A stretch of 64,000 nucleotides of DNA. Source: Thermoplasmata archaeon. GTDB lineage: Archaea; Thermoplasmatota; Thermoplasmata; Methanomassiliicoccales; Methanomethylophilaceae. The position numbers and the translations under genes are program-made. Where the stretch lies: assembly GCA_015063125.1 (NCBI GenBank), contig SUTB01000004.1, positions 62,001 to 126,000 of the forward strand, given 5' to 3'. The notes beneath the pieces were generated by a model. That model saw only the letters and a program-made list of their open reading frames with translations, was not told the DNA's origin and made no database searches. Shown one piece after another: positions 1 through 64,000 of the stretch; the stretch's first letter is position 1, and each line of letters begins with the position of its first letter.

Positions 1-3000
1 AATGATAGCAATTCGCCCATGTCCGGGGGTTCCTGATAGCTGATAGGTAACCTAACAGCCTCTAGGAGGCTGTCAGAATAGCTGAAGGCCGAACTGAGAT
101 AATTGAACGTTATGGGCGGAAGATCGTTTCTTAGATATCCGTATCCCCTGCCTCCCTTCGGTACGGAGCGTCTGGCCTTCCTCACAGAGAAGACATCGCG
201 TACAGGATCGCCGGTCGTGGACAGCACCAGCGGATACATGCAAGTGAACCATCCCACGGTGCGCTCGACATCGTGGTCCCTTCCGTGACCCTCCATCCTC
301 AGCACCAGATCTGTTCCCGTGATATCCTTGAAGGATTCAGCGAATGCGGTCAGCAATATGTCCTGTTTCCCGATGCCGTAGCGGTTCTCGGCAGAAAGGG
401 GCAAGCTGATGGAGAACGGCTCGGACTCCAGCTCGGGAACATTGGCATCTATCTTTACCTTATCCCAGTAGCGCCTCTCGGATTCTGTCGGTTGGTATCC
501 CCTGGCGATCCAATCCCTTATGGGCATGGTCCTGGGCGGCAGGGACGGTTCCCTTCCGTCAATGGCTGCAGAGATGCATTCGGACAGGTCCGACAGTATG
601 ATGTTCCATGACACCCCGTCCACGGCTATATGGTTGATCATGAGGCGGATGTATCTCCTGCCCTCGTACGATATGAGAAGACATGCCATCAGCCTGCCCT
701 CTGAAAGTGACAACGTGCTTAACGCGAATGCTGAGGATGACAGGATGTCGTCCTCCGAGAATGCTTCCACCAGCGTTACATCGCAGACCCTGATACCCTG
801 GTCCCTTATCCTCGGCCTTCCGTCGTAGATGGCACGGAGCATATCATGTCTGTCCGTGACGGCATCTATGGCATGCTGGAGGATGCCCTCGTCCAAAGAC
901 TGCGGACAGAGCAGATCCATGTGCTGTACGAATGTGTCCCTCTGATCAGCTGTGCCCGATTTCAGGAATATGCTGTGAATGGGTATCTCCCCGATATTTC
1001 CTACAGAGGAGCCCATATCGGCGGCCGACGATACTGTGGAGGAGATAGCGCGCACGGTGCGCAGGGACACCACGTCCTTCGCCTTGATCTCTATGCCCTG
1101 CGACCTGCATGATGATACCGCTCTGATCGCTTTCAGGGAGTCCCCGCCCAAACGCATGAAGTCATCGTCGATACCTATGCCTTCAATACCAAGAGCTGAA
1201 GAGAATGCATCGCACAGGACTTTCTCGATATCGTTCCTAGGCGCTGTGTACTCCTTCCTGAGGCTCGATATATCCGGCTTCGGTAGGGCGCGCATATCGA
1301 CCTTACCGTTAACGTTAAGCGGGATCTTCTCAAGGATTATCACGAAGGAAGGGACCATATAGTCGGGCTTGCGCTCGGCCACGTACGACCTCACGGATTC
1401 CCCAGAGATATGCTGGCCTGATGCTGAATGCAGTACGACGTATGCACAGAGCTCCTTGGAACCGTCGTTCTGGACGATAGACTGGACGGTGACATCGCCG
1501 ATGCCTTCCATGGATCTTATGCATGCTTCGACTTCGGTAGGCTCCACACGGTTTCCGCGTATCTTCACCTGTCCATCCCTTCTTCCTATGATGCCGAGGG
1601 TGCCGTCCGGGAGCAGTCTGAAGAAGTCGCCTGTGGCATACATCCTCTCATAACCCTCCTCATCGCAGAACGGGTTGTCAAGGAACACCTCTGAGTTCTT
1701 CTCCGGATTATTGAGGTATCCTGAGGAAAGCTGGTATCCTGAGACGTACAGTTCGCCCACGGCACCGACAGGTACCCTGCGGCGTTCGCTGTCCAGGATG
1801 TACACTTTGGAATTCATATTCGGTATTCCTACGGAACTGCTGTAATTACGTTCCGAGACCGATATCGATGACGTGCAGGCGGTGTTCTCTGTCGGGCCGT
1901 ATCCGTCGATGACGTTGACATCGGTGAACACATCGAACTTCCCCAACGCCTCCCCGCCTAATATCACATTCCTGAGCTTTACCTCTGGATGCTTCTCGAT
2001 GAGCAGTTTTCCGAGCTGTGTCGACAGGAACATACCCGTTATACCCGCACCCTCTATGTGGGAATACAGAGAATCGATGTCAAGACGGGACTCCTCGGGG
2101 ACGATGTCCACAGCAGAGCCTGTGAGGAACGGGGCGAAGAGGGCATTGAGATGGGCATCGAAACCGAAACTGGAATGCATACCCAATACGTCCTCTGACG
2201 ACTGGGAGAAGCGATACGCGGTCCATTCCGATATGTTCTCGACTGCACGATGCGATATGAGGGTTCCCTTGGGTCTGCCCGTGGTACCCGATGTGTAAAG
2301 AATCAGTGCGACATCGGTGGGCTGAACCGTCATAGGCTTGAACTCTGATGGCTGAATACCATCGCATCCTATAATCAGCCTGCCTGTCAGGGATTCACAG
2401 CGACCTTTGATCTCAGAAGTGCACAGGACCACTTTCGCGGATGAATCATCTATCATGAACGATATGCGCTCGTCCGGATAGGATGTATCGATTGGGATGT
2501 ATGACGCACCGGCTTTCATAGCGCCCAATGCACAAAGGAGGTACCATTGCGACCTAGGGACCACGATGGCCACCCTATCTCCTATGCCCACACCCTGTCC
2601 TGCCAGTGAGGACGCGATGGAATCCGTGATCCTATCGACCTCCGCATAGGTGTATCTGCGGCCCATGTACGATAGCAGAGCTCTGTCCGGGAATTCAGAT
2701 ACTGAGTGCCTGAATGCGTCCAGTACAGTGTTGAAATTGAGCGGTACTGCGGTACGGTTGATAGAATCCAGAATATCTAGATCCTCTGCCGAGGTGTAAC
2801 CAATCTCGGAAAGATACGAGCATGACATCAATCCCGAAAGGATATGATCGAATACATGCGCCATCCTCTGGACCGTACCCTCCGAATATCTGGAGGAATG
2901 AACGTACGCCAGAATGTACGATCCGTCTGACTGAATAAGGTTGAATGTAAGGTCGCCGATAATGTCGCTCTCTTTCATTTCAGAAGACACAGCATCGCCG

Positions 3001-6000
3001 TACTGTTCGACTCCGGTAAGATGGTTGAACACCACGCCGAACCCTATGCCGAGATTCTTGGCTATGCTATGGAATGTGCAGAGCTGGTTCGATATCGTGC
3101 CGAAGATCCTCTCCGATGCCTCCGAGACGAACTCACCCACAGTACGGTCCCTGCAGTCCAATGCAAGCGGGAGGGTGCGAACGAACATTCCTGCGGAACC
3201 CTCAGAACCTGTGAGGTCCCTTCCGTTGACGGTGTGGGTGAAAACCGCATCGCGAGTTCCTGAGAACCTGGATAGAGTGTATCCGAACGCTGCACAAAGG
3301 AGATTGGCCGGAGTGGTACCGAGGGATCTGGCCGACGAAACTATCCTGTCAAGAGATTCGGAGAGTATTATGTGCCCCGCACCGAAATGTCCGTCCGGAC
3401 CTTCCGTAAGAATGAAGTCCGTATCAGATAGCATATCGCTGAAGAACTCCTCCGATTGTTCGGATGATGCGTAAAGGGAGGCGTCCTTCAGGAATCCGAC
3501 ATCCTGATCGGGAATGATTCCATTCAATATGGATTCGAGCGACTTGCCTATGATGCTCGATGTGAGGCCGTCAAATATCGTATGGTGGAATGCCGCCTGC
3601 ACATACTTTCCCGAAACGATATGGAACCTGCTGAGAGATTCGGACAGTTCGAATGGCCTGCGGACATCATCCACCGGAGAATCGGAGACTGTGATCTGCG
3701 GTTCTGAATCGATAGAGAACCACGGCTCCCCTTTATCGACCGTTATCCTGGACCTCAGGACCGGGTGGACATCCAAAAGAGTCGATATCGCCTCCAGTGC
3801 CTGATTGTCGGTTGTACCTTCGGGCATGGGATATGTCGCATCGATGATGTAAACTGAATCGGACCTGCCGCTCTCGATGTCCAGATATACATCGAGGGAA
3901 CCGCCTGTCAGCGGACATCCTGTTTCCAACGAGTAGATGTTTTCAGTATATGCTGAGACTGATGATGCAGCGATAGTTCTGGGGGTACGCTTGGTCAGTA
4001 TATCTGAAACAAGGATTTTCATTCCAGACGACCTGCACACTGAAACCGCTTTAACCGCTTTCAAAGAATCTCCGCCCAGGCGGATGAAGTCGTCGTCTAT
4101 GCCTATGCGATCGATGCCCAGGGCCACAGAGAATGCTTCGCACAGCGCCTTCTCTGTATCATTCCCAGGTGCTGTGAACTCTGCTTTAAGTTCGGATACG
4201 TCCGGCTTAGGCAACGCACTCTTGTCAACCTTTCCGTTAACATTCAAAGGTATGCGATCCAGGACAACGACGAACGAAGGCACCATGTAATCGGGCTTAC
4301 GCTCCGATACGAACGACCTCACCTGTTCTGTAGGAACAGAAGGCGCTGATGGAGAGATTGCTATGTAAGCACAAAGCTCCTTGGAACCATCATTCTGGAT
4401 GATGGGTTGGACAGTGACATCATCGATTCCTTCCATGGATCTTATGCATGACTCGACCTCCGTCAGTTCGACACGGTTTCCGCGGACCTTCACCTGTCCG
4501 TCCCTTCTGCCCATTATTCCGAGAGTACCGTCGGGGAGCAGTCTGAAGAAATCCCCTGTGGCGTACATCCTCTCATATCCTTTCTCTTTACAGAAGGGGT
4601 TGCTGAAGAATGCCTCAGCATTCCTCTCCGGAGCATTCAGATATCCGGATGACAGCTGATATCCCGAGAGAAACAGCTGGCCGACCGCTCCTACGGGCAC
4701 CCTGCGGTGCTCTGCATCGAGTATGTATCCCTTGATGTTGGACTGGAACCTTCCTACAGACGAGGGGTCTTTCTTATCATTGACCGGTATCTGTGTGACC
4801 AATGCAAGCGATTCGGTTGGACCGTACCCATCCACGACCTGGTACGGGGTACTGGCATCGAACTCGCCAAGCTTCTCCCCAGCGACGAACAGTACCCTGA
4901 GATCGGATTCGAGACCTAGCTCCGCCAGCATCCTGCCCAGATGCGTGGTCATGAAGGTATGGGTCGTGTGAGCTTTCACAAAATGATCGTTCAGCACATG
5001 CATGTCCAGCCTTATGTCCTCAGGCACTATGTCCAAGGATGCTCCACAGACTAAAACGGGGTACAACGCTAGGGCATGCATATCAAAGGTATAGGCGGTG
5101 TAGAAAGAATAGACGTCGTCGGGCACCATGTCCGTGCATGATACATACCACTCCGAGAGATTGATCAGGGCCCTGCGGCCGATCACCGCACCTTTGGGCT
5201 GACCGGTGGTTCCCGATGTGTACAGCACGATGGCCGCATCTTCTGGAGAAACCGTTACGGGTTCGAACTCCGCATCAGCGCATTCGGAGCAGCATATTAC
5301 TGTCACCGATGAAAGCCTGGAAGCACGATCCATGGTCTCAGCAACGCATAGGATTGATTTCGCAGATGAATCGTCGATCATGAACGATGCGCGCTCGTCC
5401 GGGTAGGATGTGTCGATGGGTACGTATGCCGCACCCGTCTTCAAAGCACCTATGGAGCAAAGCAGATACCATTCCGACCTTGGGACCAGGACCGCAACGT
5501 TATCCCCCTTGTTCACACCGGATGCCCTCAGGGCGGCTGCTATGGAATCCGTTACCCTGTCAACCTCTGAATACGTGTAACTGCGGTCAAGATAGCTAAG
5601 GAGCCTCCTCTCAGGATACTCCGACACCGAATGGCTGAAGGCCTCAAGTATATCGTTGAATCTCAGCGAACGAGCCGTATCGTTCAAGGAATCCAGTTTG
5701 TCCAGGTCCTCTGATGTGACGTACCTAATTTCGGACAGACGCGAGCATGACATGAATCCTGAAAGGACAAGATCGAACGCGCGCACCATACTCTGGACCG
5801 TACTCTCCGAATACTTGGAGGAATGAACGTACGCCAGAATGTACGATTCGTCTGATTGGATGAGGTTGAATGTCAGATCCCCGATGACGTCCCTCTCTTT
5901 CATTCCGGAAAGGACGGCATCGCCGTGTTGCTCAACACCTGTGAGATGGTTGAATACGATTCCGAATCTTATGTTCAGATCATTAACTATACGGTGGAAA

Positions 6001-9000
6001 GGGCATAATTGGTTCGCTACCGTGCCGAAGATCCTCTCCGACGCCTCCGTTACGAATTCCTTGACAGTACGGTCTTTGCAGTCCAACGCCAGTGGGAGGG
6101 TGCGGACCAGCATACCTGCAGAATTCTCAGAACCTGTGAGGTCCCTTCCGTTGACGATATGTGTGAACACCGCGTCGGACGTTCCGGCGAACTTTGATAG
6201 AGTGTATCCGAACGCTGCGCAGAGGAGATTGGCCGGAGTGGTACCGAAGGATCTGGCAGACTCGATTATCCGCTCCAGAGGTTGCGATAGGGTGACATGT
6301 CCGAAACCTATCTCGCCTTCCAGGTCCTCTGTCAGAGTGAATTCCGTGTCGGAAAGCATCTCGATGAAAAACTCCTCTGATTGTTCGGATGATGCATAAA
6401 GGGAGGCGTCCTTCAGGAATCCAACATCACGATCGGGAATGATTCCATTCAATATGGATTCTAGGGACTTGCCGACTATATCCGAGGTAAGACCGTCGGA
6501 TATCGTATGGTGGAATGCAGCCTGAACATACTTTCCCGAAACGATATGGAACCTGCTGAGAGATTCGGACAGCTCGAATGGTCTGCGGATGTCTTCCACA
6601 GGTAAATCGGAGACTGTAATCAGTGGTTTTGCATCGACGGCGAACCAGGGCTCGCCATTCTGAATGACGATTCTGGATCTCAGAACAGGGTGGACACCGA
6701 TAAGCGCGGATATCGCATCCAGAACCTGCTTATCAGAGATACCTTCTGGTACAGGGTATGTCGTATTGATGACGTATACCGAATCCGATTTGCCGCTTTC
6801 CACATCCAGATATATGTCGAGTGAACCGCCTGTCAACGGGCATCCAGTTTCCAATGTGTAGATGCATTCTGTATGAATGTGTGATATGGATGATGCAATG
6901 CTTTTAGGGGTACGCCTGCCCAGGATGTCCGAAACTTTGATCTCGAGTCCGAACGACCTGCATGCGGAGACCGCTTTGACAGCTTTCAAAGAATCTCCGC
7001 CCAGACGGATGAAATCATCCTCTATGCCTATGCGGTCGATGCCCAGGGCCACAGAGAATGAATCGCACAGGGCCTTCTCAGTATTATTCCTCGGTGCGAC
7101 GAATTCCCTTATGAGTTGGGATTCGTTGGGCTCTGGCAGCGCATGTCTGTCCACCTTTCCGTTAACATTCAAAGGTATGCTGTCCAGGACGACGACGAAC
7201 GAGGGCGCCATGTAGTCGGGTTTGCGCTCGGATACGAACGCCCTGATCTGTTCAGCGGTTATCTCGGAAGAGGGAGAGGTCACGATGTATGCGCAGAGCT
7301 CCTTGGAGCCATCGTCCTGAACGATGGGCTGGACGGTAACATCGTCAATGCCCTCCATCGTTCTGATGCAGGACTCGACTTCTGTGAGCTCCACACGGTT
7401 GCCTCTGATCTTTACCTGTCCGTCCCTTCTGCCTATTATTCCGAGAGTACCGTCGGGGAGCAGTCTGAAGAAGTCCCCTGTGGCGTACATCCTCTCGTAT
7501 CCCTTCTCCTTACAGAACGGATTGTCGAAGAACGCTTCAGCTTCTCTCTGGGGATTGTTAAGATATCCTGATGACAGCTGGTATCCGGACAAATACAGCT
7601 CAGCTACGGCCCCGATCGGGACCCTGCGGTGTTCCGCGTCCAGCAGATAGACTGCGGTGTTCTGAATCGGAATACCCACCGATTCGGTGTATGTCCTCGC
7701 GTCCAGAACCTGATAGGTGACCGAGACGGTGGCCTCTGTGGGACCGTACTTCTCCATGACAGGGTAGTCTGGGAGGACTGCCATGTCCATGAACTTCTCG
7801 CCTCCGACCACCAGATATCTCAGTCCGCATTCGGGATGCTTCTCTGCGAACATTCTGCCGATGACTGTAGGCAGGTGGAGGTTGTCTATGCGATGGTCGG
7901 TAACATAATCGTACAGAAGATCGAGGTCCAGCCTCACATCCTCGGGTATGATCTCGACCGATGCACCTGAAATTATGGGGGAGAACATGCTCTCCAGATG
8001 TACGTCGAAACCGAAACTGTGGTAAAGCGCCACCTTGTGGTCCGGAGATATGCATGTTGCCCGGCTGTAGAATTCTGAATAGTTCTCGACCGCAAGATGC
8101 GTGATGAGAGAACCCTTCGGCGTTCCTGTGGTTCCGGATGTGTATAGTATGACGGCAGTATCAGTCGGCGAGATCGACTTGTGCCCGAAACGGGACGTCT
8201 TGACCTCGTCGCAGCTGACGATAGGAATCTCTGAAAGCGATTTGCAGCGTTCTCTGGTCTCGGCAGTGCATATGACCGCTTTAGAGAACGAATCACTGAG
8301 CATGAATGATACACGCTCGTCCGGATAGGATGTGTCGATCGGGACATATGCCGCACCCGTCTTCAACACACCGAGGGCGCCGAGGAGATACCATTCCGAC
8401 CTAGGGACCATGACGGCCACACTGTCTCCGCTGGTCACACCCTGACCTACGAGTGCGGATGCTATGGAGTCCGAGATCCTATCGACCTCGGAGTAGGTGT
8501 AGTTGTGATCTAGATAGGTCAGCAGAGTTCTGTCGGCATGTTCCGATACGGACTGTCTGAATGCTTTTGTGATGTCGTTGAACTTCAGCGGAACAGCGGT
8601 ATCACTGATGGAATCCAAGATATCGAGCTCTTCCTCCGAGGTATATCCTATATCGGACAGTCTTTCGCATCTTATCAATCCTGCAACGATTCTGTCGAAG
8701 GTCTCGGCCATCCTCTGGACAGTGTCATCCGTGTACTTTTGCGAGTGCGTACAGGACAGATTATAAGTGTCCCCGGATACGAACACGTCGAATGATATGT
8801 CGGCGACGATCTCCCTGTCCTCGAGACGCACCGTCTCCAGACCGGACAGATGGTTGAAAACCACGCTGAAATCCATACCGAACTCACTGGCGATGGCATG
8901 GAACGGACAGCGCTGGTTCGATATCACCGATATGATCGTATCATTCGTCTCCCTCAGGAATTCGGCCACGGACCGATCGTGGCAGTCCACGACCAAGGGC

Positions 9001-11402
9001 AAAGTGCGGGCGAACATACCTACAGAGGAAAGCGAGCCTGTGATGTCCCTTCCGTTTACTATGGTACCGAAGAGAGCTTTCGATGAACCGGTGAATCTGG
9101 ACAGGGTGTATCCGAAAGCCGATGTCAAAAGGTTGGCAGGGGTCGTTCCCAATGAACGGGCACGTTCCGCCACCTGTTTTACACTTGATGTGAGACTCCT
9201 GCCCACGTGTCCGCTGGCGCCGTTGGGATCGGGTACCGGTTCAGGGATATCATAGATGTCGTCCAGTAATCCTCTGAAGAATTCCAATGATCCCTTGATG
9301 TCGAAATCCGCATATGAGGATGCATCCCTCAGGAATCCGATGTCCGCTTCCACGGAAAGACCTGAGAACAACTTCTCCAATGCTTCATTCAGGACCATTA
9401 TGCTGAAACCATCGGAGATCGTGTGGTGGAACGCTGCCTGTATGCAATCGCCCGACACTATGTTGAATCTCGCAAGACTATCAGAGAGGATAAAGGGCCT
9501 TCTGATATCATGCACCCTTTCTTTCGATACGGTAACCTCCGGCACGGAACCGAAAACGAACCTCGGTTCTCCGCTCTTATCCGAGATGCTGGCCGTAAGA
9601 ATGGGATACACCTCCAGAAGCTTCCCGATCACCGCTCTTGCATCTTCGTCTCTCACACCCTTGGGGATAGGATGCTCAAGGCTGACTATGTATGGTGCGT
9701 CCGACCTGCCGCTCACTATGTCGAGGTAGACATCCAATGCTCCGCCTGTGAGAGGGCATCCGGTTTCGAGCGTGTACAGCAGCGTTTCCGCCAATCCTCC
9801 GGAAGATGCGGCCAAGGCCCGGGGGGTGCGCCTGGAAAGGATGTCCGCGATACTCACTGACAGACCGTGATCCCTGCATATGTACGACAGCTTAATCGCC
9901 CTGAGGGAGTCTCCACCCAGACGGATGAAGTCATCATCAACGCCGAGGCCTTCTATTCCGAAGACCTCGGAGAATGCCTCACACAGCGTCCTCTCCGCAT
10001 CATTGCTTGGAGCAACATACTCTGTCAACAGTGTCGATTGGTCGGGCTCAGGCAGTGCATGCATGTCCACCTTGCCGTTGGAGTTCCTCGGAAGGGAATC
10101 CATTCTGACGAAGCGCCTGGGAACGAGATAGGAATCGATCTTGCTCATCAGCTCGCCACGGAGCTTCTCTGGTTCTATCTTTCCAGTATAGAAACCGCAC
10201 AGATATGGGCTCCCGTCGGGTCTGTGGAAGACGGCAACTGCCGCATCGTCAACACCATCTATGGTGGACATAGCATATCTGGTCTCGGCCGGTTCGACCC
10301 TATGGCCGTTAATCTTCACCTGTTCCCCGATCCTGCCCAGGATGTGTATCCCATCCTCCATCCTCTTACCGATATCTCCGGTGTGCAGGACGCGTATGGG
10401 CGTCTCCGGATATCCTTCGGACATATCGTCGAGATATCCCAACAAGAGGCCTCTGCCACGGCAAACGATTTCACCCACATCAGCAGGGTTGCCATCCTCG
10501 TCCTCCACAGTTATAGAACTACCAGCTGGCGGTTCTCCGAGGGGAGGGTCCAGATCATAGTTTGTTACCTCGCCGATGCAGATTAATCCTTCAGACAATC
10601 CATAGGAGTTGAATAGCCTGACACCGTCAACACGGGATTGAACACCTGCCTTGTCTCCTCCGAAAACCACATTCCTGATCGATGAGGGTCTTCCCAGAGC
10701 ATCGTAGTATCTAGGTATGAGGATCATGTAATCCAGACGTACCTTGTCCAGAAAGGCACGCATGCGAGGGATGTCGCCTCTTAAGGCATCGTCGATGATG
10801 TAAAGAGAAGCACCGCCGTTGAACGTAGGGTAGAGATCTACATTTGAGACGATGAACGATACGCTGCTGATCGTTCCGACTTTGTCCGTCGTTTTTAACG
10901 GGATGGTCCCGATCTGTGTCTCGACCAGATTCGAGATGCATTCCCTGGATTGAAGCACCCCTTTGGGCGTTCCGGTGGAACCGGATGTGAAGACGATAAA
11001 TGCAGGTTCATTATCGGATATAACCTCTGGTTCGAAATCTGATTGCAGACCTTCAGGCAGCGAAAAATCCCTTCTGATCACGAGCTTAGCACCGCTTGAT
11101 GCTATCATCATCTCGGCACGCTGCTCCGGAACTGAGGGATCCAAACTGAAGTAGATCGCCCCGATATTCATGCATGCATATCTAAACGCGAAATGCAGCG
11201 CGCTACGCCCGGTATTGATAACGACAACATCTTTCCTTAGTATGCCGCCATCTTTGAGATAATTGGTGCATCTGCCAATCATAGCGAGGAATTCTGAATT
11301 GGAATAGGATTTGTCCCCATCCGTTTCATACACGCAGAGTTCGGTGGGGTCCTCTCTCATCTTACGGTACGTCGTTGAGAGGATTTCCTGCGCTGTCAGC
11401 AT
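1..11402 (-). CDS. Multimodular non-ribosomal peptide synthetase, A-T-C-A-T-C-A-T-C-A-T-E (3' end beyond window)
   Basis: This cytosolic enzyme assembles a peptide on carrier-bound phosphopantetheine arms. The frame appears open for 3,800 codons and runs off the left edge. Carrier (T) domains carry GGDSL with serines at about residues 499, 1471, 2446 and 3422. Three condensation (C) domains carry HHTISDG or HHTIFDG at about 659, 1631 and 2606. Adenylation (A) domains carry TSGTTG/TSGSTG, YGPTE (YGLSE in the first) and a final NGKVD lysine. The last domain is an epimerase: NHIAVDGVSW near 3590, EGHGRD at 3704, RTVGWFTCMYP, then FNYL. Hand-aligned pocket codes (GrsA numbering, uncertain) are A1 IVVIVGSICK, A2 DVEHVGKVSK, A3 DMLFFAGALK and A4 DANFIGGACK. 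There is no leading C domain, so A1-T1 is the loading module. A TATA-like stretch about 28 bases upstream suggests a leaderless ATG. No MbtH, phosphopantetheinyl transferase or release domain is visible. Confidence 0.96.
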   Translation of the reverse strand, partial: MLTAQEILSTTYRKMREDPTELCVYETDGDKSYSNSEFLAMIGRCTNYLKDGGILRKDVVVINTGRSALHFAFRYACMNIGAIYFSLDPSVPEQRAEMMIASSGAKLVIRRDFSLPEGLQSDFEPEVISDNEPAFIVFTSGSTGTPKGVLQSRECISNLVETQIGTIPLKTTDKVGTISSVSFIVSNVDLYPTFNGGASLYIIDDALRGDIPRMRAFLDKVRLDYMILIPRYYDALGRPSSIRNVVFGGDKAGVQSRVDGVRLFNSYGLSEGLICIGEVTNYDLDPPLGEPPAGSSITVEDEDGNPADVGEIVCRGRGLLLGYLDDMSEGYPETPIRVLHTGDIGKRMEDGIHILGRIGEQVKINGHRVEPAETRYAMSTIDGVDDAAVAVFHRPDGSPYLCGFYTGKIEPEKLRGELMSKIDSYLVPRRFVRMDSLPRNSNGKVDMHALPEPDQSTLLTEYVAPSNDAERTLCEAFSEVFGIEGLGVDDDFIRLGGDSLRAIKLSYICRDHGLSVSIADILSRRTPRALAASSGGLAETLLYTLETGCPLTGGALDVYLDIVSGRSDAPYIVSLEHPIPKGVRDEDARAVIGKLLEVYPILTASISDKSGEPRFVFGSVPEVTVSKERVHDIRRPFILSDSLARFNIVSGDCIQAAFHHTISDGFSIMVLNEALEKLFSGLSVEADIGFLRDASSYADFDIKGSLEFFRGLLDDIYDIPEPVPDPNGASGHVGRSLTSSVKQVAERARSLGTTPANLLTSAFGYTLSRFTGSSKALFGTIVNGRDITGSLSSVGMFARTLPLVVDCHDRSVAEFLRETNDTIISVISNQRCPFHAIASEFGMDFSVVFNHLSGLETVRLEDREIVADISFDVFVSGDTYNLSCTHSQKYTDDTVQRMAETFDRIVAGLIRCERLSDIGYTSEEELDILDSISDTAVPLKFNDITKAFRQSVSEHADRTLLTYLDHNYTYSEVDRISDSIASALVGQGVTSGDSVAVMVPRSEWYLLGALGVLKTGAAYVPIDTSYPDERVSFMLSDSFSKAVICTAETRERCKSLSEIPIVSCDEVKTSRFGHKSISPTDTAVILYTSGTTGTPKGSLITHLAVENYSEFYSRATCISPDHKVALYHSFGFDVHLESMFSPIISGASVEIIPEDVRLDLDLLYDYVTDHRIDNLHLPTVIGRMFAEKHPECGLRYLVVGGEKFMDMAVLPDYPVMEKYGPTEATVSVTYQVLDARTYTESVGIPIQNTAVYLLDAEHRRVPIGAVAELYLSGYQLSSGYLNNPQREAEAFFDNPFCKEKGYERMYATGDFFRLLPDGTLGIIGRRDGQVKIRGNRVELTEVESCIRTMEGIDDVTVQPIVQDDGSKELCAYIVTSPSSEITAEQIRAFVSERKPDYMAPSFVVVLDSIPLNVNGKVDRHALPEPNESQLIREFVAPRNNTEKALCDSFSVALGIDRIGIEDDFIRLGGDSLKAVKAVSACRSFGLEIKVSDILGRRTPKSIASSISHIHTECIYTLETGCPLTGGSLDIYLDVESGKSDSVYVINTTYPVPEGISDKQVLDAISALIGVHPVLRSRIVIQNGEPWFAVDAKPLITVSDLPVEDIRRPFELSESLSRFHIVSGKYVQAAFHHTISDGLTSDIVGKSLESILNGIIPDRDVGFLKDASLYASSEQSEEFFIEMLSDTEFTLTEDLEGEIGFGHVTLSQPLERIIESARSFGTTPANLLCAAFGYTLSKFAGTSDAVFTHIVNGRDLTGSENSAGMLVRTLPLALDCKDRTVKEFVTEASERIFGTVANQLCPFHRIVNDLNIRFGIVFNHLTGVEQHGDAVLSGMKERDVIGDLTFNLIQSDESYILAYVHSSKYSESTVQSMVRAFDLVLSGFMSCSRLSEIRYVTSEDLDKLDSLNDTARSLRFNDILEAFSHSVSEYPERRLLSYLDRSYTYSEVDRVTDSIAAALRASGVNKGDNVAVLVPRSEWYLLCSIGALKTGAAYVPIDTSYPDERASFMIDDSSAKSILCVAETMDRASRLSSVTVICCSECADAEFEPVTVSPEDAAIVLYTSGTTGQPKGAVIGRRALINLSEWYVSCTDMVPDDVYSFYTAYTFDMHALALYPVLVCGASLDIVPEDIRLDMHVLNDHFVKAHTTHTFMTTHLGRMLAELGLESDLRVLFVAGEKLGEFDASTPYQVVDGYGPTESLALVTQIPVNDKKDPSSVGRFQSNIKGYILDAEHRRVPVGAVGQLFLSGYQLSSGYLNAPERNAEAFFSNPFCKEKGYERMYATGDFFRLLPDGTLGIMGRRDGQVKVRGNRVELTEVESCIRSMEGIDDVTVQPIIQNDGSKELCAYIAISPSAPSVPTEQVRSFVSERKPDYMVPSFVVVLDRIPLNVNGKVDKSALPKPDVSELKAEFTAPGNDTEKALCEAFSVALGIDRIGIDDDFIRLGGDSLKAVKAVSVCRSSGMKILVSDILTKRTPRTIAASSVSAYTENIYSLETGCPLTGGSLDVYLDIESGRSDSVYIIDATYPMPEGTTDNQALEAISTLLDVHPVLRSRITVDKGEPWFSIDSEPQITVSDSPVDDVRRPFELSESLSRFHIVSGKYVQAAFHHTIFDGLTSSIIGKSLESILNGIIPDQDVGFLKDASLYASSEQSEEFFSDMLSDTDFILTEGPDGHFGAGHIILSESLDRIVSSARSLGTTPANLLCAAFGYTLSRFSGTRDAVFTHTVNGRDLTGSEGSAGMFVRTLPLALDCRDRTVGEFVSEASERIFGTISNQLCTFHSIAKNLGIGFGVVFNHLTGVEQYGDAVSSEMKESDIIGDLTFNLIQSDGSYILAYVHSSRYSEGTVQRMAHVFDHILSGLMSCSYLSEIGYTSAEDLDILDSINRTAVPLNFNTVLDAFRHSVSEFPDRALLSYMGRRYTYAEVDRITDSIASSLAGQGVGIGDRVAIVVPRSQWYLLCALGAMKAGASYIPIDTSYPDERISFMIDDSSAKVVLCTSEIKGRCESLTGRLIIGCDGIQPSEFKPMTVQPTDVALILYTSGTTGRPKGTLISHRAVENISEWTAYRFSQSSEDVLGMHSSFGFDAHLNALFAPFLTGSAVDIVPEESRLDIDSLYSHIEGAGITGMFLSTQLGKLLIEKHPEVKLRNVILGGEALGKFDVFTDVNVIDGYGPTENTACTSSISVSERNYSSSVGIPNMNSKVYILDSERRRVPVGAVGELYVSGYQLSSGYLNNPEKNSEVFLDNPFCDEEGYERMYATGDFFRLLPDGTLGIIGRRDGQVKIRGNRVEPTEVEACIRSMEGIGDVTVQSIVQNDGSKELCAYVVLHSASGQHISGESVRSYVAERKPDYMVPSFVIILEKIPLNVNGKVDMRALPKPDISSLRKEYTAPRNDIEKVLCDAFSSALGIEGIGIDDDFMRLGGDSLKAIRAVSSCRSQGIEIKAKDVVSLRTVRAISSTVSSAADMGSSVGNIGEIPIHSIFLKSGTADQRDTFVQHMDLLCPQSLDEGILQHAIDAVTDRHDMLRAIYDGRPRIRDQGIRVCDVTLVEAFSEDDILSSSAFALSTLSLSEGRLMACLLISYEGRRYIRLMINHIAVDGVSWNIILSDLSECISAAIDGREPSLPPRTMPIRDWIARGYQPTESERRYWDKVKIDANVPELESEPFSISLPLSAENRYGIGKQDILLTAFAESFKDITGTDLVLRMEGHGRDHDVERTVGWFTCMYPLVLSTTGDPVRDVFSVRKARRSVPKGGRGYGYLRNDLPPITFNYLSSAFSYSDSLLEAVRLPISYQEPPDMGELLS
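2780..3960 (-). repeat. NRPS condensation-domain repeat, copy 2 (module 4)
   Basis: Second copy of the duplicated condensation-domain block. It keeps the HHTIFDG active-site motif, with Phe where copy 1 has Ser. The distances from T2 to T3 and T3 to T4 are 2,925 and 2,928 bases, so whole modules appear to have been copied. Such repeats are a risk point for short-read assembly. Confidence 0.75.
5705..6885 (-). repeat. NRPS condensation-domain repeat, copy 1 (module 3)
   Basis: This stretch encodes the third-module condensation domain. It is nearly the same at DNA and protein level as the block about 2.92 kb away in module 4. Long shared runs can be read directly, for example around 6391-6470 against 3471-3550. 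The neighbouring A-domain ends are also alike (7415-7500, 4490-4580, 1570-1650). I infer recent tandem module duplication or gene conversion. Boundaries are approximate. Confidence 0.75.
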
Positions 11403-11419
11403 ATCTACGCCCAATGCAG

Positions 11420-11436
11420 ATATTATATTAATGAAA
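11420..11436 (-). promoter_or_regulatory. Putative TATA box of the NRPS gene
   Basis: On the minus strand an AT-rich TTAATATAAT stretch is centred about 28 bases before the NRPS ATG. That is the archaeal TATA-to-start distance, so transcription would begin at or very near the start codon. No good Shine-Dalgarno sequence precedes the ATG, which fits a leaderless message. An in-frame TGA lies upstream; a TTG four codons before the ATG is the only other start candidate seen. Confidence 0.55.
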
Positions 11437-11504
11437 TGTGCTCAACCAGCCATATTTTAGAATACTCAGCCAATAGTTTAACTCATACAAATCTTGGATC
11501 GTCC

Positions 11505-11636
11505 TCAGAGAGATCGTGAAGGCCCTTTCCTGAACCCCACGACGTTGTCCCTCATGGGAAGGTGCTTGTTCCTGATGGACTGTGCTGCTATTCCGAATGT
11601 CTGAATGACATCATTTCCTATGTTTCCTGTTGCCAT
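11505..11636 (-). CDS. Small hypothetical protein, 43 aa, upstream of the NRPS gene
   Basis: I do not recognise this 43-residue ORF. It starts MATGNIGNDVIQTFGIAAQS and ends in a basic RKGPSRSL tail with no cysteine and no membrane segment. It is supported by a good ribosome-binding site (GAGAGG about 6 bases before the ATG), a TTTAAAT element further upstream, codon use like its neighbours, and a TGA stop. It lies about 100 bases before the NRPS start on the same strand and could share its transcript, although the NRPS has its own TATA-like box. It might be a short regulatory or accessory peptide; a chance ORF is also possible. Confidence 0.45.
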   Translation of the reverse strand: MATGNIGNDVIQTFGIAAQSIRNKHLPMRDNVVGFRKGPSRSL

Positions 11637-11866
11637 GTCTATTCCTCTCAATTCGTTGATTTAAAGGGTTCAACATCCGGAATTAGGTAATTTCACATCA
11701 GATCGCATAACAAAATGAATCTTGAGTTGTAGATTTCTGCGAGCCATGGCGTAGAAAGGTTGCTGAACAACTTTCCAAAACCCACCGAAATGGTGAATCG
11801 CGCGTTTTCGCTGGGCTGGAGTGTTCTGCATCTCTCTCGGCGCTATTCTCACCTTATGACAACCCG
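11637..11866. other. Intergenic stretch without a convincing gene
   Basis: Between the small ORF and the acetyltransferase I see no reliable gene. One minus-strand frame is open for 66 codons (11670-11870) and would overlap the end of the acetyltransferase by four bases. It has no clear ribosome-binding site and no recognisable domain. A decayed gene fragment is possible but cannot be shown. Confidence 0.4.
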
Positions 11867-12514
11867 TCAATCGGAATTCGATTGAGCCCTTCTGATCATC
11901 CCATAGTGCTTGATGTCGGTTCCTGGGAGCTTCCCCACTTCCGCCAGTTCGAAACCGAAATGCTCATAGAAGGGAACGTTGGATGCATCATGGGTTTCCA
12001 GATAGGCGGAGCAACCTATGTCGTCAAGGTAACCGAGGAAGGGGTCAAGCATCTTCCTGGCCAGGCCCTTACCCTGATAGGCGGGCTCTACGGCCAGATT
12101 GGATACGTACCATGTGTCCCTGTCTATGTACCTGTTCATCATGTCTACGCAGTAGTCCTCATAGGATGACAGCTTTGTCAGGACACTGAATCCGTACCTC
12201 ATGCCCAGCCTGAGGCCTCCTTTCATGATGAAATCGAATGTCCCTATCTTCGATCCCGGAGGACAGAGGGACAATATGCCGTGCCCGTCGACAGATATGT
12301 TGATCCCGTCCCTGCAGGCGATCATCTGCAACGCGCATATCTCTGAGATGCAATGATCATCATAGCCTTTCGGCAATGTGTAGTCGAAGCACGGATATCC
12401 TCTATAGCTCTCACCGCAGAACCTGGTTTTTGTGCGCTCATCGCCCTTGCGGATTATGGATAACCCTTCTGTCCTGGAGATGATCTCGATCAGATCAGAA
12501 TGAGCGGCCTTCAT
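11867..12514 (-). CDS. GNAT family N-acetyltransferase
   Basis: A 215-residue protein whose C-terminal half has the GNAT fold, which transfers an acetyl group from acetyl-CoA to an amine. Visible signs are the beta4 strand WYVSNLAVEPAY, the acetyl-CoA pyrophosphate loop QGKGLARKM near residue 150, and the late motif NVPFYEHFGFEL near residue 185. The N-terminal half (CGESYRGYPCFDYTLPKGYDD) is not part of the usual motif set and may set the substrate, which cannot be predicted. It is a single gene reading towards the NRPS. A tailoring or self-resistance role for the NRPS product is conceivable but has no support beyond proximity. Confidence 0.88.
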   Translation of the reverse strand: MKAAHSDLIEIISRTEGLSIIRKGDERTKTRFCGESYRGYPCFDYTLPKGYDDHCISEICALQMIACRDGINISVDGHGILSLCPPGSKIGTFDFIMKGGLRLGMRYGFSVLTKLSSYEDYCVDMMNRYIDRDTWYVSNLAVEPAYQGKGLARKMLDPFLGYLDDIGCSAYLETHDASNVPFYEHFGFELAEVGKLPGTDIKHYGMIRRAQSNSD

Positions 12515-12589
12515 GTCACTTAATTGGATTTCCGTCTATTATACTTATGCGACGAGAGTCCGCTTCTTCTAGATGATATGCTATGAAAA

Positions 12590-12672
12590 ATTGAATTTTA
12601 TCCCTATTTTTCCCTCATAAAAGTTGTGAAATTGTCCTATTTTTTCCTCATAAAAATTGAATTTATATATGT
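12590..12672 (+). promoter_or_regulatory. Direct repeats and TATA box before the AAA ATPase gene
   Basis: Two near-identical copies of CCTATTTTTCCCTCATAAAA lie at about 12602-12621 and 12634-12654, each next to a TTGAATTT element. The second runs into a TATA box (TTATATAT, 12663-12670). The box is 25 bases before a GTG that starts the ATPase, so the message is probably leaderless. The direct repeats look like operator half-sites for a repressor. Confidence 0.55.
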
Positions 12673-12691
12673 CCAGATCATTCATTCATTC

Positions 12692-14155
12692 GTGAGACGC
12701 AAAATTACTGAGAAAATGGCTTCATGGAAGGACGATTCCCAAAGGAAGGCTATCTTGATCCGCGGCTGCCGCCAGATTGGGAAAACGTACATCATACGTG
12801 ATTTCATATCATCCAATTACGAATGTTACATGGAGTTCAACCTGGAAGAGCGCAAAGACATCGCCCAGCTCTTCAGGGATAAGAATCTTACAGCCCCTGC
12901 GATAATCGACCGTTTGATATTCGACTCCCCCGATATCAAAAAGATCGTACCGGGCAATTCAGCAATCTTTCTGGACGAGATCCAATCGTGTACTGAAGCA
13001 TATGCGTCCCTGAAGGCTCTCGCCGACGATGGCAGATTCGACATATTCGCCTCCGGATCGCTTCTGGGGGTCATGTTGAACGATCTTCAGGATCAATCCC
13101 CGCTGGGGTATGTGAACATGATAGACATGTATCCCATGGATTTTGAGGAATTCCTGTGGGCAATGGGGATCGATCCCGAATATACGGAATACATCAGGAA
13201 ATGCATCCTCAGATGCGAGAGGATCGACGAATTCATACTGACGAGAATATCGGATCTGTTCAGAAGATATCTCGTGGTCGGAGGGATGCCTGCAGCCGTC
13301 ATCGATTACGCCTCCAAACAGGATTACTCCAGCGTGCGCTCGATCCTCGGTGATATAGCTGAGCTCATAGGACAGGATGCGCAGAGATATTCCAAAGGTG
13401 CGCAGAGGATGCACATAGATGCATGTCTGAAATCCATTCCGGAACAGCTTGCAAAACCCAATAAGAAATTCCAATACACCCGCATAGAGAAGAGGAAAGG
13501 CGTGGGAAAGAGGATCTACGGCCCTGCGCTGATGTGGCTCAAGAATGCCGGTCTGATCCACATATGCAACAATGTCACGGAACCGGTGTCCCCTCTAAGA
13601 GAAAGAACCGTCGCTGATGTATTCAAGATCTATTTGGCCGATACGGGCATACTGATGGCGCTGACAGAGGAAAACATCGAAGGGACGATCGTCAACAGGG
13701 ATCCTCTGGCCAACAACGGGATGGTCATGGAGAACGCCGTTGCCTGCGCCCTTAGATCCAAAGGATACACCCTGAGATACTATGAGAAAACCAACAGCAC
13801 CTTGGAGATAGAATTCGTGGTTAACCTTCAGGGAAGCATTACGGCCATGGAGGTGAAATCCGGTAGGAAAAAGAAGTCCAAGTCACTGAAAATGGTCTTC
13901 ACAACGACTCATACCGTGGACAGGGCGATCAAGCTTTCCGAGGGCAACGTATTCAAGGATGAGAACGGTGTGGAGCACTACCCGTTGTTCGGGGTCTGCT
14001 TCTTCCCTGATGCTTCGTACAGCGATCTCGGCCCCATCGATTATATGGACGACCTGAAGGGAAGGCTCAGAATGATCGGTGGAAAGGATGCGCCCGATGA
14101 GAGCAGAATCGCCTTAAAAAGATTGGGAATGAGAAACAGCGCAAAAGATGCTTAG
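12692..14155 (+). CDS. AAA ATPase with C-terminal DUF4143 domain
   Basis: This 487-residue protein belongs to the widespread prokaryotic family joining an AAA_14-type ATPase to a DUF4143 region with nuclease-like features; its cellular role is unknown. Walker A is RGCRQIGKT near residue 25 and Walker B is AIFLDEIQ near residue 92. The C-terminus has LEIEFVVN and AMEVKSG, reminiscent of the D-ExK core of restriction-type nucleases. I chose the GTG at 12692 because a TATA box lies 25 bases upstream; a longer reading from 12626 would cover its own promoter, and ATG 12716 is an alternative. The stop is TAG, the only amber stop among the genes here. Readthrough would add an amber-encoded residue plus 11 codons, to a TGA at 14189-14191. 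It is probably an accessory gene. Confidence 0.85.
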   Translation: MRRKITEKMASWKDDSQRKAILIRGCRQIGKTYIIRDFISSNYECYMEFNLEERKDIAQLFRDKNLTAPAIIDRLIFDSPDIKKIVPGNSAIFLDEIQSCTEAYASLKALADDGRFDIFASGSLLGVMLNDLQDQSPLGYVNMIDMYPMDFEEFLWAMGIDPEYTEYIRKCILRCERIDEFILTRISDLFRRYLVVGGMPAAVIDYASKQDYSSVRSILGDIAELIGQDAQRYSKGAQRMHIDACLKSIPEQLAKPNKKFQYTRIEKRKGVGKRIYGPALMWLKNAGLIHICNNVTEPVSPLRERTVADVFKIYLADTGILMALTEENIEGTIVNRDPLANNGMVMENAVACALRSKGYTLRYYEKTNSTLEIEFVVNLQGSITAMEVKSGRKKKSKSLKMVFTTTHTVDRAIKLSEGNVFKDENGVEHYPLFGVCFFPDASYSDLGPIDYMDDLKGRLRMIGGKDAPDESRIALKRLGMRNSAKDA

Positions 14156-14235
14156 CACGGATTATATGATAGAATGACCGGCGAACGATGAATGAACTGC
14201 CTCGATGCGATGCGAAATTCGTTCCGAAAAAATGG

Positions 14236-14267
14236 ACTCTGATCCGATATGCCGGATCAGAGTTTTT
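14236..14267. terminator. Bidirectional hairpin terminator
   Basis: Perfect 10-bp stem ACTCTGATCC / GGATCAGAGT with an 8-base loop, followed by T5 on the plus strand; the minus strand also has a T-run a few bases past the stem. It lies between the convergent AAA ATPase and dnaJ genes and can serve both. Confidence 0.8.
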
Positions 14268-14276
14268 GTGATCTGT

Positions 14277-15395
14277 TCAAAACAGCTTCTTGCGTGACTT
14301 CTTGGTTGTCTTGGAAGCGGTGGAGTCCAGCTTGAGCAGGAGCTCCTTCTCCTCATCGGTGACCGATTTCGGAACGTTGACGAAGACACGAACCATCAGG
14401 TCGCCTCTGGAGGATGAGTTCATCCTCGGAAGTCCCTTTCCGGGGACCTTGAGGACGGTTCCCACCTGCGTTCCCGAAGGGATGGTTATCTGCACCTTGT
14501 CACCGTCGATGGCAGCGACCGTCTCCTCCCCTCCGAGGACAAGCTTGGGGTATGTGGTGGTGACCTTGGACCATAGGTTGGCCCCGTCGCGCTCGAACTC
14601 CTTGCTCTCCTTGACATGGACCACTACGAACAGGTCCCCTGCGGGTCCGCCGTTGTATCCTGCGTTCCCCGCTCCAGGGACTCTGATCCTCATACCGTCG
14701 TCTATCCCCTTGGGGACGTTCAGGTCGATATGGGAATCGGTGGTGTACCTTCCGTTGCCGTGGCAGCGGGGGCACTTCTCCGCAGAGGTCTTACCCTTAC
14801 CGCGGCAGTCGGGACAGTCGGATACGGAGACCATGTTCCCGAAGGGGGTCCTCCTGACCATCTGCACCTGACCGGATCCTCCGCACTTGGAGCATGTGGT
14901 GACCTTGCCGTCCTTCCCTCCCGTTCCATTGCATGCACTGCATACGACGGCGTGGGGGATGTCCAGCTTGACCTTCTTGCCCTCGAACACGTCCTTGAGG
15001 GTGATCTCCAGGTCATATCTGAGGGAGTCTCCCTGGGACGGTGAGTTGCGGGATCTGGAGGACCTCATGCCGCCGCCGAACATGCTTCCGAAGATGTCTC
15101 CGAATATGTCGCTGATGTCGTCGGCACGCGTGAAGTTATCCCAGGTGAATCCGCCCTCACCGAACTGCTGTTTGACTCCATCGAAGCCGTACTGGTCGTA
15201 CAGGCTCCTCTTCTCCTGATCCGAGAGGACCTCATAGGCTTCCGAGATCTCCTTGAATTTAGCTTCCGCTACCTCCTTGGGCTCGGTGGATACGTCAGGG
15301 TGGTACTTCTTCGCAAGGGAGCGGTACGCCTTCTTTATCTCCTCGGGTGTCGCGTTCTTGTCGACCCCGAGGACCTCATAGTAGTCTCTCGGCAT
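14277..15395 (-). CDS. dnaJ: Chaperone protein DnaJ (Hsp40)
   Basis: Cytosolic co-chaperone that delivers unfolded clients to DnaK and stimulates its ATPase. The 372-residue product has the full type I layout: a J domain ([16 protein letters not shown] near residue 33), a Gly/Phe-rich linker, four zinc-binding repeats ([32 protein letters not shown]) between about 140 and 205, and the C-terminal client-binding region. I prefer the ATG at 15395 (MPRDYY), preceded by GAGTGA. A GTG at 15404 overlapping the dnaK stop would add three residues. It is the last gene of grpE-dnaK-dnaJ. In archaea this system was acquired from bacteria. Confidence 0.97.
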
Positions 15396-15400
15396 CAGTC

Positions 15401-17263
15401 TCACTCGTCATCCACGATCTTGTAGTCTGCATCGACGTAGTCGCCGTTGTTGGATCCGCCGTTTCCGCCCTGCTTGGGCTCCTCTCCGGCAGGTCCCTGC
15501 TGGGCCTGCTGCTGCGAGGCCTCCTGGTAGACCCTCTGGCTGATGGGGCCCATGGCCTTCATGAGCGCGTCCATCTTGGCCTTGATGTCGTCGATGTTGT
15601 CTGTCTTGTTGGCAGTCTCGAGGTCGGAGATCGCGGGCTCGATGGATGCCCTCTCCTCCTGTGTGACCTTCTCGCCGAGCTCGTCCAGGGACTTGCGTAC
15701 GGTGTACACCGCGGTCTCCGCCTGGTTGTGGACCTCGACCAGCTCCGCCTTCTTCTTGTCGGCGTCTGCGAACTGCTCTGCCTGCTTGACCAGGTCGTCG
15801 ATCTCTTCCTTGCTGAGCTTGTTGGAGGATGCGATAGTGATCTTCTGCTCCTTTCCGGTTCCCTTGTCCTTCGCGGTGACGTTGATGATACCGTTTGCAT
15901 CGATATCGAAGGTGACCTCGATCTGGGGCACTCCGCGGGGTGCGGGGGGTATTCCGTCGAGGATGAACTTTCCGAGCGACGTGTTGTCGGCTGCCATCTG
16001 CCTCTCTCCCTGGACGACGTTGATCTCCACGGAGGGCTGGTTGTCGGCTGCGGTGGAGAACACCTGCGACTTCTTGGTCGGGATGGTGGTGTTCCTCTCG
16101 ATCAGCTTGGTCGCGATACCTCCGAGGGTCTCGATTCCGAGGGACAGGGGCGTGACATCCAGAAGGAGGACGTCCTTGACCTCTCCGGAGAGCACGGCTC
16201 CCTGGATCGAGGCTCCCATGGATACGCACTCCATCGGGTCGATTCCGCGCTGGATCTTGGGTCCGACGATGCTCTCGACGAAGTTCTGGACGATGGGCAT
16301 CCTGGTGGGTCCTCCGACCATGATGATCTTGTCAATCTTGTCGTTGGACAGGTGCGCATCGCTGATCGCCTGAGTGATGGACTGCTTGCACCTTGCGACG
16401 ATGGGCTCCACGAGCTCCTCGAGCTTTGCACGGGTGATCGTCTGGACCAGGTGCTTGGGGCCTGATGCGTCGGATGCGATGAAGGGCAGGTTGACCTCTG
16501 TCTGCATCGTGGTGGACAGCTCGATCTTCGCCTTCTCACATGCCTCTCTGACCCTCCAGAAGGCCATGTTGTCGGCTGCGAGGTCGACTCCGGTCTCCTT
16601 CTGGAATTCCTTGATGACATACTTGGTGAGAGCCTCATCCATATCGGATCCTCCCAGCTGGGTGTCTCCGGATGTGGACAGCACCTCGAACACTCCGTCG
16701 CTGAAGTCCATGATGGTGACATCGAGGGTTCCTCCTCCGAGGTCGAATACCATGATCTTCTGCTCGACATCGGACTTGTCCAGTCCGTATGCGAGTGCGG
16801 CTGCCGTGGGCTCGTTGATGATACGAACGACCTCGAGTCCGGCGATGGCTCCTGCGTCCTTCGTCGCCTGCCTCTGGTTGTCGTTGAAGTATGCGGGGAC
16901 GGTGATGACTGCTTTGTCGACGGTCTCGCCGAGGTAGGACTCCGCGTCCTTCTTGATCTTCTGGAGGATGAATGCGGAGATCTGCTGGGGTGTGTACTCC
17001 TTTCCGAGTGCGGTGACCTTCTCGTTTCCGCCCATCTTCCTCTTGACGTTCTTGATGGTTCCGTCAGGATTTGTGACGGCCTGCCTCCTTGCGGGCTCTC
17101 CCACGAGGAGCTGTCCGTCCTTTGTGAATGCTACGTACGAAGGGAATGACTTTCCTCCGACGCTGGTTCCCTCTGCGCTGGGGATCATTGTCGGCCTTCC
17201 TCCCTCCATGATGGAGGCGGCCGAATTGCTTGTTCCTAGATCAATTCCGATGATTCTTGACAT
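15401..17263 (-). CDS. dnaK: Molecular chaperone DnaK (Hsp70)
   Basis: ATP-dependent Hsp70 chaperone that binds extended hydrophobic segments of client proteins. The product has 620 residues, the usual size. Signatures are [13 protein letters not shown] at the N-terminus, [13 protein letters not shown] near residue 185, [11 protein letters not shown] near residue 325, and the linker [15 protein letters not shown] before the substrate-binding domain. The C-terminus is Gln/Gly-rich and ends in a charged YKIVDDE. The start is the ATG at 17263, with GGTGA about six bases ahead; a GTG three codons upstream is less likely. It lies between grpE and dnaJ and would be co-transcribed with both. Confidence 0.98.
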
Positions 17264-17283
17264 ACTGCTCACCTTCCTTTGTT

Positions 17284-17799
17284 TTAAGCCGTTTTCTTTG
17301 TGACTTTCACTTTCGTGAACCTGATTACCTTTCCGTTGAGTGTGTATCCCTTCTGGAACACCTCTGCGATCTGATCGTCCTCCTCTCCCTCCACGGACAT
17401 CAGGGCCTCGTGGTAGTTGGGATCGAACTTGCCGTCTGCGGGGATCTCCTCGAGACCGTTCTTCTCCAGGACCTTCATCAGATTCGCTCTCACTCCGCGG
17501 ATTCCGGTGACGAACACGTCGTCGCCCTCCGCGTGATTCAATGCGCGGTCGAGGTCATCCACCACCGTGAGGAGGTCGGTCACGATTCCTGCCGAGGCGT
17601 ACTTCTTGAAGTCCTCGTTCTCGCGCTGCGCCCTCTTGCGGTAGTTGTCGAAGTCGGCCTGGATCCTCCTTGCCATGTCGAGGTACTTCTCAGCCTGCTC
17701 CTGGGCCTCCTTCAAGGGATCGACCTGGGGCTGCTCCTCGATGATCTCGACATCGTCGTTGGATGTTTCCTCCTTCTTCTCTTTAGACTTTCCAGTCAT
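17284..17799 (-). CDS. grpE: Nucleotide exchange factor GrpE
   Basis: GrpE releases ADP from DnaK and resets the chaperone cycle. The 171-residue product has an acidic N-terminal extension, a long coiled-coil region (about residues 35-75, including the family-typical [19 protein letters not shown]) and the beta domain near the C-terminus ([30 protein letters not shown]). The stop codon is TAA. It precedes dnaK by about 20 bases, so the two are co-transcribed. A TTATCC element about 28 bases upstream of the ATG could be a weak promoter, which would separate this operon from the thermosome gene. Confidence 0.95.
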
Positions 17800-17836
17800 G
17801 CTGTTACCTTCTGTAGTGCGCTTGGATAAGTGTAGA

Positions 17837-17862
17837 CAGGGGGCACTGGCCCCCTGCCAGTG
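17837..17862 (-). terminator. Two overlapping hairpins between thermosome and grpE
   Basis: The region can form CAGGGGGC / GCCCCCTG with a 4-base loop (17837-17856), or CACTGGC / GCCAGTG with a 5-base loop (17844-17862). The two share bases and exclude each other. No strong T-run follows on the minus strand. It may be a terminator or a switch controlling readthrough from thermosome into grpE. Confidence 0.5.
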
Positions 17863-17872
17863 TTCATCGTGT

Positions 17873-19498
17873 TTACATCATGTCGCTCATGTCGGGCATG
17901 TCCTGGGGACCGGGTCCGCTGTGCGTTGCAGCAGCGATGACATCGTCGATCCTGAGGATCATGACTGCAGCGTCGGTGGCCGAGTTGATGGCCTGTGTTC
18001 CGATTCTGTAGGGCTCGATGACGTTGAGCTTCTTCATGTCCTCAACCTTTCCGGTGTAGGGGTTGAATCCTGCGTAGACCTTCTTGCCCTTGTGCTGCTT
18101 CCTCATCTCGATGAGTACGTTGATGGGGTCCTGTCCTGCATTCTCTGCGAGAGTCGAGGGGATGGCCTCCATTGCGGAAGCGAATGCCTCGATGGCGATC
18201 TGCTCCCTTCCGCCTACGGACTGTGCGTAGTCGCGGAGCTGCATTGCGATCTCCATTGCGGTGGATCCTCCTCCGGTGACCATCTTTCCGTCCTCGATTG
18301 CGACCTTGACGACGGACCATGCATCGACCAGTGACCTCTCTACCTCGTCTGCGACGTGGTTGGTTCCTCCCCTTACGAGGATGGTGACGGTCTTGGGGTC
18401 CTTGAGTCCGGAGATGAATGTCATCTGCTCCTCTCCGACCTTCTTCAGCTCGACGCAGTCTGCGTATCCGAGGTCTGACTTCTCGAGGTCGTTAAGGTTG
18501 TTGCAGATGTTTGCACCGGTGGACTTGGCGAGCCTCTCCATGTCGGACTTCTTGACACGCCTGCATGCGTAGATGCCTGCCTTTGTGAACATGTGCTGGG
18601 CGGGGTCATCGATTCCCTTCTGGCAGAAGACGACATTCGCACCGGACTTGATGACCTGGTCGACCATCTTCTTGAGCATGTTCTCCTCTTCCTTGACGAA
18701 AGCGGCGATCTGCGAGGGATCGTTGATCTGGATCTTGGCGTCGATCTCGGTCTTCTTGACCTCGAATGCCGAGTCGATGAGGGCGATCTTCGCCTTCTTC
18801 ACGCACTTCTCCATGTTGAGCTGGACGGGCTCCTTGTCGATGACGAGACCCTTGACGATCTGCGTCTCTTCCATATTGGCGCCTGCCTTCTTGACTGTGG
18901 TGATGTTCTTGAGGTCGATCTCGTAGCCCTTGCCCTTCTTCTCGGCGATCGTCTTGATGGCGTCGACGACGATGTCTGCGAAGAGCTCCTTGGACTGGTT
19001 GACCTGCTTGGAGATCATCGCGGTCTCTGCGATGAGCTTGAGTGTCTTCTCATCGTCGATGGAGACCTTCATGGCGATCTTGTCCAGGATCTCCTGGGCC
19101 TTCTCGTTCGCCATCCTGTATCCCTTTGCGATGATTGTGGGGTGGACGTTCGCGTCGATCAGGTCTGTTGCCTTCTTGAGGAGCTCACCTGCGAGGATGA
19201 CGGATGTTGTTGTTCCGTCTCCGACCTCTGCGTCCTGTGTCTTTGCGACCTCGACGAGCATCTTTGCTGCGGGGTGCTGGACATCCATCTCCTTGAGGAT
19301 GGTAACTCCATCGTTGGTGATGATGACGTCTCCCATGGAATCGACAAGCATCTTGTCCATTCCCCTGGGTCCCAGGCTGCTCTTGACTGCTCCGGAGATG
19401 GCGACCGCTGCTGAGATGTTGTTCATCTGAGCATCCTTGCCCTTCTCCCTCTTTGTTCCTTCTCTAAGGATGATGACGGGTGCGTTACCCATTCCCAT
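17873..19498 (-). CDS. thsA: Thermosome subunit (group II chaperonin)
   Basis: Subunit of the archaeal CCT-like double-ring chaperonin, which folds proteins in an ATP-driven closed cavity. The 541 residues include the equatorial motifs [15 protein letters not shown] and [16 protein letters not shown] near residue 85, and [13 protein letters not shown] near residue 400. The flexible Gly/Met-rich C-terminus ends MPDMSDMM, as in other thermosomes. The start is the ATG at 19498 because GGAGGAAG lies about six bases before it; an in-frame ATG eight codons upstream lacks such a site. The stop is TAA. It sits beside the bacterial-type DnaK system, so both major folding machines are encoded together. 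The subunit letter is arbitrary. Confidence 0.97.
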
Positions 19499-19555
19499 TT
19501 TTCTTCCTCCGATATATTCCATTACGGAATGACTGAAACGGATAAAGTTTGTTCT

Positions 19556-19567
19556 TCTATATAAATC
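19556..19567 (-). promoter_or_regulatory. TATA box of the thermosome gene
   Basis: On the minus strand TTTATATA is followed about 25 bases later by the expected transcription start. That leaves a leader of about 35 bases with a strong ribosome-binding site before the chosen ATG. Confidence 0.65.
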
Positions 19568-19626
19568 TAATCCGTTGTACTATCGGTGGGACCGTAGCAT
19601 CCCGAAGCGATGGCCAGATGATCTGG

Positions 19627-21810
19627 TCAGCGGATGAACAGGAGCTCGCGGTACTTGGGCAGAGGCCACATCTCGTCGTCCACGATCATCTCGAGGTCGT
19701 CGACGAGCACCCTGATCTTCTCGATGTAGGGGATGACCTTGTCGTGATAGGCATTTGCCTTGGCGTACTCTGACTTCGCGGTGTTGGCCTTGTCGCAGGC
19801 CTTCTCCATGTCCATGGCGAGCTTGCGTGCCTCGGACAGGTCCTCCGCTATGGTCTTTATCATGGCGACCTTGCCCGCCGAGAGCTTCTTGTAGTCGGCC
19901 TCGGAGAAGATATCCTTCATCTTGGACACGTTGTCGAGCAGCCTTGTCTCGTACTGGGTGGCGATGGGCAGGATGTGGTTCTCGGTGAGGTCCGCGAGGA
20001 TCCTGGCCTCGATCTCCACCTTCTTGCTGTAGATGTCGCAGAAGGTCTCCTTCCTCGCCTCCAGCTCCGCCGCGTTCATGACCCCGGTCCTCTTGTACAT
20101 CGCGACCGTGGCCTTGTCGGTCAGGGCACAGTAGGACTTGGGAGGTGATGTCTCGCAGTCGAGCCCGCGCTTCTTGGCCTCCTTCTTCCACTCCTCGGAG
20201 TATCCGTTTCCGTCGAAGCAGATGTTCATCGATGCCCTGTACGTCTCGCGGGTCTCGTCGAGGATGGCCTGCATGACGGGTGTGCCTGCGGCGACCTTCT
20301 TGTCGACGGCTTTCTTGAATATCGTCAGCTGGTCCGCCACGATGGTGTTCAGCGTGGCCACGGCGTTGGAGCAGTTCGCTGAGGAACCGACCGCCCTGAA
20401 CTCGAACCTGTTACCCGTGAATGCGAAGGGCGAGGTCCTGTTCCTGTCCGTGTTGTCCAGCAGGAGCTCGGGCACCTGCGGGATGTTGAGCTTGTATGAC
20501 TTCTTGCCATTCAGCTTGACCATGTCCGAGGAGTTAAGCAGGTCGTCGAATGCCTGCATGAGCTGGGCTCCCAGGAAAGTGGAGATTATCGCCGGAGGGG
20601 CCTCGTTGGCGCCCAGCCTGTGGGCGTTGGTCGCTGTCAGGACCGATGCCTTGAGCAGCGCGTTGTGATCGTATACGGCCTTGAGCACGTTGGCCACGAA
20701 CATCAGGAACATCAGGTTCTCGCTGTCGGTCTTGCCGGGTGTGAACAGTCCGATTCCGGACACGGTACCGATGGACCAGTTGCAGTGCTTACCGGATCCG
20801 TTGACGCCTGCGAAGGGCTTCTCGTGGAACAGCACCTTGAATCCGTGCCTCTCCGAGACCTTCTTCATCATGGCCATCAGCAGGAGGTTGTGGTCGTTAG
20901 CGAGGTTCGCTGCCTCGAACACGGGAGCGATCTCGAACTGGTTGGGTGCGACCTCGTTGTGCCTGGCCTTTATCGGGATGCCGAGCTTGTAGCACTCGAA
21001 CTCCAGGTCCCTCATGAACGCCAGGACCCTCTCAGGAATCGATCCCAGGTAGTGGTCCTCGAGCTGCTGGTTCCTGGCCGCGTTGTGGCCGATGAGCGTC
21101 CTGTCGACCATTATGAGGTCGGGGCGCAGAGAGTACAATGCGGAATCGACCAGGAAGTACTCCTGCTCCCATCCTAGATAGGAGACGACCCTGTCGTCCT
21201 TGATTCCGAAGTACTCAAGGAGATCCTCGGCTGCCTTGCCGACGGCGATCTCCGACCTGAGAAGAGGCGCCTTGTAGTCCAGGGCCTCCCCGTTGTATGA
21301 GATGAAAATCGTGGGGATGCACAGCGTGTCCGCGATGATGAAAGCGGGCGACGACGGATCCCATGCGGTGTATCCTCTGGCCTCGAAGGTGTTCCTCAGT
21401 CCTCCGTTGGGGAACGACGATGCATCGGACTCCTGCTGGCAGAGCAGCTTCCCTGTCAGCTCCTCGATGGCCTCCCCTTTCCCGAAGGGCTCTATGAAAG
21501 ATACGTGCTTCTCGGCGGTACCGCCTGTCAGAGGCTGGAACCAGTGGGTGTAATGGGTGGCTCCCATCTCCATGGCCCACTTCTTCAGACCTGCAGCCAC
21601 ATCCTCGGCCGTGTCCCTGTCGAGGGTCTTCCCCTGCTCGCTGGACTCGTAGATCTTGCGCCTTGTATCCTCGGAGAGGTACTGCCTCATGGCCTTCCTG
21701 TTGAAAACGTTGCATCCGTAGTAGTCCGATGTGACCGCTGCCGGTGCATCGACATGCACAGGCATCTTCCTGAACGCTTCATCGACGGCTCTGAACCTGC
21801 TGCTAGGCAT
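19627..21810 (-). CDS. glnN: Glutamine synthetase type III
   Basis: Makes glutamine from glutamate, ammonia and ATP, the main route of ammonium assimilation. The 727-residue length and N-terminal region (SDYYGCNVFNRKAMRQYL) mark the large GSIII class, known mostly from Bacteroidetes and cyanobacteria, rather than the usual archaeal GlnA of about 450 residues. Catalytic-core motifs include GWEQEYFLVD near residue 215, NEVAPNQFEIAP near 300, and KPFAGVNGSGKHCNWS near 335. The start is the ATG at 21810 (MPSSRFR), because a longer reading would run over the TATA box (AATATATATT, about 30 bases upstream). It reads divergently from the HPP gene across an inverted repeat that may regulate both. Transfer from bacteria is plausible. 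Confidence 0.95.
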   Translation of the reverse strand: MPSSRFRAVDEAFRKMPVHVDAPAAVTSDYYGCNVFNRKAMRQYLSEDTRRKIYESSEQGKTLDRDTAEDVAAGLKKWAMEMGATHYTHWFQPLTGGTAEKHVSFIEPFGKGEAIEELTGKLLCQQESDASSFPNGGLRNTFEARGYTAWDPSSPAFIIADTLCIPTIFISYNGEALDYKAPLLRSEIAVGKAAEDLLEYFGIKDDRVVSYLGWEQEYFLVDSALYSLRPDLIMVDRTLIGHNAARNQQLEDHYLGSIPERVLAFMRDLEFECYKLGIPIKARHNEVAPNQFEIAPVFEAANLANDHNLLLMAMMKKVSERHGFKVLFHEKPFAGVNGSGKHCNWSIGTVSGIGLFTPGKTDSENLMFLMFVANVLKAVYDHNALLKASVLTATNAHRLGANEAPPAIISTFLGAQLMQAFDDLLNSSDMVKLNGKKSYKLNIPQVPELLLDNTDRNRTSPFAFTGNRFEFRAVGSSANCSNAVATLNTIVADQLTIFKKAVDKKVAAGTPVMQAILDETRETYRASMNICFDGNGYSEEWKKEAKKRGLDCETSPPKSYCALTDKATVAMYKRTGVMNAAELEARKETFCDIYSKKVEIEARILADLTENHILPIATQYETRLLDNVSKMKDIFSEADYKKLSAGKVAMIKTIAEDLSEARKLAMDMEKACDKANTAKSEYAKANAYHDKVIPYIEKIRVLVDDLEMIVDDEMWPLPKYRELLFIR

Positions 21811-21865
21811 GTTCAGACAGATTGCGACTGACTTAATATATATTATCAAAGTCGCGAGAATTGTT

Positions 21866-21884
21866 GTACCTTTGACAGAGGTAC
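21866..21884. promoter_or_regulatory. Inverted repeat between glnN and HPP gene
   Basis: GTACCT and AGGTAC form a perfect 6-bp inverted repeat around a 7-base spacer. It lies between the divergent TATA boxes of glnN (about 21835-21848, minus) and the HPP gene (TTTATACC, 21903-21910, plus). A regulator bound here could control both genes, and a nitrogen regulator is the natural guess. Confidence 0.45.
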
Positions 21885-21929
21885 GATGGATGACAATGGG
21901 GATTTATACCAATGATGGAATCACCGCCC

Positions 21930-22418
21930 ATGGATTATTGGGAAGGCGTCAAGGAACGCATGGATAAGCCCCAGATCATCAGAGCCATCGCCTGTTTCAT
22001 AGGCATAGGCTTCCTTGGAATACTCTGGGCCTTCCACGACCTTCCGCTGCTCATAGCATCTCTGGGATCAACAGCGGTGACCCTGTACGGCCTTCCAAAG
22101 GCCCCGGCCGCTAAGCCCAAGAGCGCAATTCTCGGACAGTTCTCATCCGCGATCTGCGGATGGGTTGTGCAGTACCTGCTTGGATCGGAGTGGTACGCCT
22201 GCGCAATAGCCGTAATGCTGTCCCTGATCGTGATGGTCCTGCTGAACTGCGTCCACCCGCCGGGAGGAGCCACAGCGCTGAGCGCGGTCCTCATGCCCAT
22301 GCCCTGGACATTCATATTCGCACCAGTCCTAGTAGGAGTGGTGTTCCTGGTCATCGTCGCATATTTCGCGAACAAGGCCTGCGAGAGGTACGAACCCAAA
22401 CCTGAGACCGCCAGTTGA
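21930..22418 (+). CDS. HPP family integral membrane protein
   Basis: A 162-residue membrane protein with four hydrophobic segments and the family hallmark HPPGGATAL near residue 115. HPP proteins are small four-helix proteins; plant and cyanobacterial members have been linked to nitrite transport, but the archaeal role is unknown. The ATG at 21930 (MDYWEG) is preferred because a TATA box (TTTATACC) lies 24 bases before it, giving a leaderless message; an ATG at 21912 is possible. It faces the glutamine synthetase gene, which suggests a link to nitrogen supply. It is followed nine bases later by another membrane protein gene. Confidence 0.85.
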   Translation: MDYWEGVKERMDKPQIIRAIACFIGIGFLGILWAFHDLPLLIASLGSTAVTLYGLPKAPAAKPKSAILGQFSSAICGWVVQYLLGSEWYACAIAVMLSLIVMVLLNCVHPPGGATALSAVLMPMPWTFIFAPVLVGVVFLVIVAYFANKACERYEPKPETAS

Positions 22419-22426
22419 GGTATACC

Positions 22427-22780
22427 ATGACAGAGAACAAGCAACACAACATCACAACCGGAGCGGCGTTCGGCGTCGCCATCCTGCTGGGGATCTTCAT
22501 AGGGATCAACTACGGCATAATGAACGGCGTATTCACCATACTGATCGTCTCTGGCGTCTATCTCTCCGTATCGCTCTACCTGAAGGATAAGGAGGAGAAC
22601 ACCGGAGGGCCCTCAGAGCTTGGCGCCGCGATAACTGGCGGCATCCTTCTGGCAGGGATAGGCGCATGCGGTTTCGTCTACAGCTTCACCGAGAGCGTGG
22701 TCATCACGGTCGTCTGTCTGATTGCAGTGATGCTGCTGTCCTCCGCCATCCTATTCTCCCGCTACAGGAAATACCTCTGA
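22427..22780 (+). CDS. Small membrane protein, unknown function
   Basis: A 117-residue protein that I do not recognise. It has about four hydrophobic stretches (around residues 15-30, 32-50, 66-84 and 88-106), a short cytosolic-type charged loop (LKDKEENTGGPSELG) and a basic C-terminus (RYRKYL). The ATG at 22427 has GAGGT five to six bases ahead; an upstream ATG lacks this. It is nearly contiguous with the HPP gene and probably shares its transcript, so it may be an accessory subunit of that membrane system. Confidence 0.75.
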   Translation: MTENKQHNITTGAAFGVAILLGIFIGINYGIMNGVFTILIVSGVYLSVSLYLKDKEENTGGPSELGAAITGGILLAGIGACGFVYSFTESVVITVVCLIAVMLLSSAILFSRYRKYL

Positions 22781-22793
22781 GAGGAGCACGTAC

Positions 22794-23294
22794 ATGAGGC
22801 CATTCTTCACCATCGACATGGAGGACTACGATGATTCCGATCCGGTCCTCTACCAGCCGGCATCCAGGGGGATCATCTGGAAGAACGGTAAACTTGCGTT
22901 GATACGCAGTGTGAAGTACGGCTACTACAAGTTCCCCGGAGGGGGAGTCGAAGAGGATGAGACTCTGATCGATGCGCTGATCCGCGAGGTCAGGGAGGAG
23001 ACTGGGCTGGAGGTCATCCGCACGAGCATCCACGAATACGGGATGTCCAAGCGCAGGGAGAAGGGGATTTGGGACTACGTCCTCGACCAGGACAGCTACT
23101 ACTACATCTGCGATGTATCGGACAAGACCTACAGGCAGAAGCTGACCAAGCACGAGAAGGAGGCCAAGTTCGTCCTCGAGTATGCCGATCCGGAAACGGC
23201 CATCGAGGCCAACGAGAGATACCTCAAGAGGGACCATAAGGTGGCCATCGACAGGGACACCCGCATCCTCAGGATACTGGCCCACGAGCACTGA
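22794..23294 (+). CDS. Nudix hydrolase
   Basis: Hydrolase of nucleoside-diphosphate-linked compounds, substrate not predictable. The 166-residue protein has a full Nudix box starting at GGGVEEDE near residue 48 and ending REVREETGLEV, with the glutamates that bind magnesium. The front half, with YQPASRGIIWKNGKLALI, is typical of ADP-ribose or NTP-type Nudix enzymes. It follows the small membrane protein gene by 13 bases, with a GAGAGGAG ribosome-binding site, and is probably the last gene of that operon. The stop is TGA. Confidence 0.92.
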   Translation: MRPFFTIDMEDYDDSDPVLYQPASRGIIWKNGKLALIRSVKYGYYKFPGGGVEEDETLIDALIREVREETGLEVIRTSIHEYGMSKRREKGIWDYVLDQDSYYYICDVSDKTYRQKLTKHEKEAKFVLEYADPETAIEANERYLKRDHKVAIDRDTRILRILAHEH

Positions 23295-23345
23295 CGGGTC
23301 CTCCGCTGGCATTATTTTATTTAGGTTCGAACCATTGCCGAATCC

Positions 23346-23870
23346 ATGAAGCAGTTAGCCGACTATGTCACGACAATCCCCAACTTCCCCAAGGAAGGGA
23401 TCATGTTCAGGGACATCACAACTATCCTACAGGACCCCGAGGGACTGAAGATGGCGATCGATCAGCTCATCGACCACCTGAAGGATTTGGACTTCGACGT
23501 CGTAGTGGGATCCGAATCCCGCGGATTCCTCTTCGGAGCCCCCGTCGCATACGCTATGGGAAAGGGATTCATCCTCGCCAGGAAGAAGGGAAAGCTCCCG
23601 AGAGAGGTCATCAGCCAGGAATACGATCTGGAGTACGGAACGGCTACGATCGAGATGCATAAGGACTCCATCAAGCCCGGACAGAAGGTCGTCATCATCG
23701 ACGACCTCATCGCCACAGGCGGAACCACCGAGGCCATCGTCAAGCTCGTCGAGAGGCTGGGCGGAGAGATCGTCAGCATGGGATTCGTCCTGGAGCTGGC
23801 TGGACTCAAGGGCAGGGAGAAGTTCGCGAAGTACAACCCCTTCGCACTGATCACATACCCCGGAAACTGA
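23346..23870 (+). CDS. apt: Adenine phosphoribosyltransferase
   Basis: Salvages adenine to AMP using PRPP. The 174-residue protein has the family start YVTTIPNFPKEGIMFRDITT, the dimer and base-binding region VVGSESRGFLFGAPVAYA near residue 55, and the PRPP loop KVVIIDDLIATGGTT near residue 118. Its length is normal for APRT. A TATA-like TTATTTTATTTAGG lies about 25-30 bases before the ATG, so it likely has its own, possibly leaderless, transcript. The tRNA-Arg gene on the other strand follows immediately. Confidence 0.96.
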   Translation: MKQLADYVTTIPNFPKEGIMFRDITTILQDPEGLKMAIDQLIDHLKDLDFDVVVGSESRGFLFGAPVAYAMGKGFILARKKGKLPREVISQEYDLEYGTATIEMHKDSIKPGQKVVIIDDLIATGGTTEAIVKLVERLGGEIVSMGFVLELAGLKGREKFAKYNPFALITYPGN

Positions 23871-23883
23871 TTAGAATCAATTA

Positions 23884-23960
23884 TGGTGGCCCTACTGGGA
23901 TTCGAACCCAGGTCAGCGGAGTCGAGGTCCGGCAGGATATCCAAGCTACCCCATAGGGCC
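23884..23960 (-). tRNA. tRNA-Arg (anticodon TCG, hand-folded)
   Basis: Clover leaf with acceptor GGCCCTA / TAGGGCC, D-arm GGGT...ATCC, T-arm CTGGG TTCGAAT CCCAG, discriminator A and an encoded CCA. The best anticodon arm is CCGGA-CCTCGAC-TCCGC, giving anticodon TCG (Arg) with C at position 33 and a C-C mismatch at 27-43. A20 in the D-loop is a known Arg identity base. The body is almost the same as that of the tRNA at 53091-53167. Confidence 0.85.
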
Positions 23961-24007
23961 ACCACATCGTAGCACCATCGCCGATTAAAGGTTTTATATC
24001 GACTATC

Positions 24008-24757
24008 TCAGAGAGCCTTCTCGAAGTTCTCCAGGTACTTGTCCTTCGACAGGAAGGAATCGTCAATGTCCGCGACCATGCGCTGGTAGAGCTTGAAGGG
24101 CACGGCGAACGAAAGCTTGTCCTTGTCAACGAAGCGCCTTGCGTACATGTCGGTCATCCCGATGATGGCATGCGGATCGTCGCTCTCACCCTCTCCCCTG
24201 GGCAGGGCATAGACCTGCTGACATGCGAAACCGTACTGCATGATAGCGGCGGGGCCCGGTGTGGTCTTGGAGAATGCCGCGAGCTGCTGAAGGAGGCTGA
24301 GACGGACAGGATCCACCAGGAATGCAACGACCTCTATCGGCTTGCCTTCCTTGAGCGCCTCGTCTAGGTCCTGGAAGACTATGGCATCCTTTCCATCGCC
24401 GTAGTTCTTCACCTTCTCCAGCTGCATCATGGCGATCTCCGGCGTCTTGAAGTACGACATCCCCGAGCTCTTGTGGGCGATGGTCTCCCTTACCTCCTCA
24501 GGAATTGTAGAAGCAGACCAGGCGGACCTCTGACGGTCGGATATCCCTCCGAAACCGAAACCGCTCTTGGAACCGTGACAGGGCGAATGCTCGGAATCCG
24601 CGGCGCACTTGTCCCCTAAGCGCACACAGCGCATGAACAGCGAAGGTATGGTGCAATGACCCTGTTGGGGAACGCAAGCGTCCTCCGGGATCTTGGCCTC
24701 GCGATAGATGGCGACGGCATGGTTCTCAAGCTTCAGTATCTCGGACAGTCTGCTCAT
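24008..24757 (-). CDS. DUF169 family protein
   Basis: A 249-residue protein of the DUF169 family, common in methanogens and other anaerobes and of unknown function. The family pattern is seen in the central SSGMSYFKTPE, the hydrophobic VAFLVDPVRLSLLQQLAAF, and the stretch AIMQYGFACQQVYALPRGEG near residue 175. Five cysteines in the first third (ACVPQQGHC, RCVRLGDKC, SPCHGSK) could bind a metal or cofactor. The ATG at 24757 has a TATA box (TTTATATC) about 28 bases upstream and no ribosome-binding site, so the message is probably leaderless. It reads divergently from hypE. Confidence 0.85.
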   Translation of the reverse strand: MSRLSEILKLENHAVAIYREAKIPEDACVPQQGHCTIPSLFMRCVRLGDKCAADSEHSPCHGSKSGFGFGGISDRQRSAWSASTIPEEVRETIAHKSSGMSYFKTPEIAMMQLEKVKNYGDGKDAIVFQDLDEALKEGKPIEVVAFLVDPVRLSLLQQLAAFSKTTPGPAAIMQYGFACQQVYALPRGEGESDDPHAIIGMTDMYARRFVDKDKLSFAVPFKLYQRMVADIDDSFLSKDKYLENFEKAL

Positions 24758-24858
24758 GAACGATGAACGCCGATACAATGATATAAACCAGATTGGAACA
24801 ATAATCCAAAGCTCCGGGTGGGCAATGCCTTTATCCAACCTATCCCATTGTGCGAACT

Positions 24859-25905
24859 ATGTCGAAGGTGATCATGAATCACGGCGCCGGCGGAGAGCTC
24901 ATGCAGGAGTTCCTCAGCAAGCACATCACAAGCCACTTCCCCAAGATGAAGGCGGAAGTACCTCTGGACTCCATGGACGATTCCGCTGTAGTGGACGACG
25001 TGGTGTTCACCATCGACGGGCACACAGTCAAACCTTTGTTCTTCCCCGGAGGGGACATCGGAAAGATCTCCGTATCCGGAACTGTGAACGACATATCGGT
25101 CATGGGTGCGACGCCCATCGCCCTCGCCTGCTCAGTCATAATCGAAGAGGGGCTGGACCTGGATGTCGTGGACAAGGTCATGGACAGCATGGGAAAGACC
25201 GCCGCAGACTGCGGAGTCCCCATCGTCACCGGCGACACGAAGGTCGTCGAGGCCGGAGCGATAGACCAGATGGTCATGTCCACATCTGCAGTCGGAAAGA
25301 GGTCCCCCTATCTGGATTCTAACCTCGCCAAGGCTGCGGAGTACAGGAAAGTGGAGAACAGATGGTGCACGGACTCCAGCGTCAGGCCCGGAGATGCCAT
25401 CATCGTCTCCGGTTACCTCGGTGACCATGGTGTGTCGCTGCTCTCGTTCCGTGAGGGCTACGGATTCGATGCGGACCTGAAGAGCGATGTCGCTCCTCTG
25501 AACAAGATGATCGCTGAAGGCCTGAAGACCGGAGGAATCGTCGCCATGAAGGACCCTACCAGGGGAGGACTGGCCAACACCCTCAACGAGTGGTGCTCCA
25601 AATCCCACATCGGTATGGAGATCAACTATGCTGACATCCCCCTGAGGGATGCCGTCGTCAACGGATGCGACCTTCTCGGTATCGACCCCCTGAGCATCGG
25701 AAACGAGGGAAAGGCTGTCATCGGAGTCGTTCCCGAGATGGCCGAAGAGGTCCTGAAGACCCTTAGGAGGACTCCTGAAGGAAAGGATGCGGCCATCATT
25801 GGATACGCCACCGACGGTCCCGAGAGGGTCGTCCTCAAGACCGAGATCGGAGGAAAGAGGATACTTGAGGCTCCTGCCGGAGACCCCGTTCCCAGGATCT
25901 GCTGA
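24859..25905 (+). CDS. hypE: Hydrogenase maturation protein HypE
   Basis: With HypF, HypE makes the cyanide ligands of the [NiFe] hydrogenase active site by dehydrating a carbamoyl group on its C-terminal cysteine. The 348-residue product has the AIR-synthase-like fold: MNHGAGGELMQEFL at the start, FFPGGDIGKISVSGTVNDI near residue 62, and MKDPTRGGLANTLNEW near residue 235. It ends in the diagnostic PRIC, with the acceptor cysteine as last residue. A TATA-like CTTTATCC lies about 26 bases before the ATG, suggesting a leaderless start. No other hyp gene is nearby, but its presence implies [NiFe] hydrogenases elsewhere, as in methanogens. Confidence 0.96.
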   Translation: MSKVIMNHGAGGELMQEFLSKHITSHFPKMKAEVPLDSMDDSAVVDDVVFTIDGHTVKPLFFPGGDIGKISVSGTVNDISVMGATPIALACSVIIEEGLDLDVVDKVMDSMGKTAADCGVPIVTGDTKVVEAGAIDQMVMSTSAVGKRSPYLDSNLAKAAEYRKVENRWCTDSSVRPGDAIIVSGYLGDHGVSLLSFREGYGFDADLKSDVAPLNKMIAEGLKTGGIVAMKDPTRGGLANTLNEWCSKSHIGMEINYADIPLRDAVVNGCDLLGIDPLSIGNEGKAVIGVVPEMAEEVLKTLRRTPEGKDAAIIGYATDGPERVVLKTEIGGKRILEAPAGDPVPRIC

Positions 25906-25907
25906 AC

Positions 25908-27806
25908 TTAAAGATCCCGATGGTCTATCATTTCGGCCTTCAGATATTTTCTGTTCCATCCCACGGACATTACGATATCGCCAGGGCCAGCGTAGCGTCT
26001 GTCCCTGATCTTACGGAATCCTTCAGCGACCAACAGGTCCAGATTATCGGTGCCTGCCTCAGCGGATGTCGTTATCTCTATGCATACGCGGGGCATCCTA
26101 TCCTTCTTAGGTATCAGGATATCGCAGAAACCGTTCCCTGACTCGGCTTCCGCATTCGCCTCAATCCCGGAATCCAGAAGGCGGTTCAGCATCCACTTCT
26201 TGCAGTCATCATGGCTCCAGCTGTCCCTTATCGAATTCCTGGCCAGATAGAAGTTGAAATACTCTGTCACACCGGCCGAGTCCTTCCTCGCTATCATCGG
26301 CATCGGCCCGGTACGATACTCCGCTCTGATGCCCTCTGCCCTCCTGATCAGATCCCTGTAGGATTCCCTTACCTCCTCGTTCGGCAACGAGATGTCGCAG
26401 ATGTACGTCCTTATCCCTCTTTCAACGACCTCGGCCCTCAGATATCCTGTGGTGACCAGTATCGAATACAGATGGGTGCCTTCGAAATCATCGTCGTTCA
26501 GATCCCAGTATGATACGGACGGGTCCACCTCCTTCCTGACCTTGAATCCGTCTGTATCCATCAATGCCGCAATCTCGTTCAGGATCCACCTCGGTGCCCG
26601 ATTCAGCATATCGTCGAGGAATGCGTTATGGCGTTGTTGATCCCAATATGCCCTGGGAGGATGGCCGAACGTCCCCTCCGATAGGTACATGTTCACGCTG
26701 CGGGGGTTGTAGATCTCCCTGCCGCCGAACACGTATCCGTCATAGGCCTTCTTGATCGCGGCCTTGACTGACACCCTGTCAGATTCTTCTGGAATCGTCC
26801 TGTCCAGGAGATCGTCCAGATCGTCATTGGTGTAACCGAAGCAATCCCCGGTCCTCTCATCGAAGATGTCGTGGATGACAGTATTGTTGAGACCGCTGAT
26901 CATCCCGGTCTGCGATAATCTCAGAACACCTGTAACTACCCCATATTCGAGATTGTCGTTGTGCTTCAGAGTCGACGTCATGAATCTGGAGAGGATGCCC
27001 AGGACAGAATCCCGGCCGCTGTTATCCCCTCCCATCGTCTGGATGAAGGAATCGTATTCGTCTATCAGGATTATCGCCCTCTTCCCGTAGCAGGAGAAGA
27101 TGCAGCTGGAAAGATCCATTATCGATGTGGAGATGTCCTGTTCGGATGCCGTTCCGTCGATGAACCTGTCGAACCAGAAACGATATGAATCGAACTCCGG
27201 GAACTCGCTCAGCCTTTGCCTCTTCCTCCTGAAAAGATCGGATACCATGTTCCCCAAAGAACGGTTGACGGCGTCGGCATTCGACGCATCTATGCTGCCC
27301 ATGTTCAGACGTATGACCGGGAAGCTTCCTTTGTACCTCCTATATTCCGTGTAATAAGGACTATCTGTTATCTTCATCCCATAGAAGTAGTCCAGAATAC
27401 CTGCCGTCTCGATGTTGAAGAAGCAGTCGAGCATGTCCAAATTCAGGGTCTTCCCGAATCTAGTGGGGCGAGTGAAGAAGTGGACGGACCGCGGATCTGA
27501 ATCGAGGATCTCTGCGATGAGGCTCGTCTTGTCGACATAGGCGAACCCGTTTTCAAGCAGCTCTCTGAATCCCATCGCCGAAGTGGAGAACCTTGAACTC
27601 CTGTGATGAACGAAATGCTCTGTGATCTCTCCAGAAGGGATGAACATCTCTCCGTAGATGTAACCGATAGTGGCTCCGTTCTTCTGCTTGCCGTCACTGT
27701 CGATTTCCTTGATCCTTACCGGATACCTCCCGTCCTTGGAAGGCGGGGTGACTACAGTGTTCTTAGGTCTCTTGACCTTCCTGATATTCTCCGGGATTCT
27801 GACCAT
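25908..27806 (-). CDS. AAA-ATPase-like protein with C-terminal PD-(D/E)XK nuclease-like domain
   Basis: A 632-residue protein of the family combining an AAA-ATPase-like domain with a DUF1703-type C-terminus, abundant in gut anaerobes and of unknown role. The ATPase region starts GFRELLENGFAYVDKTSLI near residue 80, with the P-loop-like FFTRPTRFGKTLNLDML, and has a Walker B IILIDEYDSFI near residue 245. The C-terminus has FYLARNSIRDSW and the nuclease-type GNGFCDILIP...CIEIT core near residue 580. The first 75 residues are a basic leader not usual for the family. The ATG is about 28 bases from a TATA box inside an inverted repeat. It overlaps nothing; three bases separate its end from hypE. 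Confidence 0.9.
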   Translation of the reverse strand: MVRIPENIRKVKRPKNTVVTPPSKDGRYPVRIKEIDSDGKQKNGATIGYIYGEMFIPSGEITEHFVHHRSSRFSTSAMGFRELLENGFAYVDKTSLIAEILDSDPRSVHFFTRPTRFGKTLNLDMLDCFFNIETAGILDYFYGMKITDSPYYTEYRRYKGSFPVIRLNMGSIDASNADAVNRSLGNMVSDLFRRKRQRLSEFPEFDSYRFWFDRFIDGTASEQDISTSIMDLSSCIFSCYGKRAIILIDEYDSFIQTMGGDNSGRDSVLGILSRFMTSTLKHNDNLEYGVVTGVLRLSQTGMISGLNNTVIHDIFDERTGDCFGYTNDDLDDLLDRTIPEESDRVSVKAAIKKAYDGYVFGGREIYNPRSVNMYLSEGTFGHPPRAYWDQQRHNAFLDDMLNRAPRWILNEIAALMDTDGFKVRKEVDPSVSYWDLNDDDFEGTHLYSILVTTGYLRAEVVERGIRTYICDISLPNEEVRESYRDLIRRAEGIRAEYRTGPMPMIARKDSAGVTEYFNFYLARNSIRDSWSHDDCKKWMLNRLLDSGIEANAEAESGNGFCDILIPKKDRMPRVCIEITTSAEAGTDNLDLLVAEGFRKIRDRRYAGPGDIVMSVGWNRKYLKAEMIDHRDL

Positions 27807-27888
27807 AGTACAATTTGATCGCTTTTGCCGTATATAATTGTACTATTCTTTGTACTAAATGACATTTTAAGCACCAAAATCTTGTACT
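27805..27888. promoter_or_regulatory. Dyad and TTGTACT iterons at the AAA-ATPase promoter
   Basis: ATAGTACAATT (27805-27815) and AATTGTACTAT (27836-27846) form a perfect 11-bp inverted repeat enclosing the TATA box and reaching the start codon of the minus-strand gene. TTGTACT recurs at 27850-27856 and 27882-27888, making four copies in all. The layout fits autorepression or multi-site regulator binding. Confidence 0.55.
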
Positions 27889-27964
27889 CTTAATATCTTC
27901 AATGAATAGAAATATACATTAATGAACATTAACATTAAATACAGGACAAATTTGACTCCTAATC

Positions 27965-29296
27965 ATGGCAATACCGAAAGATGCAAGAATCAATCTGTCG
28001 CCAGAGGACATCCCTAAGAGATGGTATAATCTGGCATCCGACCTGACCGACCTCAAGCCCCCTCTAAACCCGGGAACCGGCGAACCTGCCAAACCCTCGG
28101 ATTTCGAGCCGATCTTCTGTAAGGAGATCATCAAGCAGGAAGGCAGCACGGAGAGGTACATAGACATCCCCGAAGAGGTCCGCGACAACCTGATCTACCT
28201 GAACAGGCCCGCACCCCTCCAGAGGGCATACAGGCTGGAGAAGGCGCTGAAGACGCCCGCCAAGATCTACTTCAAGAGAGAGGACATGAGCCCCCTCGGA
28301 AGCCACAAGGGAAACACAGCGCTGGCACAGGCATACTACAACGCTGAGGCCGGAATCCACACCCTGACCACCGAGACCGGTGCGGGACAGTGGGGAACCG
28401 CTCTCGCAATGGTGTCCAACCTCTACGACCTGGACACGACCGTCTTCATGGTCAAGGGCAGCTACATGGCGAAGCCCCTGAGGAAGACGATCATCAACAC
28501 CTACGGTGCGAAGATCTACGCCTCGCCCAGCGAGTACACCGAGTTCGGAAAGAAGGTCCTCAAGGAGCACCCGGAGACATCCGGATCCCTGGGAATCGCA
28601 ATCTCCGAGGCTTGCGAGCTTGCGGCAAAGGACCCGGGAACCAACTACTCCCTGGGAAGCGTGCTGAACCACGTCATGCTCCACCAGACAGTCATCGGTC
28701 AAGAAACCATGCAGCAGATGGAGATCGGAGAGATCACCCCTGACTACGTCGTAGCATGTACCGGAGGAGGATCCAACTTCGGAGGAATGGTCTTCCCCAT
28801 GCTCGGAAAGAAGATCAGGGGAGAGGGCTTCAAGGACACCCAGTTCGTGGCCGTCGAGCCCAAGGCAGCACCCAGTCTCACCGAGGGTCAGTTCAAGTAC
28901 GACTTCGGGGACACGGGAGGATTCACGCCTCTGCTGATGATGTACACCCTGGGAAGCGAGTTCATCCCCAACGCGATCCACGCAGGAGGACTCAGGTACC
29001 ACGGAATGTCGCCCTTGGTCTCTGCAGCCTACGACTCCGGAATGATCTCCGCAAGGTCATACGACCAGACCGCGACCTTCGAGGCCGGTCTGCTGTTCGC
29101 CAGGACCGAGGGAATCATCCCCGCGCCGGAATCCTGCCACGCCCTGAAGGGAGCCATCGACCTGGCGCTGGACGCCAAGGCAAAGAACGAGGAGAAGACC
29201 ATCGTCTTCTGCCTGTCCGGACACGGTCTGCTGGACCTGTACGGATACGAGCAGTACCTGGACGGAACGCTCCCCTCGTCGGACATCCACAGCTGA
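27965..29296 (+). CDS. trpB2: Tryptophan synthase beta chain, TrpB2 type
   Basis: PLP enzyme that joins indole and serine to make tryptophan. The 443-residue length and N-terminal region (RWYNLASDLTDLKPPLNP) mark the TrpB2 class, which usually works without tight partnership to TrpA. The PLP lysine is in LGSHKGNTALAQAYY near residue 112; TETGAGQWGTALA follows, and the phosphate-binding loop is ACTGGGSNFGG near residue 265. No trpA or other trp gene is adjacent. It begins the aromatic amino-acid region with its own promoter (TTAAATAC about 30 bases before the ATG) and ends at a hairpin terminator, so it is a separate transcription unit. Confidence 0.95.
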   Translation: MAIPKDARINLSPEDIPKRWYNLASDLTDLKPPLNPGTGEPAKPSDFEPIFCKEIIKQEGSTERYIDIPEEVRDNLIYLNRPAPLQRAYRLEKALKTPAKIYFKREDMSPLGSHKGNTALAQAYYNAEAGIHTLTTETGAGQWGTALAMVSNLYDLDTTVFMVKGSYMAKPLRKTIINTYGAKIYASPSEYTEFGKKVLKEHPETSGSLGIAISEACELAAKDPGTNYSLGSVLNHVMLHQTVIGQETMQQMEIGEITPDYVVACTGGGSNFGGMVFPMLGKKIRGEGFKDTQFVAVEPKAAPSLTEGQFKYDFGDTGGFTPLLMMYTLGSEFIPNAIHAGGLRYHGMSPLVSAAYDSGMISARSYDQTATFEAGLLFARTEGIIPAPESCHALKGAIDLALDAKAKNEEKTIVFCLSGHGLLDLYGYEQYLDGTLPSSDIHS

Positions 29297-29304
29297 AACT
29301 AATT

Positions 29305-29327
29305 CTCCCCTTCGGGGGAGTTCTTCT
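29305..29327 (+). terminator. Hairpin terminator after trpB2
   Basis: CTCCCC / GGGGAG stem closed by a stable TTCG tetraloop, followed by TTCTTCT. It lies just after the trpB2 stop codon. Confidence 0.75.
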
Positions 29328-29394
29328 ACTATCGACTAATCGATTCAATTAATACGTCCTACGGACATGGGCGCCGCAGAATCAGAGGGATTTG

Positions 29395-30450
29395 ATGAAT
29401 CTTGACGAACTCAGGGACGAGATCCGCAGCAAGGATGAGGAAATCATCAGACTGGTATCAGAACGCACCAGGCTTGCGGAGAAGGTAGGCGAATACAAGA
29501 GGGCCAACAGCCTCCCCATCAGGAACATCGAGGTCGAGAAGAAGGTCATCGCCAGATACGTTGACAGCGGCTCCAAGCAGGGTCTCAGCAAGGAGGTCAT
29601 GGAATCGATCTCGCAAGCTGTCATCAAGGAAGCTGTCGATGCTGAGGCCAGACTTCCAAAGAAGTCCGAGCCCAAGATCGTTGCTGTGGTTGGAGGAGCC
29701 GGTAAGATGGGTGCCTGGTTCGCAGAGATGCTCAAGGCATCTGGTCACAAGATAATCATCATAGATCCTGCAACCAACAACGGCCTGACCCTGAAGGACT
29801 GCAAGGGCTGCGATATCGTCATCGTCTCCGTGCCCATGCACCTGACCTACACCACTCTGGCGGAACTGGATAACATATGCTCCGATGATTGCCTGATCTT
29901 CGACCTCACTTCCCTGAAGACGCCTCTGATCGGAAGGCTGAAGGCCATGGCTAAGACCCGCAAGGTATGTTCGGTTCACCCTATGTTCGGACCGTCCGCG
30001 ACATCGATGTACGGAAGGAACCTGATCATCTGCGACTGCGGCAACCAGGAAGCTGTCGACATGACCAAGGATCTCTTCGACGACAGGGGAGGCAACATAA
30101 GGGTCATGGACGTCTCGGAGCACGACGGATACATGTCATACGTCCTCGGGCTGACGCATGCCGTCAACATCGCGCTGTTCACGGTCCTCGAGAGGAGCGG
30201 ATACAGCTTCGAGGATCTGCTGACGGTCTCATCGACAACATTCAACAAGGGACTCGATACCAACAGATCCGTGGCATCCGAGGACCCGATGCTGTACTAC
30301 GAGATACAGCACATGAACGCTCACAGGGACGAAATGTGGACCTTGTTCACCGATACTGTAAATGAGCTCAAGGAGAAGTCTCTGGACGATGATCCGGAAG
30401 GGTTCGTGACTCTGATGAACGTAGGCCGGAATTACTTTGAGAGTAGGTGA
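29395..30450 (+). CDS. tyrA: Bifunctional chorismate mutase / prephenate dehydrogenase
   Basis: Converts chorismate to prephenate and oxidises it to 4-hydroxyphenylpyruvate for tyrosine. The 351-residue protein has an AroQ-type helical chorismate mutase at residues 1-85 (MNLDELRDEIRSKDEEIIRL, then ERTRLAEKVGEYKR). An NAD(P)-binding dehydrogenase follows, with VVGGAGKMGAWFAEML near residue 100 and SVHPMFGPSATSMYG near residue 198. The order matches E. coli TyrA. The ATG at 29395 has AGAGGGA six bases ahead. It heads the run of aromatic pathway genes; a 46-base gap with a possible TTTTAATAC promoter precedes the next gene. Confidence 0.95.
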   Translation: MNLDELRDEIRSKDEEIIRLVSERTRLAEKVGEYKRANSLPIRNIEVEKKVIARYVDSGSKQGLSKEVMESISQAVIKEAVDAEARLPKKSEPKIVAVVGGAGKMGAWFAEMLKASGHKIIIIDPATNNGLTLKDCKGCDIVIVSVPMHLTYTTLAELDNICSDDCLIFDLTSLKTPLIGRLKAMAKTRKVCSVHPMFGPSATSMYGRNLIICDCGNQEAVDMTKDLFDDRGGNIRVMDVSEHDGYMSYVLGLTHAVNIALFTVLERSGYSFEDLLTVSSTTFNKGLDTNRSVASEDPMLYYEIQHMNAHRDEMWTLFTDTVNELKEKSLDDDPEGFVTLMNVGRNYFESR

Positions 30451-30496
30451 CGTAAATTTTAATACAAACGAGAATACAATGGCGTGAGGCATCGAC

Positions 30497-31288
30497 ATGA
30501 TGTATGGAAAGAGCATTCGTATGGAAAGGATAATGGACAGGAAGACCGGAAACGCGGTCCTCGTGCCTATGGACCACGGAATATCCGTCGGACCAGTGAA
30601 CGGACTCATCGACATGAGGAAGACGGTGGATGACGTCTCTAACGGCGGCGCAACGGCCGTCATCATGCACAAGGGACTAATCAGATACTCCTACCGTCAG
30701 TCGGGAAGGGATGTCGGTCTCATCATGCACCTATCCGCCTCCACCGACCTCGGACCGAACAGGAACAGCAAGGTCCAGATCACATCGATCGAAGAGGCCA
30801 TCAAATACGGTGCAGACGCGGTTTCCATACACATCAACTTCGGTTCCGAGGACGAGCCCAACATGCTGGAGGAGGCAGGAAAGATCTCCGAGCAGTGCAA
30901 CGAGTGGGGAATGCCCCTCATCGTCATGGCCTATCCCCGCGGACCCGAGATCAAGAACTCATTCGACCCCGATGCCATCGCACACGTCGCCAGGGCCTCA
31001 GCGGAGTTGGGTGCAGATATCGTCAAGTGCAGCTACACAGGAGACATCGACTCGTTCAGAGATGTCTGCAAGGGCGCACTCGCACCCGTCGTCATCGCAG
31101 GCGGACCCAAGATGGATTCCGACATGGACATCCTGAATATGGTCCACGATTCCATGGAAGCCGGAGGACACGGAGTGTCCATCGGAAGGAACGTCTTCCA
31201 GAACAAGAACGTCATGGGAATCACCAAGGCGATTTCCAGTATAGTTCTGGACGGATTCTCCGTCGAGGAAGCCGCCAAATTCCTTTGA
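30497..31288 (+). CDS. 2-amino-3,7-dideoxy-D-threo-hept-6-ulosonate synthase (AroA')
   Basis: First step of the archaeal DAHP-independent route to dehydroquinate: it joins 6-deoxy-5-ketofructose 1-phosphate and aspartate semialdehyde by transaldolase chemistry. The 263-residue protein is a class I FBP-aldolase homologue related to MJ0400. Marks are VLVPMDHGISVGPVNGL near residue 22, YSYRQSGRD, the Schiff-base region ADIVKCSYTGD near residue 180, and the phosphate-binding VVIAGGPKM and GHGVSIGRNVFQ. It is followed eight bases later by the gene for the next enzyme, which fixes the pathway assignment. Confidence 0.93.
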   Translation: MMYGKSIRMERIMDRKTGNAVLVPMDHGISVGPVNGLIDMRKTVDDVSNGGATAVIMHKGLIRYSYRQSGRDVGLIMHLSASTDLGPNRNSKVQITSIEEAIKYGADAVSIHINFGSEDEPNMLEEAGKISEQCNEWGMPLIVMAYPRGPEIKNSFDPDAIAHVARASAELGADIVKCSYTGDIDSFRDVCKGALAPVVIAGGPKMDSDMDILNMVHDSMEAGGHGVSIGRNVFQNKNVMGITKAISSIVLDGFSVEEAAKFL

Positions 31289-31296
31289 GTGATCCG

Positions 31297-32307
31297 ATGA
31301 AGAAGCTGATCGTGAGAGCCGACAGGTCCGATGACCCGAGCAAGAGGAAGGACTACGTCACATGCGGTCTGGAATCCGGGATGACCACATTCATCCTGAG
31401 GAAAGGGGACGAGGGTCTGGAGCAGCTCGGCAAGATGGATGCCCTCTACACTGAGAACGGTTCCTTCGCCGACGGTTCCTATGAGTACGTCGATATCGAC
31501 ACCCCCGAGACACAGGCGCTTGCGATGTCCCTTGCCGGGAAGAAGAAAGCGGTCATCGTCACGACCTCCGACTGGACCATAATCCCGCTGGAGAACATGA
31601 TCGCCAAGTTCGGCGGCACGGGCACCGAGATATACGCCTGCACATCGGACATCGACGAGGCTAAGCTCTTCCTCACCACTATGGAGAAGGGAGTGGACGG
31701 CATCGTCATCGACATCGCAGATCCCCTCAAGCTCCACGGCTTCGAGACTCTCGCCTCCACCGGAAAGGAGAACCTCACAGAGGTCACGGTCACATCCGTC
31801 AAGGCGGTGGAGATGGGCGACAGGGTCTGCATAGACACCAGCAGCATGATGGTCCCCGGAGAGGGGATGCTCATAGGCTCCTATTCCAACTGCCTGTTCC
31901 TCATCCAGTCCGAGAGCGAGGACAACGGATACGTCGCCAGCAGACCGTTCAGGGTCAACGCCGGCGCAGTGCATTCATACATGGAGGTCCCCGGAGGAGG
32001 GACCAGATACCTTTCCGAGATCGCCAGCGGGGACACCGTTCTCCTTTGCGACAGGGAAGGCAACACCAGGATCGCATCCGTAGGAAGATGCAAGATCGAG
32101 AAGAGACCGCTCCTCATGGTCACCGCCACAGACGGGGACAGGGAGTACACGGTCATGCTCCAGAACGCCGAGACCATTAAGATGGTCGGGAAGGACGGCG
32201 CCAAGTCCGTCACAAAGGTCGTGCCCGGGGACAAGTTCCTTGCCAAGCTGGACAAGGGCGGCAGGCACTTCGGAATGGCCATCGAAGAGACCATCTCGGA
32301 GAAGTGA
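31297..32307 (+). CDS. 3-dehydroquinate synthase II (AroB')
   Basis: NAD-dependent oxidative deamination and cyclisation giving 3-dehydroquinate, the second step of the archaeal early shikimate route (MJ1249 family). The 336-residue protein shows TTSDWTIIPLENMIA near residue 88, the run GDRVCIDTSSMMVPGEGMLI near residue 180, and RPFRVNAGAVHSYMEVPGG near residue 215, all typical. The ATG at 31297 is preceded by GAGTGATCCG. Its TGA stop touches the ATG of the next gene with no spacer, so the two are translationally coupled. Confidence 0.95.
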   Translation: MKKLIVRADRSDDPSKRKDYVTCGLESGMTTFILRKGDEGLEQLGKMDALYTENGSFADGSYEYVDIDTPETQALAMSLAGKKKAVIVTTSDWTIIPLENMIAKFGGTGTEIYACTSDIDEAKLFLTTMEKGVDGIVIDIADPLKLHGFETLASTGKENLTEVTVTSVKAVEMGDRVCIDTSSMMVPGEGMLIGSYSNCLFLIQSESEDNGYVASRPFRVNAGAVHSYMEVPGGGTRYLSEIASGDTVLLCDREGNTRIASVGRCKIEKRPLLMVTATDGDREYTVMLQNAETIKMVGKDGAKSVTKVVPGDKFLAKLDKGGRHFGMAIEETISEK

Positions 32308-33588
32308 ATGAAGGTCTGCACCACATACGGCTCCGACATCCCCCTGAGAAAGGGTGCGGAGATGCACGAGATACGCCTCGATGTATTCGACAGGATACCG
32401 GACGGTGTGGGCAGCGAATCCTTGGTAACGCTCTGCGGCAAGGACATCTCGGCCATACCTGATGATTTCAATGGGCTGGTGGATGTCGCCGACAAAGATG
32501 TGGCCACCTCGCACAGGAAGATCAGGTCCATACATGATTTTGAGAAGACCCCAACGGCAGACGAGATCGTGAAGATGCTCTCGGAAGGGGACCAGGAGAT
32601 CTCCAAGGGTGCGTTCGTAGCATCGTCGTTCAGGGATCTGATGTCGATACTCGACGCCTCGAAGAGACTTGAGAGAGCGCATGTGTTGCTCGGAATGGGT
32701 CAGATCGGAGAGGTCACCCGCATACGCCAGAAGACATTGGGCAACGAGTTCACGTTCGGCTACGAAGGGGTGTCCACCGCCCCGGGACAGCTCAGCGCCG
32801 AGAGGATGGAGGAACTGGGGGACGACTGCTCGCTTGTAGGCATAGCAGGCCATCCGTTATCGCATACCAGCTCCCCGAAGATGCAGGATGCCGCCATGAG
32901 GTCCGCCGGGATCAACGGGAAGTACCTTGTCTTCGATTCGCCAGACCTCGAGCGCATGGAGGACGTCATCCGCGGATACGACCTCAGAGGAATGAACGTC
33001 ACGATACCCTACAAGCAGGATGTCATCCAACATCTGGACTGCATCTCTGCCGCGGCCGAGAAGATCGGCGCTGTCAACACGATAATCAACGATAACGGAA
33101 AGCTCAGAGGCGACAACACGGATATCGTCGGCATAGAGTACGCTCTGCTTGATGTCCCGCTGAGGGGAAGGAAAGCCTTGATAATGGGTTCCGGAGGGGC
33201 TGCCAGAGCGGCCGCATTTGCATTGGATTCCCTGGGATGCGAACTAAGCGTCTCGGGCAGGAACGAGTCCACCGTGAGGGACATCTGCGATTCCTTCGGT
33301 GCCGAGATCCACAATGGCTCAGCGGAAGGTTTCGATCTCATCGTCAACTGCACACCGATCGGCCTCGTGGAAGGAAGATATCCCTCGGACATCACCACGC
33401 TGTCCCGGGATCAGGCCGTATTCGATATGGTTTACGGAAGGGACACTCCGCTCATATCATCCGCAAGATCCGCTGGATGCAGGATCGTCGACGGCAAGGA
33501 GATGCTTGTGGGCCAAGGGGCTGCATCGTTCAAACTGTGGTTCGGCAAGGAACCGGACTGCGATGTCATGAGGGGTGCGCTGGAATGA
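32308..33588 (+). CDS. aroDE: Fused 3-dehydroquinate dehydratase (type I) and shikimate dehydrogenase
   Basis: One 426-residue chain for two consecutive steps from dehydroquinate to shikimate. Residues 1-170 are a shortened type I dehydratase: EIRLDVFDRIP, the catalytic histidine in IRSIHDFEKTP, and the Schiff-base lysine in KGAFVASSFRDL. Residues 174-426 are AroE: VGIAGHPLSHTSSPKM, MNVTIPYKQDV with the catalytic lysine, IGAVNTII, NADP-binding MGSGGAARAAAF, and a C-terminal VGQGAASFKLWFG. The dehydratase half is about 50 residues shorter than usual but keeps its key residues. The gene abuts aroB' and overlaps the next gene by ATGA. Confidence 0.94.
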   Translation: MKVCTTYGSDIPLRKGAEMHEIRLDVFDRIPDGVGSESLVTLCGKDISAIPDDFNGLVDVADKDVATSHRKIRSIHDFEKTPTADEIVKMLSEGDQEISKGAFVASSFRDLMSILDASKRLERAHVLLGMGQIGEVTRIRQKTLGNEFTFGYEGVSTAPGQLSAERMEELGDDCSLVGIAGHPLSHTSSPKMQDAAMRSAGINGKYLVFDSPDLERMEDVIRGYDLRGMNVTIPYKQDVIQHLDCISAAAEKIGAVNTIINDNGKLRGDNTDIVGIEYALLDVPLRGRKALIMGSGGAARAAAFALDSLGCELSVSGRNESTVRDICDSFGAEIHNGSAEGFDLIVNCTPIGLVEGRYPSDITTLSRDQAVFDMVYGRDTPLISSARSAGCRIVDGKEMLVGQGAASFKLWFGKEPDCDVMRGALE

Positions 33589-35639
33589 CCGGTTACGGCA
33601 CATCTTACGGTGCGATCTCGGTCATGAACGCCATACCATGCGGCATAGGCTCGACCATAGGAATATCGCTGAGGACGGAAGCGGTCTTCGAGCCTTCAGA
33701 TTCGACAACAGTAGAATTGATCGACAGACCGGATACCGACGATACGCTTGTACGCACATGCGTGCAGAGGACCCTGGACTGGATAGGCCAGAAGACAGGA
33801 TATCGTCTCACCGTGAGGACCGACATACCCCCTTCTATGGGACTGAAGAGCTCCAGCTCCGTATGCAACGCGGTCATATCGGCTGTCCTGGACCATTACA
33901 GGGTCCGGAAAGACCGTCTAGAGGTCATCAAGCTGGGGGTGGAGTGCGCCAAGGAGTGCAAGGTCACGATAACCGGCGCCTTCGATGATGCATGCGGATG
34001 CCACCTCGGAGGACTGGTCGTCACCGACAACAGGGACAACAGGATCCTTCTGAAGAAACCGGTCCCCCGCTACGATGTGGTCATCATCGTCCCTGACAAA
34101 ATGATACCCAAGAACAAGGTGCCAGTGGACAGATACAAGGAGTTCTCATCCGAATACGAGAAGATGGTCCCCACGATCGGGGACAGCTATCTCAAGGTCC
34201 TCACCAAGAACGGCGAGGCCGTGGGCTCCATAGTCGATGACGGCGGTATCGCAAAGAAGGCCATGGCGCTCGGTGCCTTGGCGGCAGGCGTCACCGGTAC
34301 GGGGCCCGCTGTCGCCATAATAGCCGAGGAGGGGCAGGGCCACCGTATAGCCAAGAAGTTAGGGCGTGTCAGCATAATGACCACAACCAGATCGGAGATC
34401 GCATTCCAATTCGACGAGGTCAAGGGAAAGGTGGATGTGCCTCCCTCGAAGAGCTACACCCACAGAGCGATCCTCATGTCCGCACTTTCAAGAGGAAGAT
34501 GCGTCATATCGAACCCTCTCGATTCATTCGATACCCGCGCCACGATGGATGCCGTCCGTGCCATGGGCGCGGAGGTCATCGCTGACAGCGGAAAGATAAC
34601 GATAGATTCAACGAACCTCCATGCACCGGACAGGACCATCGATGTGCTCAACTCAGGCACAACGATGAGGCTGATGACGGGGATAGCGTCCCTATTCGAC
34701 GTACCGATCACGATCACCGGCGACGAATCCATCAGGAAGAGGCCGATGAAGTCCCTGCTGGATGCTCTGGAGGGATGCGGGGTGAGATGCATCTCCGATG
34801 AGGGGAAGGCCCCCCTCACGATCAAGGGTCCGATATCCGGATCCGAGATAAGGATCGACGGCAGCATCAGCTCTCAGTTCGTATCGTCTATGCTGATGAT
34901 GGCCCCTCTAGTGGGAAGGCCCGTCGACATCATAGTGGAAGGCAACCAGGTGTCCAAACCGTACGTGGAGATCACGGTCTCCATGATGAAGTCATTCGGC
35001 GTCGAAGTGCAGAGGACCGGTTCCGGATTCCATGTGGAACCGCAGCAGTATAGACCCTGCGATTACACCGTCCCCTCCGATTTCTCATCGGCGGCATTCC
35101 CGCTGGTCGCCGGAGGCCTGGGCGGAAGCGTGACGGTCGAAGGGCTGGACATGGAGGATCCCCAAGGGGACAAGAGGATAGTTGACATCCTCAGGGACTG
35201 CGGATGCGACGTTAAGATTGAGAACGGCACGATCACCTGCTCCCGCAAGGGCAGGCCGAAGGCCCTGGACATAGACCTCTCGGACATCCCTGACCTGTTC
35301 CCGATAATAGCTGTACTATTGAGCACTGCAGATGGCACCAGCCACCTCTACGGCGCGCCCCAGCTGAGATTCAAGGAGAGCGACAGGATCGCCTCCGTGG
35401 AGAGGATGCTAAGATCGCTGGGTGCGGACATAACAGGCACGGACGACGGATGCATCATAAACGGGGTGGAGAGGCTCAAGGGCGGCAGGATAGAGCACCT
35501 GGGAGACCACAGGCTCTTCATGTCCGCAGCAATCGCATCGTTGATATCCGATGGATTCGTTTCCATGGATAACGACGGATGTTGGAACGTATCCTATCCG
35601 GGATTCGTGGATAAGATGCTCCAGATAGTCCAGAGATGA
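33585..35639 (+). CDS. Fused archaeal shikimate kinase (GHMP type) and EPSP synthase
   Basis: A 684-residue protein joining shikimate phosphorylation to condensation with phosphoenolpyruvate. Residues 1-277 form the GHMP-superfamily archaeal shikimate kinase: AISVMNAIPCGIGSTIGISL, ATP-binding PPSMGLKSSSSVCNAV near residue 86, and VTGTGPAVAII near residue 240. From about residue 278 begins EPSP synthase: VDVPPSKSYTHRAILMSAL, LNSGTTMRLM, GSISSQFVSSMLM, and LRFKESDRIASVERML. The two are usually separate neighbouring genes in archaea; here no stop separates them and the linker is very short. The ATG overlaps the aroDE stop (ATGA). Confidence 0.95.
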   Translation: MTGYGTSYGAISVMNAIPCGIGSTIGISLRTEAVFEPSDSTTVELIDRPDTDDTLVRTCVQRTLDWIGQKTGYRLTVRTDIPPSMGLKSSSSVCNAVISAVLDHYRVRKDRLEVIKLGVECAKECKVTITGAFDDACGCHLGGLVVTDNRDNRILLKKPVPRYDVVIIVPDKMIPKNKVPVDRYKEFSSEYEKMVPTIGDSYLKVLTKNGEAVGSIVDDGGIAKKAMALGALAAGVTGTGPAVAIIAEEGQGHRIAKKLGRVSIMTTTRSEIAFQFDEVKGKVDVPPSKSYTHRAILMSALSRGRCVISNPLDSFDTRATMDAVRAMGAEVIADSGKITIDSTNLHAPDRTIDVLNSGTTMRLMTGIASLFDVPITITGDESIRKRPMKSLLDALEGCGVRCISDEGKAPLTIKGPISGSEIRIDGSISSQFVSSMLMMAPLVGRPVDIIVEGNQVSKPYVEITVSMMKSFGVEVQRTGSGFHVEPQQYRPCDYTVPSDFSSAAFPLVAGGLGGSVTVEGLDMEDPQGDKRIVDILRDCGCDVKIENGTITCSRKGRPKALDIDLSDIPDLFPIIAVLLSTADGTSHLYGAPQLRFKESDRIASVERMLRSLGADITGTDDGCIINGVERLKGGRIEHLGDHRLFMSAAIASLISDGFVSMDNDGCWNVSYPGFVDKMLQIVQR

Positions 35640-35643
35640 TACC

Positions 35644-36714
35644 GTGTACTCCATAGGGAACAAGCTCAAGGTCAGCCTATTCGGCAAAAGCCACAACGAA
35701 TGCATAGGTTGCATAATCGAGGGGCTGCCCAGAGGCATGGAGATCGATTTCGATAACATACGCGAGCAGATGGCCCTGAGGAAGCCTTCCATGGGCATCG
35801 GTACCGCCAGGAAGGAGGACGATGTCGTCATCTTCGAGGAAGGCGTCGTGGAAGGCAAGGTGTCCTCGAACAGCGTCTTGCTGAAGATAATGAACCGCAA
35901 CACCGACTCCTCATCCTACTCACAGTTCAACACCAAGCCGAGGCCGGGACATGCGGACCTTCCTGCGCTGATGAAGTTCAAGGACTTCGACGTGGCCGGA
36001 GGGGCGCAGTTCTCCGGAAGGATGACCGCCCCGCTTGTAGCGGCCGGAGCGATTGCCAGGCAGTGCCTGGAATCCTACGGAATACAGATCGCGGCCTACA
36101 CAAAGCAGATCCACTGCGTGAAGGATGATGGAAAGCACTCCTTCGACAAGATTCAGGGTTCCCACATGTTCAGGACCCGTGCCATCGATGACGCGTTCGA
36201 TCGCCTCATGGGGGACACCATAGAGGATGCAGCCAAGGAAGGGGACAGCGTCGGAGGGATCGTGGGATGCATGGTCATCGGACTCCCCATAGGATTCGGA
36301 GGCATCTGGTTCGACGCCTTGGATGTTTCAATCGCGAAAGCGATGTTCTCGATCCCCGGAGCAAAGGGTGTAGAGTTCGGAGAAGGATTCGGACTTGCCT
36401 ACATGAAGGGTTCCCAGAGCAACGATCAGTACTGCATCAGGAACGGATTCGTTTCCGCATCCACCAACAACATGGGCGGGGTGTGCGGAGGCATGAGCGA
36501 CGGAATGCCGCTTACATTCAACGTGGCCTTCAAACCTACTCCCTCGATATCGAAACTCCAGAACACGGTCAACCTCGATACGATGACCGATGATGTGCTG
36601 GAGATCAGGGGCAGGCACGATCCCTGCATAGTCCCCAGGGCCGTGGCCGTCGTGGAGGCCATGACCGCGCTGACAATCCTGGACCAGAAGATGTCATTCG
36701 AGCTTGACCAGTGA
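35644..36714 (+). CDS. aroC: Chorismate synthase
   Basis: Final step to chorismate: removal of phosphate from EPSP, needing reduced FMN. The 356-residue protein has the family signatures GKSHNECIGCIIEGLP near residue 15, the FMN-binding RPGHADLPALMKF near residue 100, and FSGRMTAPLVAAGAIARQCL. The C-terminal NNMGGVCGGMSDGMPLTFNV near residue 280 is also typical. It starts with GTG four bases after the preceding stop. Its last 21 bases overlap the end of the convergent prephenate dehydratase gene. Confidence 0.96.
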   Translation: MYSIGNKLKVSLFGKSHNECIGCIIEGLPRGMEIDFDNIREQMALRKPSMGIGTARKEDDVVIFEEGVVEGKVSSNSVLLKIMNRNTDSSSYSQFNTKPRPGHADLPALMKFKDFDVAGGAQFSGRMTAPLVAAGAIARQCLESYGIQIAAYTKQIHCVKDDGKHSFDKIQGSHMFRTRAIDDAFDRLMGDTIEDAAKEGDSVGGIVGCMVIGLPIGFGGIWFDALDVSIAKAMFSIPGAKGVEFGEGFGLAYMKGSQSNDQYCIRNGFVSASTNNMGGVCGGMSDGMPLTFNVAFKPTPSISKLQNTVNLDTMTDDVLEIRGRHDPCIVPRAVAVVEAMTALTILDQKMSFELDQ

Positions 36715-37263
36715 GAACCTGGTCATGTTCTCCTTGTTGTCCTCGACGTTCTCGTTATCCAAGTAGAGGCCGTAATGCTCCCCAGCATCCCTGCGGCATA
36801 CTGCGGCCGATCCTTCCGGAAGTTCCCCTTTAGAGAGCATTTCAGCCGCATACGCGGTGTCCTCGCACTCGACGAACTCCGCACCCGGATAGAGCCTCCT
36901 CAGGTTGTTCTGCGACTGCATGAGGGCCTGTATGTGGGAGACCAGACTCCTGACCTCGTCGTCCTTGTTCCTCTTGAATACGCAGTGATGGATCGGGGAC
37001 CACATCAGATCGAGCTCCTTCAGGTTCCTGACCCCGGCCTTGGCGATCCTGGACTCCTCGACGATGCCTGCGAACTTGTTCTCCACCGCCAGCACGCCGT
37101 AGTCGACCCTTCCTGCCACCAGTTCGTCCATGACATTATTGGCAGACATCAGAGGGACCAGCTCCGCATCCTTGAGATCGAACTTCTTCGAGAATATCAG
37201 GGCCATCTCCTCCGTATTGGAGAAAGGTATGCCCATGTAGCCGATCCTGATGATGCGAGACAT
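36694..37263 (-). CDS. pheA: Prephenate dehydratase without ACT domain
   Basis: Decarboxylates and dehydrates prephenate to phenylpyruvate for phenylalanine. The 189-residue protein is only the catalytic domain: IRIGYMGIPFSNTEEMA at the start, VDYGVLAVENKFAG near residue 55, SHIQALMQSQNNLRRLYP near residue 110, EDTAYAA, and the catalytic TRF at the C-terminus. The feedback-sensing ACT domain of normal PheA is absent, so regulation must differ. The start is the ATG at 37263; a TATA box (GTTTATACC) lies about 38 bases upstream. It faces aroC with a 21-base overlap of 3' ends, completing the branch to phenylalanine. Confidence 0.9.
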   Translation of the reverse strand: MSRIIRIGYMGIPFSNTEEMALIFSKKFDLKDAELVPLMSANNVMDELVAGRVDYGVLAVENKFAGIVEESRIAKAGVRNLKELDLMWSPIHHCVFKRNKDDEVRSLVSHIQALMQSQNNLRRLYPGAEFVECEDTAYAAEMLSKGELPEGSAAVCRRDAGEHYGLYLDNENVEDNKENMTRFSLVKLE

Positions 37264-37406
37264 CTTGTTCCGGCCATTCGCATGCATGCGGACGGTATAA
37301 ACCATTCTACCCAACAATGGAATTATGATGTGGTCCGTAAATCGAAGACGGCGGTCCATAGAGAGAATCATATCCTACCGATGCATTCCTGTCCTTGAGG
37401 ATGCAC

Positions 37407-38039
37407 ATGGGCACGGCAGTCGAGAACGAGTTCAAGTTCACAACCGATCAGAAGCTCAACGCAGCGGATACCATCGAAAGCCTTGAGACGTTCCTCAAGG
37501 ACCGCGGTATCCCGTACAACAAGAAGAGCAGGCAGTCCACCGACACATATTATGACTCTAAGGATCTGGCACTCTTCCGCGGAGGGTGCATCCTGAGGCA
37601 GAAGAACTCCTCCAACGGAAGGATCAAGCTCACGGCCAAGAAGCCCATCTCCAACGCAGAGGAGATGATGTCAAGGGAGGAGACGGAGATCCTCTCCGAC
37701 GGAACCTTCGAATCCTTGGAGGCCTTCGGGAAGGAATGCTTCCCCGATCTCACAATAGGAAAGGAGCCTGTCCTCACGATAGAGACCGAGCGCACTGCCA
37801 TCTACTACATCGACGGCGCCGACATCATGCTCTCGTTCGATACCTGCAGATACATCTCCGGGGAGAACAGCAAGAGGTTCCTGGAGATCGAGATCGAATC
37901 CATGGGGAACACCACCGAGAGAGGTTTCGACCTCATAGGGATGAGGGACTTCACCAAGCAGCTTTCGTTCTTCCCAGTGACCAAGAGCAAATATCAGAGG
38001 GGCATCGAGTGGATCCAATCCCTCAATGCACAAATATGA
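37407..38039 (+). CDS. CYTH domain protein (class IV adenylate cyclase / thiamine triphosphatase fold)
   Basis: A 210-residue CYTH protein. These tunnel-fold enzymes act on triphosphates (triphosphatase or adenylate cyclase), and the archaeal substrate is not settled. The N-terminal ExExK signature reads ENEFKF, a weak match with Phe before the lysine. Later come DTYYDSKDLALFRGGCILRQK with the expected arginines, RIKLTAKKP, and FLEIEIES near residue 150. GAGG lies six bases before the ATG at 37407; upstream TTG and ATG codons are alternatives. It may be co-transcribed with the DUF1015 gene 28 bases downstream. Confidence 0.85.
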   Translation: MGTAVENEFKFTTDQKLNAADTIESLETFLKDRGIPYNKKSRQSTDTYYDSKDLALFRGGCILRQKNSSNGRIKLTAKKPISNAEEMMSREETEILSDGTFESLEAFGKECFPDLTIGKEPVLTIETERTAIYYIDGADIMLSFDTCRYISGENSKRFLEIEIESMGNTTERGFDLIGMRDFTKQLSFFPVTKSKYQRGIEWIQSLNAQI

Positions 38040-38067
38040 GCACAACATCAAGTATACTGGTGCAACG

Positions 38068-39252
38068 ATGGTTACATTCCTTCCATTCGCCGGATACAGA
38101 CCGAACCTCAGCAACGGGGAGCACGAGGTGGACCGCATCTCTCCTCCCTACGACGTCATCAGCGACGATTATCTCAAAGAGCTCCAGTCTCACCCCCACA
38201 ACGTGACGAACCTGACGCTCAAGCAGGATCCTGACAAGAGGTACCATTCCGCAAGGAAGGAACTGGACTCCTGGATCGAGTCCGGTGAGCTGAAGAAGGA
38301 CGATGATTCCTTCTACATCTACGAGCAGACCTTCGACGACAAAGGGACCAAGAGGGTCCGCACTGGAATCGTCGGCATCCTGAAGACGGAGAAGTACGAG
38401 GACGGGAACATCATCCCCCACGAGGAGACCTTCTCCAAGGTCAAGGCGGACCGCCTCAACCTTCTGAGGGACATGGAAGCGCACCTTGAATCCATATTCG
38501 GCATCTTCGAGGGATTCACACCCGATCTCAACAAGAAGATCAACGACAACGCCAGGCTGATCTACATGTACAAGGACGATGCCGGCGTCGAGCACAAGTA
38601 CTACAGGCTCTCCGACCCCGATATCTGCAAGGAGATAACCAAGCAGCTGAAGGGACAGAAGATGCTCATCGCGGACGGTCACCACAGATACGAGACCGCA
38701 CTGAACTACTCGCTGGAGAACCCTGGAAACGAGAAGAAGTCATTCGTCCTGGCGACCCTGGTGGCCTCGGACAACGAGGGACTGGTCATCTGGCCCACCC
38801 ACAGGATGGTGAACACCGAGAACATCTCCGAGAAGAATGCGGTCAAGGGCATCTCATCCGCGCTGAAGACAATAGAGGTCTCCAGAGAGGAGATGGAAGC
38901 CCAGCTCAAGGACCACATGATGGGATTGATGTTCAAGTCCGGAAAGTGCATGCTCGCCGACTTCGACGGCGATGAGCCCCTTTGGAAGCTCGATACCTAC
39001 GTCGTTCAGGAGAAGATCCTCAAAGGAGTCTACAAATCCGATGAGGGCAAGGCGACGATATCCTATGACGCAGAGTACGATTCCGTCAAGAAGCAGATGG
39101 ACGAGAAGAAGCACGACCTCGCCATCATATTGAACGATCCCAAGCTCCAGACGATTTGGGACCTCTCCATGATAGGAAAGAGGATGCCCAAGAAGACCAC
39201 ATTCTTCTTCCCGAAGATCTGGTCAGGATTCGTCTTCTATCTTATGAGATGA
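38068..39252 (+). CDS. DUF1015 family protein
   Basis: A 394-residue protein of the DUF1015 family. It starts with the typical FLPFAGYRPN and RISPPYDVISDDY, has HEETFSKVKADRLNLLRDMEAH near residue 125, and LIADGHHRYETALNY near residue 210, whose histidines are conserved in the family. Some members, such as archaeal SerK-type kinases, phosphorylate free serine or related compounds, but this protein's role is unproven. The stop codon lies in the stem of the following terminator. Confidence 0.88.
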   Translation: MVTFLPFAGYRPNLSNGEHEVDRISPPYDVISDDYLKELQSHPHNVTNLTLKQDPDKRYHSARKELDSWIESGELKKDDDSFYIYEQTFDDKGTKRVRTGIVGILKTEKYEDGNIIPHEETFSKVKADRLNLLRDMEAHLESIFGIFEGFTPDLNKKINDNARLIYMYKDDAGVEHKYYRLSDPDICKEITKQLKGQKMLIADGHHRYETALNYSLENPGNEKKSFVLATLVASDNEGLVIWPTHRMVNTENISEKNAVKGISSALKTIEVSREEMEAQLKDHMMGLMFKSGKCMLADFDGDEPLWKLDTYVVQEKILKGVYKSDEGKATISYDAEYDSVKKQMDEKKHDLAIILNDPKLQTIWDLSMIGKRMPKKTTFFFPKIWSGFVFYLMR

Positions 39253-39266
39253 GGGGGTTACCCCTC
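39251..39266. terminator. Hairpin between convergent genes
   Basis: GAGGGG / CCCCTC stem with a GTTA loop, overlapping the DUF1015 stop codon. The T-run is weak. It sits between convergent genes and may serve either. Confidence 0.5.
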
Positions 39267-39284
39267 TCTCAGAAAACTCGTTTC

Positions 39285-40118
39285 TCATCCTTTTGCAACC
39301 TTTGAGAGGAGCTCTTCGTAGGCTTGATGGGTCAATTCATCCGTCAACTGGTTGAATGCGAAGTACCTCTCGCCGTAGAGGAAGAACACACAAGGCTTCA
39401 CCTTCGTGTAGGACATCAGCGTGTAGCTGCCCAAGGCGTCGTTCTTGAACGTACCGCTGCATATGTAAGGGGTACCGTATCCAATCAAACGCTTTCCCTT
39501 GTCGAAGTTCGGATCCAATTCGAGCTGCTCAATCTCATCGTACTTGAATGTCCTGTCCACCATCGGGGCACTTATGTGCACGCCTTCATCGGTGAACTCC
39601 ACAATCACCGTATCGGATGTCATTTCAGCTCCCGCCAATCCGACGGCCGGAACCATGGCCAGCAATGTCACTGCGATGAATAACGCCACCTTGGTCCCTT
39701 TGGGCCTCGCTATAAACTGTTTGGACTCTGCCGTCTCCCTCCTGACTACAGGGATCATCATGATGATCACTCCCAGGATTATCAGGAATATTCCGAACAG
39801 CATGTACCCCAACATTATGTTGATGGCGAAGATCATGACGATGGAACCCACCAGCATGTACGCTCCCCAGTAGGAGACCGCGTTGATGCGCCCCTGTTCG
39901 GTCATCGCCTCCCAGTCCATTCCGTTGACCCATCTGTAATTCTTCCCTTCCAGGAACATGTACAAGGAAAGGATCACAAGCGGGTAGAGCGCGAAGATTG
40001 AGACCAGCGGCAGTATGCACTCCTCGATCGCAAAATCGGTGAAGACTAGGACCAGTATGGTCGATATGATCATCACCGTCAAGGCCGAAGTGAGGTAGGA
40101 CTTCAAGTCAGGATCCAT
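39285..40118 (-). CDS. Multi-pass membrane protein with C-terminal PH-like region
   Basis: I do not recognise a characterised family. The 277-residue protein has five hydrophobic segments (about residues 12-28, 35-55, 85-105, 107-125 and 142-162). A soluble C-terminal part of about 110 residues follows (VIVEFTDEGVHISAPMVDRT). Its alternating strands and the ERYFAFNQL end resemble bacterial PH-like domains. The motif WVNGMDWEAMTEQGR between helices 2 and 3 recalls the small DUF3784 proteins. It lies between DUF1015 and tRNA-Thr as a single gene. A sensor or scaffold role at the membrane is only a guess. Confidence 0.75.
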   Translation of the reverse strand: MDPDLKSYLTSALTVMIISTILVLVFTDFAIEECILPLVSIFALYPLVILSLYMFLEGKNYRWVNGMDWEAMTEQGRINAVSYWGAYMLVGSIVMIFAINIMLGYMLFGIFLIILGVIIMMIPVVRRETAESKQFIARPKGTKVALFIAVTLLAMVPAVGLAGAEMTSDTVIVEFTDEGVHISAPMVDRTFKYDEIEQLELDPNFDKGKRLIGYGTPYICSGTFKNDALGSYTLMSYTKVKPCVFFLYGERYFAFNQLTDELTHQAYEELLSKVAKG

Positions 40119-40147
40119 GATATGTGTATCGTGATAGAAGATAAAAG

Positions 40148-40219
40148 AGCCGTTGGAGGGAATCGGACCCTCGACCTACGCCTTACCAAGGCGTCGCTAT
40201 ACCCCTTAGCCACAACGGC
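40148..40219 (-). tRNA. tRNA-Thr (anticodon GGT)
   Basis: Acceptor GCCGTTG / CAACGGC, anticodon arm ACGCC-TTGGTAA-GGCGT giving GGT, T-arm GAGGG-TCCGATT-CCCTC, discriminator T as in archaeal tRNA-Thr. CCA is not encoded. A T4 run follows the 3' end. A TATA box (TTTATATG, 40246-40253 on the minus strand) lies about 30 bases upstream. Confidence 0.95.
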
Positions 40220-40282
40220 ATGTGTATTCGTGGTTAAGCAAGGACCATATAAATAGCTGATGGATGGCAGCCAGCCACCGTC

Positions 40283-41674
40283 TCATTGGTCGATGTGCTC
40301 TTGGGCCTCGTACCACTCCGCTTCCCTCTTCAGCTTCCTGAACTCAGCGACGGCGAACCAGGAAAGACAGGCCGCACCGAAGATGTGGACGGCCACCATG
40401 ATGTAGATGATGGCCTCGAATGGATCGATCCCGAACAGCCCGTATGCGGCGATCGCATAGAGGCACAGCTTGAAGAAACCCCAGAACATGTAGTAGTACA
40501 TAGGGATCTTCGCCTTCTTCATGACCTGGAGCATGGACGATGCCACGCCCATCATCATGGCGAAGGGTATGAGGAGCACCGATGCCTGCAGGGTCCAGAC
40601 GAACATCGGGAGGATCTCGTGCATGGACTCCTCGTAGGTCATTATGGACATGAACGGCTCGGCGAAGACAAACAGTATGATGCCAAGTACCGTGCCGAAC
40701 AGGAAGACCAGCTTGGTGGAGTAGATGAATCCTGTCTTCATCCTCTCCAGATCCTTCACTCCGTAAGCTGCGGAGCATACCGGCAGCATGGCCATGTCCA
40801 CCGCCCTTCCAGGTAGGTTGACCAGACCTATGTACCTCCAGGTATAGTTGTAGAGCATGACGGCGACCGTTCCTCCGGCGATGATGAGGAATATCCTCTG
40901 CAGGAAATCCGTTAAGCTCGTTATCATCATCTGGACGGTCTTCGGACCGCCTATTCCAAGGACCTCCCTCATGGCATCCTTGTCCGGGCGGAAATTGGAA
41001 CGGTTGACCTGGATGATGGTACGCCCCCTCAGATACCAGAATACTCCGACGAGGATCGCTATCAGCGAGGATACGACGGTTGAGAGGCCGGCGCCGAACA
41101 CACCCATTCCCATCATGTAGATAAGGATCGGGTCGATGACCATGTTCAATACGGCGGATATGGTCTGAATGATGGTGGACTTTGATGCAGCGCCTTCCGC
41201 TCTCAGCATACCTCCGAAGATCGACAGCAGAGTGATGGTCGGTGAGAGGAGGATGTACGGTATCATGTATTGGATCGCTTCCTCGCGGACCTCATCAGCG
41301 CCCATGAAGTCGATGATAGGATTGAGGAATATCGCCACCAGGATAGATGACAGAATGGCGAAGATGATTCCGAGGATTACCGAATTGGACGCCAGCTTTC
41401 CCGCTATCTCGTATTCTCCGCGGGCTAGGTGCGCCGCACCTGTTGCGGTGATCCCTGCTGCGACACCGATTCCGGCACAGGTCATCAGACCGTAGATTGG
41501 GATGATGGTGGAGACCGCTGATGCGGGTGCTATTCCGAGTCCGGACACCCAATACGTATCCACGAACTGATTGACCTCTACGATGGCCAATGCGATCAGG
41601 AATGGAAGAATCATGTTACGGATTGCGGCCTTAGGCTCACCCAACATCCTCTGGAGGTCTGTTTCAGCCGTCAT
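40283..41674 (-). CDS. MATE family efflux transporter
   Basis: A 463-residue membrane protein with 12 predicted helices, of the multidrug and toxin extrusion family, which exports organic cations or metabolites against Na+ or H+ flow. Features are the N-terminal VNQFVDTYWVSGLGIAPASAV, the paired repeat units, LNMVIDPILIYMMGMGVFGAG near residue 190, and PGRAVDMAMLPVCSAAYG in the second half. Substrate is unknown. An AT-rich TATA-like stretch (41705-41718) lies 30-40 bases upstream of the ATG. It reads from the same strand as the metal ATPase but is separated from it by a terminator. Confidence 0.93.
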   Translation of the reverse strand: MTAETDLQRMLGEPKAAIRNMILPFLIALAIVEVNQFVDTYWVSGLGIAPASAVSTIIPIYGLMTCAGIGVAAGITATGAAHLARGEYEIAGKLASNSVILGIIFAILSSILVAIFLNPIIDFMGADEVREEAIQYMIPYILLSPTITLLSIFGGMLRAEGAASKSTIIQTISAVLNMVIDPILIYMMGMGVFGAGLSTVVSSLIAILVGVFWYLRGRTIIQVNRSNFRPDKDAMREVLGIGGPKTVQMMITSLTDFLQRIFLIIAGGTVAVMLYNYTWRYIGLVNLPGRAVDMAMLPVCSAAYGVKDLERMKTGFIYSTKLVFLFGTVLGIILFVFAEPFMSIMTYEESMHEILPMFVWTLQASVLLIPFAMMMGVASSMLQVMKKAKIPMYYYMFWGFFKLCLYAIAAYGLFGIDPFEAIIYIMVAVHIFGAACLSWFAVAEFRKLKREAEWYEAQEHIDQ

Positions 41675-41740
41675 TCCGATCTTATTCCTCTACCTTGGCT
41701 CAGTATTTAAATTAATACCATTTGATTTTTGATAATACTA

Positions 41741-41761
41741 AAAATCCCGGGTCCCCCGGGA
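41741..41761 (-). terminator. Terminator of the metal ATPase gene
   Basis: TCCCGGG / CCCGGGA stem with a 3-base loop. On the minus strand the stem is followed by TTTTTAG. It lies nine bases after the P-type ATPase stop codon. Confidence 0.75.
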
Positions 41762-41769
41762 GATTGGTT

Positions 41770-43692
41770 TCAGCGTCTCTTGTACCTAAGGGCGCGGGCG
41801 GAGTTCAGAACCGCAACGATCATGACTCCGACATCTGCGATGATGGCCAGCCACATGTTCACGATTCCCACCGCTGATAGTCCGAGGAACAGGAACTTGA
41901 TGAGCAATGTACCTACGATGTTCTCGTGGATGATCTTCATGGCCTTGCGGGAGATTCCCATGGCGGTAGCGACCTTCCTCGGGTCGTCGTCCATGATTAC
42001 AACGTCGGACGCCTCGATGGCTGCATCGGATCCAATGGCACCCATGGTGATTCCGATATCCGCTCTGACCAGCGACGGTGCATCGTTGATTCCGTCGCCT
42101 ACGAACGCGACCTTGGCGCTGGTGTCCTTCATGATCTTCTCGAGATGCTCGAGCTTGTCACCGGGGAGAAGCTGGCTGTGGACTACGTCCAGACCGATGT
42201 CTCCCGCCACCTTCTGGGCTACAGCATCGGTATCGCCGGTGAGCATGACGGTCTTCTTTATGCCTGCGGCCTTCAGATCCCTCATCGCCTCTGGTGATTC
42301 AGGTTTGATCACATCAGAGATCGTAATGGATCCCGCATATTTGCCGTCCAACGCGACATAGACGGTGGTGCCTATCATGGGGACCTCCTCGAACGTGAGG
42401 TTGAGCATCTCCATGAGTCTCTTGTTTCCGACCGCGACGGATACACCGTCGACCTTGGCGACTACTCCCTTTCCGGGGATGTCCTCCACATCGGTCACCC
42501 TTGAACGGTCGATATCCGCACCGTGGGCACGGACTAGACTCGCTGCTATCGGGTGAGGCGATGACGACTCCGCTGCCGCGGCCATCTCGATCAGCCTCTC
42601 GCGGGGCACCTCATCGCTAATGACATCGGTTACCTCGAAAACACCCTGGGTGAGGGTTCCCGTCTTGTCGAAGACGACGGTCTCCACATCGGAAAGCATC
42701 TCGAGGAAGTTCGATCCCTTTATCAGGATGCCTTCCCTGCTGGCTCCGCCGAGACCGGCGAAGAATCCGAGTGGGATGCTGATGACCAGAGCGCAGGGGC
42801 AGCTGATGACCAGGAAGGTCAATGCACGGTAGATCCAATCCGCGTAGTTGGTGTCGAGAAGCTCGATTCCCGTGAGGAAGAACAGGGCCGTCGGTATGAC
42901 TGACAGCAGAAGTGCAGCTGCCACGACGAACGGGGTGTAAACCTTGGCGAACCTGGTGATGAATGCTTCAGATTCCGATTTCCTGCTGCTGGCGTTCTCC
43001 ACCATATCGAGGATCTTGGAAACCGTAGACTCGCCGAAGTCCTTGGTGGTCTGAATCTTCAAGACGCCTGAGAGGTTTATGCTTCCGCTGAGGACCTCGT
43101 CGCCGACGATGACATCGCGAGGGATGCTCTCTCCGGTGAGGGCAGAGGTGTTCAGGGACGAGGAACCCTCGATGATGATACCGTCGATAGGGATCCTGTC
43201 ACCGGGCCTAACGACGATGGTGGTTCCGATGGCTACCTCGTCCGGAGAGACCTCGACGAGCTCTCCGTTCTCCTCCACGTAAGCGGCGTCCGGACGGATC
43301 TCCAGAAGCTTGGAGATGCTGGTCCTGCTGCTGTCCACTGCTATGGACTGGAAGAGCTCTCCGATCTGATAGAATATCATGACGGCGACGGCTTCGTCGT
43401 AGTCACCGGTGTAAGTGACTCCGAGGATCATCGCACCTATGGTGGCGACGGCCATGAGGAAATTCTCATCCATCGCCTGACCGTGGGCTATACCCTTGGC
43501 TGCCTTGATCAGGATGTCGTAACCGATGACCAGATACGGGATCAAATACAGTACGAACATCACGTACTTCAGGTTCTCCTCATCCACGGGGATGATGTTG
43601 AGGTAGGAGCAGAGCGCGAAGATTATGGTCAGCGCCGAGGCTATGATTATCCTGTACAGCATCTTCTTCTGCTTCTTTCTGAGTTGGACCAA
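41770..43692 (-). CDS. Zn/Cd/Pb-type P1B heavy-metal ATPase
   Basis: ATP-driven exporter of soft divalent metals across the cell membrane. The 640-residue protein has the intramembrane metal site SCPCAL, phosphorylation loop VFDKTGTLTQ, the P1B SSSPHPIAASL motif, the hinge GDGINDAPSLV, and a final helix with WLAIIADVGVMIV, whose Asp-x-Gly is typical of the ZntA/CadA (P1B-2) class. It lacks the N-terminal HMA domain found in most members; an HMA protein is encoded separately just upstream. The start is a TTG preceded by GGTGA; ATG 43662 is an alternative. It is transcribed after the HMA gene under an operator facing arsR. Confidence 0.94.
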   Translation of the reverse strand: MVQLRKKQKKMLYRIIIASALTIIFALCSYLNIIPVDEENLKYVMFVLYLIPYLVIGYDILIKAAKGIAHGQAMDENFLMAVATIGAMILGVTYTGDYDEAVAVMIFYQIGELFQSIAVDSSRTSISKLLEIRPDAAYVEENGELVEVSPDEVAIGTTIVVRPGDRIPIDGIIIEGSSSLNTSALTGESIPRDVIVGDEVLSGSINLSGVLKIQTTKDFGESTVSKILDMVENASSRKSESEAFITRFAKVYTPFVVAAALLLSVIPTALFFLTGIELLDTNYADWIYRALTFLVISCPCALVISIPLGFFAGLGGASREGILIKGSNFLEMLSDVETVVFDKTGTLTQGVFEVTDVISDEVPRERLIEMAAAAESSSPHPIAASLVRAHGADIDRSRVTDVEDIPGKGVVAKVDGVSVAVGNKRLMEMLNLTFEEVPMIGTTVYVALDGKYAGSITISDVIKPESPEAMRDLKAAGIKKTVMLTGDTDAVAQKVAGDIGLDVVHSQLLPGDKLEHLEKIMKDTSAKVAFVGDGINDAPSLVRADIGITMGAIGSDAAIEASDVVIMDDDPRKVATAMGISRKAMKIIHENIVGTLLIKFLFLGLSAVGIVNMWLAIIADVGVMIVAVLNSARALRYKRR

Positions 43693-43722
43693 GGTCTCAC
43701 CCGTTGATTGTTATGTTAGTGA

Positions 43723-43941
43723 TCAGAATTCGATCTCACAGTCGCTCTCGACTTTCTTGCAGTTCTTGAGGACCTGCTTCATGACTGCGTCGACATCGGC
43801 TCCGTCCTCGAACTCGACGTTCATCTTCTGGAGCACGAAATTGATGGATGCGTCCTTCACACCCTCGGTCTTCTTGGCGGCATCTTCCATCTTGGTTGCA
43901 CAGCTTGCACAGTCGACTTCGATCTTGTAGGTCTTTTTCAT
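43723..43941 (-). CDS. Stand-alone HMA metal-binding protein
   Basis: A 72-residue heavy-metal-associated domain of the ferredoxin-like fold. It starts MKKTYKIEVDCASCATKMED, where the usual GMTCxxC metal loop reads DCASC, and it ends in a second cysteine group (CKKVESDCEIEF). It probably hands metal to the ATPase encoded 30 bases downstream, standing in for that enzyme's missing N-terminal domain. The ATG at 43941 has GGTGA six bases ahead. The acidic C-terminal CEIEF is unusual for a copper chaperone and fits zinc or cadmium. Confidence 0.92.
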   Translation of the reverse strand: MKKTYKIEVDCASCATKMEDAAKKTEGVKDASINFVLQKMNVEFEDGADVDAVMKQVLKNCKKVESDCEIEF

Positions 43942-43960
43942 TTTGGTCACCTTTGCTTGT

Positions 43961-43984
43961 TTAAACAATTAAGCAATTGTTTAA
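43961..43984. promoter_or_regulatory. Palindromic operator upstream of HMA/ATPase genes
   Basis: Perfect inverted repeat with 10-bp arms TTAAACAATT and AATTGTTTAA around a 4-base spacer. A minus-strand TATA box (about 44000-44010) places the transcription start of the HMA-ATPase operon inside this site, so a bound ArsR-type repressor would block it. The arsR gene has its own TATA-like box (44044-44054). Confidence 0.7.
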
Positions 43985-44084
43985 TTGTATGATTGAACGA
44001 ATATATAATAACGATTGTAGGAAGATCTGACCAGTATAGTCATTTTTAATATATCTAGGAACAAATCACAACCCTGGTGACATA

Positions 44085-44453
44085 ATGAACGGGAGCACGC
44101 TTCCTCATGACCACGGAGATATCAAAGATATCGACGATTTCAAGACGCTTCTGTCCGAGACCTCCGGGTTCGACGATGTCGCCAAACTGCTCTCGAAGAT
44201 GGTGGACGAGACTAGGATCCGTATATTCTGGCTCCTATGTCATTACGAGGGATGCGTGATCAACATCTCCGCTATATTAGGCATGTCCAGCCCTGCCGTT
44301 TCCCATCACCTTCGCAAGCTCAAGGACGGCGGGCTCATAGAGAGCAGGCGCGAGGGGAAAGAGGTCTACTACAAAGCCGTGGATTCTCCGGAAGTCAAGT
44401 TCCTCCACAAGATGATCGAGGACCTGATGGAGATAACCTGCCCCAAGAAATGA
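44085..44453 (+). CDS. ArsR/SmtB family metal-responsive repressor
   Basis: A 122-residue winged-helix repressor that releases DNA on binding metal. The recognition region is ISAILGMSSPAVSHHLRKLKDGGLIESRREGKEVYYKAVD near residue 65. Possible metal ligands are the N-terminal HDHG, Cys in LLCHYEGC, and Asp/His in the C-terminal helix (DSPEVKFLHKMIEDL), an alpha5-type Zn site. It faces the HMA-ATPase operon across a palindromic operator and is its likely regulator. GGTGA lies five bases before the ATG. Confidence 0.93.
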   Translation: MNGSTLPHDHGDIKDIDDFKTLLSETSGFDDVAKLLSKMVDETRIRIFWLLCHYEGCVINISAILGMSSPAVSHHLRKLKDGGLIESRREGKEVYYKAVDSPEVKFLHKMIEDLMEITCPKK

Positions 44454-44467
44454 TCAAATGCTTCGGA

Positions 44468-45268
44468 TCAGCACCAGCAGTCCTTGCATTCTTCCCTGAC
44501 GACCGTCACGGGACATGCCGAATTCAAGATGATGCTCTGAGTGACCCCTCCGTGAAGGACGTCACCGGAGCACCTGCTCATGGTACCCATTATCACGAGA
44601 TCGTACATCCCCGACTGAGCGGTGATCGCTTCTGCGGGATCGCCCTCTCCGATCATCATAGTTGGTTCGATGCCTTCTGCCCTGCATCTGTCCGCGATAT
44701 CCTTCAGCAGGGATTCCGCATCCACACCCTCTCCTCTGATTGCGAATACCGTGAGCCTTCCGTTGACCTTCTTGACCGTGGATACGGCCACATCTATCGC
44801 GGCCTCGTTGATGTTGGAAACGGGCATGAGGACTTCCTCTATCCTCCTGGATCCGGATTTTATCGTGATGACGGGACAGTAGCTCTCCTCGAGCACCTTC
44901 TCGACGGTCTTCCCGATGCGTCCCATGCCGCCCTTACCTGTGACGCTGAGGATGATCTGGTCATAGGTCTTTGATAACTTGACGATGACCTCCCAGGGAA
45001 CTCCCTGGACGATCTTGGTCTCGTAATCGACACCTGCATCCTTTGCCCTGGAATCCACCCTGTCGGTGGCCTTCTGTCCCTCGGTCTGGAGCTCCAGGAT
45101 CTCATCCACGTTGCCGACGGTCCCGTACTTCATGTTGGAAGAGAAATCTACAACGTTCAGAAACGTCAGCTTGGAGCCGAAGAGCTTTGCGGAATTGATC
45201 GCGACCTCGGTTGCGATATCGGACAGCGGGCTGCCGTCCACAGGGACAAGAATCTTCTCGAATTTCAT
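44468..45268 (-). CDS. Tandem universal stress protein with C-terminal cysteine motif
   Basis: A 266-residue cytosolic protein with two universal stress (UspA) domains. The first begins MKFEKILVPVDGSPLSDIA and has IILSVTGKGGMGRIGKTVEKVL, similar to the ATP-binding loop. The second (about residues 140-255) has LVIMGTMSRCSGDVLHGGVTQ and SACPVTVVRE. It ends EECKDCWC, a CxxCxC motif outside the Usp fold that could bind metal or a redox partner. It is convergent with arsR and next to the peroxiredoxin gene, so a role in metal or oxidative stress is likely but inferred. Confidence 0.9.
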   Translation of the reverse strand: MKFEKILVPVDGSPLSDIATEVAINSAKLFGSKLTFLNVVDFSSNMKYGTVGNVDEILELQTEGQKATDRVDSRAKDAGVDYETKIVQGVPWEVIVKLSKTYDQIILSVTGKGGMGRIGKTVEKVLEESYCPVITIKSGSRRIEEVLMPVSNINEAAIDVAVSTVKKVNGRLTVFAIRGEGVDAESLLKDIADRCRAEGIEPTMMIGEGDPAEAITAQSGMYDLVIMGTMSRCSGDVLHGGVTQSIILNSACPVTVVREECKDCWC

Positions 45269-45393
45269 CTGAACACACCGCAGGGTACTGGATGTAAATC
45301 CAGTCTGATAACCGTATGACTGCGATATAATTGTAACCGATGCTGGAGAGATCGCAGGCCAGAAAGTATTACTCGAACTTTATCTGAAAAGGT

Positions 45394-45415
45394 CCAGGGC
45401 GGAATACCGCCCTGG
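45394..45415. terminator. Terminator of the peroxiredoxin gene
   Basis: CCAGGGCGG / CCGCCCTGG, a perfect 9-bp stem with a 4-base loop. On the minus strand it is followed by ACCTTTTC, and on the plus strand by TTTT. It lies seven bases after the peroxiredoxin stop. Confidence 0.8.
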
Positions 45416-45421
45416 TTTTGA

Positions 45422-46261
45422 TCATGCCTTCTTCTTGGCAGGCGCTTTCTTGACGGGTGCCTTCTTAGCAGGAACCTTCTTTGCCGGGGCCTTCTTGGCG
45501 ATTGTCTTCTTGACAGGCTTGTCCTTCTTGAAGCAGAGGAACCAGTCATAGCAGATCTTGTCAGCCTCCTTGGTCTCGACCCTGTCCTTCGCGGTTCCAC
45601 AGGATCCAGGTGCGGGGAGGATGACATCGTCTCCGGGTCTCCAGTCTGCAGGGGTTGCGACGTTGTCCTTGTCGGCCTTCTGCAGTGCGAGGATGACCCT
45701 CTTGATCTCATCGAAGTTCCTTCCGAGTGACTGGGGGTAGTAGATCATAGCCCTGATCTTTCCGACGGGGTCGATGAAGAACACGGCCCTGACAGCCTGT
45801 GTCGTGGAGACCTGGGGCTGAATCATTCCGTATTTCTTTGCTACCTCCATCTTGATGTCCTCGATGAGAGGGAACTTGATCTCAATATTCTTCTTGCCGT
45901 TCCAGTCGATCTCCTGGATTTTCCTCAGCCAAGCGATGTGCGCATAGATCGAATCAACAGAAAGTCCTACCAGCTGAACGTTGAGGGCCTCGAACTCCTT
46001 CATCATGCTCCCGAAGGTCATGAACTCAGTAGTACATACGGGAGTGAAGTCGGCAGGGTGGGAGAACAGGATGATCCACTTTCCCTTGAAGTCTCCGGGG
46101 AAGTTGATCTCGCCCTGGGTGGTGTTTGCCGTGAAGGCAGGTGCATCGTCCCCGATCATAGGGGGTTTGTTCTTGCAGCATTCGCAAGTGCATCCGTTGC
46201 AGCATTCACATCCAGAGTCGTTGCAGCATTCACATTCTTCATTCTTTGTCTTCTTAGGCAT
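45422..46261 (-). CDS. Peroxiredoxin with cysteine-cluster head and lysine/alanine/proline tail
   Basis: Thiol peroxidase of the Prx6-like archaeal class, reducing peroxides. The 279-residue product exceeds the usual 215-245. Residues 10-29 hold ten cysteines in CxCC-type groups, like a metallothionein. The Prx domain runs from about 33 to 235: FSHPADFTPVCTTEF with peroxidatic Cys76, and RAVFFIDPVGKIRAMIYYP. Cysteines near the end of the domain (GSCG, KICYDWFLC) may be resolving residues. The last 35 residues repeat AKKAPAKK-like units, as in histone H1 or bacterial Hc1/AlgP tails, and could bind DNA or RNA. An AGAGGTGA site precedes the ATG. Confidence 0.93.
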   Translation of the reverse strand: MPKKTKNEECECCNDSGCECCNGCTCECCKNKPPMIGDDAPAFTANTTQGEINFPGDFKGKWIILFSHPADFTPVCTTEFMTFGSMMKEFEALNVQLVGLSVDSIYAHIAWLRKIQEIDWNGKKNIEIKFPLIEDIKMEVAKKYGMIQPQVSTTQAVRAVFFIDPVGKIRAMIYYPQSLGRNFDEIKRVILALQKADKDNVATPADWRPGDDVILPAPGSCGTAKDRVETKEADKICYDWFLCFKKDKPVKKTIAKKAPAKKVPAKKAPVKKAPAKKKA

Positions 46262-46625
46262 AGTTCACCTCTGAAAAAATGAATCATTTGTAGATACAAA
46301 AAGGGGATTGCCGAAAAACGCATTGTTCAATGACGTTACGGAAAGACCTATTCTTTTCCCGTCCGATCACTTGGATTAGTCCTGTGGATACAACAATCAT
46401 CTGTCGTGATGATCGCAAGGATTCGATCCCTTATGTGGATGTATGCGATTGATCGCCCGTTGCAATCTATAGTCATCCTGCCCATGATAATCGAATGAGC
46501 CAGAATGTGCAATCGGACACTGGTTGTTAGCAACAAAATAATATTATTTTCATTACTAATTTTTTAGTCAAGATTAAATATCACGCCAGCACCTACATGA
46601 CTGGATTAAATATCCAAGTGATTCG
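46262..46625. promoter_or_regulatory. Divergent promoter region of peroxiredoxin and ABC importer
   Basis: No gene is seen in these 364 bases. They hold a perfect 16-bp palindrome AAAATAATATTATTTT (46535-46550) and two copies of GATTAAATATC (46572-46582 and 46604-46614). The first copy is a plausible TATA box for the importer. The palindrome resembles AT-rich iron-regulator (Fur/DtxR-type) sites, though this is a visual likeness only. Confidence 0.5.
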
Positions 46626-48056
46626 ATGGACAGAGGACAAATAGCACTCATCACGACCATTGCAGTCATACTAGTCGTAGGTGCAATCTTCACTCCCATG
46701 GAGGGTGAGGAATCCGCTGTCAAAGAAGAACTGAAGAACGTCCTTGAAAGCAACTACAACGCAGGTGCAGACTATCCTGCGCGCCTCCTCATTCTGGGGA
46801 ATGCTGACATGGACAGCGATTTTGATGAGGATGACATAAAGGTCATCGAGATGCTCATCGCCAATGGCTACGATTACATCAAGGACTACTTCGCGGACGC
46901 CAACTACGACGGCGTGATAGACCAGAATGATATCGATAAGGTCAGGGCGATGATGGACTACGACAACTTCAACGGGATCGCATACTACCACGATGTGGAC
47001 TACAGGATCTCAAGCTATGATATGAGCCGTCCGCTGAATGTCGCCAACATCCTGACGCAGACACTGGAGATGGAATGCATCCTATGTCCGGAGAACATCG
47101 TAGCCACCGACGAGAGATGCTCCTATCAGAGTTCCATGGGGAACTTCTACAAGGAATTCGAGTACGTGATCGACTACGGTCCGGACGGAAAGAACGTAGG
47201 TAACATAGGATCCCACAAGGCCCTAAATCCCGAGACAATGGCCGCAGTAGCCGCCAAGTACGCCGGCGGGAACCTCACAGTGTGGATGAACACCGTCCGC
47301 AGCTACAACCTGGACATCGAAATGCTTAGAAGCTCCGGGGTTCAGCTCGTGGCCCTGCCCTCATGGGAGAAGGCCGCCATGGTGAACGGAATACTCACCG
47401 CGGGCTACCTCTTCCACAAATGGGAAAGAGCGAACGAGTTCGTGGACTGGTATGACAGCATCAAGAACGATATGCTGCAGAAGGCCGCAGCGCTTGACGA
47501 TTCGGAAAGGAAAGGCGTCCTGGTGGCATACATCCAGACGACCGATGAGGTCGGTGACGGATACCAGCTCTGCGTCTTCAACGACGGTTACTACAGGAAC
47601 ATGCTGCAGATAGGGATAGTCGACATCAACAAGATGTACATCGAATACAAAGGGGATGTCCCGCAGGGTTACAAGTACGACATAGCAGAGCAGGACCTTG
47701 TGCAGATCCTCAGCATTTTCGATGTGGACCTCATCGTAGGTCTCTCGTCCGGACCCTACAACATCACCAAGGAGAAATTCCAATCCGAGTACGACATCCG
47801 CATAAAGCAACTGAGGAACTACTCCGAGGGGGACAACACCGAGCTCCTCGAATACGGATGGATCTACGGTACCGGGCCCAACGACCTTGCATTCCTGGCA
47901 AGCGTGGGGAACGTCCTCTACGGATGGGATTACGATGTGGAGGAGATCATCAACAAGAGCCTCGAGTTCCTCGGGATATACGGGGACGAAGAACCCGGCC
48001 AGTGGAGCTACGATTCCCTCAAGGACACTTTGATACTTTACGATCTGGAAGCTTGA
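46626..48056 (+). CDS. ABC importer substrate-binding protein with dockerin-like domain
   Basis: A 476-residue surface protein. Residues 7-25 are a signal anchor. Residues 55-118 form a dockerin-like pair of calcium loops: DMDSDFDEDDI and DANYDGVIDQNDI, each followed by a helix, as in type I dockerins. The rest is a binding protein of the iron/cobalamin type (PBP of BtuF/FecB class), with IVATDERCSYQSSMGNF and GNIGSHKALNPETMAAV near residue 200. The permease and ATPase genes that follow fix the transport role. The ligand may be iron-siderophore, haem or corrinoid; corrinoid would suit a methyl-reducing methanogen. The dockerin could anchor the protein to a cell-surface cohesin. Confidence 0.88.
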   Translation: MDRGQIALITTIAVILVVGAIFTPMEGEESAVKEELKNVLESNYNAGADYPARLLILGNADMDSDFDEDDIKVIEMLIANGYDYIKDYFADANYDGVIDQNDIDKVRAMMDYDNFNGIAYYHDVDYRISSYDMSRPLNVANILTQTLEMECILCPENIVATDERCSYQSSMGNFYKEFEYVIDYGPDGKNVGNIGSHKALNPETMAAVAAKYAGGNLTVWMNTVRSYNLDIEMLRSSGVQLVALPSWEKAAMVNGILTAGYLFHKWERANEFVDWYDSIKNDMLQKAAALDDSERKGVLVAYIQTTDEVGDGYQLCVFNDGYYRNMLQIGIVDINKMYIEYKGDVPQGYKYDIAEQDLVQILSIFDVDLIVGLSSGPYNITKEKFQSEYDIRIKQLRNYSEGDNTELLEYGWIYGTGPNDLAFLASVGNVLYGWDYDVEEIINKSLEFLGIYGDEEPGQWSYDSLKDTLILYDLEA

Positions 48057-48548
48057 ATGATGGACATGACAGAAAACAACGACAATAACGTGATGCTGAC
48101 CGTTGCTCTGGTCGCACTTCTCATAGTGGGCTCTGTCATGACATTCATGATCACCGACCTGTGGAAGAACATGACGCCAGACCCTCACGACTATTCCTCA
48201 GAATATGTTGTGGAGGGATTCTGCTACGGCGAATCCTGCAGCGGTTCAGGCGTACTGGAGTACACACCGGAGAACTCAAATTATTACCTCTACCAACTCA
48301 GCATAGAATGCTCCTCGGACAACCACTCCGAAGAGCTGAAATTGGGTCTGATTTTCGGCCTGGACGAGAACCCTCTGGATTCCGCCTACAAATATGTGGG
48401 GAAGGAAACCCTGGACAACGTCGAGACCACGGTTTGGAAATACAACGAGAAATCAACTGAATACACGGTTTACATCGGCGAAGCCTGCAAGCTCATCGCA
48501 TTCAAGGTGGCATCACAGAACCTGGATCTGAGCGGTACGATCGCTTAA
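48057..48548 (+). CDS. Membrane-anchored protein of unknown function in the ABC operon
   Basis: A 163-residue protein that I do not recognise. It has a single hydrophobic anchor at about residues 12-33 (VMLTVALVALLIVGSVMTFM), then an outward domain rich in acidic residues and tyrosine. Three cysteines lie at FCYGESCSG and IECSS, with a fourth near the C-terminus (GEACKL), so disulfides are possible. The start follows the binding-protein stop directly; ATG 48066 is another choice. Its place between binding protein and permease suggests an accessory subunit of the importer. Confidence 0.7.
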   Translation: MMDMTENNDNNVMLTVALVALLIVGSVMTFMITDLWKNMTPDPHDYSSEYVVEGFCYGESCSGSGVLEYTPENSNYYLYQLSIECSSDNHSEELKLGLIFGLDENPLDSAYKYVGKETLDNVETTVWKYNEKSTEYTVYIGEACKLIAFKVASQNLDLSGTIA

Positions 48549-48561
48549 GAGAGGATAGGAA

Positions 48562-49707
48562 ATGACCAAGATAAAGTACAGGAATATGATCAACAACATC
48601 GCCCTGAAACTACGTCTTTCAGGCAATACGATAAGCAAGCTGCGGAGCACTGGAGGACAGTCCGCAAGTGCGATGATAATCGGTCAATACCGTGCCTACA
48701 AGTACTCCAAGATGCTGATGCTCCTTGCGGTGCTCATCTTCTGTCTGATCTTCTTCGCGGTGGATATTGCCCTCGGACCTTACGATCTGGATTTCATCAA
48801 GGTCTACCAGCTGATCTTCAGCAGGCTGTTCGACTGGGATCAGGACATGACCACGCCCATGTTAGTCGTATGGAATCTCCGTATGCCGCGTGTCCTTGAA
48901 GCGCTGATCGCAGGAATAGGTCTGGCGATGGCGGGTGCTGCGATGCAGAGCATGATGAAGAATCCTCTCGCGGACCCCTATACCACCGGAATTTCCTCAG
49001 GAGCCGCGTTGGGTGCCACCCTGGCCATCGTCATGGGCATCACGCTCATCCCCGGGGGACTGGGGACCGTCTTCAACGCATTCGTGTTCGCGCTCCTCCC
49101 CGCAGGATTCATCATCCTGCTTTCTACCGTCCGCAAGCCCTCGCCAGCGATGATCATCCTATCCGGAATCTCGCTGATGTACATCTTCAATGCCGTGCAG
49201 TCCTACATCATGCTCATCGCGAATCCAGATGCCGCAGCCGCGGTATACACCTGGACCGTCGGTTCGCTCAACACAGCGAAATGGGCGAACATCCCCTATC
49301 TGCTCGAGTTCTCGCTCATAGGCGGAATCGTACTCATGTACATGGCAAGGGTGCTGAACACGATGAATTCAGGTGATGCCTACGCCAAGAGCATAGGTAT
49401 CAACGTCGAGAGGGCACGCATAATCGTCCTTGTGACGATATCCCTCATCGCCGCAGGAATCGTCTCCTTCACCGGAGTCATCGGATTCATAGGTCTGGTC
49501 GGACCTCACATCGCACGTATGTTCGTAGGATCGGACAACAAAATCCTGATACCCGCGGCGGGACTGATGGGAGCGGCCGTCATGCTGCTTGCCGACAGTC
49601 TCGTCCAGATCGTCGGAACCAACGTCCCAATAGGAGTCGTCACATCGCTTCTAGGAGGGCCAGTGTTCATGTTCCTCATCCTGAGGCAGAAGAAGGAGGT
49701 CTGGTGA
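48562..49707 (+). CDS. FecCD/BtuC-type ABC transporter permease
   Basis: Membrane channel subunit of an iron-siderophore or cobalamin importer; two copies form the pore. The 381-residue protein has about ten helices after a basic N-terminal extension of about 50 residues. Family marks are NLRMPRVLEALIAGIGLAMAGAAMQ near residue 110, NPLADPYTTGISSGAALGA, and the coupling region TGVIGFIGLVGPHIARM near residue 310. The start has GAGAGGATAGGAA upstream. The stop overlaps the lead-in of the ATPase gene, with one base between them. Confidence 0.95.
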   Translation: MTKIKYRNMINNIALKLRLSGNTISKLRSTGGQSASAMIIGQYRAYKYSKMLMLLAVLIFCLIFFAVDIALGPYDLDFIKVYQLIFSRLFDWDQDMTTPMLVVWNLRMPRVLEALIAGIGLAMAGAAMQSMMKNPLADPYTTGISSGAALGATLAIVMGITLIPGGLGTVFNAFVFALLPAGFIILLSTVRKPSPAMIILSGISLMYIFNAVQSYIMLIANPDAAAAVYTWTVGSLNTAKWANIPYLLEFSLIGGIVLMYMARVLNTMNSGDAYAKSIGINVERARIIVLVTISLIAAGIVSFTGVIGFIGLVGPHIARMFVGSDNKILIPAAGLMGAAVMLLADSLVQIVGTNVPIGVVTSLLGGPVFMFLILRQKKEVW

Positions 49708-49708
49708 T

Positions 49709-50566
49709 ATGGCTGTACATATCAAAGCTGAGGACCTCGGTGCATCCTACGGTGACAATGTCATCTGGGAACACATCAACCTCGACATAAATGAGCCGGG
49801 ACTGATCAGCATCCTCGGGCCCAACGGAGTGGGAAAATCCACCTTCATGTACACCATCAACAAGATCCTGGAGCCGAGCTCCGGAAGGATACTCCTAGAT
49901 GGCACGGATGTTCTAGAACTCGGATACAAGGACATCGCGAAGAAGGTCGCGTACGTCCCCCAGGCATCCGGAGAGACGTTCGCCATGACCGTTATGGACA
50001 CCGTCCTCATGGGAAGGTATCCCCATTCCGGTTACTCTGTGACGCAGGAGGATCTGGAGATCGCCGCCGATTGCCTGCAGAAGATGAACATGGGAGAATT
50101 CGCATTGAGGAATTTCAACGAGCTCTCCGCGGGACAGCACCAGAGGGTGATGATCGCACGCGGACTTGCCCAGCAGCCGGACCTGCTGATGCTGGACGAG
50201 CCCACATCGAATCTCGATATCTACCATCAGATCTACACCATGAGGTTGCTCCGTGACATCGCGCACGAGAAGAACATGACGGTCCTTATCATCTGTCACG
50301 ACCTCAACATAGCCTCGAGGTTCTCGGACCGTGTCATCGTGTTCCGCAAGGGTTCCGTTTACGCCGACGGCACGGCACAGGAGGTCCTGACAGAGGAGAC
50401 CATCTTCAACGTCTACAACGTCAAAGCGGACATACAGATAGTGGACGGACGCCCGTATGTGATCTTCCATGCGGACGACAGCATCGACGATCCCGATTTC
50501 CAGTGCGGGGTCGTGGACACCGTCTCCAAGGAGGATCTGCAGGAAGCCGATCCGATGGACGAATGA
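49709..50566 (+). CDS. ABC transporter ATP-binding protein (FecE/BtuD type)
   Basis: Cytosolic ATPase that powers the importer. The 285-residue protein has Walker A GPNGVGKST near residue 35, Q-loop YVPQASGETF, signature LSAGQHQRVMIARGLA near residue 138, Walker B DLLMLDEPTSNLD, and the switch histidine in LIICHDLN. The C-terminal 35 residues are an acidic extension (DPDFQCGVVDTVSKEDLQEA). It is the last gene of the operon, one base after the permease stop, and a strong hairpin follows. Confidence 0.96.
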   Translation: MAVHIKAEDLGASYGDNVIWEHINLDINEPGLISILGPNGVGKSTFMYTINKILEPSSGRILLDGTDVLELGYKDIAKKVAYVPQASGETFAMTVMDTVLMGRYPHSGYSVTQEDLEIAADCLQKMNMGEFALRNFNELSAGQHQRVMIARGLAQQPDLLMLDEPTSNLDIYHQIYTMRLLRDIAHEKNMTVLIICHDLNIASRFSDRVIVFRKGSVYADGTAQEVLTEETIFNVYNVKADIQIVDGRPYVIFHADDSIDDPDFQCGVVDTVSKEDLQEADPMDE

Positions 50567-50573
50567 TGAAAAC

Positions 50574-50606
50574 AGGAGGGCAGTGCCCTCCTTTCTCCCT
50601 TTTCTC
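50574..50606 (+). terminator. Terminator of the ABC importer operon
   Basis: AGGAGGGC / GCCCTCCT, a perfect 8-bp stem with a 3-base loop, followed by TTCTCCCTTTTCTCC. It begins seven bases after the ATPase stop. Confidence 0.8.
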
Positions 50607-50668
50607 CATCCTATATCCCGACATAAGGATGCGACCTTTTATCACATAAACGGCACTAACCCTCCATC

Positions 50669-52603
50669 ATGAAGAAAGAGATGAGTTCCTTCGACGTCCG
50701 TTCCATAGCGACGGAGCTGTCCGCTCTGGAAGGTGCCCATATGGACAAGATCTTCCAATGGGGTGCAGGGAACGTGCTGTTCCGCATCAACGTCCAGGGC
50801 GAAGGCAAGAAGGATCTCTTCCTCAAGGACAAGAAATGGCTGTACTCCCCGGCTGCGAAACCGGAGACTCCAATACAGCCCACCTCGTTCGCCACATACC
50901 TCAGGAAATACCTTGACAATGCTCGCATCGGCAAGGTCAGGCAGGTCGGATTCGACAGGGTCGTGGAGATGGAATTGCTGAAGGCCGATTCGGAGTACAA
51001 GCTGATCTTCGAGATCTTCGGAGGAGGAAACGTCCTCCTCGTGAAGGACGGCATCATCGACACCTGCCTCATCCAGAAGACGATGAGGGACCGTAAGGTC
51101 CGTCCGAAGGAGCCCTACATCTGGCCCCAGCCCAGATTCAATCCGGTTGAATCAACCGAGGCGGACTTCATCCAAGCTATGAAGGAATCGGAATCGGACT
51201 GCGTCAGGACCCTCGCCACTGCGGTGAACCTCGGAGGCCAGTATGCCGAGGAGGTTTGCAAGCGCACCGGAGCGGACAAGACCATGCCCGCATCGGAAAT
51301 CCCTGACGACATGCTCTCCAAGATGTACGCCCAGGTGAAGGACATCGTGAAACATGTGATCGATGTTCCGGAGACCACCGCCTACATCAAGGACGGAAAG
51401 ATAGAGGACTTCGCACCCATCCAGATGCTCTCCCACGACGATCTGGAATCCAAGCCATTCGGCAGCATGTCCGAGGTCATCGACGCCTTCGTTCAGCAGA
51501 TGAAGGAAGAGGAAGAGGAAGCCTATGTCGACCCCGAGGTCGAGAAGCTCAACAGGAGGATCCTCAAGCAGGAGGAGACCGTCCAGGAGTACAAGGAGAG
51601 GTGCGAGGAGCTCAAGAGGAAAGCCGAAGCTCTGTACACCGACTACCAGAACGTATCTCAGCTGCTGGGGGTCCTGAACGAACAGAGCCAGAAGCTCACA
51701 TGGGAGAAGCTGAAGGAGGGCGCCATGAAGATTCCCTACGTCAAGGACATCGACCCCTCCAAGAACCTGGTCACGGGCGAGTTCGCAGGAGAGACCGTCA
51801 CCCTCGATTACACCAAGGGACTGGACGCCAACGCATCCGACATCTACCAGCAGAGCAAGGATATCGGCGAGAAGGGCAGGCACGCTGAGGATGCTCTCAA
51901 CGACAGCCGCGCGGAGCTCGCCAAGAAGGAGAAGGGCATCGCAAAGGAGAAGGCCGCGATGGCCGGCAGAGCGCAGCCTACCAAGCAGTTCTGGTTCGAG
52001 AGATTCAAATGGTTCTTCACATCCGAAGGCAAACTGGTCATCGCAGGAAGGGACGCCCACACCAACGACGGCGTAGTCAAGAAGCATCTCAAGGAGAAGG
52101 ACCTGTACTGCCATACCGACATCCACGGAGCACCTTCCACCATCATAAAGGACGGCGCATCAGCATCCAATCAGGAATTGAGAGAGGCCTGCCAATTCGC
52201 TACGGCCCAGTCCAAGGGATGGGTCGGAGCGGTATCCGAGGGAAGTGCCTATTGGGTGTACCCTGACCAGGTCAGCAAGACCCCCAACCCCGGAGAGTTC
52301 GTCCCCCGCGGCGCGTTCATCATCCGCGGAAAGAGGAACTACGAATACCACCTGCCTCTGGAGCTCATCGTTGGTGAGATCGATTACCAGGGATCAAGGA
52401 AGGTCATGTGCGGCCCAGCATCTTGCTTCAAGGACTGCGAGAAGTACTTCGTGATCCGTCCCGGGAAGAACAAGAACCGCATCTCAGGAGATATGGCGAA
52501 GCGCTTCAACGTTCCCGAGGAGGAGATCTCCAGGATCCTGCCGCCGGGAGAGAGCGAGATCGTGAAAGAGGTCTGGCCTAAGGACGATGAGTCCGAGGAA
52601 TGA
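50669..52603 (+). CDS. rqcH: Rqc2/NFACT family ribosome quality-control protein
   Basis: Binds stalled large ribosomal subunits carrying peptidyl-tRNA; bacterial and eukaryotic homologues add alanine-rich tails to the nascent chain. The 644-residue protein has the NFACT-N start (MSSFDVRSIATELSAL), an HhH-like middle, a charged coiled coil at about residues 275-345, and the NFACT-R domain near residue 440 (FKWFFTSEGKLVIAGRDAHTND) with HTDIHGAPSTIIKDG. NFACT-C is absent or reduced, ending in an acidic tail. A TATA-like CTTTTATC about 30 bases before the ATG suggests a leaderless message. Confidence 0.93.
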   Translation: MKKEMSSFDVRSIATELSALEGAHMDKIFQWGAGNVLFRINVQGEGKKDLFLKDKKWLYSPAAKPETPIQPTSFATYLRKYLDNARIGKVRQVGFDRVVEMELLKADSEYKLIFEIFGGGNVLLVKDGIIDTCLIQKTMRDRKVRPKEPYIWPQPRFNPVESTEADFIQAMKESESDCVRTLATAVNLGGQYAEEVCKRTGADKTMPASEIPDDMLSKMYAQVKDIVKHVIDVPETTAYIKDGKIEDFAPIQMLSHDDLESKPFGSMSEVIDAFVQQMKEEEEEAYVDPEVEKLNRRILKQEETVQEYKERCEELKRKAEALYTDYQNVSQLLGVLNEQSQKLTWEKLKEGAMKIPYVKDIDPSKNLVTGEFAGETVTLDYTKGLDANASDIYQQSKDIGEKGRHAEDALNDSRAELAKKEKGIAKEKAAMAGRAQPTKQFWFERFKWFFTSEGKLVIAGRDAHTNDGVVKKHLKEKDLYCHTDIHGAPSTIIKDGASASNQELREACQFATAQSKGWVGAVSEGSAYWVYPDQVSKTPNPGEFVPRGAFIIRGKRNYEYHLPLELIVGEIDYQGSRKVMCGPASCFKDCEKYFVIRPGKNKNRISGDMAKRFNVPEEEISRILPPGESEIVKEVWPKDDESEE

Positions 52604-52648
52604 ATTCCGGAACTCATTACTTTATACTACGATTCGCATCGAAAGGCC

Positions 52649-53032
52649 ATGGAAGAACTGAAGTATAAGTTCAATCTCGTCGCAGTGATAGCCACGATAG
52701 GGGCCGTCATCGCGTTGATCGGAGTTATCCTGGCTTTCAACAACCCTCCGGGAGGAGCGGACTTATTGGATTTGATCGTCTTCGTCTTGGTGACATTGAC
52801 ATCCGCTTCCACCATCAAACCCAACCTCAATACCAAATCAGCATTGCTGAACGTCGTGGTGGGTGTGCTTGCCATAGTCATATCCGTGCTGTGCTATTTC
52901 CGCATAGCCGAGATAGTTGAAGCGGCCGGATTCATGGATGTTGGGATCGGCCCGTGGATGATGATCGCAGGAAGCATCATCTTCACCATGTTCACGCTTT
53001 CAGACTACCTGTACAAGAGGAAGGCTAACTGA
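52649..53032 (+). CDS. Small four-helix membrane protein, unknown function
   Basis: A 127-residue protein with no family I can name. Four hydrophobic segments lie near residues 8-28, 36-54, 65-86 and 98-116. It has a short charged N-terminus (MEELKYKFN) and a basic C-terminal end (YKRKAN). It follows the NFACT gene by 45 bases, with a possible TATA element (TTTATACTAC) about 25-30 bases before the ATG, so it probably has its own promoter. A terminator hairpin follows directly. Confidence 0.7.
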   Translation: MEELKYKFNLVAVIATIGAVIALIGVILAFNNPPGGADLLDLIVFVLVTLTSASTIKPNLNTKSALLNVVVGVLAIVISVLCYFRIAEIVEAAGFMDVGIGPWMMIAGSIIFTMFTLSDYLYKRKAN

Positions 53033-53040
53033 ACAAAAAC

Positions 53041-53065
53041 GGGGCATACAGCCCCCTCTTTTCTT
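53041..53065 (+). terminator. Hairpin terminator
   Basis: GGGGC / GCCCC stem with an ATACA loop, then CTCTTTTCTTC. It follows the small membrane protein gene and precedes the oppositely oriented tRNA. Confidence 0.65.
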
Positions 53066-53090
53066 CTAATTTTCTGAGAAATCAGTACGA

Positions 53091-53167
53091 TGGTGCCCGC
53101 GCCGGGATTCGAACCCGGGTCAAGAGATCCGCAATCTCACAGGATATCCAAGCTACCCCACGCGGGC
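53091..53167 (-). tRNA. tRNA-Arg (anticodon GCG, hand-folded)
   Basis: Acceptor GCCCGCG / CGCGGGC, T-arm CCGGG-TTCGAAT-CCCGG, discriminator A, encoded CCA. The anticodon arm TGAGA-TTGCGGA-TCTCT gives GCG (Arg), with a T-T mismatch at 27-43. The D-arm and variable loop equal those of the tRNA at 23884-23960, including A20, so the two are paralogues for different Arg codons. Confidence 0.88.
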
Positions 53168-53204
53168 AGAATATGCGGTACCTTAAGGTAAGGTTAAGAG
53201 GTTT

Positions 53205-53396
53205 TCATGCCTCAGGGTGCGACAGGTAGCGGGTGATGTAACCAGCGATCCTGTTCCTCATTGTCACTGATGAGACATCTGTGAGGGTCGCGACCATCTC
53301 CTTGTTGCCCTCGAAATCCTTGGTGAATGCCTGAGGATACTTGTTGAGCAACTCGATGGAGACTCTCTTGATGTAGGTGGGTCTTATTCTTCCCAT
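53205..53396 (-). CDS. rps17e: 30S ribosomal protein S17e
   Basis: Small-subunit ribosomal protein found only in archaea and eukaryotes. The 63-residue product starts MGRIRPTYIKRVSIELLNKY and continues QAFTKDFEGNKEMVATLTDV, close to the archaeal family consensus and length. The ATG at 53396 has GGTGA six bases ahead; an ATG three codons upstream is less likely. It is a single gene beside a tRNA gene on the same strand. Confidence 0.97.
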   Translation of the reverse strand: MGRIRPTYIKRVSIELLNKYPQAFTKDFEGNKEMVATLTDVSSVTMRNRIAGYITRYLSHPEA

Positions 53397-53559
53397 ATCG
53401 TTCACCGAATTGAACCCGATTAAGCCGATACCCTATATAATCCTATTTGAAAGCATCAGCGGTTTCAAAAGTAACATCTGGTAAGGTGTCTGGAATTTCA
53501 ATCTTACCCTCGCAAGACTCGACTTGATGGCTGTTTAGGAACGGGCGGGCATAATCATA

Positions 53560-53601
53560 TAATATCATAATGTTATTTTTATTATTGAAAGTGACATTAT
53601 A
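53560..53601 (+). promoter_or_regulatory. AT-rich promoter with inverted repeat before the DUF3990 gene
   Basis: ATAATGT (53567-53573) and ACATTAT (53594-53600) form a 7-bp inverted repeat around an AT-rich core holding the likely TATA element (TTATTTTTATTATT). The second arm touches the ATG. This resembles an autoregulated toxin-antitoxin promoter. Confidence 0.45.
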
Positions 53602-54255
53602 ATGATACTATATCACGGATCCAACCAGATAGTCTCGTCCCCGATATTCGGATACGGCAGGAAGGACAACGATTACGGCCGCGGATTCTACTGCACAGAA
53701 TCGATAGAGCTCGCTAAGGAATGGGCTTGCCGCAACGGGTCGGATGGTTTCGTCAACACCTATTCGTTGGACTCATCAGGGCTGAAGAAGATCGATCTGA
53801 ATTCCAAGGACAGCAACATCCTGAATTGGTTGGCCGTGTTGATCGATAACCGTGTCTTCGAACCCCGCAGCCAGACCTCGGTGTTGGGGAAGCAATACAT
53901 CCTCGACAACTACCTGATAGATCTAGAAGGATACGACATCGTCTGCGGATACCGTGCCGATGATTCTTACTTCAATTTCGCCAGGGACTTCCTAGAGAAC
54001 GTGATCCCTCTGAGCAAATTATCCGAAGCGATGAACCTGGGGGATTTGGGCAGACAGGTGATGCTCAGATCGGAGAAGGCCTTTGACAGGATGGCCTTCA
54101 GCGGATGCGAGAAGGTTCCCGCATCAACATATGCGATCAGACGCAGGAATAGGGATTGCGCCGCACGCGATGCTTACGGGAAAATGGTTGCGATCCCGCC
54201 GAAAAAGGACGACATCTACCTGATGGACCTCATCACCGGGAGGGCTGAACTATGA
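53602..54255 (+). CDS. DUF3990 family protein (ADP-ribosyltransferase-like)
   Basis: A 217-residue protein of the DUF3990 family, whose start resembles ADP-ribosyltransferase folds: MILYHGSNQIVSSPIFGYGRKDNDYGRGFYCTE reads as the NAD-binding H-G and the following Y-x-x-GFY segment. The remainder (GYDIVCGYRADDSYFNFARDF) is conserved in the family. It overlaps the following helix-turn-helix gene by ATGA, so the two are translationally coupled. By analogy with ADP-ribosylating toxins this may be the toxin of a two-gene module; no catalytic glutamate can be assigned with confidence. Confidence 0.8.
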   Translation: MILYHGSNQIVSSPIFGYGRKDNDYGRGFYCTESIELAKEWACRNGSDGFVNTYSLDSSGLKKIDLNSKDSNILNWLAVLIDNRVFEPRSQTSVLGKQYILDNYLIDLEGYDIVCGYRADDSYFNFARDFLENVIPLSKLSEAMNLGDLGRQVMLRSEKAFDRMAFSGCEKVPASTYAIRRRNRDCAARDAYGKMVAIPPKKDDIYLMDLITGRAEL

Positions 54256-54869
54256 TCCATCCTTACAGTGAAACATATCTCGATCTTGTCCAGCGCAATG
54301 TCGGGGTTGTGTTCGATCTGCTGCTCAGACAGGAGCGTATGGACGAGTCGGAATTCTCCCGCCTATTCTCTGGATCGGAGGTCGCCCAGGGCATTGAATC
54401 CTCCCATCCGGACTTTCTCGCCGGTCGTTCGGGACAGGAGCTTGCCTCCATCATTATCGACCGCCCCATTCGCTATCCTGACGGCTACGTGATGATCGCC
54501 GGACCCGAATACTGGACAGGCTTCGTGGTGGCCTACCTTCAATGGAAGTTCTTCAGACCGTTCAGCATCATCCTGGAGAGATATCCCGTATCGATGCTCC
54601 TCGACAATTACGAGCGTCTGCATTCGTCATCGCTGGATTACATCGCTGACGAGATCGGGACGTATCTGGTGGAGGACAACATCATCAAGACACGCAGGAA
54701 AGCTCTGGGCTACACACAGTCGGAGCTCGCGGGATTCGCCAATATGAACATCAGGACGCTGCGCGGATATGAACAGGGGACCTTGGACATCGGCAAAGCG
54801 GGTGGTGACACGCTGTACAATCTTTCCCGCAGTCTTGGATGCTCGATCGAGGATCTGCTGAAAAGATGA
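54252..54869 (+). CDS. Helix-turn-helix protein paired with DUF3990
   Basis: A 205-residue protein with an XRE-like helix-turn-helix at about residues 145-203 (TRRKALGYTQSELAGFANMNIRTLRGYEQG, then GCSIEDLLKR). The N-terminal 140 residues contain PDGYVMIAGPEYWTGFVVAYLQWK, a segment common in DUF3990 neighbourhoods but without a known function. It is encoded with the DUF3990 gene through a four-base overlap. It is probably the antitoxin and autorepressor, with the promoter palindrome as operator. This role is inferred from gene pairing. Confidence 0.8.
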   Translation: MIHPYSETYLDLVQRNVGVVFDLLLRQERMDESEFSRLFSGSEVAQGIESSHPDFLAGRSGQELASIIIDRPIRYPDGYVMIAGPEYWTGFVVAYLQWKFFRPFSIILERYPVSMLLDNYERLHSSSLDYIADEIGTYLVEDNIIKTRRKALGYTQSELAGFANMNIRTLRGYEQGTLDIGKAGGDTLYNLSRSLGCSIEDLLKR

Positions 54870-54900
54870 TTGCATCTTCAAGCGGACTGGATGCAGCCTC

Positions 54901-55398
54901 TCACATCTTCGCGATCTCTGCCATGATCTGCGGAGAGATATGACAGTAACCGTTCGGTGTCCGGTCCAGATAATTCTGATGATTCTCCTCGGCCCTGGTG
55001 AAGTTCTGAAGGGGCAAGACCTCGGTATAGAACTCCGAATAATGTTCCGCTATGCTGGCGACCTTGCGAGAGACCTCTTCGCCTGTCTGCTCATCGGTCC
55101 AGTAGATTCCGGTGCGGTACTGTATACCCCTGTCGTTACCCTGCCTGTTAAGCTTCGTGGGATCTATGATCATGAAGAACGCCTGAAGTATCCTGTCCAG
55201 AGCAACGATGGATTCGTCGTAGACTACCCTGACGGTCTCTGCGTAACCATAGCGCCCAGAACAGACCAGGAGATAATCTGGGGTTAGATGGGGATCGCCG
55301 TTGGCGTATCCGCACTCCGTGCCGACCACGCCCTTCAGCAGGGACATCGCCTTCTCGACGCCCCAGAAGCATCCGCCTGCCAGATAGATCTCCTTCAT
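54901..55398 (-). CDS. msrA: Peptide methionine sulfoxide reductase MsrA
   Basis: Repairs methionine-S-sulfoxide in proteins. The 165-residue protein has the catalytic GCFWG near residue 9, VVGTECGYANGD, VRVVYDESIVALDRILQAFF, and YRTGIYWTDEQ near residue 95. It ends without the C-terminal resolving-cysteine pair seen in some MsrA. The start is the ATG at 55398, which overlaps the thyX stop by ATGA, so the two are translationally coupled. Upstream in-frame codons belong to a different frame of thyX. Confidence 0.96.
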   Translation of the reverse strand: MKEIYLAGGCFWGVEKAMSLLKGVVGTECGYANGDPHLTPDYLLVCSGRYGYAETVRVVYDESIVALDRILQAFFMIIDPTKLNRQGNDRGIQYRTGIYWTDEQTGEEVSRKVASIAEHYSEFYTEVLPLQNFTRAEENHQNYLDRTPNGYCHISPQIMAEIAKM

Positions 55399-56054
55399 AG
55401 GTCGGTCCTTGGCTGACCGCAGGTCTTCTTGCCCTCTGGGCAAGGTCCCCTGACACAGGGCGGACCAGCGTTCTTGAAGATGATAGGCGAGATCTCCTTG
55501 CATATCCTCAGCATCTGATCGGACATCTCCCTGATCTCCCACTGAGCGCGGTTGCAGCTCCTGAGGGAGAAGAAATGGAGCAGTTCCCTGGCGTTCATGG
55601 TGATGGTGATATTGGTCGTGCAACCGTTGGGAAGGAGGTATCTCGCATCCTCCACCGGGATCCCCATTTCCTCGAGCTTCTTGTATGCATCCCAAATGGT
55701 GTCCATGACGGAATCGTAGAGCTTTACGGCATCCTTGTTGTCCTCAACCGTGTGGGGTGTGACGAAGGCCGCCTTATCCATCGAAACATACCTCTGGCTC
55801 TGCTGAGAATAGGAGGCTACTCTGTGCCTCACAAGCTGATGCGTGAGAGCGCGCGAAGCGCCTTCCACTGAGAATGTGAAGACCGCATGCTCGATGACGG
55901 AGTGGTGCCCCATGCCGACGATCCTCGAAAGGGTCTTCTCGGGATCGATGTCCTCGACGATCTCTGCGGAGGACCTCTCCGAGTAACATGAGTTCCCTGC
56001 CGCCGCGCATATCCTGTCCGCATTCTGTGTGCATGCCAATAGCTTAACCTTCAA
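55395..56054 (-). CDS. thyX: Flavin-dependent thymidylate synthase ThyX
   Basis: Makes dTMP from dUMP with methylene-tetrahydrofolate (or a methanogen analogue) and FADH2. The 219-residue protein contains the ThyX signature as RHRVASYSQQSQRY near residue 76. GHHSVIEHAVFTFSVEGASR comes before it and NARELLHFFSLRSCNRAQWEIR near residue 150. The C-terminus is cysteine-rich (PPCVRGPCPEGKKTC). It overlaps the TraB gene upstream by 11 bases and msrA downstream by four, so TraB-thyX-msrA is one operon. Confidence 0.97.
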   Translation of the reverse strand: MKVKLLACTQNADRICAAAGNSCYSERSSAEIVEDIDPEKTLSRIVGMGHHSVIEHAVFTFSVEGASRALTHQLVRHRVASYSQQSQRYVSMDKAAFVTPHTVEDNKDAVKLYDSVMDTIWDAYKKLEEMGIPVEDARYLLPNGCTTNITITMNARELLHFFSLRSCNRAQWEIREMSDQMLRICKEISPIIFKNAGPPCVRGPCPEGKKTCGQPRTDL

Positions 56055-56763
56055 GTGTCTCCCTCCCGTCCCAAACCATCTGACGGATCCTGTTCATCTT
56101 CTCACGGTCCATGATGTCGCTCAGCCTGATCTTCCTGATGTGCTCCTCCTTGAGGAGCTTGCACAGACCCTCGACGTGGGCGTCACCGACGACCACGACC
56201 ATGTTCTTGTACTTCCCGGAGAGTTCGTTTATCTGGTCGGCCATGTAGACGTTCCTCTCGTCGATCAGCTTCCTGACCAGCGTAGGATACCTCTTGCGCA
56301 TGCTCTCTACATAGTCCTCCTCGTTGGCGGCGAACTTCTTGTGCGTGTTCTCCACCTTCTTGATGCCTCCGAAGGAGTCCTTGATTCCGGATAGACGGTA
56401 GCGCAGCCTCTCGGATGCCGACATCTCATCCCACATCTCGTTCATGACGCGCATGGCATCGGTGTCGATCGGGATTATGTCGGCGTTGACCAGCTTGCCT
56501 GTGTTCACCGCTGCGAGGAACTCGCCTCCCAGCTGGCTGCCGCTCTGCTCGGACATCTTCTGCTGATACTTGGCGGTGTTGGCGTAAATGGCGGACATCT
56601 TCTGATCGCCCTTGGGCTTCACACCGTTGTAGTCGTTCATCATGGTCTCGTAACGAGCCTTGTCCAACTCTATGAGCACCGCATCCGGCCATGTATTCTT
56701 CACGATGAAGGATACGGGCTCCGCAAGATTGAACACGTGGCCCGTGCCGATTATGGTGATCAT
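56044..56763 (-). CDS. TraB/PrgY family protein
   Basis: A 239-residue protein of the TraB family, related to the tiki/GumN protease-like fold. It opens ITIIGTGHVF (the GxxH motif), followed by the conserved ELDKARYETM near residue 38. A second conserved group, VVVVGDAHVEGLCKLL, lies near residue 195. Bacterial PrgY limits pheromone activity, and the archaeal role is unknown. It lacks the C-terminal membrane helices found in longer archaeal TraB proteins. It is first in an operon with thyX and msrA. The stop is TAA. Confidence 0.9.
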   Translation of the reverse strand: MITIIGTGHVFNLAEPVSFIVKNTWPDAVLIELDKARYETMMNDYNGVKPKGDQKMSAIYANTAKYQQKMSEQSGSQLGGEFLAAVNTGKLVNADIIPIDTDAMRVMNEMWDEMSASERLRYRLSGIKDSFGGIKKVENTHKKFAANEEDYVESMRKRYPTLVRKLIDERNVYMADQINELSGKYKNMVVVVGDAHVEGLCKLLKEEHIRKIRLSDIMDREKMNRIRQMVWDGRETLEG

Positions 56764-56866
56764 GAGTATCCGAAGGAGTCCGAGAGATATAATGGCGATG
56801 AGGCGGCAATCCTTTTTCTACGTAGACCAGGATACCTTGGAACATTAATCCAACGGAGTTCTGAAG

Positions 56867-57145
56867 ATGAGCCCGAAGAAGAAGGACAAAATCATCACCC
56901 TGATCACCATCGTCAGCGTAACCATCGTCATGATAGCTCTGGCGGCCATCGTCTATCTCTGTTCCGCGGGAAGCATAAGCGAGGAGGCCATGCTCATGGG
57001 CAGCACGATGCTGTCGGGACTCATGTTCGTGATCGTCATCCTCTTCGGTGCATACTCGTACTCCGTACGTCCGAAACTTGTCGCCCAGTACAGGATGGAG
57101 AACGGTCTCCCTCCCGTCGATGAAAAAGACAAGGAGAGACCGTAA
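56867..57145 (+). CDS. Small two-helix membrane protein, unknown function
   Basis: A 92-residue protein with two hydrophobic helices (about residues 9-30 and 38-60) between a lysine-rich N-terminus (MSPKKKDKI) and a charged C-terminal tail of about 25 residues ending DEKDKERP. I cannot assign a family. It stands alone about 100 bases after the divergent TraB promoter, with GTTCTGAAG before the ATG and no strong ribosome-binding site. The stop is TAA. Confidence 0.7.
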   Translation: MSPKKKDKIITLITIVSVTIVMIALAAIVYLCSAGSISEEAMLMGSTMLSGLMFVIVILFGAYSYSVRPKLVAQYRMENGLPPVDEKDKERP

Positions 57146-57192
57146 TCAGTTTTATCCATGTCCTGCATCGGGTATCATACTGAGGTGCCTGA

Positions 57193-57849
57193 ATGAACAA
57201 GTACGATCTCGTCTGCTTCGACATGGACGGAGTCCTGACCAAACTGAGGAGCTCATGGTGTTGGGTGCATCAATGTTTCGACGTGGACAACGAACCCACG
57301 TACCAGGCCTACTGCAACGGGGAGATAGACGAATCGGAGTTCATGAGGAGGGACATAGCCCTCTGGACAAACAAGAAGCCGGACGTCACCATCGACGAGA
57401 TCGCCAAGCTCTTCCAGGACATGCCCCTCATCGGAGGCATCCAGGAGACGGTGGCCTGCCTGAAGGAGAACGGCGTGAGATGCGTCATAGTCAGCGGAGG
57501 GATAGACAAGGCCGCTCTGCTGATCAAGAACGAGTTCGGCTTCGACGACTTCGCCGCGGACGAGATCTGCACCAATCCGGACGGCACGCTGACCGGAGAA
57601 GGCAAGCTCATCGTGGACCTGAAGGACAAGGGCATCAACGTGCGCCATTTCATCGAGAAGTACAGGACCACTCCCGAGAGGACGGTCTCCATCGGCAACT
57701 CGTTCACGGACATCCCCATGTTCAAGAACTCGGGCATGTCCATCGCATTCAATCCGACGGACCCTTACACCAGCGATGCGGCCACCTACACAGTGGTCTC
57801 CGATAACATCGCTGACGTTCTCGATTACATCCTCGAAGAAGAGGAATGA
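57193..57849 (+). CDS. HAD superfamily phosphatase (SerB-like)
   Basis: A 218-residue HAD hydrolase. Motif I is VCFDMDGVLT at residue 7, motif II is VIVSGGIDK near residue 98, and the lysine and acidic motifs III/IV lie in TPERTVSIGNSFTDIPMF near residue 158. The helical cap after motif I places it with SerB/phosphoserine phosphatase-like enzymes (HAD-IB). Its true substrate is uncertain because the cap is shorter than in SerB. A short space after TATA-like TTTTATCC about 30 bases before the ATG suggests its own promoter. Confidence 0.9.
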   Translation: MNKYDLVCFDMDGVLTKLRSSWCWVHQCFDVDNEPTYQAYCNGEIDESEFMRRDIALWTNKKPDVTIDEIAKLFQDMPLIGGIQETVACLKENGVRCVIVSGGIDKAALLIKNEFGFDDFAADEICTNPDGTLTGEGKLIVDLKDKGINVRHFIEKYRTTPERTVSIGNSFTDIPMFKNSGMSIAFNPTDPYTSDAATYTVVSDNIADVLDYILEEEE

Positions 57850-58536
57850 TCATTCGTCATCATCGTCGATGATGTAGTCGTCCTCGTCGAACTCCTCGTC
57901 ATCGTCCTCGAAATCAAGGACCTCGTACCTCTTCTTCCTGATCTTGCCGTAGATCCTGGTGATGTCCCTGGCCTCGGCAACGCCCTTCTTCACAAGGCTG
58001 TGCTTGGTCTTGATGGCGTGGATCAGACAGTCGAAGTCCTCGAAGGAAAGCTGCGTACCGACAACGAACTCGTCGTCCGGCTCGGCCTCTACCCTGAGAG
58101 AATAAGTGTGGTCGTCATCGTTGACGGAGACCTTGATGGTCAGGATGTCGAACTGCTTCACCCACAGCTTCTTCACATCTGTGGCCAGCACCTTCTTCCT
58201 GTACTTTCCGTCCTTGGTATCCACATGGGTGACGCAGACCCTCCTTCCGTCGTCGAGGAAGAACTCGTCCTCCTCCTGGATGATGTCGTTGCTCTCGATG
58301 GTTGTCCTGACAGTCTCTGAGACGTCCCCGTCGCTGAAGACGACGGGCACCTCGATGAGCTCGGGGATCTTGATTGTCATCGAGGAGATGCGGTTGCAGG
58401 AGGTGCACCTGAAGGTACCCTCTATCGAGGCCTTGCCCATCCTTCCTTTCAGGATCTGATGCTCGGTCTCCTCGTCGCAATCGGGGCAATCGAAGTAGAT
58501 CGTGTCCGGCATCTCTCTCTTGATCATCTGCATCAC
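57850..58536 (-). CDS. HVO_0476 family zinc-finger protein
   Basis: A 228-residue archaeal protein with an N-terminal zinc ribbon (FDCPDCDEETEHQI and FRCTSCN, residues 16-48). It also has a beta-rich middle (DGRRVCVTHVDTKDGKYRKKVLATDVKKLWVKQFD), and a very acidic C-terminal tail of about 25 residues. The family is widespread in Euryarchaeota and may be involved in transcription or RNA metabolism, but has no firm function. Its ATG overlaps the stop of the metallo-hydrolase gene by four bases, so both are co-expressed. MPDTIY (nine residues in) is another possible start. Confidence 0.88.
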   Translation of the reverse strand: MMQMIKREMPDTIYFDCPDCDEETEHQILKGRMGKASIEGTFRCTSCNRISSMTIKIPELIEVPVVFSDGDVSETVRTTIESNDIIQEEDEFFLDDGRRVCVTHVDTKDGKYRKKVLATDVKKLWVKQFDILTIKVSVNDDDHTYSLRVEAEPDDEFVVGTQLSFEDFDCLIHAIKTKHSLVKKGVAEARDITRIYGKIRKKRYEVLDFEDDDEEFDEDDYIIDDDDE

Positions 58537-59117
58537 TGTTCCGTCATGAACGGGAATCCATGTCCCGGTATGATTACGTCTGCGTAGTCCCTTATCTTCT
58601 TAATACTTTGCAGTGCGAGCTCGGGGTCAGTATTCAGACGGGGAGGGATGTTCTTGAAGAAGTTATCCTCCAGAGGGATCGTGTCGCCGGCTATGACATA
58701 ATGTCTGTCCGCGTCGACGAACACGGAGATCTCCTCCGGGCAGTGCCCTGGAGTGTGGACCAGCTTCACACCTTCGCAGAGATCGTACTCGTCCTTGTCC
58801 ACGATGATGGCTCCCGGGATCTCCTTCTCGGCACCGCTGTGCACGTAGACCTTCGCTTTCGGGAACATGTCCAGGTTCTCGATGTGATCTTCATGTGTAT
58901 GCGTGAGCACCACGATATCCACATCCCTGACGAACACCCCGATCTGCTGGAAGGACGTCTTGAGGAACGGCTTCATGTACTTCGTGCTGGGATCCACCAC
59001 TATGGTGTGCTTGGGCGTGCGGACCAGCACGCTGGTGGAATCTGCCTTGAGTATGTTCCCGTCCTCGTCCCTCTCCAGGTAGCCGACGGCCAGAATGTCC
59101 AGTTGGATCATGTCCAT
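58533..59117 (-). CDS. MBL-fold metallo-hydrolase
   Basis: A 194-residue metallo-beta-lactamase-fold hydrolase. The zinc motif is THTHEDHIENL near residue 75. Further ligands are LVHTPGHCPEEISVF near residue 118, AGDTIPLEDNFF near 145, and PGHGFPF at the end. Substrate unknown; close relatives include glyoxalase II and diverse hydrolases. The start is placed at ATG 59117 because a TAAATCC element lies about 28 bases upstream; ATG 59111 is equally possible. It is followed by the HVO_0476 gene with an ATGA overlap. Confidence 0.88.
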   Translation of the reverse strand: MDMIQLDILAVGYLERDEDGNILKADSTSVLVRTPKHTIVVDPSTKYMKPFLKTSFQQIGVFVRDVDIVVLTHTHEDHIENLDMFPKAKVYVHSGAEKEIPGAIIVDKDEYDLCEGVKLVHTPGHCPEEISVFVDADRHYVIAGDTIPLEDNFFKNIPPRLNTDPELALQSIKKIRDYADVIIPGHGFPFMTEQ

Positions 59118-59189
59118 TGATATCTGGTACGAGGATTTAGCCGTGATGCTTCGAACGGAATCAAATACGACCAATTCCTTCCAGTACTC

Positions 59190-59411
59190 ATGAGGATGCT
59201 TTTCTTCGTAACCGGACTCACCTGCCAGGAATGCGCCGACAAGCTCGAGGCCCACATCCAGAAGATGCCTGGAGTCAACGGTGCCGCGCTCATGGTCAAC
59301 GGAAGGTTCATCATCGACTGCGACGAGGACAGGGCAGAGGAGATCGCCAACGAAGTCCTCACCTCGGCACCTAAGGCACAGGGGGAAGTTGTGGCCAAAC
59401 GCATCCAATAA
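59190..59411 (+). CDS. HMA-like metal-binding protein
   Basis: A 73-residue ferredoxin-fold protein beginning MRMLFFVTGLTCQECADKLE, where GLTCQEC corresponds to the HMA metal loop GMxCxxC. It also has KMPGVNGAALMVNGRFIIDCD, as in copper chaperones. It is followed 37 bases later by a CsoR-family repressor gene, a pairing that fits metal (probably copper) buffering. The rest of an exporter is not in this window; the Zn/Cd ATPase at 41770 has its own HMA partner. The stop is TAA. Confidence 0.82.
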   Translation: MRMLFFVTGLTCQECADKLEAHIQKMPGVNGAALMVNGRFIIDCDEDRAEEIANEVLTSAPKAQGEVVAKRIQ

Positions 59412-59448
59412 GGGATAAGATATATCCGACGATCCCTTTCCACCATCT

Positions 59449-59721
59449 ATGATAGAGTGCATGGACTCTGAGAACATCCACAAGCGTCTGAAGAAAATCG
59501 CCGGACAGGTTGCCGCGGTCGACCGTATGATCGACGAGGACGTACCCTGCGAGGAGATCATGATTCAGATCAATGCTATCAAGAGCGCCATACACAGCGT
59601 GGGCCAGATCGTCCTCGAGGGACACATCAACCACTGCGTCAGGGACGGCATAGAGCACGGCGATGCGGACAAGACCATAAAGGAGTTCGCAGAGGTCGTC
59701 AGGCAGTTCTCCAAGCTCTGA
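59449..59721 (+). CDS. CsoR/FrmR family metal-sensing repressor (DUF156)
   Basis: A 90-residue all-helical repressor. The family pattern HKRLKKIAGQVAAVDRMIDED starts near residue 11, followed by a conserved Cys (DVPCEEIMIQINA), then EGHINHCVRDGIE, giving the Cys-His-Cys set used for Cu(I) binding in CsoR. RcnR and FrmR relatives use other N-terminal ligands, so copper is favoured but not proven. It likely controls itself and the HMA gene just upstream. Confidence 0.92.
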   Translation: MIECMDSENIHKRLKKIAGQVAAVDRMIDEDVPCEEIMIQINAIKSAIHSVGQIVLEGHINHCVRDGIEHGDADKTIKEFAEVVRQFSKL

Positions 59722-59806
59722 AACACAATCCCCACCGTCCGTTCCTTCTGCATTAACAGTCCTAGGCACTGGAAAGTAGCATATTGTATCCTGCCGATAC
59801 AGCAGC

Positions 59807-60382
59807 ATGGACTACGATCCCGAGATCCGCATATTATCCGACCCAGATGTCTATCCCCCGTCGGACGACAGCATCCTGTTCATCCAATCGCTGAACGTTA
59901 GGAAGGGTGAAAAGGTGCTGGAGATCGGTTGCGGTTCCGGCGTCGTCTCCATCCATTGTGCGAAGAACGGATGCATCGTAACCTCCGGGGACATCAACCC
60001 CAAGGCCGTGAAGCTCACGAAGAGGAACGCCGGAGAGAATGGGGTGCATATCACCGTGGTGGAGACGGACGTCTATTCTAACATCGAAGGAAGATTCGAC
60101 ACGATCCTGTTCAATCTGCCCTATCTCCCTGTGGACGAGGACGGACTGCTGGCCAGATCATGGTCCGGAGGACCCGACGGCCTCGGACCTTTTCCGGACC
60201 TCCTCGACGGATCTTCTGACCATCTGAATCCGGAGGGCAGGATAGTCGTGGTCATCTCGTCGCTGATGGACACACAGGCGCTCTGGGATCTTCTGGACGA
60301 TTACGATGTAGAGAGCATCGGGGAGCTCAAGCTGTTCTTCGAGAAGCTAGCGGTCCTGGAAATCAGGCCTAAGGCACAGTGA
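59807..60382 (+). CDS. HemK2/PrmC-like class I methyltransferase
   Basis: A 191-residue SAM-dependent methyltransferase similar to archaeal HemK2, which methylates glutamine of release factor eRF1. It has DVYPPSDDSILFIQSL at the start, motif I VLEIGCGSGVVSIHCA near residue 38, and TSGDINPKAV. The substrate motif reads FNLPYLPVDED near residue 103, that is NLPY instead of the standard NPPY. That change is in the catalytic glutamine-binding pocket and may alter substrate or only be a tolerated variant. It is single, with AGCAGC before the ATG and a TATA-like CATATTG farther up. Confidence 0.88.
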   Translation: MDYDPEIRILSDPDVYPPSDDSILFIQSLNVRKGEKVLEIGCGSGVVSIHCAKNGCIVTSGDINPKAVKLTKRNAGENGVHITVVETDVYSNIEGRFDTILFNLPYLPVDEDGLLARSWSGGPDGLGPFPDLLDGSSDHLNPEGRIVVVISSLMDTQALWDLLDDYDVESIGELKLFFEKLAVLEIRPKAQ

Positions 60383-60418
60383 GTAACAACCATATAGATT
60401 GCTCAGAATGGACAGTTC

Positions 60419-61327
60419 ATGACCTCATACTCCGAGCATCTCGGTATCATTGCCGCATTATCCGCGGGTATAATATGGGGTCTCCTCGGATTGTTCGTTC
60501 GCACCTCGGACGATCTGGGCATATCTCCGATGCAGCTCACCTGCCTGCGCTACATGATGATCTTCGTAATCGTCTGGGCGTACATCATGGTCAGAAACAT
60601 GAAGATGTTCAGGGTCGACAGGAAGACAGTGGGCGTCCTACTGATGATGGGTCTGATCGGTACTATCCTGAACTCCTACACCTATCTCGAATCTATGACC
60701 CTGATATCGCTCTCGCTGTCATCGGTCCTACAGTACGTCGCTCCCTTCTTCGTAATTCTGATATCGGTCCCCGTACTCAAGGAGAAGCTGACCAGGAACA
60801 AGGTGCTGGCCGTGATCGGCGCCTTCATAGGGAGCGTCCTGTGCACAGGGGTTCTGACGGACCCTGGTTCGATGGATCTCTGGGGCATATTCCTGGCAGC
60901 GCTGTCGGGATTCTGCTTCAGCATCTACACCATCGGTTCGAAGATCATGAGCAGGGACGGATACAGCGTATCGACCGTTCTTTTCTACACCTCATTGATC
61001 TGCTGGGTGGGGCTGGCCCCGTTCTGCGACCTGCCCGGAGCATTCGATCTGATGATGCATTCAGCGGATGCGTTGCTCATCGTGGTCGGCATGGGATTGT
61101 TCGTCACCCTGCTGCCGTTCGTGCTGTTCAATTACTCCCTCACAAAGATCGAAGCGGGGAAAGCATCTGTACTGACCTACGCGGAACCTTTGGCCGCGAC
61201 TGTGATAGGGCTGATAATCTACGGAGAGGGCGTCGGGATCGATACGGCCACGGGGATAACAATGATCCTACTGGCCCTGATCGTTATCAACAGAAAGGAA
61301 GACCCCGGGAACACTCACATGGAATGA
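60419..61327 (+). CDS. EamA/DMT superfamily transporter
   Basis: A 302-residue membrane protein with ten helices in two EamA repeats, of the drug/metabolite transporter group. The repeats begin LGIIAALSAGIIWGLLGLFVR and GIFLAALSGFCFSIYTIGSK. LTYAEPLAATVIGLIIYGE near residue 265 is the typical late helix. Substrate (amino acid or metabolite) is unknown. It begins 37 bases after the methyltransferase gene and may have its own weak promoter. The C-terminus is short and basic (NRKEDPGNTHME). Confidence 0.93.
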   Translation: MTSYSEHLGIIAALSAGIIWGLLGLFVRTSDDLGISPMQLTCLRYMMIFVIVWAYIMVRNMKMFRVDRKTVGVLLMMGLIGTILNSYTYLESMTLISLSLSSVLQYVAPFFVILISVPVLKEKLTRNKVLAVIGAFIGSVLCTGVLTDPGSMDLWGIFLAALSGFCFSIYTIGSKIMSRDGYSVSTVLFYTSLICWVGLAPFCDLPGAFDLMMHSADALLIVVGMGLFVTLLPFVLFNYSLTKIEAGKASVLTYAEPLAATVIGLIIYGEGVGIDTATGITMILLALIVINRKEDPGNTHME

Positions 61328-61449
61328 TGATTCAAAAGAGGTTTATGACGATCTGCCTGACTTCGACACAGTACGCTCTGTAAATGTTTCGAGAACTATG
61401 ATGGATATGAATCCAACGGATGACTGTGTTTCTATCAACGATATCGTTT

Positions 61450-61476
61450 ATATCAAGAATTTATTGGATATATCCA
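61450..61476 (+). repeat. 27-bp inverted repeat, right-facing copy
   Basis: This sequence begins ATATCAAGAATTTATTGGAT and contains the 12-bp palindrome TGGATATATCCA. It is repeated perfectly, in reverse orientation, at 62744-62770. It directly touches the stop codon of the enclosed AAA ATPase gene. No duplicated target site next to the pair could be recognised. Confidence 0.9.
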
Positions 61477-62724
61477 TTAGATTCTGTTTAGACTTTCAGG
61501 ATCCTTCATGAACTCGATTACATTCATGGTCACAACCCCGTCCTCGTCTATGGTCTTCGGTGCATCCCCATCGACGATGATGATCTTCCTGAAACCGTCA
61601 TTCATCTTCAAGAAGGGTCTGACCTCCTGTTTCCTCTTCGAATCGTCATCTATGCGATAGGCCGATTGTATGTAGTACCTCTCGCTCCCCTTGTTGGCGA
61701 CAAAATCGATCTCCAGCTGCCTGTATTCACGTTTGCCTTCTATGTACTCCCTGAAACCTATGATGCCTACATCAACGGAATATCCCCTGTACCTGAGCTC
61801 GTTGTATATCGCATTCTCCATAAGATGGTTGAACTCCGTCTGCCTGAAGCCTAGTTTAGCATTCCTGAGTCCGAGATCGGTGGCGTAGTATTTGGAAGGG
61901 GTATCGAAATACGCTCTGCCTTTGAGATCGAAGCGTTTCGATTCCTCGAACAGGAAGGAATCCTTCAGATGGTCTATGTATTCGGACACAGTGGTGCCGG
62001 CGACATCTACGTGATGGCTGCGCAGCGTATCGGTGAGACGATTCGGATTGGTCAAAGAACCGATCGCCGAGGAGAGGACGCTGAACACGGAATCCATCAC
62101 ATCGGGCATCCGGATCCTTTTCCTCTCGATGATGTCCCTCATGTACACGACATCGATCAGTTCGGATAGATATGCCATCCTATCCTCCGTTTCCAGATCA
62201 ATGGATTCCGGAAGCCCTCCATAAGTCAGGTAATCATACCATGCTGTGCGTTCATCCTTTCCAGAATAGGGAAGGTATTCGGAGAAGGACAACGGCCTCA
62301 CGTTTATTTCCGTCCCCCTTCCGCGGAACTCCGTGACAATGTCGGAGGAAAGAAACTTGGAATTGCTGCCAGTGATGTACACATCCACGTTCCTTCTCCT
62401 CTTCAGGCTATTAACGACCTCCTCAAAGCCTTCTACCAGCTGTATCTCGTCCAAGAGGATGTAATATTCTGAATCATCGGTGATTAGAGACGATACTTGT
62501 TCATACAGTGCTACAGCGTCACGAAGATGAGCGTTCTCAACAGAGTCCAATGCTATGCAGATGATGTTCCTATCGGGTACATCTATTGACAGGAGATAAT
62601 CCTTGAATAAGTTGAACAACAGATATGACTTCCCGGAGCGTCTCATACCGGTGATGATCTTCACACCTCCCTTGAATCTCAGCCTTATGAGCCTGTCCAG
62701 GTACCTTGGTCTGCTAATCTCCAT
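61477..62724 (-). CDS. AAA ATPase with DUF4143 domain, framed by inverted repeats
   Basis: A 415-residue protein of the AAA_14-DUF4143 family. Walker A is ITGMRRSGKSYLLF near residue 24, Walker B is YYILLDEIQLVEGFEEVV near residue 88, and sensor YITGSNSKFLSSD follows. The C-terminal part has MENAIYNELRYRGYSVDVG and LEIDFVANKG, where the E-x-D-F core recalls PD-(D/E)XK nucleases. Function is unknown; such proteins are common accessory genes. The ATG is 26 bases from the TATA-like GGATATATCC, inside the upstream 27-bp repeat, so the message is probably leaderless and the repeat doubles as promoter. The stop (TAA) abuts the other repeat. Confidence 0.9.
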   Translation of the reverse strand: MEISRPRYLDRLIRLRFKGGVKIITGMRRSGKSYLLFNLFKDYLLSIDVPDRNIICIALDSVENAHLRDAVALYEQVSSLITDDSEYYILLDEIQLVEGFEEVVNSLKRRRNVDVYITGSNSKFLSSDIVTEFRGRGTEINVRPLSFSEYLPYSGKDERTAWYDYLTYGGLPESIDLETEDRMAYLSELIDVVYMRDIIERKRIRMPDVMDSVFSVLSSAIGSLTNPNRLTDTLRSHHVDVAGTTVSEYIDHLKDSFLFEESKRFDLKGRAYFDTPSKYYATDLGLRNAKLGFRQTEFNHLMENAIYNELRYRGYSVDVGIIGFREYIEGKREYRQLEIDFVANKGSERYYIQSAYRIDDDSKRKQEVRPFLKMNDGFRKIIIVDGDAPKTIDEDGVVTMNVIEFMKDPESLNRI

Positions 62725-62743
62725 GATATCACTGTGAATTTGT

Positions 62744-62770
62744 TGGATATATCCAATAAATTCTTGATAT
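62744..62770 (-). repeat. 27-bp inverted repeat, left-facing copy (promoter of the AAA ATPase)
   Basis: Perfect reverse-orientation copy of 61450-61476. Here the palindrome is longer, TTGGATATATCCAA at 62743-62756, and serves as the TATA region of the enclosed gene. Confidence 0.9.
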
Positions 62771-63078
62771 TAATAATCTCGTTGATGTTGACATAAACAC
62801 ATATCGGATTCATGCACTTCCCAACTCCCGGTGCAATTCCGGAACTCGTTCCGACCGTCCAAAGTTATTGGAAGCTATCCAAAAGAGGGTCTCCCAAGAG
62901 ACCTATGGCCATAACACTCAATCCTGTGTAAAATCGGAAAGAGAATGCACTCTGATCTCTTCAATCACGATACTAATCGCAAAGAATCCACGAAATGACC
63001 AGCGACTAAGACGGGTATTGTGTCACCCGTAATCGTCGCTGGTCATGTTTTATCAACAACTCGCGGACCGCTAGGGCT
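62771..63078. other. Gene-free stretch between the AAA ATPase and gatE
   Basis: No ORF with supporting signals was found in these 308 bases. The only clear structure is the large hairpin at 62995-63046. The composition is ordinary. Confidence 0.5.
62995..63046. terminator. 52-nt long hairpin downstream of gatE
   Basis: Outer arms ATGACCAGCGAC and GTCGCTGGTCAT pair over 12 bp. After a 4x4 internal loop an inner stem ACGGGT / ACCCGT closes an 8-base loop. On the plus strand it is followed by GTTTTAT. It lies 33 bases after the gatE stop and may end or protect that transcript, or be a small structured RNA. Confidence 0.5.
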
Positions 63079-64000
63079 TCAAAGGATCTTCTTTATGGCT
63101 TCGGTGAGGAGCTCGTTGGCCTGCTTACCGTCGATCTTTCCTCTGAGTGCACCCATGACGGGACCCATGAGACCGCCGATCGCTGCCATTCCCTTCTCCT
63201 TGACGAAGTCCGCACGCTCGTTGACGATCTTCTCGATGATCTGCCTCGCCTCGTCGGAATCCACAGCCTCGAGGCCGAGCTTCTTGATCGCTGCCTCGGC
63301 ATCGGTTCCCACCGCCATCTCCCTCAGGAGCTTGGGCAGAGCCTCCTTTGCGAAGCGGTTCTGCGCCAGCATATCGAAGACCAGGATGAGGTCCTCGTCT
63401 GTGAGAGCGGTCGTGTCTATTCCGTCATGCTCCATCTCGCTGTAGACGTTTAGGAACATGGTAGCTGCGACCGAAGCGAAGTCCTTGTGCTTGGAGACGA
63501 TCTTCTCGAAGCTCTCGTCATAGGATTCCCTGACGAGCTGCCTGGCCTGCTGGGCGTTGATGCCGTAATCCTTCACCAGGCGCTCCTGTATCTGCTCGGG
63601 GAACTCGGGCATGTTGGCCTTGATCCTGTCCAGCCTGTCCTGCATGATGGTGATCGGGGGGACGTCCGTCTCGGGATACATCCTCGCCGCTCCAGGCAGG
63701 GGCCTCGAATACTTCGTGGTTCCATCCGGGAGGGGGTCCCTGGTCTCCTCCGGGACTCCGATAAGGCCCTGGTTGGCCCTTCCGACGGCCACTTCAAGGG
63801 CCTCTGTTGCCTTCTTCTCCTTCGCGGCGCAGATCACGAACGCGTCGTGCTCGCCGGTCATTCCGAGGAAGTTCCTCAGGTCGTCGACGTACTTCTGGTC
63901 GATGCCGTAGTTGGGGAGCTCGTCGGAATGGAAGATTCCCTTGACTCCCTTGGTCCTAGCGTATCCCGCCATCTCGGATCCGAGCCTGAGGGTCTTGTTG
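63079..64000 (-). CDS. gatE: Glutamyl-tRNA(Gln) amidotransferase subunit E, C-terminal part
   Basis: The archaeal GatDE amidotransferase converts Glu-tRNA(Gln) to Gln-tRNA(Gln); GatE binds the tRNA and activates the glutamate. The 307 codons in the window are the C-terminal half; the gene starts beyond the right edge. Motifs include RLGSEMAGYARTKGVKGIFHSDELPNYG and GAARMYPETDVPP, typical of GatB/GatE. The tail YqeY-like domain ends in IGGLMGPVMGALRGKIDGKQANELL, as in other GatE proteins. Its presence means the organism makes Gln-tRNA indirectly, as most archaea do. GatD is not visible here. Confidence 0.96.
   Translation of the reverse strand, partial: NKTLRLGSEMAGYARTKGVKGIFHSDELPNYGIDQKYVDDLRNFLGMTGEHDAFVICAAKEKKATEALEVAVGRANQGLIGVPEETRDPLPDGTTKYSRPLPGAARMYPETDVPPITIMQDRLDRIKANMPEFPEQIQERLVKDYGINAQQARQLVRESYDESFEKIVSKHKDFASVAATMFLNVYSEMEHDGIDTTALTDEDLILVFDMLAQNRFAKEALPKLLREMAVGTDAEAAIKKLGLEAVDSDEARQIIEKIVNERADFVKEKGMAAIGGLMGPVMGALRGKIDGKQANELLTEAIKKIL

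Follow-up and report, generated by a model that had tools for sequence, protein, structure and literature searches.

A five-module non-ribosomal peptide synthetase of a Methanomethylophilaceae archaeon and its predicted condensation-type release domain

Described archaeal synthetases and the N1 gene

Non-ribosomal peptide synthetases (NRPSs) of archaea were first reported in Methanobrevibacter ruminantium, where mru_0068 and mru_0351 were described with a terminal thioesterase, mru_0068 being shown with a thioester reductase in Fig. S8 of the same paper (Leahy et al. 2010, PMC2812497). A rumen survey later yielded 687 archaeal NRPS clusters; among 85 near-complete genomes, Methanobrevibacter was stated to be the only carrier (PMC8241843). 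From the isolate ISO4-G1 (CP013703) the gene AUP07_0971 was described as encoding a 'pyrrolysine-containing' protein of 5,216 aa and unknown function, and pyrrolysine was predicted at its two TAG codons (Kelly et al. 2016, PMC4824259). The gene investigated here, N1, is of the same type. An initial annotation had called NRPS genes rare in archaea and known mainly from a few methanogens such as Methanobrevibacter; hundreds of clusters are indeed on record in the latter, but a near-identical N1-type enzyme has been known from ISO4-G1 since 2016, and it is the full plan, the kinship and the companion genes that are worked out here.

The window, a stretch of 64,000 nucleotides, spans C3:62001-126000 in a genome that is 99% complete and totals 1.65 Mb over 8 contigs. 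The host belongs to the Methanomethylophilaceae (Methanomassiliicoccales) and to the same genus as ISO4-G1. On the minus strand, one frame (window 3..11414) is open for 3,804 codons and is interrupted just by the left edge of the window, in agreement with the at least 3,800 codons claimed initially. When the frame was followed to the left in the whole genome, the end of the gene was found at a TGA at C3:57764, 4.2 kb outside the window, while the conventional release domain expected there was absent. From stop to stop the frame comprises 5,225 codons; the first ATG, at window position 11402, gives a protein of 5,212 aa that is complete in the assembly. Neither frameshifts nor stops occurred across the 5,212 codons in two genomes, and with the frame complete in the whole genome, truncation or frameshift of N1 was ruled out. 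The features of the locus are as follows.

1..11402, minus strand: N1 NRPS gene, covering the 5,225-codon frame from residue 14 to about residue 3,814; the remainder lies left of the window
10062..11402, minus strand: A1, starter adenylation domain; pocket IVVIVGSIC, Asp235 missing
9822..10019, minus strand: T1, carrier domain; LGGDSL
8682..9764, minus strand: C2, condensation domain; HHTISDG
7152..8594, minus strand: A2; pocket DVEHVGKVS
6906..7103, minus strand: T2
5772..6854, minus strand: C3; HHTISDG
4227..5669, minus strand: A3; pocket DMLFFAGAL
3981..4178, minus strand: T3
2832..3929, minus strand: C4; HHTIFDG
1302..2744, minus strand: A4; pocket DANFIGGAC
1053..1250, minus strand: T4
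1..1004, minus strand: E4, epimerisation domain; NHIAVDGVSW, GRGYGYL and FNYLS; final residues left of the window
C3:57764-62000, minus strand, left of the window: C5-A5-T5-Cterm, with the last residues of E4
11867..12514, minus strand: GNAT acetyltransferase gene, immediately upstream of N1 and on the same strand

Pfam and NCBIfam profiles together with motif reading gave the order A1-T1-C2-A2-T2-C3-A3-T3-C4-A4-T4-E4-C5-A5-T5-Cterm. Pfam cut-offs were exceeded by three domains each of type A and T plus two of type C in the first half of the protein, and in its second half by two each of A and T plus three C/E domains; the motifs A3, A8, LGGDS and HHxxxD were found in nearly all domains; N1 thus shows the repeated A, T, C order and conserved motifs by which modular NRPSs are recognized. 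The arrangement A-T-C-A-T-C-A-T-C-A-T-E with nearly all motifs intact, as read initially, held as far as E4, but is followed by C5-A5-T5-Cterm, bringing the number of modules to five. The condensation domains are distant from every solved one, and C5 carries HHxxMDA instead of HHTxxDG. E4 was assigned by its HHxxxDGxSW, GYG and FNYL motifs and by its grouping with other archaeal E domains in a single clade; its active site reads NHxxxDGVSW, the first histidine being replaced by Asn and the second retained. Among solved proteins, those nearest to it are E domains or E-containing constructs from the PvdL, tyrocidine, bacitracin and gramicidin synthetases, and for the A and E domains of N1 the nearest solved structures included LgrA and TycA. 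Both are bacterial; LgrA carries a formylation domain, and tyrocidine is freed by a thioesterase.

The genes flanking N1 are archaeal (thermosome and proBA). The GNAT acetyltransferase gene is probably not part of the N1 system, because it is missing beside N1 in ISO4-G1. The proA-proB pair, about 1 kb downstream, was considered as a source of tailoring enzymes and rejected, as these genes serve proline synthesis and are likewise not beside N1 in ISO4-G1. In the same-species genome G077 a gene for a multi-pass membrane protein, by eye resembling an acyltransferase-3 protein, lies between N1 and proA (L139:2470-3777); it is absent from the window's genome, the difference being a recent insertion or deletion. 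Also, a fragment that by eye resembles the beginning of an ATPase gene of AAA_14/DUF4143 type was observed downstream of N1 (L139:1469-1792; C3:56748-57122), and complete genes of this type lie near both NRPS loci of the genome (window 12626-14155 and C2:150562-151872).

Orthology with ISO4-G1, companion genes and kinship

N1 and AUP07_0971 share 86% identity over 5,225 aligned positions and are co-linear orthologues over their full length, with the same domain order and the same start ATG (MLTAQEIL). All 45 pocket residues, nine in each of the five A domains, are identical. Synonymous divergence (dS) between the two was 0.60 and dN/dS was 0.12, alike in every 500-codon block; compared with the same-species genome, N1 showed 101 differences in 15,678 bases and a dN/dS of 0.14. 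In the ISO4-G1 copy (L036:3633-19433), two in-frame TAG codons break the gene into three frames and no other defect was found; selection was seen to continue unbroken past both. These codons are absent from N1, which has AAG (Lys1081) and CAG (Gln3448) at the two sites, and the orthology is independent of them. PylS, which is expected in Methanomassiliicoccales, is present in the host genome. Since N1 has Lys and Gln at the TAG sites, pyrrolysine is, judged from these sequences, not required by the N1 enzyme family.

The gene neighbourhood of the orthologue in ISO4-G1 is unrelated to that of N1. Between the two genomes, dS of N1 (0.60) was lower than that of PylS (1.24), the gene next to it (0.89) and the phosphopantetheinyl transferase (3.1), which fits transfer or later arrival of N1, with a yardstick of just three genes.

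The host genome encodes one 4'-phosphopantetheinyl transferase (C2:149815-150561, also listed at C2:149893-150186), adjoining an EamA transporter gene and a second synthetase gene, N2. In ISO4-G1 the transferase gene adjoins the N1 orthologue, in divergent orientation. Throughout the order, 16 of 17 genomes with an NRPS had the transferase, compared with 14 of the remaining 130 (Fisher p = 2e-12); for the genus alone the corresponding figures were 12/13 and 4/18 (p = 2e-4). No MbtH protein was detected in the five genomes tested. N2 has the order C-A-T-C-A-T-R in a frame of 2,454 codons (C2:140795-148159; L011, L013) and is unrelated to N1; relatives occur in many genomes of the genus, and its C domains fall with those of Lachnospiraceae and other Bacillota in a tree of 58 domains. 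Like the AusA-type synthetases and the dipeptide-aldehyde synthetases of gut Clostridia it is short, ends in a reductase and has an adjacent transferase gene, but unlike them it starts with a C domain. A gene next to N2 (L011:3494-5296) joins a SpoIIE-type phosphatase to an anti-sigma-type kinase domain; regulators similar to this type accompany the M. ruminantium NRPS clusters (PMC2812497).

To place N1 among archaeal synthetases, loci were gathered with one alignment query, an earlier single-sequence scan of the genome contigs having given no match. The C-domain cut-off was passed by 19 of 147 genomes of the order, mostly of this genus, within which about six genomes, some of them fragmented, had the N1 type; relatives include Candidatus Methanomethylophilaceae archaea RGIG8197 and RGIG6046. 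In the tree of 58 C-superfamily domains, in which the E domains and the terminal domain stand on long branches and the loci derive from the one query, all elongation C domains of N1 formed one clade with the 15 Methanobrevibacter domains included (SH-aLRT 100), with no bacterial member among those sampled. The Methanobrevibacter synthetases also have E domains and terminal C-type domains, but they belong to a different phylum and their C domains are only about 26-31% identical to those of N1. In several of them (L067, L076, L077, L079 and L083) the last domain was seen to be of condensation type, in most cases carrying a long insertion, and these five loci showed no thioesterase motif; mru_0068 and mru_0351, with their described terminal thioesterase, differ from N1 in this respect.

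Two doubts about the gene itself could be weighed against these data. That bacterial DNA had been fused to an archaeal contig by contamination is next to inconceivable: the rarity of NRPSs in archaea speaks for it and nothing else, whereas the nearest kin of N1 are all archaeal and, in a same-species genome consisting of a single contig, N1 sits at the same locus with matching flanks. Contamination was rejected on the latter ground, and the initial view of N1 as a chromosomal gene with archaeal flanks was upheld. The idea that N1 is decaying or silent and owes its presence to chance or recent transfer draws on its patchy presence in the genus, the different neighbourhood and the two TAG codons in ISO4-G1 and a dS below that of all three genes compared. 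It is nevertheless highly improbable given the low dN/dS (0.12-0.14), the reading frame free of frameshifts and stops in two genomes and the conservation of pockets and transferase.

Chain release and predicted product

No thioesterase or reductase domain was found in N1 with Pfam; such an ending is common in modular NRPSs, though not strictly defining. A thioesterase of family PF00975 was likewise not found in the five genomes tested, including that of the host. The protein instead ends in a condensation-like domain, Cterm, with the motif CHLAFDG, in which Cys replaces the first histidine while the second histidine and DG remain. Cterm is weakly similar to the C domain of LgrA, and a profile of the terminal domain, built from five Methanobrevibacter loci and one from the Methanomethylophilaceae, matched solved C and E domains with E values of 3e-14 and weaker. 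The predicted structure of the terminal-domain homologue of RGIG6046 had a mean pLDDT of 51, a poor model whose fold matches serve just to name the superfamily; the matches listed were solely of the NRPS C superfamily and included 6CGO, the release domain of enacyloxin. By profile and by this low-confidence model, Cterm is a member of the C superfamily. Rhabdopeptide synthetases and fungal CT domains release their chains by terminal condensation domains. Like these and the enacyloxin system, N1 has a terminal C domain and no thioesterase; the likeness is one of position and, for enacyloxin, of the fold match.

N1 is probably a functional, self-contained NRPS that would make a five-unit peptide released by Cterm. 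In this model, a genome-encoded Sfp-type phosphopantetheinyl transferase would arm the five carrier domains. A1 would load a starter, probably other than a free alpha-amino acid. In A domains an aspartate holds the amino group of the amino acid substrate; A1 has Ile at this position in both N1 and ISO4-G1, and with the aspartate missing, a carboxylic, keto or hydroxy acid is the probable starter. A2 to A5 would contribute four further units joined by C2-C5. None of the pocket codes gave a confident match to a known specificity; A2 may take a basic residue, and the pockets of A3 and A5 look hydrophobic, both being weak predictions. Epimerisation of unit 4 to the D form, as claimed initially, is predicted from the position of E4 after T4, and C5 would accept the D-unit. 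The peptide of at least four units foreseen at that time grew to a predicted five once C5-A5-T5 had been read beyond the window. Cterm might free the chain with an amine, a hydroxyl or water as the attacking group, or might cyclise it. Substrates, release chemistry and production of the N1 protein are what we infer from the gene, and the role of Cterm in release is deduced from the absence of thioesterase and reductase domains.

The ending of N1 could be read in two other ways. Cterm might be a dead remnant, with the peptide hydrolysing or cyclising spontaneously or being cut loose by an unrelated hydrolase. The Cys in place of the first motif histidine and the weak similarity to solved C domains would suit this, but Cterm is 91% identical between N1 and ISO4-G1 and thereby among the most conserved parts of the enzyme, the second histidine and DG are retained in a homologue of 26% identity, and several Methanobrevibacter synthetases likewise end in a C-type domain, so that a dead domain appears rather unlikely. 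Less likely still, N1 and N2 might form one line in which Cterm hands the chain to N2 and a heptapeptide aldehyde is released. Both genes occur in the same genome, N2 opens with a C domain and closes with a reductase, and N1 lacks the usual release domain. Against a common line, however, the C domains of the two differ in ancestry, the genes sit on separate contigs and are separated by some 170-190 kb in the single-contig genome, and N1 is missing from most genomes with N2. ISO4-G1, moreover, has N1 alone; as it has no other NRPS, N1 must act by itself there, and the hand-off was rejected as the main model. Release by Cterm from a self-contained N1 is the preferred reading.

To our knowledge, no peptide of this archaeal lineage has been described, and a literature search found no study of the product of an enzyme of the ISO4-G1/N1 type. 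Because N1 is intact and under selection and the cultured relative ISO4-G1 has the same predicted product, this product can be sought directly. A wider reading, quite speculative and doubtful as a whole, would be that an NRPS lineage with condensation-type release ends is peculiar to gut methanogens and common to two of their phyla, its members moving between species as single genes, and that the full-length enzyme of ISO4-G1 needs its two pyrrolysines. If this were true, pyrrolysine supply could govern peptide output in ISO4-G1, while the window's species would have lost or never had such control; the comparison with N1 indicates that the pyrrolysines reported in 2016 are dispensable for the enzyme family. 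The role of the N1 product is probably an ecological one in the gut, and a peptide of gut methanogens could influence competition or partnership in the rumen, the site of methane formation.
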